A DNA stretch of 32,960 nucleotides from positions 1-32,960 of the IMG/VR virus record IMGVR_UViG_3300026116_000077. One strand, given 5' to 3'. How positions within the stretch are numbered: the first letter of the stretch is position 1; every line of letters starts with the position of its first letter. The translations under genes were made by a program, and so were the position numbers. Shown piece by piece: positions 1 to 32,960 of the stretch. This DNA comes from a virus. The notes under the pieces were generated by a model, which was given only the letters and a program-made list of their open reading frames with translations, searched no databases and had not been told where the DNA came from.

Positions 1-2640
1 TGGCGAGGGGGTGATCGTTGACCAGGTGAGCTGGTTATAAGACATGGAGCGCGGCACGTACCACGGGTAAGCGTTGCAATCCAGGCCTATGCCCGACAAC
101 GGCTGGTTGCTTTGGGTGAGCGTGAAGCCGGTGACGAGGGGCATGTCCTGGCCGAACATCAGCACGGCGTCTGAGGTCTGATCGCTGGCGCTACCAGATA
201 CCGGAGGGGCGTACTGCGGCATCCAGCTCATGTTGATAGCTGCGCCAGCAGGAGGCTGCCCATAGGTGGCTGAACTGAGACTGCCGTTGGGCGCCAAGGT
301 GAACAGGCTGCCCGGCGTGCCGGACAGAGCCGGTGCAGTTGCCCCTAGGACCTCCCAGCGGTTGCCTTGAAGTTCGCCAGAGGCCGACCATGTCCACTGG
401 GGATCGGGGATTGATCCCATGGCAATCGTGCCGCTGAACCGCAGATCCACTTGCTTCCAGCCGTCCAATATCTCGGGCAGGGCATCGAACTGAGGTGGCG
501 TAATAGATACCGAGGTTCCGGTACCCGTGATGACAGGTGACGACAGGGTCAGTGGCACGGTCGTGTTGCCGAACCGGCGGGCGTAGAACCGCACCTGTGG
601 GAAGGTGAAGCTTGTGGCCGCAGTGATGGCCGCCGACGCATGGAGGGTCCAGGTTCGTCCTGGTGCGTCAGTGAAGCTGGTAGTTCCTGGGGGCTGCGCG
701 CTGAAGATGGGGTTTGCAACCAGCGTGCCGCCAATTGAATTACGAATCTCAGCGGAGTAGACCGTGCCGGTGAAAACGTCGCCGGTGCCATTAGTGTGGC
801 TGCCGACTTCAACCTGGGCCGCCCCCGAGAAGATGCTTGTCGTACCACCGGAAGTTACGCTGGCGCCGAGCTGTGTATATGGTCCGGCGGCAGTTGGTGC
901 CGTAAAGAACTGTACCGTTTTTCCCGCTGCCCCGTTGTCAACGTCCAGGGTTGCACGTACCGCAAGGCGCTGTCCGTCAAGAGCTGGAACGGGGATAGTG
1001 GAGTTGGCGAACTGGACGGAGGTGCCATCCGTTGACCACACCATGGAAAGCGTTCCGTCTGGGTTGATCGCAAACTCATAGCTACGTACTCCGGCCGCAC
1101 CCCATTTGGTGATCAGTCCACCGTTGGCGGTCCAGTCGTTGGTCTGAATATCAGCACGAAGGTCAATGTCACCAACGATGTCAAGTGCGGCATTGTCGGG
1201 AGTGGACACGTAGTTGCCTGAACCACCGGGCAGGGTGAGACCCTGCGCTCGGGCACCAAACAAACCCAGGGTCCCATCCTGGACATTCTGGCTGGCGGTG
1301 ACGGAGCCAAATACCTGACCCCTGGCCTGTCGTCCATAGACGTGCACCTCAGTGACAGGCCCACCGGAGGTGTGCAGTGAAAGCTGGGGTAGTACGTGAG
1401 TGGTCTCGCGACTGAAGACTTCGCCTTCGGTCTGAGTGAGGTTCACCTTGATACCTACGTGGACCGGATTAACGTCCAGTTCACGTAGGGCGCTGAGGGT
1501 GGGATAACCGTTAGCTGAAGCTGGCTTGGTGATACCGGCAATGATCGGACCCTGGATGTCTCCAATGTCGGGAGCAGACACCGTAACGGTGTATTGAGTC
1601 CCGCCAATGATGACAGGGTTCTGGTTGTAGTGCGTGTCAAACATTGGTACTGCGTTAGCGCCATTGAGGTACTGAAGGAAGTTACCGAATTGGGCTCCTC
1701 CATAGGCCACTCGTTGCTCTTCGCAGAACGTGACTCTGAGCGCCGCATAGCCCAAATAATAGATGCCGGCCCAGGTTCCGTTGGTTGCGCCAAAGTCATA
1801 TATCATGCTGTATCTATTGACCCCTGCCGAGATTTCGAACAGGGCCAAATCTTCGTACCGCCACGGGAGTCTCGCGGTGCCAGTAGTGGTGCTGTTACCA
1901 AACAAGATGGGGCCAGACGCCGGGTTGATCTCCCCCATGTTGACAGTGGTGATCTGAACCTGACCCGGCAATCCGAGCTGGATTCCCGAACCGAGGAAGT
2001 TGAGACCGCAGCCAAAGAAGTCAACCAGCGGGGAGTACAGAGCCACCCGGGGGGCCGGTGGGCTACCAGTCCGCTCAATGGATAGCTGGCTTACTCCTGC
2101 GTCCAGGAAGGGGGGATTGCTAGAGGCTGTGCCAGTTCCACTAAGGGTCGGATCCCAGCTCAGTTGATGTATCAACTCCACCTTGAGGATCCGCTTGTTG
2201 GCAAGCAACTGAGAGAACTGGTTAACGGCAAAATAAAGAGCCAGACGCTTGGGGTTGACGTTAGAGCTGGGCTGCCCTCTCATATAGAAGTTGTCGCCTG
2301 GAGTGAGCAACACCTGAGGGACGGGCGCACTGGAGCCGCTGTCAACAGAGCCAGTGATCTCAGCATTGTTGCAAGGGATGATCACTGAACGGACCGGGCC
2401 AGACAGCCCTTCGCGGCCGGTTGGATAAACCCCGATCAGCATTACCTGGTCTTGCTCTACCGAGGCCGGGAACTGATTGACATAGAACTTCCCAGACTGA
2501 AGCACGCGGTTCGCAGTCGGAGTGAAAGTGTGGCCGTACTCCACGGTGTTGATAGACGGGGAGAAGACAATGCCTTCATCCCGGATCGGCACCCACTCCT
2601 CGCCAACCACTCGGGGAATGTTTGGGTTATAGACGCCCAT
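1..2640 (-). CDS. Minor tail protein with LamG-like domain, 3' end outside the window
   Basis: An open frame of 880 codons runs from an ATG at 2640 to the window edge without a stop. The start overlaps the tape-measure stop by one base (TGATG), so the two genes are translationally coupled. Residues about 1-460 are beta-rich and I do not recognise a domain there. Residues about 470-640 look like a LamG/concanavalin-A-like lectin fold: LTLPGGSGNYVSTPDNAALD, then GLITKWG, YEFAINPDG and FTGTVYSAEIRN. A second Gly/Thr/Pro-rich beta region follows to the edge. A large LamG protein directly after the tape measure is typical of actinophage distal tail or host-binding minor tail proteins, so a role at the tail tip binding host surface glycan is inferred. 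The C-terminus, and any fibre or hydrolase domain, cannot be seen. Confidence 0.8.
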   Translation of the reverse strand, partial: MGVYNPNIPRVVGEEWVPIRDEGIVFSPSINTVEYGHTFTPTANRVLQSGKFYVNQFPASVEQDQVMLIGVYPTGREGLSGPVRSVIIPCNNAEITGSVDSGSSAPVPQVLLTPGDNFYMRGQPSSNVNPKRLALYFAVNQFSQLLANKRILKVELIHQLSWDPTLSGTGTASSNPPFLDAGVSQLSIERTGSPPAPRVALYSPLVDFFGCGLNFLGSGIQLGLPGQVQITTVNMGEINPASGPILFGNSTTTGTARLPWRYEDLALFEISAGVNRYSMIYDFGATNGTWAGIYYLGYAALRVTFCEEQRVAYGGAQFGNFLQYLNGANAVPMFDTHYNQNPVIIGGTQYTVTVSAPDIGDIQGPIIAGITKPASANGYPTLSALRELDVNPVHVGIKVNLTQTEGEVFSRETTHVLPQLSLHTSGGPVTEVHVYGRQARGQVFGSVTASQNVQDGTLGLFGARAQGLTLPGGSGNYVSTPDNAALDIVGDIDLRADIQTNDWTANGGLITKWGAAGVRSYEFAINPDGTLSMVWSTDGTSVQFANSTIPVPALDGQRLAVRATLDVDNGAAGKTVQFFTAPTAAGPYTQLGASVTSGGTTSIFSGAAQVEVGSHTNGTGDVFTGTVYSAEIRNSIGGTLVANPIFSAQPPGTTSFTDAPGRTWTLHASAAITAATSFTFPQVRFYARRFGNTTVPLTLSSPVITGTGTSVSITPPQFDALPEILDGWKQVDLRFSGTIAMGSIPDPQWTWSASGELQGNRWEVLGATAPALSGTPGSLFTLAPNGSLSSATYGQPPAGAAINMSWMPQYAPPVSGSASDQTSDAVLMFGQDMPLVTGFTLTQSNQPLSGIGLDCNAYPWYVPRSMSYNQLTWSTITPSP

Positions 2641-4550
2641 CACATGGTCCTTACTGCGAGCCGGGCATTACGTGCCGTGAGCTGGTCGATGATCCCGCCA
2701 CCGAGGGCCTGGCCCAGAGCAGCGGCCTGTGACGGGGTGGGGTTGGAACCGTTGAAGTTGGCGATCACTGATCCCGGCCCGAAGTTGATGTCACTGGCTA
2801 CGGAGTTCACTGCGGTGTTTACCTGATCCCCGCCGGCCATGATGCCCTTAGCAAAGCCCTTCACCAGGTTGGCACCCCAGCCCTCAGGCCCCCCGCCCAT
2901 GGACAGGGGTCCCACCTTGGCCGGGGAGTGGGTCACAAGGTGGTCAGAGATTTGCTTTCCAATGAAGGCCAGGACCCGGCCCAGTGGACCGAGCATGTTC
3001 ATGATGCCGTCAATGAAGCCCTGCATCAGTCGCCGTCCCCAGTCAGGTGCACTTCTGATGAGGCCCTCGAAGAATTGCCCGATCTTGTCGGGGAGCGTCC
3101 TGACCTCATCAGATCCACTGGAGATCCAGTGGAAGAAGTCACGGATCCTGTCAGCGATCCACTTGACTCCCTCTTCCAGTTTTCCGAAGAAGGCCAGCAC
3201 AGAGATGATCACAACGATCAAGCCGAAGAAGGACAGGGAGAGGATCTCAATGGCCTGGATGAGGACCTTGATCGCTTGCTTGCCGGCGTCACTCTCGAAG
3301 ATCAGGTTCAGCTCCTTCACCGCAACGGTGAAGTTGTTGAGGAAGTCCGCGCCACCTTCCTCATCGATGTCCTTGAAGAGAGTCCCAATTAGCTCCAGGA
3401 CTGACCCAATGGCGTCCCCCACGTCGATGAGCATGAGGGGAAGTCGTTCCAGCCAGTTGTTGAAGTCAGGGCTGGTCTTGAGCATGTCAAACCATTCTCC
3501 GATTTTGATCAGGAGAAGGTCGAAGATTGCACCAAGATCAGTGGCAGGACCGATCATCATGTCCAGGAACTGGAAGAACTTCTCCAGCAGCACCTCGAAG
3601 TAAGGCCCGTCTCGCTCCAGGAAGTGAGCGATGGAGTCAAACAGGTCCTTAAGGAACTTGGTGAATACGGGTGACTGGAAAGCCTTACCAACGACCTTGA
3701 ACCAGTCTCCCAGTGCCCCAGCTACCTTGATGACACCGAAGAAGAACTCACGACTGTTGGCGTTGAAGATCAGGCTGAGGGTGTTACCAAGCTCTCGGAA
3801 GAACGCAACCGCTGCACTCTTGCTCAACAGGTCGAAGAAGTCTCGGATGGGGATGAGGCTCTTGGCGAACTCAGCAATGGGTGGTGCTACGCCCATCAGG
3901 GCAATCTGTAGTTCCTTGGCGTTCTGGGCGCTCAGCACCGCCGAGATGACAGGCGCCACAGCCTTGAAGATTAGGAACAGCACACCAGCCTGAGCAATGA
4001 TCGCGGCCAGGATGGTAGGCAGCGTGAACAGGGCCGCGCTCAGCTCGTACACAGCCTGCACGGCGGCCAGGATCAGCCCAGCGATACCACCAATGACAGG
4101 GATCAGCAGAGCAATGAGGGGGGACTTGCCGGACACGTTGAAGGCGGCACCAACAGCGTCCTGGATGCCCGCACCGATCTTGCTGAAGACTCCACTGCTC
4201 TGAAGCCCTTCCGTCAGGCCCTTCTCCACCTCGGTGGCGATCCCATGAACAACGGTGCGGACCTGGCTCTTGTCGTAGTCAGGGACAACCTTGATGTGCT
4301 GGTGAACGGTCTCGCGATCCAGAGCATGTTCCAGGTCCCGAGCGACCTTAGGAGCCTCCGACTCCAGCTTTCGGCTGAGGTTCTCGGAGAGGCTCTCCCC
4401 CCAGTGCTCCCCGGTCTTCTTAACGGAGGGGTCAATGTCCTCAAAGGCGCGCTCAACACCACGCTTGGCCTCGCCGGGAAACGGGGTGGTGTCGGCATGG
4501 ACCTCAATCTCGGCCCTGCCGATGTCCTCGCCACCAAGTGGGTTGGTCAT
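2640..4550 (-). CDS. Tape measure protein
   Basis: This 636-aa protein should set tail length and be packed inside the tail tube. Residues 1-130 are charged and helical. A long hydrophobic stretch at about 144-208 (starting LIALLIPVIGG) and a second at about 428-460 (FFGLIVVIISVLAFFG) are typical tape-measure membrane-active segments. The C-terminal part carries the common end signature RRLMQGFIDGI, HSPAKVGPLSMGGGPEGWG and LVKGFAKGI. Position agrees: it follows two overlapping chaperone genes and precedes a minor tail gene. At roughly 1.5 angstrom per residue the length suggests a tail near 95 nm, short to medium for siphoviruses. The ATG at 4550 has AGGTGAGG just upstream, and that site is predicted to be buried in a stem (see 4551-4596). 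Confidence 0.9.
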   Translation of the reverse strand: MTNPLGGEDIGRAEIEVHADTTPFPGEAKRGVERAFEDIDPSVKKTGEHWGESLSENLSRKLESEAPKVARDLEHALDRETVHQHIKVVPDYDKSQVRTVVHGIATEVEKGLTEGLQSSGVFSKIGAGIQDAVGAAFNVSGKSPLIALLIPVIGGIAGLILAAVQAVYELSAALFTLPTILAAIIAQAGVLFLIFKAVAPVISAVLSAQNAKELQIALMGVAPPIAEFAKSLIPIRDFFDLLSKSAAVAFFRELGNTLSLIFNANSREFFFGVIKVAGALGDWFKVVGKAFQSPVFTKFLKDLFDSIAHFLERDGPYFEVLLEKFFQFLDMMIGPATDLGAIFDLLLIKIGEWFDMLKTSPDFNNWLERLPLMLIDVGDAIGSVLELIGTLFKDIDEEGGADFLNNFTVAVKELNLIFESDAGKQAIKVLIQAIEILSLSFFGLIVVIISVLAFFGKLEEGVKWIADRIRDFFHWISSGSDEVRTLPDKIGQFFEGLIRSAPDWGRRLMQGFIDGIMNMLGPLGRVLAFIGKQISDHLVTHSPAKVGPLSMGGGPEGWGANLVKGFAKGIMAGGDQVNTAVNSVASDINFGPGSVIANFNGSNPTPSQAAALGQALGGGIIDQLTARNARLAVRTM

Positions 4551-4596
4551 GCCTCACCTGCCCCTCAGAACCAATGTGGGCCATTAAAGGTGAGGC
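4551..4596 (-). promoter_or_regulatory. Stem that would sequester the tape-measure ribosome binding site
   Basis: GCCTCACCT at 4551-4559 and AGGTGAGGC at 4588-4596 are a perfect 9-bp inverted repeat. In the minus-strand mRNA the 3' arm AGGTGAGGC contains the Shine-Dalgarno sequence and ends directly at the ATG (4550-4548). A second 4-bp pairing (GCCC with GGGC) can form inside the loop. The structure fills most of the 66-nt gap between the chaperone stop and the tape-measure start. It would limit tape-measure initiation unless opened; the regulatory role is inferred. Confidence 0.6.
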
Positions 4597-4616
4597 GCCA
4601 CATGACCATGCTACGG

Positions 4617-5180
4617 CTAGTCAGACATGGAGAGGAACTGTCCCTCGGAAATAGCCATCTCCTCCTCGGGGATCTCCTCCCCAAAGGGTGGAGCTTCCAG
4701 TTGGGCCGCGAACATGGTGGCGTCCTGGTCCTTGAGCCGGCTCATCAGCAGCACCAACATGGCGTCCATCCAGGCGGCCAGAGACAGCCTCTCCGGGTCC
4801 ACGTGGTTGAAGGTGGCCTCGGCGCCCATGACGTCCCAGGTCTTCGCCAGGGTCTGAATGAGCCGTACCGCTACCCACCAATGGCGCCCGGTGACCTCCT
4901 CAATGACGTCCAGTGCCAGGTCTTCTGCCTGGTCTGGTTCCAGGTCACCAAGGACCAGACTGATGCCCTCTGGCATCAGCTCAACGAAGATGTCATCACC
5001 ACCCCAGTCGGGGCGCATCAGCACCTCAAGCCAGTCCGCAGCGGGCAGGGCGGGTATCTCGTACTCCTTGCCCTTAACCATGAACGCAACCGGACCCGGG
5101 CGCAGTGAACGCACCGGATCTCGGTTGGTCCGGGGGACGTTGGCCCGGGGGGTTTCAGGCTGACTTGCGGGGCCGACCAC
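4617..5180 (-). CDS. Tail assembly chaperone, downstream partner
   Basis: This 187-codon frame overlaps the end of the preceding gene by 26 nt and ends 66 nt before the tape measure, the classic place of the second tail assembly chaperone (lambda G-T type). It could start alone at GTG 5180, but it may be reached mainly by frameshifting from the first chaperone. The first ~33 residues (PETPRANVPRTNRDPVRS) read as a linker, and the folded part begins near FMVKGKEYEIPALPAADW. The rest is helical and acidic, with LSLAAWMDAMLVLLMSRLKD near residue 135. Such proteins bind the tape measure and recruit major tail subunits. An internal ATG in FMVKGKEYEIP is another possible start. Confidence 0.75.
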   Translation of the reverse strand: MVGPASQPETPRANVPRTNRDPVRSLRPGPVAFMVKGKEYEIPALPAADWLEVLMRPDWGGDDIFVELMPEGISLVLGDLEPDQAEDLALDVIEEVTGRHWWVAVRLIQTLAKTWDVMGAEATFNHVDPERLSLAAWMDAMLVLLMSRLKDQDATMFAAQLEAPPFGEEIPEEEMAISEGQFLSMSD

Positions 5181-5526
5181 GGCGTCTCACCACAGCGGGT
5201 TCGGTGGTCTCAGGCTTCTCATTGAAGGCCCTGGCGAAGATGACCAGGTCCCGCAGGGTCACCTCGCCCTCCTCTTCCAGGGCAATGAGGAAGGTGAGCT
5301 GCTCAGCCTCCGCCACACAGTTGTGAACGATGGAGAACATCTTGTCCATGGCCTCAGACTTGGAGCTGAAGGGCACATTGTCGGCCGCCAGGATGCGGGC
5401 GTAGCGGTTGAGGTGCATGACCTGGACGTCGGTCAGTTCCTTGATGAGGAACTCATGTCCAGCGATGGGAACTGTGGTAGTCCGGCGCTCTGCCCGGTCC
5501 TCAGGTTGCGTCATGGGGGGGATCAT
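5155..5526 (-). CDS. Tail assembly chaperone, upstream partner
   Basis: This 123-aa mostly helical protein has an N-terminal beta section (TTTVPIAGHEFLIKELTDVQ), central helices (VMHLNRYARILAADNV, MDKMFSIVHNCV) and a basic tail RRRGRPRKSA. Size, fold pattern and place fit lambda gpG-like chaperones: immediately upstream of an overlapping frame and two genes before the tape measure. It starts at ATG 5526, sharing bases with the stop of the gp10-like gene (ATGA). The ribosome binding site is weak, so expression probably depends on coupling. The final codons contain CCC-C, a candidate +1 slip site into the next frame. Confidence 0.75.
   Translation of the reverse strand: MIPPMTQPEDRAERRTTTVPIAGHEFLIKELTDVQVMHLNRYARILAADNVPFSSKSEAMDKMFSIVHNCVAEAEQLTFLIALEEEGEVTLRDLVIFARAFNEKPETTEPAVVRRRGRPRKSA
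5169..5172 (-). other. Candidate +1 programmed frameshift site CCC-C
   Basis: The zero frame reads CGG CCC CGC AAG TCA GCC TGA at the end of the first chaperone. A slip of one base forward on CCC-C (5172-5169) continues as GCA AGT CAG CCT GAA in the second chaperone frame. The tRNA can re-pair with CCC, and the stop lies only five codons later. The two frames differ by +1 (equivalently -2), not the common -1. Similar C-rich +1 sites are known for structural genes of Listeria phage PSA. That it works here is inference. Confidence 0.45.
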
Positions 5527-6017
5527 ATATCCCGGGTAGTTACCTTGAAACCATGGCGACGTCCCACCACCTGGAGGGGAATTTCCAGATACTTTTTGCC
5601 CCTCATGCCCGGATGGGAGTACCCGATCCGACGGGCCGAGCCAGGGATGTGAGGGAAGTACACAACCTTGCCAGCCTTGCGCCAGAAGAACCTGAGCTGT
5701 GGTCGCTTCCTGGACCCGAACCGGTAGAAGTGCGAGGCGTTCTTCGGGAAAATGTCGTGCACCCGGGCCCCGTCGTGCACAACTAGGGCCTGAGGCAGTC
5801 GGGACCCGACCGCACCACGGACCTGAGTGCCGTACACCTTCGGGCCCTGCAACTCGATGGAGGCCGCCAGCTCCCCAGTGACGTACGGGCCCTCGCTCAG
5901 GATCGCCACCGCCCCGGCGCGCATCTCCTGGAGAACCATCTCCATGAACTGCGCAGCATCCCTACCGGCGACCGCGTAGGCCTTCGGAATATTGATGCGA
6001 ACTCTAGCTTGAGGCAT
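5523..6017 (-). CDS. HK97 gp10-like head-tail connector or tail completion protein
   Basis: This 164-aa protein carries the usual gp10-like landmarks. There is an N-terminal helix, then PYVTGELAASIELQGPKV near residues 44-62, then GAVGSRLPQALVVHDGARVH, IFPKN and an aromatic basic section RFGSRKRPQLRFFWRK. Family members act at the neck or tail completion step between connector and tail tube. It starts at ATG 6017 inside the end of the 50-aa ORF and ends by ATGA overlap with the first chaperone. The late connector function is well supported by the neighbours (adaptor upstream, chaperones downstream), but the exact ring it forms cannot be decided from sequence. Confidence 0.75.
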   Translation of the reverse strand: MPQARVRINIPKAYAVAGRDAAQFMEMVLQEMRAGAVAILSEGPYVTGELAASIELQGPKVYGTQVRGAVGSRLPQALVVHDGARVHDIFPKNASHFYRFGSRKRPQLRFFWRKAGKVVYFPHIPGSARRIGYSHPGMRGKKYLEIPLQVVGRRHGFKVTTRDI

Positions 6018-6156
6018 CCCAGGCCGGATCCCAGACGAGGCGGAGGTAATTCAACACGATCAGGTTAGCAGTGCGCTCGGTCATGTAGACCCACCGTGGT
6101 ACGTCCCGCTCGAAGTCGTCGAACGTCTTCATGGGGATCACCAGGACCAGGCGCAT
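6004..6156 (-). CDS. Small 50-aa protein between connector genes
   Basis: An ATG at 6156 overlaps the upstream stop (TGATG), and the frame continues for 50 codons to TAG at 6004, overlapping the next gene's start by 14 nt. The product begins MRLVLVIPMKTFDDFERDVP and ends NYLRLVWDPAWDASS. The tight coupling on both sides and the absence of any other way to fill the 138-nt space argue that it is translated. I recognise no family. It is acidic and aromatic, without a signal peptide, and a role in the neck is only suggested by position. Confidence 0.6.
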   Translation of the reverse strand: MRLVLVIPMKTFDDFERDVPRWVYMTERTANLIVLNYLRLVWDPAWDASS

Positions 6157-6764
6157 CAGCAATCACAGTTGGGGAACTGAACGGTGGCGCTGACATACCG
6201 TTCCACGCAACCACCCAGGGGGGGTCCCTGAATCTGGCGGTCGATCACAAACGACATGCCCTCGAAGAAGTCGTTGGCGTTGTTGCGAATGGCGGCCCGG
6301 AAGCAGCACATGGCCTTACGCAGCACCACGGAGTCCCACATGTTCTCGATCGCAGCAGCGGTCCACTCGGTGCAGGTTGGCATCCCGAACTCGGCCGCAC
6401 CAGTGCCCTGCGTTCCCACCGGGACACAGCGCACCAGGCCCATCCTGACTTCCTGGCCCCATGCCGGGGGGAAGCAGGAGGTCTCAGCCTGGCGCTGGAT
6501 GTCCTGTTCGGGGAACTGGTTGGCAGTGGGCCAGGTACCCCCGATGGCCACATAGCCCAGACCCTGGCAACACAGGTCCTGGTACTTGTCGATGTCGAAG
6601 GGGATCTGAGTGGAGACCCGGTAGCAAACCTGTTGGGGGGCCTTCCACTCATAGCCCGTTCCGGCCGCTGCGGCAGCCGCCGTGACCGTGGCGATGGCAC
6701 TGCTCAGACAGGTCAGTGCGGCCTGGCTGATGACGAAAAGCGGATCGGGGCTAGGAAAACTCAC
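6156..6764 (-). CDS. Probable tail terminator-like connector protein
   Basis: This 202-aa protein starts with GTG at 6764, overlapping the adaptor stop (GTGA). It has an N-terminal helix (PLFVISQAALTCLSSAIATV), a central DLCCQGLGYVAIGG, then RMGLVRCVPV, a helical ENMWDSVVLRKAMCCFRAAI and a C-terminal GPPLGGCVERYVSATVQFP. This order (helix, beta strand with CC, RC-P strand, DxxxLRxA helix, final GPxGGC strand) resembles actinophage tail terminators, which cap the tail tube and join it to the head. It has 12 cysteines, including two CC pairs, unusual for a cytoplasmically assembled protein. The terminator assignment is by pattern; another connector ring is the alternative. Confidence 0.55.
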   Translation of the reverse strand: MSFPSPDPLFVISQAALTCLSSAIATVTAAAAAAGTGYEWKAPQQVCYRVSTQIPFDIDKYQDLCCQGLGYVAIGGTWPTANQFPEQDIQRQAETSCFPPAWGQEVRMGLVRCVPVGTQGTGAAEFGMPTCTEWTAAAIENMWDSVVLRKAMCCFRAAIRNNANDFFEGMSFVIDRQIQGPPLGGCVERYVSATVQFPNCDC

Positions 6765-7876
6765 GGCCAGGTCGTCTTCCTAGGTAGGGGGATGTCAGGG
6801 GACACTACGCTCATCCGTGACTGGATGTGGTAGGGGTTGAAGGCGTGGATGATGTTGTCCACGGTGGGGATTCCGGTCAGGTTGTTCATCAGCAGCGCAT
6901 CCACGTCGGCCAATGAAACCGTAACTCCCTGCCGTGAGATCGAGGTGACCCGTTGGGGCAACCGGCAGGCCTGACCCAAGCAGGCCTTAGCCCACTCGCA
7001 AGCCAGCTCCCCGCCAGCATTGACCAGAGCCGTTGGGACGGGAATGCCCTTCAGGTACGTGACCTGAAGAGTGTTGTCAGCAGTGATCCCCTTGTTATAG
7101 TCCTGCTTGAGGATCCAGCAGTTGTCATCCGACTGGTCGTGAGTCCGGACCAACCAGGTGTTGTTGTCGACGCGGTATGTGGCCGGGTCGATTACGGAAC
7201 CGTTCTGAATGACGTTCACGATCGAGTTAACGGGCCCATCCAGGTAGACCTGGCAATCCGGCTGGCAGGACATACACCCAGCGCCATTGCCGCACCAGCA
7301 GTTGCGCCACGCCCCGTTGAACAGGTACGGAACGAAGAACCCCTCGCCGTTCCAGTAGTACCCATACACGTCCCCCCAACCGTCGTTGCCGCTGCAATAG
7401 CGGCCACATGGTCGGACTGTGACGGAACATAGGCCGAACCTGCGCCCGGTGGCTGCCCAGAGCACAAGCCTGGCGTAGGTCTTGGCCGCGTCCTGAAGCT
7501 CGGTGGTGTACGTGTCCCACTCAGCGCAGCAGGAGGTGTCTACTTCCCAGCCGTCCTCGCAGGGACCCACAGTGACCGTGGAGGCGTTGTAGACAATGAT
7601 CGACTCTGACCCCTGGTATGGGGTCCCACTGACCGCGCCATTCCAGATGTCAAGGTAGAGGCCACCACTGACCGCAGCGGACCAGTTGTAGGTGTAGACC
7701 CCTGTGGCCGGATGCTGAACCCCAGTCGTGGTGGGGCCCACGATCACCGCACCATTCTGAAGGTTCTGAATGGTGATTGTGGGCAGCGAGTCCAGGTTGA
7801 CTAGGGGGCCACCGTCAAATTGGCGCACCTCCAGAACCAGGGGTCCCCCTGCACCTGATACCAACGAGACGGTCAT
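6761..7876 (-). CDS. Head-to-tail adaptor, cysteine-rich
   Basis: This 371-aa protein has two parts. Residues 1-100 form a beta domain (EVRQFDGGPLVNL, PATGVYTYNWSA, YQGSESIIVY). Residues 105-371 look like the actinophage head-to-tail adaptor: CCAEWDTYTTELQDAAKTYA, LVLWAATGRRFGLCSVTVRP, a strand-turn section, ACRLPQRVTSISRQGVTVSL and the end GIPTVDNIIHAFNPYHIQSR. Adaptors form the ring under the portal. There are about 15 cysteines, five of them in CWCGNGAGCMSCQPDC. The start is ATG 7876, 12 nt after the previous stop. The N-terminal beta domain may be an added Ig-like module; that part is less certain. Confidence 0.7.
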   Translation of the reverse strand: MTVSLVSGAGGPLVLEVRQFDGGPLVNLDSLPTITIQNLQNGAVIVGPTTTGVQHPATGVYTYNWSAAVSGGLYLDIWNGAVSGTPYQGSESIIVYNASTVTVGPCEDGWEVDTSCCAEWDTYTTELQDAAKTYARLVLWAATGRRFGLCSVTVRPCGRYCSGNDGWGDVYGYYWNGEGFFVPYLFNGAWRNCWCGNGAGCMSCQPDCQVYLDGPVNSIVNVIQNGSVIDPATYRVDNNTWLVRTHDQSDDNCWILKQDYNKGITADNTLQVTYLKGIPVPTALVNAGGELACEWAKACLGQACRLPQRVTSISRQGVTVSLADVDALLMNNLTGIPTVDNIIHAFNPYHIQSRMSVVSPDIPLPRKTTWP

Positions 7877-7888
7877 GTGATCAGCTTC

Positions 7889-9229
7889 TCATCCAAAGAA
7901 CGGCAGGAACAGGTACGTGCGTTGTGAACCGCCAGCCGTAGCTGACCTAGTAACTACGACAATCAACGAACCAGAGACAGTATGAACGACCGCCACCGTG
8001 GCGGTCCTGGATGCAGTGACCACCAGGGATCCGCTAATGGTCACCACTCCCGGTACATCGGCCGTGGCAGCCAAGTTGACTGTGATTGGCCGAGATCCGG
8101 AGATGGTGTGGGTAACCGCCACGGTGGCCGCTCGGTTGACTGTGGTCGGCCTGGAGCCACCGATGGTATGGGTCACCGCAACCGTGGCAGTACGGCTCGC
8201 AGTGACCACCAGGGAGCCACCGATGGTGTGAGTCACCGCTATCGTGGCGGTCCGGTTGACCGTCGTTGGCCTGGAGCCACCGATGGTGTGGGTCACCGCC
8301 ACCGTGGCAGTCCGGTTTGCTGTAACCGTCAGAGAACCACCGATGGTGTGGGTTACAGCCACAGTGGCAGTGCGATTCGCTGTGACGGTCAGAGAACCAC
8401 CAATGGTGTGGGTTATAGCCACAGTGGCGGTGCGGTTCGCCGTGACGGTCAGGGAGCCGTCAATGGTGACGACGTTGCCGGTATTGGTCGGCCGTGGGGA
8501 CTGGAAGAACCTCGCCTTACCCGGACCCTTGCCGGGGTGCCGGTTAGTGGCCTGCTGACCGATGGTTGCGGTCAGAGAGAAATCAAAAGCCGGTGGGTCG
8601 GCCGTCGTGGTGATGGTGCCGGTCCGGCTGGTCTCGTTACCACCTCCACCAGTCAGGTCCTGGATGGAGGTGGGCGCTGACTGCATGAAGCGGGTTGCCC
8701 ATTGCGGGTTGCCCGCCATGAGGTCTTTCAAGGCCGAGGTGGCAAGGGCCTCAATGGTCAGGTCGGCCAGCTCGGAAGTCCACAGGGCAGCAACAGCCAC
8801 GTCACCAGTGGAGGCTGCGAAGCTGGTGCCCGCCCCGACCTGGAGCGAGTTGGACGTGCCGGGGTCGGTGTGATTAGCTGCCCCGACGGCCTCGCCGTGT
8901 GACCAGGCCCCACCGGCCGTGTAGTCCTTGAAGTGGCAACGGTAGTGGGCCGCTCCGGCTGGTTTGGTGATGGCTGTCCAATACCAGTGGGCTCCGGTCA
9001 GGGTGCCGAATCCGGACGAGAAGTCGTTGTCACCGAACAGGTGGGCGGTATCCACACCATAAGCGCGTTGGTCGGTCCCGCTGAGCAGGGCAGCAATAAA
9101 GCCACTGTTCAGCCCCGTGCTGGGCATAAGCCACAGGGTCATCATGGTGAACGCGCCGTTGCTCACATTGGCGGCGTTACCAATGGAAAAGTTGACGTGA
9201 GAGTTGGCGGCACCAAAGTTGAGACTCAT
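7889..9229 (-). CDS. LamG-like virion protein with 20-residue tandem repeats
   Basis: This 446-aa protein starts at ATG 9229 with a good site (GGGAGGTG). Residues 1-170 resemble a LamG/concanavalin-like jelly roll: MSLNFGAANSHVNFSI, TMMTLWLMPSTG, WYWTAITKPAGAAHYRCHF, SNSLQVGAG, DVAVAALWTSEL. A linker with PGKGPGKARFFQSP leads to about nine copies of a 20-residue unit like TIGGSLTVTANRTATVAVTH (about 253-435) and a short hydrophobic end YLFLPFFG. The repeats alternate polar and beta-branched residues, suggesting a stacked beta rod. Placed among decoration-like genes, it is probably a capsid or tail surface protein that binds glycans. Whether it sits on head or tail cannot be told. Confidence 0.65.
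   Translation of the reverse strand: MSLNFGAANSHVNFSIGNAANVSNGAFTMMTLWLMPSTGLNSGFIAALLSGTDQRAYGVDTAHLFGDNDFSSGFGTLTGAHWYWTAITKPAGAAHYRCHFKDYTAGGAWSHGEAVGAANHTDPGTSNSLQVGAGTSFAASTGDVAVAALWTSELADLTIEALATSALKDLMAGNPQWATRFMQSAPTSIQDLTGGGGNETSRTGTITTTADPPAFDFSLTATIGQQATNRHPGKGPGKARFFQSPRPTNTGNVVTIDGSLTVTANRTATVAITHTIGGSLTVTANRTATVAVTHTIGGSLTVTANRTATVAVTHTIGGSRPTTVNRTATIAVTHTIGGSLVVTASRTATVAVTHTIGGSRPTTVNRAATVAVTHTISGSRPITVNLAATADVPGVVTISGSLVVTASRTATVAVVHTVSGSLIVVVTRSATAGGSQRTYLFLPFFG
7936..8470 (-). repeat. 60-bp tandem repeat, about nine units, inside a virion gene
   Basis: Successive 60-bp segments share a pattern such as CACCGATGGTGTGGGT, CACCGTGGCAGT and a GGTCAGGGAGCCAC-type end. The period is exactly 60 bp from about 8041 to 8470, and two more diverged units extend to about 7936, where a 6-bp insertion shifts the register. 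The units encode TIGGSLTVTANRTATVAVTH variants. A sub-type with GSRPTTVNRTATIAV alternates with the main one, which suggests duplication of two-unit blocks. Confidence 0.9.
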
Positions 9230-9259
9230 GCGCCCACCTCCCTATGAGGGCCGGTGGGG

Positions 9260-9850
9260 TTAGTTCAGTGCGCGGAGTCGGTACTGCCGGGCCCGAACGC
9301 CGTTGCCCGCATTGCTGACGGAAAATCCGACGAAGATGTCCACCTTCTGTGTTGCGGTCGAGTCGAAGCCGGTTCCCACTGCGGGGGTGGTGTTGGGCAG
9401 CAACAGGGTCGGCAGGGTGTTGGCCACCGAGTCGGCAACGTTGGTGTTGACCACGGTCTGAGAAGTGATGATGCCCTGCCCCATGAGGTTGGCCTGAGTG
9501 CCCGCACCCTCGTTCTGACAGGTCAGTTCCAGATCAAGCCAGAACGGCAGCGTGGTGTGTGCCGTGGTGGAGAGCTGGATGTTGCCTGATGTCCAGGCAA
9601 TGACCGCCCCGAGCATGAACTGGAACACGATCGTGCCGGGGGTGGTGACGATGTTGGAGATGTCCCCCATCAGGCGGACGTTGACCGACTTACCCGGGAC
9701 CCAGAAGTTGGCCGGCAGCGTGTACTTGGCCGCTGCGGACTTGTCGGTGCCATCCACGCCGAAGATGGACTTGGCCGTGGTGAACGTGGTCTGGAGGGGG
9801 CTGTCGACCTTGAGTGTGGTGAGGGTTTCTTCCCAGGTCTGAAGGCTCAT
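9260..9850 (-). CDS. Beta-rich virion decoration-like protein
   Basis: This 196-aa protein starts at ATG 9850, one base after the previous stop. It begins MSLQTWEETLTTL, followed by YTLPANFWVPGKSVNVRLMG, a jelly-roll-like series of strands, NVADSVANTLPTLLLPN and an end VRARQYRLRALN. Similar 180-200-residue proteins starting with LQTWEE and containing a TLP-F-PGK strand occur in structural regions of actinophages, but I know no firm function for them. A trimeric decoration or fibre role fits the all-beta composition, one cysteine only and lack of signal sequence. It is co-transcribed with neighbours of the same kind. Confidence 0.55.
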   Translation of the reverse strand: MSLQTWEETLTTLKVDSPLQTTFTTAKSIFGVDGTDKSAAAKYTLPANFWVPGKSVNVRLMGDISNIVTTPGTIVFQFMLGAVIAWTSGNIQLSTTAHTTLPFWLDLELTCQNEGAGTQANLMGQGIITSQTVVNTNVADSVANTLPTLLLPNTTPAVGTGFDSTATQKVDIFVGFSVSNAGNGVRARQYRLRALN

Positions 9851-9851
9851 G

Positions 9852-10238
9852 TCATGCCGCCAGTGGGGTGAACGAGATAGACAAGGCGGTGAGGTTCAAG
9901 GTGTCACCGTTCGCTACTTGCTTGCTGGCGGTCAGGGTGATGGAGAACAGGAAGTTGCCAGCGGAGACGGCATCCCAAATGGCCAGATGACTGATCGTCT
10001 CCGTGCCCTGAACCCAGGCCCAAGACGGGGTGTTGGTCATGGCCTTGGAACCAGCAGAGGCCGCACCGTAGGTGATGGACTTTCGGGTGGTCTCTGTCGA
10101 CGGGTTAGAGGTTCCGTTGACGCCAGGATCACCCAGGTGAAGCTCAGCAAAGGCACCGGCCGGGGCGGTGAAGGCAGTACCTCCCAGCATGTCCAGCCAC
10201 TTGTTGGCCAGGAGGGTGGGGCTCAGACCGACAGTCAT
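9852..10238 (-). CDS. Small tail-fibre/decoration family protein
   Basis: This 128-aa protein has the recurrent layout of a widespread small phage fibre family. An N-terminal helix LANKWLDMLGG is followed by AFAELHLGDPGVNGTSN, a Thr/Arg strand ETTRKSITYG, then ETISHLAIWDAVSAGNFLFS and a last strand GDTLNLTALSISF. The HLGDPG and HLAIWD-GNFL elements are the diagnostic ones. Members are annotated as tail fibre or minor tail proteins, usually without direct proof. The start ATG 10238 overlaps the 46-aa gene (ATGA) and has GAGGAGG upstream. It probably belongs to the external decoration set here, since it lies before the connector genes. Confidence 0.6.
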   Translation of the reverse strand: MTVGLSPTLLANKWLDMLGGTAFTAPAGAFAELHLGDPGVNGTSNPSTETTRKSITYGAASAGSKAMTNTPSWAWVQGTETISHLAIWDAVSAGNFLFSITLTASKQVANGDTLNLTALSISFTPLAA

Positions 10239-10375
10239 TCTTCGTCCTCCTCAGGCTCCGGTCGGAGCACAGTTACCTTGCCTTCTTCGACCTTGACAAG
10301 GTCCCCCGGCTGCAACGTGCCAGCGGGGATGACCTCAATTTCAGCGGTCACTTCTAGGCCATACAGGAACTCCAC
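10235..10375 (-). CDS. 46-aa acidic protein
   Basis: A GTG codon at 10375 follows immediately after the upstream TAA, and the frame runs 46 codons to a TGA at 10235 that overlaps the next ATG. The sequence starts MEFLYGLEVTAEIEVIPAGT, continues LQPGDLVKVEEGKVTVLRP and ends in a run of acidic residues EPEEDEE. The middle looks like a small SH3-type barrel strand pair (PGDLVKV, GKVTVL). Coupling at both ends supports it as a real gene. No function can be assigned; the last codons also supply the ribosome binding site of the next gene. Confidence 0.6.
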   Translation of the reverse strand: MEFLYGLEVTAEIEVIPAGTLQPGDLVKVEEGKVTVLRPEPEEDEE

Positions 10376-10915
10376 TTAGAACCCCTTCATGAAGGCGATG
10401 ACCCACCACCGGTTAGCACTGGCGATGTACCGGCAGCCCAGGAGGTCCGTAGCCCCGACCGCAGTGGACAAGGTGATGGAAGTCAGGTCGGTCCCGAACA
10501 GGAACCCCCCCGCCCCGCTGGCCAGGGTCAAAGCGTTGTTTCCAGTCCCACCCTGCTTGATCTCCCACATACACATCTGCTCATCAGTGGGATTGGTAGG
10601 GGCGCCCAGAACGTGACCAGTAGCCGTCAAGGTGACCCGGAAGTTGTTGCCCAGTGCCGCATTGGTGGCAATGGTGGCAGCGTCGGTCAGGTTCACTGCT
10701 GGGAGCACGAACGGGACCGGCAAGCCACCAGAGCCACCAGGCGCGTACTTCAGGCTCAGGGTCTGAGCTGAGTCAGCGGTCAGCACGTTGGTATTGGTGC
10801 CGATGTGCATGGGCTGCAACGTCCCAACCGCGTTGGCGGCCAGGAGGTCACCCTTGGTGTATCCGTTGACGTTGACCTTGGACGGGTCGCCGTCAACGAC
10901 AATGAGCGCGCTCAC
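10376..10915 (-). CDS. Beta-sandwich decoration or fibre protein
   Basis: This 179-aa protein starts at GTG 10915 with AAGGGGGGT upstream. Residues 1-75 (VDGDPSKVNVNGYTKGDLL, LKYAPGGSGGLPVPF) form an N-terminal arm. Residues 80-179 read as a compact fibre-tip sandwich: AATIATNAALGNNFRVTLTA, EEQ-like MCMWEIKQGGTGNNALTLAS, FLFGTDLTSITLSTAVGATD and RYIASANRWWVIAFMKG. The strand pair with QGGTGN and the final W-V strand matches a domain seen at the ends of many phage tail fibres and head decoration proteins. It directly follows the major tail gene. Whether it decorates head or tail is not decidable. Confidence 0.6.
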   Translation of the reverse strand: MSALIVVDGDPSKVNVNGYTKGDLLAANAVGTLQPMHIGTNTNVLTADSAQTLSLKYAPGGSGGLPVPFVLPAVNLTDAATIATNAALGNNFRVTLTATGHVLGAPTNPTDEQMCMWEIKQGGTGNNALTLASGAGGFLFGTDLTSITLSTAVGATDLLGCRYIASANRWWVIAFMKGF

Positions 10916-10931
10916 GGCGACCCCCCTTCGG

Positions 10932-11642
10932 TTAGCTAGGGATCAGGCTGGCCAGGGTCGTGCAACCACACGTCGCAGCCGGTGGGGCAAGTCGGGTAAT
11001 GAACATCCGACTGTGCTGCGTTGACGTGATCGGCGTGAACAGTGGCCGAGGCGTGGTGGATCCCACTGGGTTATCGGAGTAGCTGACGTTGTACGGGCCA
11101 GTACCCCAGAGGCTGTTGGACCGGGTCCGGGCGTTGAGGACGAAGCTGGCTGCACCGTTCTCGTAGGTCACATCACCAACGGTTCCCTCGACCACCCACG
11201 GGAAGATCATGTACCCGAAGGGAGTGTTACCCGTACAGGGCACCGAGCTGTTGGTGATCCGGGTCCAACCTTCCAGGGCAAAGTTGGCATTAGATGCCGC
11301 CCCCTCCTGGGTGTTGTAACCGATCGCGGACGGCGAGACAGCGTCGTTGAGGTACGTGGGCTCGGCGGACATGATGTTGATCAGTTCCGGGTCCACGTTG
11401 CAGAAGGTGAGGACCAGGTTGATCCACTTCAAGATCGGTGGGTTGGTCTCCTTGACGCAGAAGTCACCATTGCCGTTCTTGACGAAGAACTCCTGGCGGG
11501 CCTCATACTCCTTGGTCAAGGCGACCGAAATGATGCCGTCACTGACCACAGTGGAGCACCCAGTGACCGCCTGACCACAGGAGTTGAGCTGAGTCACCCG
11601 CACCTTCGGAATCTTGAAGGGCGTAAAACAGGTTGAGGTCAT
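10932..11642 (-). CDS. Major tail protein
   Basis: This 236-aa protein has the pattern I recognise for a class of actinophage tail tube subunits. It starts TSTCFTPFKIPKVRVTQLNS, then STVVSDGIISVALTKEYEA, the motif FFVKNGNGDFCVKE, WINLVLTFCNVDPELINIM, FGYMIFPWVVEGTVG, ENGAASFVLNARTRSNSLWG and an end with APPAATCGCTTLA. It would polymerise into the tail tube with the help of the chaperones at 4617-5526. It has eight cysteines, including CGC near the C-terminus. The start is ATG 11642 with GGAGAGTAGGA upstream. Its place before the adaptor and terminator genes is unusual. The assignment rests on remembered family similarity, and no better candidate lies between the connectors and chaperones. Confidence 0.7.
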   Translation of the reverse strand: MTSTCFTPFKIPKVRVTQLNSCGQAVTGCSTVVSDGIISVALTKEYEARQEFFVKNGNGDFCVKETNPPILKWINLVLTFCNVDPELINIMSAEPTYLNDAVSPSAIGYNTQEGAASNANFALEGWTRITNSSVPCTGNTPFGYMIFPWVVEGTVGDVTYENGAASFVLNARTRSNSLWGTGPYNVSYSDNPVGSTTPRPLFTPITSTQHSRMFITRLAPPAATCGCTTLASLIPS

Positions 11643-11673
11643 GGGTTCCTACTCTCCAGCCCCATAGGAGGGA

Positions 11674-12534
11674 TCACGTTCCGCCTCCTGCTGTGGTGCA
11701 GGTACGGGTTACCTTCACTGCCCAGGAACCGCACTCCACGACCGCCAGATACACCTTCTCGCCGAGAACGTACATCTGGTTAAGAGCCCGATCCATGGTC
11801 TGCTGGGGGTCTGGGATTGCAATGTCCGTGCCCCAAATGAGCACCCGACCCGAGGCGTACATGTACTCGTCGGAACCAGTTGCCGCCTGTCCGGCTGGGC
11901 CGCTTCCGTCGTAGCCCTGACCGAACACGTAAGGAGTCCCGTACACCGTGCGCTTGAGTCGCCCTGGCCCCTCGTAAACGAGGTAGTTGTTGGACAGGTG
12001 AGCACTCATTCCTGGTCGTGCGTGGATTGCTCCGCCCACGATTCCGTTGTCAGCCAGAGCCTGCTCCAGCATCTCCACGGCCTCAGTGACACAACCTGAC
12101 GTGCCAAGGTCGGTCGCACTACGGAACAACCCGGGCACGGTTCCCAGGCCGTTGGAGGCATCCCAGCCCTGCCAGACCCGTCGCTCCACACCCCGCTGCT
12201 CCCGCAGCGTCATGCGGGTACGGACCCGCTCCGCAGCCTCATCAAAAGAGAACCCGATGCTGCCGCAGACGTAGGAGGTGATGATCCCGAACGGGGACCC
12301 GGAGATGGGGGTGTCCAGCACGGAGAACGTCTTGGAACCAGACACTGCCGGGCAGTTCATCTGGTACATGAAGATGTCTTTGACGCAGTCGTCTGGGACG
12401 TACTGGAGACCTCCACCAACTGCCTCTGGTACCGGAAACGGCATAGGCCCCAAGGCCACATCGAAGAGCCCATACGGCCGTGGTGGCGGTGGGGGCGCCC
12501 CGATGAGGGCTGGTGCGTTGTTGATCGTTGCCAT
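11674..12534 (-). CDS. Possible second capsid (penton or minor capsid) protein
   Basis: This 286-aa protein starts at ATG 12534 after GAGGAG. A Pro-rich N-arm (GAPPPPPRPYGLFDVALGP) is followed by a beta section, then a charged helix FDEAAERVRTRMTLREQRGV, a helix VTEAVEMLEQALADNG, strands and a glycine-rich HARPGMSAHLSNN, and near the end GRVLIWGTDIAIPD and VYLAVVECGSWAVKV. The order of N-arm, E-R-R helix, central helix and a final strand pair resembles HK97-fold capsid subunits in miniature. It lies between the major capsid and major tail genes. Some actinophages are described with separate hexamer and pentamer capsid proteins; this could be such a penton, but decoration or a connector role is possible. 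Confidence 0.45.
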   Translation of the reverse strand: MATINNAPALIGAPPPPPRPYGLFDVALGPMPFPVPEAVGGGLQYVPDDCVKDIFMYQMNCPAVSGSKTFSVLDTPISGSPFGIITSYVCGSIGFSFDEAAERVRTRMTLREQRGVERRVWQGWDASNGLGTVPGLFRSATDLGTSGCVTEAVEMLEQALADNGIVGGAIHARPGMSAHLSNNYLVYEGPGRLKRTVYGTPYVFGQGYDGSGPAGQAATGSDEYMYASGRVLIWGTDIAIPDPQQTMDRALNQMYVLGEKVYLAVVECGSWAVKVTRTCTTAGGGT

Positions 12535-12564
12535 GGCGTCTCCTCAACTGCCTGGTAGGGCGAA

Positions 12565-12586
12565 GGGGGCCGGTTGCCCGGCCCCC
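12565..12586 (-). terminator. GC hairpin with GCAA tetraloop after the major capsid gene
   Basis: On the minus strand GGGGGCCGG and CCGGCCCCC pair perfectly (9 bp, all GC) around a GCAA loop, a GNRA tetraloop. The hairpin begins 8 nt after the capsid stop. Only UUC follows, so it is a weak intrinsic terminator. It may instead protect the capsid mRNA 3' end or partly reduce transcription of the tail genes. Confidence 0.65.
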
Positions 12587-12593
12587 GGTTCGC

Positions 12594-14345
12594 TTACGGG
12601 CAAGTGAGGGTTCCAGTGCTGGTGGTCTTACCACTCGGGCAGATCGGCACGGTGTAGACCCGGCTCAGTGGGCACATCTGAACCATGGCCCAACCCGTCT
12701 CCGTGAAGAGGTGGGTGACCTGGTTGGTGGCCAGCTTGGTCGAGTCGTAGACCGAGTTCAGCGTGATCACGTCCGAGACGGCCCGGATCCAGGTGCCCGA
12801 CGGGAACACCAGGAACTGGAACGACTTGGGCAGGAAGTTGATCGGGGTCGACGCACCCGGTCCGGTACCGGACAGGGCGGCCGTGCTGAACGCGTCCTGC
12901 CAGTCGTACACGTACTGCACACGGGCACCACGGGTGGTGTAGAAGGCGTTGATCTCCGCATCGGTCAGGTTCGGGTCCTGCACGAACGGGCGCCGCATCC
13001 AGTCAGCCCGCATCTGGGCCAGAACCCACCACGGCATGATGACCTCAAGCGTGGCGTTGCGGGCCATCCGCAGCCGGTACTTGATGTCGGTGATGGCCAT
13101 CTCCACCGCGCTCATGATCTGAGAGGTGGTGGAACCGTCAGTGGCCCACGGAGCCTGAGCGGTCAGGTCGACCGCCGTGGAACCAGTGACCACGTCAGAA
13201 ATCTGCTCACGGTTGATCTGGTGAGCGGAGGCGGCCATGGCGCCACGGGTGAAGGTGGCGGTGTACTCCGGGTAGCCACGGATGGCCAGGATGTTGCCGG
13301 TGAGGCACAGGCCCGTCACGCCGAGACGAGTGTCCACGAACGACGGACACGGGATCTCGATACAGGTCTTGGTGGTACCAGAGGCAACCTGAGCCTCAGT
13401 GAGGTCGAAGAAGCCGTTGGGGGTCTGTCCACCCTGGACACCGAAGATGGTGGAGAAGTCCAGACCGGTGTTGTGCCGGATGCCGCCACGCCGGGCCTGA
13501 ACCTCAGGGAAGTCCGCGAGACCGTCGGTGGTGATCTGGAGGCAGATGTCGTAGTCCGTCTCAGACGGAGCACACCATCCCTGGGCGGCCACGATCGCGT
13601 CACGCTCAGGCTGCTCGGCCTTGATGCGCTTGCGGTCCAGCTCCACGCTGGCCAGGAGTGATCCACCGGGCAGGCGGGACTCGTCAGCCACCTTCAGCAG
13701 CTTGTCGTAGTCCGTCTGGTCTCCGTTGACGGAGAACTCGTCCGGGTAGTTGCGGATCAGGGTGGCGACGGGGGACTGGATGGGGCCGTTGCTGCTCTTG
13801 ACCCCGCTCTTGTCCATGCTCTGGTGCGACGCGCTGCGGGCCTCGAAGATCTTGGCCACTTCCAGCATCGTCGTCAGGACCTGGCCGTTCTCGAACGACC
13901 CGTCAGCACTGGACGTGCTGGCCGCTGCAACCAGCGTGGACATGGGCACCCGGTTCGGGTGCGGCAGCTCAACATCCTGGCCGCCACCGTTGGCCTTGAT
14001 CTTGGCCACGGTCACCTTGGTGGAGGCGACAACCGCGTCAGCGGGCTCCTCAACCTCGGCCTCGGCCTCAGCCTCAGGCTCTTCCTCGGCGTCTTCCTCC
14101 GGGTCCGTGGTCGCAGCAGCGAACCGGTCGGACACCTCGCGGCGCACGGAAAGCTCATCGGGGATGGTGGTGAAGACGAAGCTCTGAAGGTCCTCAAGAC
14201 GGGTCAGCTCTTCGACCGTGATGGTCTCAACAGCGACCGTCGACTTGAGGTTGTCGTATTCGGCCTTGGCGACACGGCGAAGGTCTTCGAGACCAGCGAT
14301 GGAAAACTGGTCAAGACTTTCCGGGTCGGGAATCTGGAAAGGCAT
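12594..14345 (-). CDS. Major capsid protein with N-terminal scaffold-like domain
   Basis: This 583-aa protein is long for an HK97-fold capsid subunit. Residues 1-125 are helical and charged, with an acidic run at 81-101 (EDAEEEPEAEAEAEVEE). This looks like a fused scaffolding or delta domain, and no separate scaffold gene is visible. Residues about 180-583 are the capsid domain: SPVATLIRNYPDEFSVNGD, DRKRIKAEQPERDAIVAAQG, RNATLEVIMPWWVLAQMRAD, FLPKSFQFLVFPSGTWIRAV, NSVYDSTKLATNQVTHLFTE and the Cys-containing end SRVYTVPICPSGKT. The FxFLVFPSGTW and YDSTKLATN strings are familiar from actinophage capsid proteins. ATG 14345 is preceded by AGGAG beside a stem-loop. The N-domain is expected to be removed by the protease at 22309-24702, an inference. 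Confidence 0.88.
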   Translation of the reverse strand: MPFQIPDPESLDQFSIAGLEDLRRVAKAEYDNLKSTVAVETITVEELTRLEDLQSFVFTTIPDELSVRREVSDRFAAATTDPEEDAEEEPEAEAEAEVEEPADAVVASTKVTVAKIKANGGGQDVELPHPNRVPMSTLVAAASTSSADGSFENGQVLTTMLEVAKIFEARSASHQSMDKSGVKSSNGPIQSPVATLIRNYPDEFSVNGDQTDYDKLLKVADESRLPGGSLLASVELDRKRIKAEQPERDAIVAAQGWCAPSETDYDICLQITTDGLADFPEVQARRGGIRHNTGLDFSTIFGVQGGQTPNGFFDLTEAQVASGTTKTCIEIPCPSFVDTRLGVTGLCLTGNILAIRGYPEYTATFTRGAMAASAHQINREQISDVVTGSTAVDLTAQAPWATDGSTTSQIMSAVEMAITDIKYRLRMARNATLEVIMPWWVLAQMRADWMRRPFVQDPNLTDAEINAFYTTRGARVQYVYDWQDAFSTAALSGTGPGASTPINFLPKSFQFLVFPSGTWIRAVSDVITLNSVYDSTKLATNQVTHLFTETGWAMVQMCPLSRVYTVPICPSGKTTSTGTLTCP

Positions 14346-14357
14346 GTTCCTGCTCCT

Positions 14358-14374
14358 AGAAGTTGATCACTTCT
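14358..14374 (-). promoter_or_regulatory. Stem-loop adjoining the capsid gene ribosome binding site
   Basis: AGAAGT and ACTTCT form a perfect 6-bp stem with a 5-nt loop. In the mRNA it ends exactly where the AGGAG Shine-Dalgarno (14357-14353) begins, leaving the site free. Such a 5' stem commonly stabilises mRNA or keeps the ribosome site open; the role is inferred. Confidence 0.5.
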
Positions 14375-14380
14375 GGTGCA

Positions 14381-14426
14381 GGCCCATAGCTCAGCCACCA
14401 CTCCAAGGCCCGGCCCATAGCTCAGC
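14381..14426 (-). repeat. Pair of 15-bp direct repeats upstream of the capsid gene
   Basis: GGCCCATAGCTCAGC occurs at 14381-14395 and again at 14412-14426 (start-to-start 31 bp, about three helical turns). Equal spacing on one face of the helix suits cooperative protein binding, so these could be operator half-sites for late control. They resemble a tRNA 5' end on the plus strand, but no tRNA follows. Confidence 0.6.
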
Positions 14427-14475
14427 GCCCGATTAGAACGGATCATAGATCCATTAGTGGTGCTTTACAAGGGGG

Positions 14476-14616
14476 TCATACCTGGGAAGCCAGGACCGCC
14501 AACACGACCACGAAGGCCCCGATCCAACCAAGGTCAAATCGCGTTGGAATCTTGGCCGCACCACCAAGGAAAAAGATCCCGGCCACAACCCACAGAATTA
14601 TCTGGATGACGTTCAT
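14476..14616 (-). CDS. 46-aa membrane protein with two transmembrane segments
   Basis: An ATG at 14616 overlaps the stop of the preceding gene (ATGA), and the frame runs 46 codons to TGA at 14476. The product has two hydrophobic helices, MNVIQIILWVVAGIFFLGG (1-19) and LGWIGAFVVVLAVLASQ (29-45), joined by a basic turn AAKIPTRFD. This is a helical hairpin of the size of very small holin-like or leader membrane proteins. Position beside the capsid gene rather than a lysin argues against calling it a holin. Function is unknown. Confidence 0.65.
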   Translation of the reverse strand: MNVIQIILWVVAGIFFLGGAAKIPTRFDLGWIGAFVVVLAVLASQV

Positions 14617-14780
14617 CGCGACACCATGCTGTACGTACCACCACCGGCCATCGTCACTGCGACCTTGGCAGCGTGCTCACCGCTGACGATTTCCGTGCGC
14701 CCATTAGGGAGCCGGACCTCAAACTTCGGCTCCTCGGCCGACACAGCCTGGCTGTCCCCACCACCGCATGCACAAGGCAT
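14613..14780 (-). CDS. 55-aa protein with CxCGGG N-terminus
   Basis: An ATG at 14780 follows a very good site (AAGGAGGGGCC) 10 nt after the giant gene stop. The 55-aa product starts MPCACGGGDSQ, continues FEVRLPNGRTEIVSGEHAAK and ends TMAGGGTYSMVSR. Short proteins with an MPCxCGGG start and one beta-hairpin with a helix are frequent next to capsid genes in actinophages. The CxC could hold a metal or form a disulfide. I know no demonstrated role. It is coupled by ATGA overlap to the following membrane protein. Confidence 0.7.
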   Translation of the reverse strand: MPCACGGGDSQAVSAEEPKFEVRLPNGRTEIVSGEHAAKVAVTMAGGGTYSMVSR

Positions 14781-14789
14781 GGCCCCTCC

Positions 14790-17700
14790 TTAGCTGAAGT
14801 GGTCAGTAAACCACTTTTCGAAAGCCTTACGTACAGGATCATCAGGCCCAACCCCAGCCTGTTGCAACTGCTGAAGGATCTTGCGATACAGGTCAGGGAC
14901 CTTGCTGTAGTCCCCGGGCACCCGGGCGTACCGATCCAGTGTGCGCAGGTCCTGACTCTTACCACTGCCCAGTCTGTTCTGAAGGGTCAGGAACGTGCTG
15001 ACCGGGACGCCCTCACCCGGGGTGAGACCCTTCGCCGTCACGTTGGCCGTGGGGGCGGCCGGAGCCTCGTTACCAGCCTTGGGCACCGGGGAACGTAGCT
15101 CCGCCTTGGTCACCGTTGGGGCAGCCTTAGCCGCCTTCTTGGCAGCCTTAGCCGGTGCCGGGGTGGCCTTGGCCGGCTCGGGAGCTGCCGGGGTTGCTCC
15201 ACCACCACGGATCCACTTGCGCACCTCGGCGCTCTGGTTGATGGGTGACAGCTTCCCGGATTCACGCTGAGCCCAGTACACGCCATCGCCCGACTCATGA
15301 ACACGACCACTTGCGTGTTCAATGGCGCGCTTGGCCTCGTCGTAGTTCGGGTCGTTTCGGTCCCCCTTGGAGATGATCTTTACCGAATCCAGGAGGTGTT
15401 GCATGGGGGTCTTGCCCTCACGAACATTTGTGCGGTCGTGGTAGGCCGGGATCTCGTTCACCTTCTCCAGGAAGTCCCGCACCTGAGCCGGCGTGTTATC
15501 CGGGAGGTCAAGCTTGCTCGGCTTGGTATCCAAGCCGGCTACGGCCTGGTTGATCCGCTCCCGGACCTGAGCATTGCCAGGCTTGATGTCGCGGATCAGA
15601 GCCCGGGCCGTAGGTACGTCGATTTTCCCATCGTGCAGTTGCTGGCCAATCTCAGTGATCTTGTTGAGATCCGGCGTTGACACACGGTCATCGCTGGCAA
15701 GGTCTTTCCACAGTCCGCCAATCTCGGAATCCATGTGAATGAGACCCTGATCGGCGGACCATCTACCGTTAGGCGCCTTCAGGTCATCGCCCCGGCCAAA
15801 GGTGGCAGCGCTCGTGCCCTCGTCGAACCGGACACGGACACTCTTCACCGGTCCTTTATCCGAGATGAAGGGCTCATTGAATCCACCCTTAGCCAGGACC
15901 GCTGCACCCTCACCGGCACTGGGGGCCGCCTTCTTGGCGGCTCGGGCTTCACGCTCGGCAGCAATGGCAGTCTTCGTAATCTCAGAAGGATTCGATCCAC
16001 CAAGGCGCACATAGGCCGCATGCTCCAGGCGGGTTGTCACGGTGCGACGCAGGATGTTCTCTCGCAGCTTCGCAATGCTGTCACTGGGCCGAACCTCAAT
16101 GCCCACCTGCTTGGCAAGTTCCTGATACGGGCCTTTCTTGTTGCCCATGCTTTCCAGGATGTGACGACCCTGGTCCACAGTGGTGGCATTGGCCAACTGG
16201 GACTCAAACGCACGAGAGGTGGGAGTACCCGCCTCGGCCTTTGGAGCTGCCTTCACAGCCTTGGCTGCATTGAGCCGGGCCAGGTTGGCAGCAACCTCCT
16301 CCTGCTTGTTGGTCGGAAGCTCAGCAACGGGGGCAGCCGCCGGGGTCCGCTTGCCAGCTCGGATTGCAGCGTTGTTCTCCCGCTGGCGTTGTGACCGGGC
16401 AATGACAGCCGCCCGGGTCTCCGCTGGCAGGCTGGCAATCGCATCACGCCGTTCCCCGGCCAGGCGATCAAGCATCTGCTGTTTCTGCTCCGGGGTGGCC
16501 TCAAGAACCCCGGCTGGGTGGGCCTGGAAGGCCCGACCTTCCACGGTGCCCTGGTATCCGGGGCTGATGACCTGAACCGCCTGCCCCTTACGAGGTGACG
16601 AGTCGCCCATACCCCGGTGCTTTCCGGGCTCGAAGGGCTCCACAGTTCCGACCGGGCCAGTGTTACGAGTCAGGCCGTGCTCCGAGGCGATCCGGTCCAG
16701 CTCTGCCTGGTCTCCGGCCACGGCTGCCCGCTCGATGCGCTGAGCCAGCTCTGGGTCGCTGCGCCCTAGTTCCGAGCCACGGACACGGTGGCTCACAGCC
16801 CGTTCGCTGGCCCCATTGTTCAGCAGTTCATCCACAGTGGACAGTGTTGATCCAATGTTCTTCACCCGGTTCGCCGCCTCCATCCGCGAGCTGACCCGCG
16901 CAACTTCCGGTCGAGCCCCGGGCGCCCCACTGATGACATCCCCGCCACTACCGAACCGGCGCTCCACCGCCTTCTTGAGGATGTCATCCTTCGACCGGCC
17001 GGTGATGCCCATGGGCTTAGCCCAGTCGCGGATCTCAGACAGCAGCAGATCCTGGCGCATGTTGGTGGCCGCCTGCTCAGCCTCAGCGCGTGTGGTGGAG
17101 GCGTCCCAAGCCTTCTGGTGACGGTCCAGGACACGCTGCTTCAACTTCTCAGCCTCGTCCCCGGCCTCCTTGACCGCAGCCTCAGCGCGGGCCACGGCCT
17201 TCTTGGCGGCCGGTTCCTTGACCGTCTCCTTGGCCTTGGCCAGGTCCTCAGCAGCAGCCTTAGCCGGGGTGCGGGTTACCCGGGGACGCTTAGCTTCGGC
17301 GACCTTGTCCGCAAGCTGACGAAGGTTAGCGACCTCCTCCGTGCCAGCACGGTACTTCTGGTCCAGTTCGGCCTTATGCTCGGGAGAAGTGCGACTGGCA
17401 TCCACCCCGCCATTGATGATGGCATTGGCGTCAGACATTCTTTGGGCGCGATCGCGGATGTTCTGGGCAGCCTTGGCCGGGCTCATGCCCTGGTTCAGAT
17501 CACCTTGAGCCGCATCAATGTGTCTCTGGTCGATGTTCAGGTCCCCAGCAATGGCCTTCGCATCCAGGTGCTTGGCCCCACCGGGACTGAACTCCTCAAC
17601 GGCCTTGGCCTTGGCGGCCTCCCGGGTGACCTTCTGGGCATTGCGAGCTTCCTTGGCAGCGGCCCGCTTGTCCAGTTCTCCCTTGATGGTCTGCTTGAGA

Positions 17701-20700
17701 GCGTCCTGGAAAATCTCCTGAGCATTGCTGCCCTTGGCATCCAGGCCGGTCTCCTCCTTGAGGACCCGACGGAACTCTTCCGGGTCTTCCTTGTTGAGGT
17801 TGTCCCACCACTTCTGGCCTTGGGCGTCAATGATTTTGCCCTGCACCTCAGGAACGGTCACCCGCTCCTTGCCGAAGTGCTGATGCAGAAGCCGGGAGGC
17901 AGCTTCCTGGGAGTCGACACTCTTCAGGAGCTTGTCCCGCTTGGTGCGCAGGTTCGCGATCTCAGACTCAGACAGGTTGCCGGTACGAATCTCGCGGGCA
18001 ATGTCATTTGCCTCATTGTTATTGAGTTCAATGTCTGATTCGAGGCGACGGATGCCTTCCTCGGGGCTGTAGTTTCCCTTTGCCACACTGCGTCGAACCT
18101 CATCGATGGTTCCTTGGGACGTCTTGTCCGGTGCAGCGGGAATCCGGGCCTTCTCCCATGCCTGATCAAACTCAGACGCCCGTGGCTTGTTATCAATTGG
18201 CTCAGAGCCACGAGTGCCCACAGACCCGTCAGGGATGTCCTTGGCCACCTTGGCCCGGGTTGCCTTGACCGTTGGGGTGGGTACGTCGGGGTGGGCCTTC
18301 TCAGCCTGAGCCACGGCCTCCTTGGTAACCAGCGGTCCCTTGAATCCACGGGTTGCCTGGGAATCGATCTTTCGGCCTACGGTGGCGTCAACAATCTCCC
18401 GGCGCAGATTGTCCTTGGTCAATGTTCTGGCGCGCGGAATGTTGAGGCCATCAGCCTGGTCCATGAGCTGAGCCTTGGTCAGGCCACGGAGCAGGCCATC
18501 AGCTTCCTCGCGGGAGATCGGGTTCTCCGTCTGCTCCCGAAGGACCCGCTTGATCTCAGCGGCATCGGGAGCAAGCTGTGCCCCACCGAGCTTGCCCTGC
18601 CGAAGGACCTCCGCCTGGCTACGGCCACGAGTGGGCTGCTCCCCAGGGGCGGCAGCCTTAGCGGCACGACGGGCCTCGGTCGGGGTCTCCTTGCGATACG
18701 AGGTACCACGAGGGGCCTCCGGCACCGTGTCCATCTCATTGCCCGCGTTGTCGCGGACCCGGACACTGCCATCGTCGTTCTGCTTGACCACATCAACCGG
18801 GAACCCGGCCTTGTCCCCACGCACCATCTCCGGGACAAGGTTGCCTTCGGAGTCCCGTTCAACCATGACCCGGTCACCGGGCGCCAGGTCACGGCTCCGA
18901 ATCTTCGGGCCGGTCCGTCCACTGGGGACCAGTCCTTCTCGGGCCAGCTTCATCTCCCGGGCCTTAGCTGCCCGTGCCGGAGTCCCGACGGCGGGACCAG
19001 CCTCCCCGCTAGGAGTCAGACCCTCCCGCGCCACGGCAGGACCAGGAGCAGCAGCCTTACGGGGGGCAGTCAGTTTAGGACCAGGGGTCCCCTCCTCACG
19101 TGGGCCTGGAAGGGAGGAGGCTTTGCGTTCCGCAACGCGCTTCGCTGTGGCAGCCTTAGTACCAGCCGGGGCCCGAGTAGGCGCCTCCTCGGCCAGGCGC
19201 CGGGCCTCGGCCTCACTCATACCGTCAGCGATGTGCTGCTTGCGGACACGCTCCTGGTGAACACTGAGCTTCTTGGCCGGTAGGGCCTTCTTGACGGCCT
19301 TGGTTGCCTTCTTGGTGGGGGGTGCCGCCTCCACGCCAGAGATGATCTGAGCCCGCATGCCCATGGCGTCGCTGAGCTTCTGGAGCCGGCCGGCATCGGT
19401 GGGGTTGTCCGCAGCCTTAGCCATGGCCTCCAGTTCATCGGAGGCGTTGCGTAGCGAGTCAGGATCGTCGGGGCTGACACCATCCACAATGGACTTAGCT
19501 TCGTCGGGAACCTTGACACCCTTGATGTCCTCATCAAGGGAAGTCAGCGGCTTCTCAGGGCGAAGAGCAGCACCCTCAGGGCCGCGAAGATCCTTCAGGA
19601 TCGCGTCCTTCATGCGGTCCTTAGTAGTGGCCCCCTTGAGGCTGATGCCGTTCTCCTTGGCCAGGGCGCGGAGGTCAGCGACGGTGTGCTCCTCCAGGAG
19701 GGCATTTGCCTCCTGCCCAGACTTGGCGGCCTGGAGGTGGGGCGTCAGCTTCTCCGGGGCAATGGCTCCCAACTTCCCGCCAGTGCCTACTTCCTCGCCG
19801 AGCAGTGCCCGCTGCAACTGCTCCTTGTTCATAGTGGAGAAGCCACGAATCTTCTTCTCCCGGGCAGCCTGACGCAGGGCCGTCACCGTGTTCGGCAGAC
19901 CAGCCTCGTCGGCCCGGGTCTGAACCTCACTGACAGCCTTGGCGGCCGGGGCAGCCTTGGCCACCTTGGCAACCTTGGCCGGGGCAGCCTTGGCCGCCTC
20001 GGGGGCCTTCTCCGGTACGGCCTTAGCTGCCTTGGTGGCCCGTGGCGCCTTCTCCTCGTGGCGCCGGAAGGCAACATTCCCGGCATGGGACTTGGTGCTG
20101 ATGTCATTACCCTCGGCGTCCTTGCCGTGGATTATGTAACCACGCCGGGGAGTCCTGTAGACACTTCCCGCCGACTCCTGGCGCATCTCGACACGATCAA
20201 CCGTGATGGGCGTGGCGCCAGTCTTGGTAGTAGTTCGCTCCCACTTATCATCCTTGTTCTTGCGGACAAGGATCGTGTCACCCTTCTTCATATTGACCGG
20301 GTTGACGGTGGGGTTCTGCTGCCCGGTCTCAGCACGACGGGCAGCAGCAGCAGCGTTCTTCTCGGTCTGAGACGTAGGAGCTGGAGCCTTTGGAGCCGGG
20401 GCCGCCTTCTCGGCAGTCTTAGCCGGGGCCTTCTCCCCCTTCGCACCGGTTAGGGCAGTGGCATGTTCCTGGCCAGCTCGACGACGAGCCAGGTACTTGG
20501 ACCGTCCACTTTGGTCAAGGCTGTCGTAGGCGGACCGTTCTGACGGGGTCAACTCCTTGACCGAGGTGAAGCCCTTCTTGGCCGGGACCGCCTCAGGGGT
20601 CGGCGCAGCAGTCTCAGGCTTATGCGCGCGGGGGGTGTTGAAGTGCTCGGCAATCAGGTCGGCAAGCTTCTCCTGCTTGGTGACGTTGGCCCGCAACTCC

Positions 20701-22055
20701 TCATGCGGAACCTTGCCCTCAGGCCCGGCGAGAAGAGTCTTGTTCTTCTCAATGTCCGCGTCCAGTTCCCGCAGAGCATCGGCAGGGTCCTTCTTGCCTC
20801 CGGTTACACCGAGATAGGCGTCGTTGAACTCCTTGCGCTGAGGCCCAGCGGTGGGCGACTGAAGCCCACGCCCCTGGAACTCCTGCTTGAAGCTGGCGGC
20901 CGACGCCTGAGGAGCCGGGGCAGCGGGAGCAGGGGGCGCCTCAGTCGGAGTGTTGGCAATCTCGGACGCGCTCTTACCCTCGGTGGGAACACCACCGATG
21001 GGACCGTGCACGGGCTCGGTGCGTTCCCCGACACCGGCCGGTGGGGCCGGGCTCGGAGTAGGAGTGACCGCCTCCGGTGGAGGAGCGGCTACCGGGGCCG
21101 GGGCGTTGATCTGCTGCTGCTCGTTGGCTACAGCCTTCTGGTAGCCAGCACGGCGGGCTTCACGGGCGGCCTGGCGGGCAGGAGTTGGGGCCGGTCCGGG
21201 AGGTGCGGGCTCAACACCCCTCACGCCAGGCTGCTGGTAGTCGGCGGCGATGTCGACCTGACGTGGTGGAGCACTGGGCGGCTCGGCCGGCTGTGGCATG
21301 ACACTGGGCCCACCGATGCGGGCCTGCCGCTGCTCGGGGGTGAGGTTGGCCCCCTTGCGACCCTGCACGATCTCATTGGGGGTACCGGTGGTGGCGCCGC
21401 TTGGTTCGGCCACGGCGGTCATGTACCAGCCACCGGAACCGTCCGGGTAGACCCGGGTCACCAGTAGCTTCTGATCCTTGTCCAGGAGCACGCCACGGTC
21501 GTTACGGTTCTCACCGATGTGAGCAACGTTGACGCCTTGGGGGACCGCGATCCGCATGGTGATCTTCCCCGGCCCATGGGACATGTCAGAGCCCAAGTGG
21601 GTGGGGGAGAAGGCCTTGTCGGTGATCGTGTTTCCGGTCATACGGATGATCCCATTGGGATCAGTCTCATTCAACTGTTGCGGGGTAAGGCCCAACGCTT
21701 CCGGGGTGAAGGTGCGACCAAGGATCAGGCCTTCCTTGGTGGGGTGCATTCGCTTGCTAACCATGTCCACGTACTGCTGAGTCAGGGGATCAATTTCCCC
21801 GGCTCGCATATGGTCAGCAGCTTCATCCCAGTCCATGCGTAGGCGGCGAAGCTCCAGCTCGTTGAACGCACCACCAGGCTGAACACGGGCAGAGTTGAAG
21901 TTGAACTGGGCGGCCTGGCCGTCGCTCTGGAAAGTGCGGGGCGTGGAGGACTTCAGCAAATGATCAAGCCAGGGGGCCAGCTTGAACTTCTTGATGAAAC
22001 GACCGTGGAACCCCCGTGGGTGGAGGTTCGGGTCCCAATCGCCGAAGCCCGGCAT
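14790..22055 (-). CDS. Giant multidomain head protein with ART-like N-terminus (2421 aa)
   Basis: This is the largest gene in the window, between the capsid protease and the capsid gene. Residues 1-22 carry a WDPNLHPRGFHGRF start often seen in MuF-associated proteins. Residues about 60-218 resemble an ADP-ribosyltransferase toxin fold: R114 in LILGRTFTPEAL, GNTITDKAFSPTHLG for the STS segment, ITMRIAVPQGVNVAHIG, and LLDKDQKLLVTRVY where ExE is expected but not seen. The remainder is Ala/Pro/Lys-rich linker (for example 250-400 and 2310-2360) joining small modules. Five SAP/Rho-N-like units lie near 708-755, 788-825, 1180-1225, 1653-1702 and 1957-2005. Two SH3/KOW-like units lie near 588-668 and 1056-1128. 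A coiled block is duplicated at about 392-472 and 1298-1398. There are no transmembrane segments or signal peptide. An internal, possibly injected, virion protein is inferred; DNA condensation is an alternative. Confidence 0.85.
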   Translation of the reverse strand: MPGFGDWDPNLHPRGFHGRFIKKFKLAPWLDHLLKSSTPRTFQSDGQAAQFNFNSARVQPGGAFNELELRRLRMDWDEAADHMRAGEIDPLTQQYVDMVSKRMHPTKEGLILGRTFTPEALGLTPQQLNETDPNGIIRMTGNTITDKAFSPTHLGSDMSHGPGKITMRIAVPQGVNVAHIGENRNDRGVLLDKDQKLLVTRVYPDGSGGWYMTAVAEPSGATTGTPNEIVQGRKGANLTPEQRQARIGGPSVMPQPAEPPSAPPRQVDIAADYQQPGVRGVEPAPPGPAPTPARQAAREARRAGYQKAVANEQQQINAPAPVAAPPPEAVTPTPSPAPPAGVGERTEPVHGPIGGVPTEGKSASEIANTPTEAPPAPAAPAPQASAASFKQEFQGRGLQSPTAGPQRKEFNDAYLGVTGGKKDPADALRELDADIEKNKTLLAGPEGKVPHEELRANVTKQEKLADLIAEHFNTPRAHKPETAAPTPEAVPAKKGFTSVKELTPSERSAYDSLDQSGRSKYLARRRAGQEHATALTGAKGEKAPAKTAEKAAPAPKAPAPTSQTEKNAAAAARRAETGQQNPTVNPVNMKKGDTILVRKNKDDKWERTTTKTGATPITVDRVEMRQESAGSVYRTPRRGYIIHGKDAEGNDISTKSHAGNVAFRRHEEKAPRATKAAKAVPEKAPEAAKAAPAKVAKVAKAAPAAKAVSEVQTRADEAGLPNTVTALRQAAREKKIRGFSTMNKEQLQRALLGEEVGTGGKLGAIAPEKLTPHLQAAKSGQEANALLEEHTVADLRALAKENGISLKGATTKDRMKDAILKDLRGPEGAALRPEKPLTSLDEDIKGVKVPDEAKSIVDGVSPDDPDSLRNASDELEAMAKAADNPTDAGRLQKLSDAMGMRAQIISGVEAAPPTKKATKAVKKALPAKKLSVHQERVRKQHIADGMSEAEARRLAEEAPTRAPAGTKAATAKRVAERKASSLPGPREEGTPGPKLTAPRKAAAPGPAVAREGLTPSGEAGPAVGTPARAAKAREMKLAREGLVPSGRTGPKIRSRDLAPGDRVMVERDSEGNLVPEMVRGDKAGFPVDVVKQNDDGSVRVRDNAGNEMDTVPEAPRGTSYRKETPTEARRAAKAAAPGEQPTRGRSQAEVLRQGKLGGAQLAPDAAEIKRVLREQTENPISREEADGLLRGLTKAQLMDQADGLNIPRARTLTKDNLRREIVDATVGRKIDSQATRGFKGPLVTKEAVAQAEKAHPDVPTPTVKATRAKVAKDIPDGSVGTRGSEPIDNKPRASEFDQAWEKARIPAAPDKTSQGTIDEVRRSVAKGNYSPEEGIRRLESDIELNNNEANDIAREIRTGNLSESEIANLRTKRDKLLKSVDSQEAASRLLHQHFGKERVTVPEVQGKIIDAQGQKWWDNLNKEDPEEFRRVLKEETGLDAKGSNAQEIFQDALKQTIKGELDKRAAAKEARNAQKVTREAAKAKAVEEFSPGGAKHLDAKAIAGDLNIDQRHIDAAQGDLNQGMSPAKAAQNIRDRAQRMSDANAIINGGVDASRTSPEHKAELDQKYRAGTEEVANLRQLADKVAEAKRPRVTRTPAKAAAEDLAKAKETVKEPAAKKAVARAEAAVKEAGDEAEKLKQRVLDRHQKAWDASTTRAEAEQAATNMRQDLLLSEIRDWAKPMGITGRSKDDILKKAVERRFGSGGDVISGAPGARPEVARVSSRMEAANRVKNIGSTLSTVDELLNNGASERAVSHRVRGSELGRSDPELAQRIERAAVAGDQAELDRIASEHGLTRNTGPVGTVEPFEPGKHRGMGDSSPRKGQAVQVISPGYQGTVEGRAFQAHPAGVLEATPEQKQQMLDRLAGERRDAIASLPAETRAAVIARSQRQRENNAAIRAGKRTPAAAPVAELPTNKQEEVAANLARLNAAKAVKAAPKAEAGTPTSRAFESQLANATTVDQGRHILESMGNKKGPYQELAKQVGIEVRPSDSIAKLRENILRRTVTTRLEHAAYVRLGGSNPSEITKTAIAAEREARAAKKAAPSAGEGAAVLAKGGFNEPFISDKGPVKSVRVRFDEGTSAATFGRGDDLKAPNGRWSADQGLIHMDSEIGGLWKDLASDDRVSTPDLNKITEIGQQLHDGKIDVPTARALIRDIKPGNAQVRERINQAVAGLDTKPSKLDLPDNTPAQVRDFLEKVNEIPAYHDRTNVREGKTPMQHLLDSVKIISKGDRNDPNYDEAKRAIEHASGRVHESGDGVYWAQRESGKLSPINQSAEVRKWIRGGGATPAAPEPAKATPAPAKAAKKAAKAAPTVTKAELRSPVPKAGNEAPAAPTANVTAKGLTPGEGVPVSTFLTLQNRLGSGKSQDLRTLDRYARVPGDYSKVPDLYRKILQQLQQAGVGPDDPVRKAFEKWFTDHFS

Positions 22056-22057
22056 TA

Positions 22058-22312
22058 CTACGCTCCCAACACGCCCGTATCAAGGGTGGGCCGTTCAACT
22101 GCTCCGTACCGTGCGTCCAGCTCTGCTGCTGTCAACCAGGCCATTGGATCACCCGCAGCGGCATCTGTTTCTGATTGACCTCCACCTGGTGGTGAGTTGT
22201 CGGGAGGGGGGGTAGGGGCCTGCCCCGGCGCCGCTGCCGGGGGCGTACCGGGAGCCCCCGGGGCAACAGCGGTGGACTGGGGCACCGGGGCAGGAGCCAT
22301 GGGTGCGGTCAC
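22058..22312 (-). CDS. 84-aa Pro/Ala-rich protein
   Basis: The frame starts at GTG 22312, overlapping the protease stop (GTGA), and ends 2 nt before the giant gene. The first 55 residues are almost entirely Pro, Ala, Gly and Gln (GAPGTPPAAAPGQAPTPPPD), and the last 30 form a folded-looking end GDPMAWLTAAELDARYGAVE. The composition is that of a disordered linker followed by a short binding helix. It may be an adaptor peptide between head proteins, or the remains of a once-fused C-terminal tail of the protease. I do not recognise it. Confidence 0.6.
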   Translation of the reverse strand: MTAPMAPAPVPQSTAVAPGAPGTPPAAAPGQAPTPPPDNSPPGGGQSETDAAAGDPMAWLTAAELDARYGAVERPTLDTGVLGA

Positions 22313-24702
22313 TGCTGTGCTGCTTCCTGATCGGCCGCGAAGATGGCGTGGAGTCGGAGCTGGCGGTCGCGCTTCTCGTAGATTTCACTGTCTTCGATGA
22401 GATCACGGAGGCGCTGTGCGCGGTACTCCTGCGTGTCCTCCTCATCCCAGCCAGCGGCGGAGAAGGCGTCGTTCACCGCGTCCTGGATCAGACCAGTGAT
22501 ACCAGTGGTGGGCGGACCGGCATACTCGAATTCGTCATCCTCGAACCACACCGATCCAGCCGCTACAAGGGCGGTTCGCTCATCGTCTTCCATGCTGTAG
22601 ACGGGGAAAGCTGGGGCGTTAACTGCGAGGGCCGCAGTAAGTTCCAGAGATCCACCTTCCCGACGCCAGTCACCTGAGAGAGGAGAACGACGGAGCTTAG
22701 CAACCCTTTGGGGAGTTGCTTCTGGGACGATGGCTCCAGAAAACCAAATCCCGAACTGGTCCTCACCGCAGCGAATAGCTGCAATCTCATCGCCAGTGTT
22801 GTCGTAGTGCAGTGCGGCAGCAGCGTAGCCAAGGTTGATACCGGCGTGCCGGGTGTCCATGACGATCTTTCCAGTGTCAATGACTTCACCCTCTGCCGTC
22901 AGAACCGAACCAAGGTGGAACGGCCGGTACTCCTGCTCCGAGTGAGGAGCCAGGACACACTCCCGCATGGTCACGTCCCGGTGGCACTCATTCCAGGCCG
23001 CCAGGTGACCAAACACATGACCATCCTCAGTCACCGTGAGCTTGGTCTTACGAGTCAGGTTCGGGTTCTCAAACCAGGCCTTGGGCGGGTGCACCGGGAT
23101 TCCAGTGGCCGAGTAGGCATCCCCCCCCTTGCTCTTCTTTTCCTTCATGCCTTCGTCAGCTCCACTGGAGTCGGAGATTTCAATACCAGCCTTGGCAGCG
23201 GCAGCCTTGATCCGCTGCTTGATGGCAGCCAACTGGTTCGGCTTGTAGAAGGCCGCATTCTTGGGCACGTTGATGTACGCCCAAGCGCTACGAATGTGGT
23301 CCGGGTTATCGATCGGGTACTTCTTCTCACCGTTGTAGCCCGGGTCGGCGTACTTCACGTCGCCGTAGGGCTCTGCGGCTGCAAATTCATCCATGGCGAG
23401 CTGTACACCTTCCTGAGCTGAACGGTCCCAAGGCGCCCGGAGACTGGCATCCCCAAACGACTTGGACATCTCCGCATAGATGTCGGAGATCGTGGAACGG
23501 ATCTTGGTTACGTCCTCCGGGCTCACGTCCGGAAGGCCACCGTGGGCACCTGACATCAGAGCAGCGGCGGCGTAGATGGCGTGGAAGATCACCGTCAGGT
23601 TGCCGTTGATGATGTCCCCCACCGGCAGCCGGTAGCTGGTCGGGTCCAGGGCGTTCCCCGTCGGGGAGAACCACATGAACGCCTTACGCATCTTGTTCGG
23701 GTCACCGGCCGCCCATGCCGTGATCCGCTTCACCGCGTCGTCGTTGTCGAACACGGCCTCACGGGGGGCCAGGGGGAGGCCACGCCACCCTGAGGTGTTG
23801 ACGGTGTACTCGTTGCCCGCTGTAATGACCTTGGGTGCGGCCTTCTCCGGGGTCAGGGGTGGCCCAGAGTGGCCGCACCCACAATCCTCTTCCGGCCCGT
23901 TCATCGACATGTCCATGTCGTCGTCCGGCCAGTCCCCGTCACCGTCGAACACGTACAGACCGGACTGGGTGAACGCCGGAATTGGCACCAGGGTTGAGCC
24001 ACCGATGCCGAACTTCAGCATGTGCTCCTGGCCGTTCTCCGGGTTGACGGTGGCCGTCACGTCCCCACCCGGGTCCAGGCTAGGACCCACCACTCCCATC
24101 TGAGCCAGGTACCGGGCCTTCTTTGCCTCCGGGATGATTTCGTCGTCAAGGAAGTCGCCCCAGCCCCAGCAGCACTCCTGGCCGTTCTCATCGGGGCCGT
24201 AGGTCATGCCCAGGATCCGACCCACAGTCAGGCCCCCACCATGGCCCGGGCCCTGGCGCTCACGCCAGTCCAGGGGCAACGGGAGCACCCGGTGGTACAG
24301 GGCACCAGGCTCGAAGATCCGGGAGCGCCGTGGCTCCCCAGTGGGGCGTCCAATGGGCGCCATCAGACCGGCCCACGTGTACTGACCAAGACTCGGCTGC
24401 TTGGCCAGCAGCTCCTGAGCGGCCACCAGGGCGTCCATGGTTTCCGAGGTCATGGCCGCCACGATGCTGTGCTTCAGCTTGCGGGGTTCCAGTGAGCCGT
24501 GGCCGGGAGGGCCCCCTGTTGCCTTGGTGTGCAGGATGTTGCACAAGCCTTCAGGGTCGGTGGGGAAGTACTTACGCAGGTTCCGCACACACCGCTTGAA
24601 ATCCCCTGGAACATTCCAGCGGATCTTCGCAGCACCCTTGCCGGCGAGCCAGTACTTCTGGAGCTGAAGCGGCATGCCCCGGGCTGGGTTCGGATCAACC
24701 AC
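22309..24702 (-). CDS. Multidomain capsid maturation protease
   Basis: This 797-aa protein starts at GTG 24702 (GAGGTG upstream), overlapping the MuF gene by 8 nt. Residues 25-80 contain KIRWNVPGDFKRCVRNLRKY and GLCNILHTKATGG, a small domain common in actinophage head proteins. Residues 100-270 include RVLPLPLDWRERQGPGHGG and ARYLAQMGVVGPSLDPGG. Residues about 461-509 match a DUF6582-type unit (NPDHIRSAWAYINVP, IKQRIKAAAAKAGIEI). Residues about 555-705 carry the protease signature: GHVFGHLAAWNECHRD, DTRHAGINLGYAAAALHYDN, GIWFSGAIVP and SGDWRREGGSLELTAALAVN. The C-terminus is acidic and helical. It would cut the capsid N-domain during maturation. The catalytic residues are not assigned, though conserved H and S lie in the cited motifs. 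The fusion of several head modules in one chain is notable. Confidence 0.75.
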   Translation of the reverse strand: MVDPNPARGMPLQLQKYWLAGKGAAKIRWNVPGDFKRCVRNLRKYFPTDPEGLCNILHTKATGGPPGHGSLEPRKLKHSIVAAMTSETMDALVAAQELLAKQPSLGQYTWAGLMAPIGRPTGEPRRSRIFEPGALYHRVLPLPLDWRERQGPGHGGGLTVGRILGMTYGPDENGQECCWGWGDFLDDEIIPEAKKARYLAQMGVVGPSLDPGGDVTATVNPENGQEHMLKFGIGGSTLVPIPAFTQSGLYVFDGDGDWPDDDMDMSMNGPEEDCGCGHSGPPLTPEKAAPKVITAGNEYTVNTSGWRGLPLAPREAVFDNDDAVKRITAWAAGDPNKMRKAFMWFSPTGNALDPTSYRLPVGDIINGNLTVIFHAIYAAAALMSGAHGGLPDVSPEDVTKIRSTISDIYAEMSKSFGDASLRAPWDRSAQEGVQLAMDEFAAAEPYGDVKYADPGYNGEKKYPIDNPDHIRSAWAYINVPKNAAFYKPNQLAAIKQRIKAAAAKAGIEISDSSGADEGMKEKKSKGGDAYSATGIPVHPPKAWFENPNLTRKTKLTVTEDGHVFGHLAAWNECHRDVTMRECVLAPHSEQEYRPFHLGSVLTAEGEVIDTGKIVMDTRHAGINLGYAAAALHYDNTGDEIAAIRCGEDQFGIWFSGAIVPEATPQRVAKLRRSPLSGDWRREGGSLELTAALAVNAPAFPVYSMEDDERTALVAAGSVWFEDDEFEYAGPPTTGITGLIQDAVNDAFSAAGWDEEDTQEYRAQRLRDLIEDSEIYEKRDRQLRLHAIFAADQEAAQQ

Positions 24703-25408
24703 GGGTCACCTCGTTTCCAATGTGCAGCTCACACCGGCAATTGATAACCAACTCTGGTGGGGCCGATGGATCCCCTGGAAACATCATCGGCACACCATCG
24801 ACGTAGAACGGGTACCAGACCGGCACCGTCACTCCGTCAACTTCCTGGTGTGGGGATCGCACACGGTTATCGTCCTTGGTGTCCCATCGCTTGGTCAACT
24901 GTCGACCGGTTACTCTGGCCTGTTCGATACCGGCCGCCATGGTGCCCGCACCATAAGCACGGTTGACCTCGGTCTGGGCAATCACTTTGGCTCGGTTCGG
25001 CCAGCGCTCAGAGCCCGTGTAACTGAGTACCTTGTCAACCCTCGCCGCGATCTGATTCCTGCTCTCGCCAGCGTTGGTGCCGTCGGTAATTTCGGCAAAG
25101 ACAAGGTTCGCAACCTCGTCGGGAATGCGCACGAGCAGATTCTGTACATCCGCCAGGTAGCTGACAACGAAAGCGTGGCGTGAAACTGGAGGGACTTCAG
25201 TCGCAGAACTCCAGGCGCTGACACCAATTCGCCCGATCTCACTAAGGATGGTGTCCACTTCGGAGTCCCAGTTGGACTGGAGTCCATAGATCGCAGTTGG
25301 ATCTGGACTTCCTGACCGGGTGACAGCGGCACGTGCCTTGTCGAGCCATCGGCGCAGTGCACTGCCAACCGTTGCACCAAGAGAACGCTCATCGTCAGCC
25401 CTGCTCAT
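24695..25408 (-). CDS. MuF-like head morphogenesis protein
   Basis: This 237-aa protein is a short phage Mu F (SPP1 gp7) family member. The N-terminal half is helical. The core has VIAQTEVNRAYGAGTM at 142-157, the usual A-x-T-E-x-N/R motif. It is followed by KRWDTKDDNRVRSPHQEVDG at 173-192 and PMMFPGDPSAPPELVINCRC at 207-226, giving the W-D...H..DG...PGD...NCRC signature complete. Family proteins bind the portal and are packaged in few copies. It starts at ATG 25408 within the end of the portal gene (14-nt overlap). No toxin domain is attached here; an ART-like domain is found instead on the giant protein two genes downstream. Confidence 0.88.
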   Translation of the reverse strand: MSRADDERSLGATVGSALRRWLDKARAAVTRSGSPDPTAIYGLQSNWDSEVDTILSEIGRIGVSAWSSATEVPPVSRHAFVVSYLADVQNLLVRIPDEVANLVFAEITDGTNAGESRNQIAARVDKVLSYTGSERWPNRAKVIAQTEVNRAYGAGTMAAGIEQARVTGRQLTKRWDTKDDNRVRSPHQEVDGVTVPVWYPFYVDGVPMMFPGDPSAPPELVINCRCELHIGNEVTRG

Positions 25409-27305
25409 GAAGGAACCCGGCTCTGGTCAGGTACTCCTGCAATAGATAGACGTGGTGTGGCTTCTGTCGCGTCAGCAAAGTGGTGCAGTATCGGTCGAGG
25501 GCCGCTCGCAACGCCTCGGAGTCCAAGGTCGGGTCCACTTGTTCCGCCAGAAGCGAGAGATGGTCCCAAGCGTTGGCCAGTACCTTATGGGCGTGCGCCT
25601 CGTCGCGGACCTGGATCTTGGTATGCAGCTCGTACGGCGGGCACGTGAATTCGGATCGATGTTGGTTACCTACCAGCCTCTTCCCCGCCAGCTCCAGGGC
25701 TCGCAGGACGGTGGCGTTACTGACGACGAAGACGTTGAGAGGTTGCACGCTCACTGATGCAGTGAGCCCGGCCGGGGTTCCTGCCGGGGCCGGAGGTGGC
25801 CCCCCTGGTGCGTTCTGTGCCTCGGTGACTTGTGGCATGGGCGGACCTGAGGTGTCACTGATCCCGGTCGGCGGAGCCGGTGGCGGGGGAGCACCGGCTC
25901 CGCCTTGCTGTGGCGGGAAGACCTTGTCCGGAGGTAGAACCTGGTCCGAGATACCGATCAACTGACGAACCGCAGGGATCTGGAACAGGTTCGGGTCTCG
26001 CAGCATCAGTTCCTTGACGAACTTCTGAGAAGCCTCTTCGTCGGTGGGCGCGTCAGAGTCCTTGTAGTCCCCCGCGATTCGTACCGCTTGTGCTGATACA
26101 AGTCCGGCGTCATACATTTCCCGAGTTTCCTTGAGGCGCTCGGGCCGTACCGTCAGTGGAGCTGTGTCGTACCAGAGGACGTACTTCTCGGGGTCTTCCT
26201 TGATCGACTTCAGAGCTGGAAGCAGATAGGCTTGAGTCAATGCGTCACATATGCGACTCGCCAGCGGTTCAATGTGAACCTTGATCTGGCCTTCCATGAT
26301 CTGCCAGGCACCCCAGTGGTTGGCCTCTCCGGCACCACTGAGAATCGACGGGTCAATGTCCATCGCCAGAGCGAAGCGGCGGATGGCTTCGTTGCGAAGT
26401 TCCAGGGCCTGCTTGGATAGCTCCGACGTGAACTGGATGAGCTGGAGCTTGCCCAAAGCCTCCAGCGGCATCTCCACGATGGTGGGAACCACCCCGGCCG
26501 CTGTGCCCTCGCCCCGCAGTGACGCGGAGGCAAACCGCATGATCATCTGAGTGAGGGCCTCGGCGCCATCCACCGAGTTCCCCTCCTCGTCCGGGAAGCT
26601 GGTCTCCTTGGGAATGGCGAGCAGGCCGGCGGACACCAACCGGGAGTCGATCTGGGCGAACACGTACCGGGTCAGACGCTCGATCTCAAACAGCATCGGC
26701 ATGGCTCCCCGGGTGGGGGAGTCCGACCACATAGTGCGGCGTGGATGGGGGGTCCACGTCCTGATGATCATGTCAGTCTCGGGGTCCAGCTTCCCCGGGT
26801 CCCCCATCATGTTGGTGATCTCGTTCTGGCCTGAGGTCGTGTACCGCTTCAGCTCCGACCGGCTCAGAACGAACCACTCATCTGACTGTGGATCATCAGT
26901 GCTGCGGCCAATGAAGTAAGCGTCCCCGGCAATAGTCAGGTTGATCCCCGCCAGCCGGATCAGCTCAGGTCGACGGGCCGGACCTCCCAGCAAGGTGTCA
27001 GCCAGGGCGGCCACCTTGACCTTCTTGGTCTCCGCCTGAACCCGGCCGTTCTTGTCAACCTCGGCCACATAGAACCGGACCCGAGACAGGGCCGAGCCAA
27101 TCCAGTTGGCTACGAACCGCAGTTCACCGATGACGTCGTATAGCCTCCAGGCCTCGTTCTGCCAGGAGTCGTCACCGAACTTGTACGTGGGCCAGGCTCG
27201 CCCCTCAATGTTGGTGATCCTGATGGCCGCAGCGACCAGGCTCTCAGAGGCGTCGTGCCCAGTGGTGACTGGCACCAACGATTTGCGGGACCGGCCTAGT
27301 GCCAT
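25395..27305 (-). CDS. Portal protein
   Basis: This 636-aa protein forms the dodecameric DNA gate. The portal core covers about residues 1-465: YDVIGELRFVANWIGSALSR near the N-terminus, GDAYFIGRSTDDPQSDEWFV, then the stem region and the well-conserved LAMDIDPSILSGAGEANHWG and HIEPLASRICDALTQAYLLP. Residues about 470-525 are a Pro/Gly linker (GGAGAPPPPAPPTGISD). Residues 535-636 form an extra helical domain (VVSNATVLRALELAGKRLVG, LSLLAEQVDPTLDSEALRAA, YLTRAGFLHEQG) not found in typical portals, perhaps for MuF or scaffold contact. The ATG at 27305 overlaps the membrane protein stop (TGATG). Confidence 0.9.
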   Translation of the reverse strand: MALGRSRKSLVPVTTGHDASESLVAAAIRITNIEGRAWPTYKFGDDSWQNEAWRLYDVIGELRFVANWIGSALSRVRFYVAEVDKNGRVQAETKKVKVAALADTLLGGPARRPELIRLAGINLTIAGDAYFIGRSTDDPQSDEWFVLSRSELKRYTTSGQNEITNMMGDPGKLDPETDMIIRTWTPHPRRTMWSDSPTRGAMPMLFEIERLTRYVFAQIDSRLVSAGLLAIPKETSFPDEEGNSVDGAEALTQMIMRFASASLRGEGTAAGVVPTIVEMPLEALGKLQLIQFTSELSKQALELRNEAIRRFALAMDIDPSILSGAGEANHWGAWQIMEGQIKVHIEPLASRICDALTQAYLLPALKSIKEDPEKYVLWYDTAPLTVRPERLKETREMYDAGLVSAQAVRIAGDYKDSDAPTDEEASQKFVKELMLRDPNLFQIPAVRQLIGISDQVLPPDKVFPPQQGGAGAPPPPAPPTGISDTSGPPMPQVTEAQNAPGGPPPAPAGTPAGLTASVSVQPLNVFVVSNATVLRALELAGKRLVGNQHRSEFTCPPYELHTKIQVRDEAHAHKVLANAWDHLSLLAEQVDPTLDSEALRAALDRYCTTLLTRQKPHHVYLLQEYLTRAGFLHEQG

Positions 27306-27595
27306 CAGTTTCCATCTTCCCGATTCGCCAGAAACCCGGTCAAGTATGAGGCTGCCGGGATGGCCAGGATGGCAATAACCCAGCGGTTAGGGAACAAGGC
27401 GGCTACCGGCATGACCGGTATCGCGATCCAGATAGACATACACCATGAGCAATGGAAAAGCTTGGAGGGGAGGGAGTCCGGTCCCCAGGTTCGGATCACC
27501 CATTGCCGAATGAAGACGGTGATGCTGTCAGACACAAGCAGCCTGGTAAGGCGTGCCACGGCCAGGGCCGCCACGACGAGGCTAGTGATCAGCAT
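27305..27595 (-). CDS. DUF1360-type membrane protein
   Basis: This 96-aa protein has a first hydrophobic segment ITSLVVAALAVARLTRLLV, the family signature ARLTRLLVSDSITVFIRQW, a Cys pair FHCSWCMSIWIAIPV and a last segment VIAILAIPAASYLTGFL, so two to three membrane passes. DUF1360 proteins are common in actinophages between or near terminase and portal, and their role is not established; a holin-like or membrane-docking role has only been guessed. No good Shine-Dalgarno lies within 12 nt of ATG 27595, and an AGGGAG is 17 nt away, so initiation is either weak or at a later codon. Confidence 0.75.
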   Translation of the reverse strand: MLITSLVVAALAVARLTRLLVSDSITVFIRQWVIRTWGPDSLPSKLFHCSWCMSIWIAIPVMPVAALFPNRWVIAILAIPAASYLTGFLANREDGN

Positions 27596-27612
27596 GTCGT
27601 ATAGCGTACGGG

Positions 27613-27633
27613 CTCCCTAGGCACAAGAGGGAG
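27613..27633 (-). other. Weak hairpin between terminase and membrane protein genes
   Basis: CTCCCT and AGGGAG form a 6-bp stem with a 9-nt loop, 7 nt after the terminase stop. No U-tract follows on the minus strand. It could be a transcript-processing element or chance pairing. Confidence 0.3.
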
Positions 27634-27639
27634 AGGCAA

Positions 27640-29067
27640 CTAATACAAGTTGGTCAGATCGTAGAAGCTCTGGTCCATCCGGAACTCGTAAATGTTGGGG
27701 TTGGCCACCCGCATTTCCCTGCGCTCACCGGCCATCAGCTTGATAGCGGCGTGCACCATGGCATCCATCCTGTCTGGACTTTCCCTGGTGGATTCGGGGT
27801 CGAACAGGACCATTTCCTTCTCCAGCTCGGGCCAGTCCCCCACCATATGCAGCCGACCCTGCTCGTTTCTCATGGCCACCGGCTCGGCCCGCGTCTTCTT
27901 GCCGTGCTTCGCATGAACTGCTTGCATGGGAGGGGAGGTATGCCGTGGGAAGTAGTCCTGGTCAATCAGCTCCCGGTAGGCATCCCGAAGGACCTCCTCC
28001 AGGTACCGCTTACCAAGGTTCTCCTCATACACCAGGACATCGGCCGCGAACTCAGCCACCGCCTTCCACGCCTCAAGTACAGCCGCTCGGCCAGAGTGTG
28101 GCGTCGAACGGTCGGCCAGGACGTAGAGGTGCTTGTCTCGGGTTCGGGCCACCACGACAATTCCGAACGTGGCATCCTCACCGGTCAGGTTAGGGTCACA
28201 ACCGACCACAATGGACACAATGTCATCAGGAGCATCAACGACGCGGTTCTTGATGATGTCCTTGCGCTGGAACAGTCCCCCACCAGCCAGCTCCAGGAGC
28301 TTGCCGTACAGCTCCTGCTCTCCGATCGCGGTGCCGTCGTACTGCCGCTTCATCTCAGTCAGGGCGTGACTAGACAGGTTGGAGGCGTTGTCGAACGTGG
28401 AACCGGTGATCAGGTGAACGGTCCCGTCGACCCGGGCAACCCAATCCTCCAGCAGAGCGATTGGCTTAGGAGTGGTCGTGACGAAGGCGCGCGGGTGGTC
28501 ATCTACAAGGTCCGCGCGGAGGGAGGGCAACAGGCCGTGGTACCAGGTCTCGTATGGCTTGAGCCACTTGGCCAACTCGTCGCAGAGGATCCCGGCAGCG
28601 TTGTACCCACGTCCCGTGTCCGGTGTGTCTGCACCTTCGAGGTAGATTTTCGCACCCTTGGGGAACAGGATCATTGGCCGAGGATTCTGCTTATATCGGT
28701 GCTGGATCCCACGTCGTTTCAGAACGTTGAGGATTCCGGAGGGGCCCTCAGCATTGATGGTCCTGGCGTCGGCCAAGGTGTCAGCGACCACCAACCATTC
28801 AGTGGGGACCCCTTGCCGATCAAACGGGTGCTTCTTGACCCGGTCCACGATCCATTCGCTACCGGCTCGGGACTTGCCGAACCCACGTCCGGCCAGGGCT
28901 AGGCACACCAACCAATCACCAGGGGGGGGTACCTGCTCAGGTCTGGCGGTCCACCACCACTCCTCATTGAGGATGTCGCGCACCATCGCCGGGGGCAGGG
29001 ACTTGATCCACGCCTCACGATCGTTTGCCGGCAACAGGGCCACTCGCTCTGCGAGTGAGAAGGACAC
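27640..29067 (-). CDS. Terminase large subunit
   Basis: This 475-aa packaging motor is complete in both domains. The ATPase shows Walker A at 60-66 (GRGFGKS), Walker B and catalytic Glu at 159-164 (GILCDE) and a coupling motif VTTTPKP at 196-202. The nuclease shows D291 in VVGCDPNLTG, E348/E349 in VLVYEENLGK and D435 in DRMDAMVHA. It starts at GTG 29067; upstream there is no clear Shine-Dalgarno, and an ATG 8 nt upstream is out of frame, so this may be a near-leaderless start. It is the first gene of the minus-strand block. No small terminase is visible in the window. Confidence 0.95.
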   Translation of the reverse strand: MSFSLAERVALLPANDREAWIKSLPPAMVRDILNEEWWWTARPEQVPPPGDWLVCLALAGRGFGKSRAGSEWIVDRVKKHPFDRQGVPTEWLVVADTLADARTINAEGPSGILNVLKRRGIQHRYKQNPRPMILFPKGAKIYLEGADTPDTGRGYNAAGILCDELAKWLKPYETWYHGLLPSLRADLVDDHPRAFVTTTPKPIALLEDWVARVDGTVHLITGSTFDNASNLSSHALTEMKRQYDGTAIGEQELYGKLLELAGGGLFQRKDIIKNRVVDAPDDIVSIVVGCDPNLTGEDATFGIVVVARTRDKHLYVLADRSTPHSGRAAVLEAWKAVAEFAADVLVYEENLGKRYLEEVLRDAYRELIDQDYFPRHTSPPMQAVHAKHGKKTRAEPVAMRNEQGRLHMVGDWPELEKEMVLFDPESTRESPDRMDAMVHAAIKLMAGERREMRVANPNIYEFRMDQSFYDLTNLY

Positions 29068-29124
29068 GCGATCATGGTATAACCAAGGTGAGTCCCAGGC
29101 GTTCGCCTGTTTGGAGGTACGTGA
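29068..29124. promoter_or_regulatory. 57-bp divergent region between structural block and Ig-like gene
   Basis: The terminase is read leftward from 29067 and the Ig-like gene rightward from 29125, so start signals for both must lie here or inside the genes. TATAAC at 29078-29083 is a possible -10 for the plus strand, but no -35 fits. GGAGG at 29113-29117 serves the Ig-like gene. The region is too short for two normal promoters without overlap of their elements. Confidence 0.4.
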
Positions 29125-29634
29125 GTGCGCATTCCTCTCGGCGACGCGGACCTGGTTATCGAGCTAGATATCCCAGGGCTACATAAGGCGCCGCCACCCA
29201 AGGTGATCTTTCACATTGGACCGCCACGGGACACCACCCCGGCTGATCGAGTGATCAAGCCCCCGCCATACAGCCAACCAACAGGAAAGGTGGACGTCCG
29301 GATGGACCTCCAGGCAGACAAGAAGGTAGCCCTGTCCGTGGAGTACACGGACGAGGTTGGTAACCCAGTGCCGGCCCCGGCCGGTGGCACGACCGTGTAC
29401 ACGGTCGACGACCCGACCATCATCAACCTGACGGACAACGGTGACGGTACGGCTGAGGCCGCCGCCACGGGCACGCTCGGTACGGCCAACGTGCACCTGG
29501 ACGCGACGTTCACCGACGACGACGGCGTCTCGCACACGGTCACCGGTGACCTCCAGCTTGTGGTCGTGGCCGGTCTCGCCGAGCGAGTCAACATCGTGGC
29601 CGGCGCTCCGGAGGAGGTCACTCCGGACGTGTAG
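29125..29634 (+). CDS. Ig-like (Big-type) domain protein
   Basis: This 169-aa protein starts at GTG 29125, 7-8 nt after GGAGG. Residues 1-60 are a Pro-rich arm (KAPPPKVIFHIGPPRDTTPA, IKPPPYSQPTG). Residues 63-155 form one bacterial Ig-like domain: LSVEYTDEVGNPVPAPAGG, VYTVDDPTIINLTDNGDGTA, GTANVHLDATFTDDDG and LQLVVVAGLAERVNIVAG. Such proteins occur on actinophage virions, where the Ig fold sticks weakly to carbohydrates. It is a separate transcription unit with its own terminator and faces away from all other structural genes, so it may be expressed independently. A capsid or tail surface role is inferred. Confidence 0.7.
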   Translation: MRIPLGDADLVIELDIPGLHKAPPPKVIFHIGPPRDTTPADRVIKPPPYSQPTGKVDVRMDLQADKKVALSVEYTDEVGNPVPAPAGGTTVYTVDDPTIINLTDNGDGTAEAAATGTLGTANVHLDATFTDDDGVSHTVTGDLQLVVVAGLAERVNIVAGAPEEVTPDV

Positions 29635-29672
29635 CCTGGTCTGACCCGGCTACGACCAACTGGTGGCAACAG

Positions 29673-29708
29673 GGGACCCCCTCACCTCCCGGAGGGGGTT
29701 CCTTTTTG
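29673..29708 (+). terminator. Rho-independent terminator
   Basis: GGGACCCCCTC (29673-29683) pairs with GAGGGGGTTCC (29692-29702) over 11 bp with one G-U pair and an 8-nt loop, followed directly by TTTTTG. It ends the Ig-like gene transcript and isolates it from the downstream early genes. Confidence 0.9.
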
Positions 29709-29733
29709 TCGGGGGGTGGAGCTAACATTGGAA

Positions 29734-29747
29734 CCTCCTTGAGGAGG
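29734..29747 (+). promoter_or_regulatory. Small hairpin covering the HTH gene ribosome binding site
   Basis: CCTCC (29734-29738) and GGAGG (29743-29747) pair around TTGA. The GGAGG arm is the Shine-Dalgarno of the regulator gene starting at 29756. A 5-bp GC-rich stem could damp its translation or mark an autoregulatory site; this is inferred. Confidence 0.45.
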
Positions 29748-29755
29748 GATCCCCT

Positions 29756-30145
29756 GTGAACGAACCCCCCGCCCTTGCCGTGCAACTGAAAGAGCTTCGA
29801 GACGTGCTCGGCCTGAGCCTCCATGCCATGGCAGAGCTGCTGTACACCTCGCAGCAGACGTACCGGGGCTGGGAGGGCGGAGCGCAGCCACGAAAAGAGG
29901 GCCGGGCTCGCATCGAAACATTTATAGAAAGCGCTCATGCTCAGCTCGACCGGCTTCAGCAGGAGGGCTGGAATCTGGCTGGCCTGGTCCCGCTCAGCGT
30001 GGCGTCGTCGATGCTCGGGGTCCCACATGAGACCCTCTTCCACGCCTACCGGGACAGCAAGTACCGTGCGTTTGATCTAGGCATCCTGGGGATTTGGGTT
30101 GGCGAAGACGAGCTGGATGCCATCTTGGAGGCGGTGCTGGCATGA
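29756..30145 (+). CDS. Small DNA-binding protein with two HTH-like units
   Basis: This 129-aa protein starts at GTG 29756 with GGAGGG upstream. Residues 8-50 are an XRE/Cro-type HTH: VQLKELRDVLGLSLHAMAEL, then YTSQQTYRGWEGGAQ with the recognition helix. Residues 75-125 look like a second, MerR/excisionase-like winged HTH: VPLSVASSMLGVPHETLFHA, then FDLGILGIWVGEDELDAIL. A plausible role is an early-gene repressor or replication-region regulator. It leads a coupled cluster (ATGA overlap with the nuclease), and no other regulator is present in the window. Target sites were not found. Confidence 0.65.
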   Translation: MNEPPALAVQLKELRDVLGLSLHAMAELLYTSQQTYRGWEGGAQPRKEGRARIETFIESAHAQLDRLQQEGWNLAGLVPLSVASSMLGVPHETLFHAYRDSKYRAFDLGILGIWVGEDELDAILEAVLA

Positions 30146-30975
30146 ACTGTCTGGCGTGTGGCGAACCAATGGTCCCCCGGATCGGGGATGCGTTAACTCA
30201 CGCCAGTTGCTTGATGGTTGAGCCCGTCCAGGACGAATCCAACAGCTTTTCTGAGATCCTCCGACAGAGACTCACCGAAATCATTATTTGGCAGAACAAC
30301 CGGAGCCCACGTTCGCAGCAAACTAACATCGGTCCAAGTGAGATAGGCAGTCCCTGTGACCGTCAGATCGCCTACCGAATCGCGGCGATTGATGAAATCA
30401 ACACGCGTCAGGATCCATGGGCGGCAGTCATCGGGACAGCCATCCATCGCTGGCTCCAGGAGGCCGTGAACGATTGGGTCAACGATCAGTCGGGGCCTCG
30501 AAATCTGTTCACGGAAATCGAGCTTCAGTTCGGCGAACTTATAACCGGTCACTGTGACCTCTACGACGCTGAATCGGAGACGGTCATTGACTGGAAGACG
30601 GTAGGACCCAACGCTCTCAAAGACGTCGAGGCCGGACGAATTTCTACGGGTTACATGATTCAGACGCAGTTGTACGGTTACATGTTCGCCCAACAGAACA
30701 TTCCGGTGAAACGGGTGGCCCTGGTGTTCGTCCCCCGGGCCAGTTCCCTCAACCGGATGCGGGTGTGGTCTGCCATCTATGACCCGACCGTAGCAGAGAC
30801 GGCGCTGGCCCGAGTGTACCGGATTGCACGGGAAGTCCTCTCCAAGGATCTATTGAACAAGAACCATATGTGGGCCGATGTGTCAGCGGAAGGTGGGGAT
30901 CATTGTGGCTTCTGCCCCTGGTTCGAAGCACACCGTTTGGCGCCTGCGGACGCAACGGGTTGTCCAGGGAGGTGA
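30142..30975 (+). CDS. Cas4/RecB-like PD-(D/E)XK nuclease with N-terminal zinc-binding motif
   Basis: I choose ATG 30142 (overlap ATGA with the upstream stop), giving 277 aa. It begins with CLACGEPMVP and a later Cys at 23, a possible zinc finger. The nuclease core follows: GPSEIGSPCDRQIAYRI, AVIGTAIHRWLQ (the GxxxH motif), IELQFGELITGHCDLYD, TVIDWKTVGPN (the D-x-K centre) and MIQTQLYGYMF (the QxxxY motif). The end has HCGFCPWF and a last Cys, so CDRQ plus three C-terminal Cys could hold an iron-sulfur cluster, as in Cas4 and AddB. Such phage exonucleases act in recombination or replication-coupled end processing. With SSB-like and Prim-Pol neighbours this fits DNA metabolism; there are no CRISPR genes nearby. 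Confidence 0.8.
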   Translation: MNCLACGEPMVPRIGDALTHASCLMVEPVQDESNSFSEILRQRLTEIIIWQNNRSPRSQQTNIGPSEIGSPCDRQIAYRIAAIDEINTRQDPWAAVIGTAIHRWLQEAVNDWVNDQSGPRNLFTEIELQFGELITGHCDLYDAESETVIDWKTVGPNALKDVEAGRISTGYMIQTQLYGYMFAQQNIPVKRVALVFVPRASSLNRMRVWSAIYDPTVAETALARVYRIAREVLSKDLLNKNHMWADVSAEGGDHCGFCPWFEAHRLAPADATGCPGR

Positions 30976-30976
30976 G

Positions 30977-31150
30977 ATGGAAGAGTTCTACGTGGCGATG
31001 AGCAAGGCGATCAAGGACCGCGATCATGCCAAGGGTCGGGTGCTGTGGTGGGAGGCCAAGGTTCAACAGGCTGAGGCTGAGATCGAGGCCCTGGTAGCAA
31101 CGCAGCACGTTGAAGCAGCGGATCAGACTCCTGAGGAGGTAGGCCAGTAA
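30977..31150 (+). CDS. 57-aa coiled-coil protein
   Basis: The ATG at 30977 follows AGGGAGGTGAG one base after the nuclease stop; earlier in-frame codons lie inside the nuclease gene. The 57-aa product is helical and charged, with heptad-like spacing in RVLWWEAKVQQAEAEIEALV and an acidic end DQTPEEVGQ. Its stop overlaps the next start (TAATG). It may help a DNA-binding partner to oligomerise, but this is not supported by any motif. I do not recognise a family. Confidence 0.65.
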   Translation: MEEFYVAMSKAIKDRDHAKGRVLWWEAKVQQAEAEIEALVATQHVEAADQTPEEVGQ

Positions 31151-31782
31151 TGGGACCAAATGATTTGATCATCGATGAGCCGGAGGAACTCAACACCGGC
31201 ACCAAGCTGTACCCCAAGGACATCATCAACCACACCGTGCTGGTGTGGGCGACTGACTACATTGGACACAGCCCCACCCAGTTCAACGACGGGTCGGACC
31301 CCAAGAAGCCGTGTGACGTGGTCGTGGTTGATCTCATCGACCTGGACCAGGTCAGCGAGGAAGGGACCCCCGGCCTGGTGTCTCGTGGGTCATGGTGGCG
31401 CCAGGGTCGGCTCATTCAGCGACTCAAGCCACGGGTCGGCAAGCCCAACCCGCTGATCGGTCGCATCATCAAGGGACTGGGTCCCAACGGTGCGTTCGAG
31501 CTGATGGACCTGAGTTCCGATGAGAAGTCATTGGCCCGGGCCCGGAACTGGTGGGCGATCAACGGTGGGTTCACTCCGAGCCAGCCGTTCAGCGCCCCCA
31601 GCCAGCCGCAGCCGACCGTGCAGGTATCCCCGCAGTCCAACCCCACCCCGCCCCCGTCAGCGTTGGAGCAGTTGGCCAACCAGTCTCTGGGCACCACGCA
31701 CAACGCCAGCAGCGTGACCATGGACCGGTTGCGTCGGCTGAGCGAGCAGGGTCCTAGCAGTGACGGAGACGCCCCGTTCTAA
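31150..31782 (+). CDS. SSB-like single-stranded DNA binding protein
   Basis: This 210-aa protein starts at ATG 31150 (TAATG overlap). Residues 1-130 form a beta-rich core: LIIDEPEELNTGTKLYPKDI, HTVLVWATDYIGH, PCDVVVVDLIDLDQ, RQGRLIQRLKPRVGKPNPLI, GRIIKGLGPNGAFELMDLSS and ARARNWWA. This is a plausible OB-fold order for phage SSB relatives. Residues 135-200 are a Pro/Gln/Ser linker (SAPSQPQPTVQVSPQSNPTP). It ends SSDGDAPF, an acidic tip finishing in PF like the partner-binding tail of bacterial SSB. It should coat ssDNA and recruit repair or replication proteins. The core match is by pattern only; the tail is the clearest clue. Confidence 0.6.
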   Translation: MGPNDLIIDEPEELNTGTKLYPKDIINHTVLVWATDYIGHSPTQFNDGSDPKKPCDVVVVDLIDLDQVSEEGTPGLVSRGSWWRQGRLIQRLKPRVGKPNPLIGRIIKGLGPNGAFELMDLSSDEKSLARARNWWAINGGFTPSQPFSAPSQPQPTVQVSPQSNPTPPPSALEQLANQSLGTTHNASSVTMDRLRRLSEQGPSSDGDAPF

Positions 31783-31788
31783 AAGGTG

Positions 31789-31824
31789 AAGGCCCCCGGA
31801 CTCTTTGTAGGAGTCGGGGGCCTT
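31789..31824 (+). terminator. Strong hairpin terminator after the SSB-like gene
   Basis: AAGGCCCCCGGACTC pairs with GAGTCGGGGGCCTT (one bulged G) around TTTGTAG, starting 7 nt after the stop. The U-tract is only the UU ending the stem. On the opposite strand CACCTTTTAG follows the stem, so it may work better for leftward transcription. Partial termination ahead of the Prim-Pol gene is likely. Confidence 0.7.
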
Positions 31825-31829
31825 CATGC

Positions 31830-31855
31830 GGAGGGTCTGGCCAGCGGGACCCTCC
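31830..31855 (+). other. Second hairpin downstream of the SSB-like gene
   Basis: GGAGGGTC (31830-31837) and GACCCTCC (31848-31855) pair perfectly over 8 bp with a 10-nt loop, 5 nt after the previous hairpin. No T-tract follows. Together they fill the first half of the 174-nt gap before the next gene. The second half, to 31956, shows no clear promoter; GTCTCAGAC at 31929-31937 is a small palindrome. Confidence 0.5.
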
Positions 31856-31956
31856 GGTGCCATGATGAGCCATCACGGTGGCCTTCCGGGGGCTCTTGAT
31901 CTGCCAGTTACCGCCACAGTGACCGGGTGTCTCAGACCCCATGGAAGGGAGTTGCT

Positions 31957-32960
31957 GTGCCGACCGTACTGGATGTCGCGCAAATCTGGCAACTAGCCGG
32001 CGTGAGCGCTATCCCCATCCAGGCCAATGGTTCCAAGAGACCGGCGGTGGCTTGGGCCCAGTACATGGTCAATGTGTCACCGATGGCCAACATCAATTCC
32101 TGGTGGGGCAATGGCCAGGAATACGGCGTGGCACTGATCTGCGGTCAGGTGTCCGGTGGCCTGGAGATGTGTGAGATCGAAGGCCGGGCCCTAGAGGACT
32201 CCGGTGCCCTCCTGCACATCATCTCCGTCATGGACGACGGTGGGGCCGGTGGAGTCTGGGACCTGCTCACTGGCCCGAACGGATACGCGGAGGACTCCCC
32301 CAGCGGGGGGATGCACCTGCTCTATCGGATCAGCGATCACCCCGTCCCGGGCAACACGAAGATCGCGGCCGATGAGAACCGTCTGGTCGTTGCTGAGACT
32401 CGGGGGGAGGGGGGCTATGTCATCGTCGCTCCCACTCCCGGACACTGCCACCCAAGCGGCGAACCCTGGCGCCTCGTCAATGGCAACTATGGACATCTGC
32501 CAACCCTCACGTGGGCCGAGCGGAACCTGCTCCATGAGTGCCTCCGTCTCGCACTGGACAAGACCCCACCCGTAGAGCCCCGGCCGGTGGTTGCTGTCTC
32601 CGCCGACGGTATGGCCGACGGTGCCATCTCCAGTCTGATGGAAGTAAGCCCGGGTGACGACTTCGAGCAGCGGGTGGACTGGGAGGAGATCCTGGCCCCG
32701 CATGGTTGGCGCCTGACCATGGCGTTGACCAATGGGGAGCGGCACTGGGTCCGCCCCGGTAAGGACGGGCGCGAGGGCATGTCAGCCACCACGGGCCGGG
32801 CCAACGACCGCGACCGACTCTACGTGTTCAGTACATCCACCATTTTTGAGGCCGAGGTCCCGTACACCAAGTTCGGGGCCTTCGCTTTGCTCAACTACGG
32901 CGGAAACCACAGCCTGGCCGCGTCAAGCCTGGCCCGGAAGGGGTTCGGCACTCGGCGCAA
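31957..32960 (+). CDS. Bifunctional primase/polymerase (Prim-Pol), 3' end outside the window
   Basis: The GTG at 31957 after AAGGGAG opens a frame of 334 codons to the edge. Residues 10-130 resemble the archaeo-eukaryotic Prim-Pol fold: IPIQANGSKRPAVAWAQYM, GVALICGQVSGGLEMCEIEG, and DSPSGGMHLLYRI with its conserved His at 120. They are followed by VVAETRGEGGYVIVAPTPGH. Where most members have DxD, this one shows E73-I-E75. Residues 218-330 form the linker domain usual in actinophage members: FEQRVDWEEILAPHGWRLTM, HWVRPGKDGREGMSATTG and YGGNHSLAASSLARKGFG. Phage homologues often continue into a helicase, which would lie outside. Role: primer synthesis and replication start, next to SSB-like and nuclease genes. 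Confidence 0.8.
   Translation, partial: MPTVLDVAQIWQLAGVSAIPIQANGSKRPAVAWAQYMVNVSPMANINSWWGNGQEYGVALICGQVSGGLEMCEIEGRALEDSGALLHIISVMDDGGAGGVWDLLTGPNGYAEDSPSGGMHLLYRISDHPVPGNTKIAADENRLVVAETRGEGGYVIVAPTPGHCHPSGEPWRLVNGNYGHLPTLTWAERNLLHECLRLALDKTPPVEPRPVVAVSADGMADGAISSLMEVSPGDDFEQRVDWEEILAPHGWRLTMALTNGERHWVRPGKDGREGMSATTGRANDRDRLYVFSTSTIFEAEVPYTKFGAFALLNYGGNHSLAASSLARKGFGTRR

What the first reader, a model, noticed from the sequence alone, without database searches (positions are those of the whole stretch)
14790..22055. A 2421-residue modular head-region protein
At 7.3 kb it is almost four times the tape-measure gene, yet it lies between capsid protease and capsid genes, not in the tail module. 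It combines an ART-like N-terminus, Ala/Lys/Pro linkers and many small modules with no membrane segments. That composition fits a protein packaged in the head and ejected with DNA, or a DNA-compacting internal protein. The sequence shows the modules and position; delivery is inferred.
Basis: partly seen in the sequence, partly recalled or inferred. Interest (0 to 1): 0.85.

Follow-up and report, generated by a model that had tools for sequence, protein, structure and literature searches.

The report
Giant cysteine-free phage head-cargo protein
A virus of bacteria carries, among its head genes, a very large beads-on-a-string protein that looks built to be packed in the virus head, bind the DNA and be threaded into the host with it; its family avoids cysteine and swaps modules between viruses.

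Summary
In detail: one minus-strand ORF (14790-22055, 2421 aa) lies between head protease and major capsid protein. It belongs to a family I found only in IMG/VR: 54 of 60 distinct N-termini sit behind MuF/portal/protease genes, and 30 of 31 complete genes there are followed by the capsid gene. The N-terminus is an ADP-ribosyltransferase (ART) fold, but the catalytic Glu is Gly in the window and absent in 23 of 34 giants: a conserved pseudo-enzyme header. The 'five 45-residue units' are SAP/Rho_N units. Relatives carry intact-looking ARTs, Nudix and zincin-like modules. The 34 giants hold no cysteine in 63,470 residues, like the tape measure (1 in 16,908) and unlike the other structural protein types tested; known ejected proteins are nearly cysteine-free too, but so are two scaffolds. 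An HPRDxxGRF tag before the ART recurs in other phages after MuF or portal domains and before effector domains. Best reading: a head-packaged, tail-ejected polyvalent-type protein anchored to DNA; packaging is inferred. New variant of a known kind.

The parts
14790..22055 (-). Giant head-slot protein, 2421 aa, no cysteine
21996..22037 (-). N-terminal tag WDPNLHPRGFHGRF (residues 7-20), predicted with low confidence; W7, HPR and G18 invariant in 33 aligned N-termini
21399..21935 (-). Degenerate ADP-ribosyltransferase domain (residues 41-219): R114 kept, catalytic Glu position is G188
20640..20864 (-). Helical repeat A (residues 398-472); found in 31 of 34 giants
20076..20291 (-). Exchangeable module (residues 589-660); 585-665 is 40% identical to L006, most of the rest identical or nearly so
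19791..19892 (-). SAP/Rho_N unit 1 (residues 722-755)
   Evidence: (Pfam Rho_N E 2.9e-9)
19593..19712 (-). SAP/Rho_N unit 2 (residues 782-821)
18702..18893 (-). Module in residues 1055-1118, resembling 589-660 by eye (fold and homology not tested)
   Evidence: resemblance is inference
18378..18506 (-). SAP/Rho_N unit 3 (residues 1184-1226)
17874..18107 (-). Helical repeat B (residues 1317-1394), homologous to repeat A; 1290-1400 is 40% identical to L008
16962..17087 (-). SAP/Rho_N unit 4 (residues 1657-1698)
16038..16172 (-). SAP/Rho_N unit 5 (residues 1962-2006)
15264..15758 (-). Conserved helical C-terminal block (residues 2100-2264), in 28 of 34 giants, no fold match
22309..24702 (-). Neighbour: protease-related head protein (797 aa) with DUF6582
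24695..25408 (-). Neighbour: MuF head protein
12594..14345 (-). Neighbour: major capsid protein

Best explanation
A head-packaged, tail-ejected 'polyvalent-type' protein. Made with the head proteins, it is taken into the procapsid by its N-terminal tag and pseudo-ART header (inferred), lies on or near the packaged genome through five SAP/Rho_N units (family shown, DNA binding inferred), and, as a cysteine-free chain of small domains on flexible linkers, is threaded through the tail with the DNA (inferred). In relatives the same chassis carries enzyme modules (intact-looking ART, Nudix, zincin-like) that would act in the new host; in the window no intact enzyme was recognised, so its own cargo is probably the DNA-binding units (protecting, organising or guiding entering DNA) and unidentified modules. 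Module exchange between phages diversifies the cargo.
For: Slot: 54 of 60 distinct N-termini behind MuF/portal/protease genes; capsid gene follows in 30 of 31 complete ones, the exception ending with its contig. ART fold. SAP/Rho_N units in 33 of 34 giants. Effector modules in relatives: ART over cut-off with best stretch in the middle of L021, L027, L044, Nudix in L021, HEFGH/HEYGH C-termini in L027 and L041, internal ARTs with R, STS-like and xxE motifs by eye. Cysteine: 0 in 63,470 aa of 34 giants, 1 in 16,908 aa of 26 tape measures, while the nine other structural types with more than two examples have 0.59-5.56%. Known ejected proteins 2 in 8805 aa, other chosen structural proteins 95 in 14,127. 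N4-type vRNAP precedent: no cysteine, explained by injection through the tail (PMC3915230 passage); beads-on-a-string translocation (PMC12633501 passages). Tag near MuF/portal in other phages: 12 of 17 records of 30 kb or more within 3 kb, 3.0 expected. Module exchange with L006 and L008.
Against: No virion proteomics for any family member. Scaffolds T7 gp9 and P22 gp8 also have no cysteine, and T7 gp14 and gp6.7, which are ejected, have one each, so the signature is neither specific nor strict. Three small proteins of the window (84, 128 and 164 aa) are cysteine-free as well, as is one of 22 homologues of the 881-aa tail-region protein. Tagged proteins of other phages are cysteine-poor, not cysteine-free: 111 in 35,642 aa, 9 of 38 ORFs without. 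No intact enzyme was found in the window protein. 19 of 49 tag-bearing records had neither a MuF nor a portal match.
Confidence: 0.7

Rival explanations
1. Internal scaffold or core protein: needed to build or size the head, then removed or cut up by the head protease; SAP units hold it near DNA or partners.
For: The slot between protease and capsid gene is the usual place of scaffolds (general knowledge); scaffolds T7 gp9 and P22 gp8 are also cysteine-free; low-complexity make-up.
Against: Size ranges from 519 aa (L036) to at least 3601 aa (L285, cut) behind the same head genes; size is not significantly related to record length (Spearman 0.37, p 0.15, 16 records of unknown completeness); relatives carry ART, Nudix and zincin-like modules; five cultured phages with related capsid or protease have no giant in this slot.
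Confidence: 0.13
2. DNA-compacting internal protein that stays in the head, a histone-like condenser of the packaged genome.
For: pI 9.5, Lys/Ala-rich linkers, five SAP/Rho_N units.
Against: Net charge is modest and patchy; enzyme modules in relatives have no obvious use in an inert condenser; cysteine exclusion matches ejected proteins.
Confidence: 0.12
3. An active ADP-ribosyltransferase toxin whose N-terminus modifies a host target, as T4 Alt does.
For: ART fold and R114.
Against: Catalytic Glu position is Gly188; Glu is absent in 23 of 34 giants and Arg in 8 of 34, while the domain stays under strong purifying selection.
Confidence: 0.05

Closest known systems
Polyvalent proteins of phages (Iyer et al. 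2017, PMC5512222; abstract, sections 6, 9, 27, 32 and passages seen)
   Same: Very large, multidomain, encoded among virion genes of a portal-terminase phage, ART/Nudix/zincin-like modules in relatives, Rho-N/SAP DNA-binding units, predicted to be packaged and injected.
   Different: [quoted passage not shown] tandem SAP units, which it calls infrequent; separate from MuF; cysteine-free; no recognised enzyme in the window copy.
N4 virion RNA polymerase, T7 gp15/gp16, P22 gp7/16/20 (ejection proteins)
   Same: Virion proteins without cysteine; N4 vRNAP is likewise giant and beads-on-a-string (PMC12633501 passages).
   Different: The family scans of the window protein list no family named as one of these; no direct comparison was run; the window phage has a tape-measure gene.
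T4 Alt and VIP2/MuF-fused phage ARTs (e.g. Microbacterium phage Percival)
   Same: Same fold; T4 Alt is head-packaged and injected (PMC5512222 section 9).
   Different: Catalytic Glu missing; not fused to MuF; followed by about 2200 residues of other modules.
Giant actinophage virion proteins (Burro gp27, over 4400 aa; PMC7302621 passages)
   Same: Huge gene beside the portal gene; a ~250 kDa protein is present in Burro virions.
   Different: Homology not tested; podoviruses.
Streptomyces phage Gilgamesh gp48 (4624 aa, MN234216)
   Same: Same tag near its N-terminus (residue 37), no cysteine, one small gene behind a portal-MuF fusion.
   Different: None of nine module profiles of the window family match it.

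Membership tests
Polyvalent proteins | Encoded in the virion gene block of a portal-terminase phage | tested here: met
Polyvalent proteins | Several domains of disparate activity in one polypeptide | tested here: inconclusive
   Window: degenerate ART plus five SAP/Rho_N units, no enzyme recognised; met in relatives L021 (ART, Nudix) and, by motif, L027 (ART, zincin-like)
Polyvalent proteins | Packaged and injected with the genome | not testable with these tools
   Needs virion and infected-cell proteomics
Alt/VIP2 (R-S-E) ADP-ribosyltransferases | ART fold | tested here: met
   PF03496 E 5.1e-6 over cut-off; Vip2 E 2.5e-13 by profile; model Z 17.6 to C3 exoenzyme, 178 aligned, 2.1 A
Alt/VIP2 (R-S-E) ADP-ribosyltransferases | Catalytic Arg | tested here: met
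   R114 in window; 26 of 34 giants
Alt/VIP2 (R-S-E) ADP-ribosyltransferases | Catalytic Glu of ExE | tested here: not met
   G188 in window; Glu in 11 of 34 giants. Not filed as an active ART
SAP/HeH/Rho_N units | Family profile | tested here: met
   Rho_N 37.2 bits over cut-off 24.9, best stretch 723-747; the other four units rest on in-house profiles and, for part of them, phrog_2724; alignment of units finds Rho in the PDB at E 2.4e-4
SAP/HeH/Rho_N units | Binds nucleic acid | not testable with these tools
   No binding assay
Tail-ejected proteins (N4 vRNAP, T7 gp15/16, P22 gp7/16/20) | Absence of cysteine (shared trait, not formally defining) | tested here: met
   0 of 2421; family 0 of 63,470
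Tail-ejected proteins | Shown ejection | not testable with these tools
   No virion or infected-cell data
Scaffolding proteins | Conserved size and fold tied to the capsid protein | tested here: inconclusive
   Size 519 to at least 3601 aa behind the same head genes; no test of head assembly

The most novel reading that the evidence does not exclude
The HPRDxxGRF tag is a general loading (or protease-processing) signal of tailed phages: it marks proteins and modules to be packed in the head and ejected, standing N-terminal in free cargo and as a junction after portal or MuF domains. With cysteine avoidance as a second mark, ejected proteins could be read from sequence; the pseudo-ART of this family is a docking header that has given up catalysis. 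(Odds lowered from 0.3 to 0.25 on rechecking: tagged proteins of other phages are cysteine-poor, not cysteine-free.)
Probability: 0.25. Interest if true: 0.87.

Novelty: new variant of a known kind. Interest (0 to 1): 0.73.

Why it matters
How phages choose which proteins to load in the head and push into the host is known for few models (T4, T7, N4, P22; general knowledge). This family offers a fixed chassis (tag, pseudo-ART header, DNA-binding units, C-block) with exchangeable cargo, in one conserved genomic slot, plus two sequence marks (a short tag and cysteine avoidance) that might predict ejected proteins in other phages and can be tested on a cultured phage.

Tried and rejected
tblastn of the giant and of the N-terminus of L029 against 50,697 phage records found nothing. 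A genome-contig scan for the N-terminal family found no relative (its one peptide pattern was the tag); a capsid-protein scan gave one Streptomyces contig at 32%, so the host is only guessed as an actinomycete from capsid hits. The C-terminal model (pLDDT 73) matched no fold at E 0.001 or better in PDB or BFVD; no VIA-align look was run on it. Microbacterium phage Leaf gp58 (1300 aa, before its capsid gene) has no Pfam row at E 0.1; by eye it resembles a protease, not tested. Kinase-like C-termini (NPDRH..GNW type) in L014, L029, L039 and L040 reach PF00454 only below its cut-off where scanned singly (L029, L014, L039), so they are a lead. Glyco_hydro_28 and Prot_ATP_ID_OB_C were dropped as below cut-off. 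A genome-length ruler role was tested with 16 records and not supported. The search for prior statements of the tag: PMC5512222 (terms HPR, GRF, linker: none) and PMC5576092 (motif, linker, HPR: none). The listings of paper searches showed no paper on this family; two searches listed only 15 of 676 and 15 of 47 papers, and the library lacks most subscription journals. Carriers with the tag but no recognised domain: three of ten in the Pfam scan.

Full report
WHAT IS THERE. The ORF is on the minus strand, 14790..22055, ATG, 2421 aa, 259 kDa, pI 9.5, with no cysteine. The window is a 32,960-base virus record. On the minus strand run terminase, a small ORF, portal (phrog_776, E 7e-152), MuF (PF04233), a 797-aa protease-related protein with DUF6582, an 84-aa ORF, the giant, the major capsid protein (phrog_777, E 2e-119), the major tail protein and, further on, a 636-aa tape measure.

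THE FAMILY. I took 40 of them (L011-L045, L053, L056, L059, L069, L085) that by capsid similarity and ORF layout looked like one group: 39 have an ORF of at least 1000 aa in the slot before the capsid gene, 34 distinct after removing duplicates, and the fortieth, L036, has 519 aa. The other 39 loci were not counted as having it; L055 has a 1693-aa ORF with the tag inside it. A second search, with the N-terminal alignment, used the tag as its only pattern and is therefore biased to the tag; it kept 80 loci. I examined 79 of them (L094, with 27 matched residues, was left out): 60 distinct N-termini, 54 with MuF, portal or protease genes upstream and six without; of 31 complete genes among the 54, 30 are followed by the capsid gene and the other (L238) ends with its contig. 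Size runs from 519 aa to at least 3601 aa (L285, cut by the locus end). Five cultured relatives by capsid or protease have no giant in the slot (phiAsp2, Twister6, DSL-LC01, PIS 136, Kithara); Microbacterium phage Leaf has a 1300-aa protein before its capsid gene, without a Pfam row. tblastn found no relative of the giant in 50,697 phage records.

N-TERMINUS. Residues 1-240 alone hit PF03496 (ADPrib_exo_Tox) at E 5.1e-6, over the curated cut-off; 22 of 33 aligned members match it at E 0.01. Scanned as a whole, the window protein did not reach E 0.01 for it, and PHROG's ART family was only E 0.13. The profile finds Vip2 in the PDB at 2.5e-13. The AlphaFold2 model (pLDDT 83, pTM 0.80) matches C3 exoenzyme with Z 17.6 over 178 residues at 2.1 A and phage ARTs including the ART-MuF fusion of Percival. 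The alignment to Vip2 places ExE on D186-R187-G188; that the second Glu is catalytic is recalled. Over 34 giants the Glu is present in 11 and the Arg in 26; in a wider, tag-selected set of 50, Glu in 19 and Arg in 40, both in 16. So some members may be active. The domain is under strong purifying selection (dN/dS 0.025 against L007). In the window it is a pseudo-enzyme kept for another job; docking or header is inference.

MODULES. Two iterative profiles together find five SAP/Rho_N units in the window (residues 722-755, 782-821, 1184-1226, 1657-1698, 1962-2006), and one of them finds such units in 33 of 34 giants; at E 1e-6 it keeps four in the window. Pfam Rho_N passes its cut-off in the window (37.2 against 24.9 bits) and matches 21 of 28 giants at E 0.01. 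An alignment of 27 units finds Rho N-termini (E 2.4e-4, 3.8e-4) and a phage FluMu protein (E 0.0097) in the PDB. A helical pair (398-472, 1317-1394) occurs in 31 of 34 and a C-terminal helical block (2100-2264) in 28 of 34 giants; its model has no fold match. Other modules of the window (for example 1800-1910, 2345-2421) were found in only 3 of the 34, the window included. Relatives carry further ARTs: L021 (952-1076, 1952-2118), L027 (532-647, 1252-1405) and L044 (1564-1676), by eye with the R, STS-like and xxE motifs; Nudix in L021 (PF00293, E 2.6e-11); HEFGH or HEYGH zincin-like C-termini in L027 and L041, the latter only weakly Peptidase_Mx (E 0.005, below cut-off). Module exchange is direct: L006 is identical or nearly so except in 495-708 (40% in 585-665), and L008 is 93-100% identical except in 911-1125 (75-79%) and 1236-1400 (78%, then 40%).

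CYSTEINE. The 34 giants hold no cysteine in 63,470 residues; the 54 slot proteins of the wider, overlapping set none in 72,678. In the same phages the tape measure has 1 in 16,908 (25 of 26 proteins without), while portal (0.72%), MuF (1.14%), protease (0.79%), capsid (1.64%) and the five other structural types with more than two examples have 0.59 to 5.56%, with one cysteine-free protein among them all. In the window itself three small proteins (84, 128 and 164 aa) are also cysteine-free. At 0.67% the chance of none in 2421 residues is 9e-8; relatives are not independent. The N-terminal fold alone (6290 residues) and nine effector-like segments have none either, so linkers do not explain it. 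As a control I chose 42 proteins of T7, P22, N4 and lambda, not all genes of the stretches: 11 ejected proteins hold 2 cysteines in 8805 residues (one each in T7 gp14 and gp6.7), 31 other structural proteins 95 in 14,127. Ejection is taken from record notes, PMC12633501 passages and the PMC8402733 abstract in a listing, and for lambda gpH from general knowledge. Against specificity: scaffolds T7 gp9 and P22 gp8, the N4 capsid protein and several small proteins also have none. The rationale is in print for N4-type vRNAP (PMC3915230 passage; PMC4837373 passage notes the absence).

TAG. All 33 aligned N-termini carry W, then HPR[DG]xxG, with R/K and F/W after it; the window has WDPNLHPRGFHGRF. 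The W stands five residues before H in the window but eight in most members (WGTREELLHPRD). The segment is predicted with low confidence (pLDDT 47-58), as for a linear motif. Of 84 instances with enough upstream sequence, 26 look like this family by a regular expression; of the other 58, 48 have W or F at position -5, which was not part of the pattern. Some instances lie in short or doubtful frames. Among ten carriers searched with Pfam and ten with PHROGs (overlapping sets) the tag follows MuF (L116), portal (L150) or a protease-type region (L101) and precedes a Zeta-toxin domain (L144), ART (L109) and polyvalent ART (L128); in L141 it follows Nudix; L168 (RelA/SpoT, weak MuF) has three copies after its domains; three of the ten in the Pfam scan had no domain. 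Of 49 records of the non-family instances, 30 have a MuF or portal match at E 0.001 (some below cut-off); in the 17 of these of at least 30 kb the tag lies within 3 kb in 12, 3.0 expected at random; over all 30 it is 23 against 11.2. Tagged ORFs outside the family are cysteine-poor, not cysteine-free (111 in 35,642; 9 of 38 without). The cultured Streptomyces phage Gilgamesh has a 4624-aa, cysteine-free protein with this tag, one small gene behind a portal-MuF fusion.

READING. These lines agree on a protein loaded in the head and ejected. It works like a polyvalent protein and like N4 vRNAP; it is filed as a new variant because its ART is of the Alt/VIP2 type, which Iyer et al. say is absent from genuine polyvalent proteins (PMC5512222 section 9), and because no enzyme was recognised in the window copy. 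A 2022 survey (PMC9503650, passages) reports Alt/VIP2 ARTs fused to MuF and near head genes, so head-packaged ARTs as such are known. Shown: slot, fold, absent catalytic residue, SAP/Rho_N units, module exchange, cysteine exclusion, tag. Inferred: loading, DNA binding, ejection, function in the host.

Noticed in passing
L161/L153 (IMG/VR 3300035693_000027): One 25.6-kb phage contig has six DNA-pattern matches of the tag (seven protein instances in the two loci) in several neighbouring frames, with MuF and portal matches upstream of them.
   Followed up: partly
L221:9007-22881 (Streptomyces phage Gilgamesh gp48): 4624-aa, cysteine-free, tagged protein behind a portal-MuF fusion; only one weak Pfam row.
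   Followed up: partly
L285 (stretch of a 104.7-kb contig): Giant of at least 3601 aa, cut by the locus end, behind MuF, portal and protease genes.
   Followed up: no
L014, L029, L039, L040 C-termini; L100 (Pumpernickel gp82) 2130-2160: Kinase-like motif (DRH..NW type, seen by eye in the giants); PF00454 below its cut-off where scanned.
   Followed up: partly
window 14346-14789: Gap of about 440 bases between giant and capsid gene with one sigma-70-like match (0.3 expected) and no terminator-like site.
   Followed up: partly
window 31927-32958 (+): Plus-strand DNA polymerase/primase frame at the record's end, cut off.
   Followed up: no
L099 (DSL-LC01, 3289 aa) upstream of the portal region: Another giant protein beside head genes, no Pfam domain over cut-off.
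   Followed up: partly
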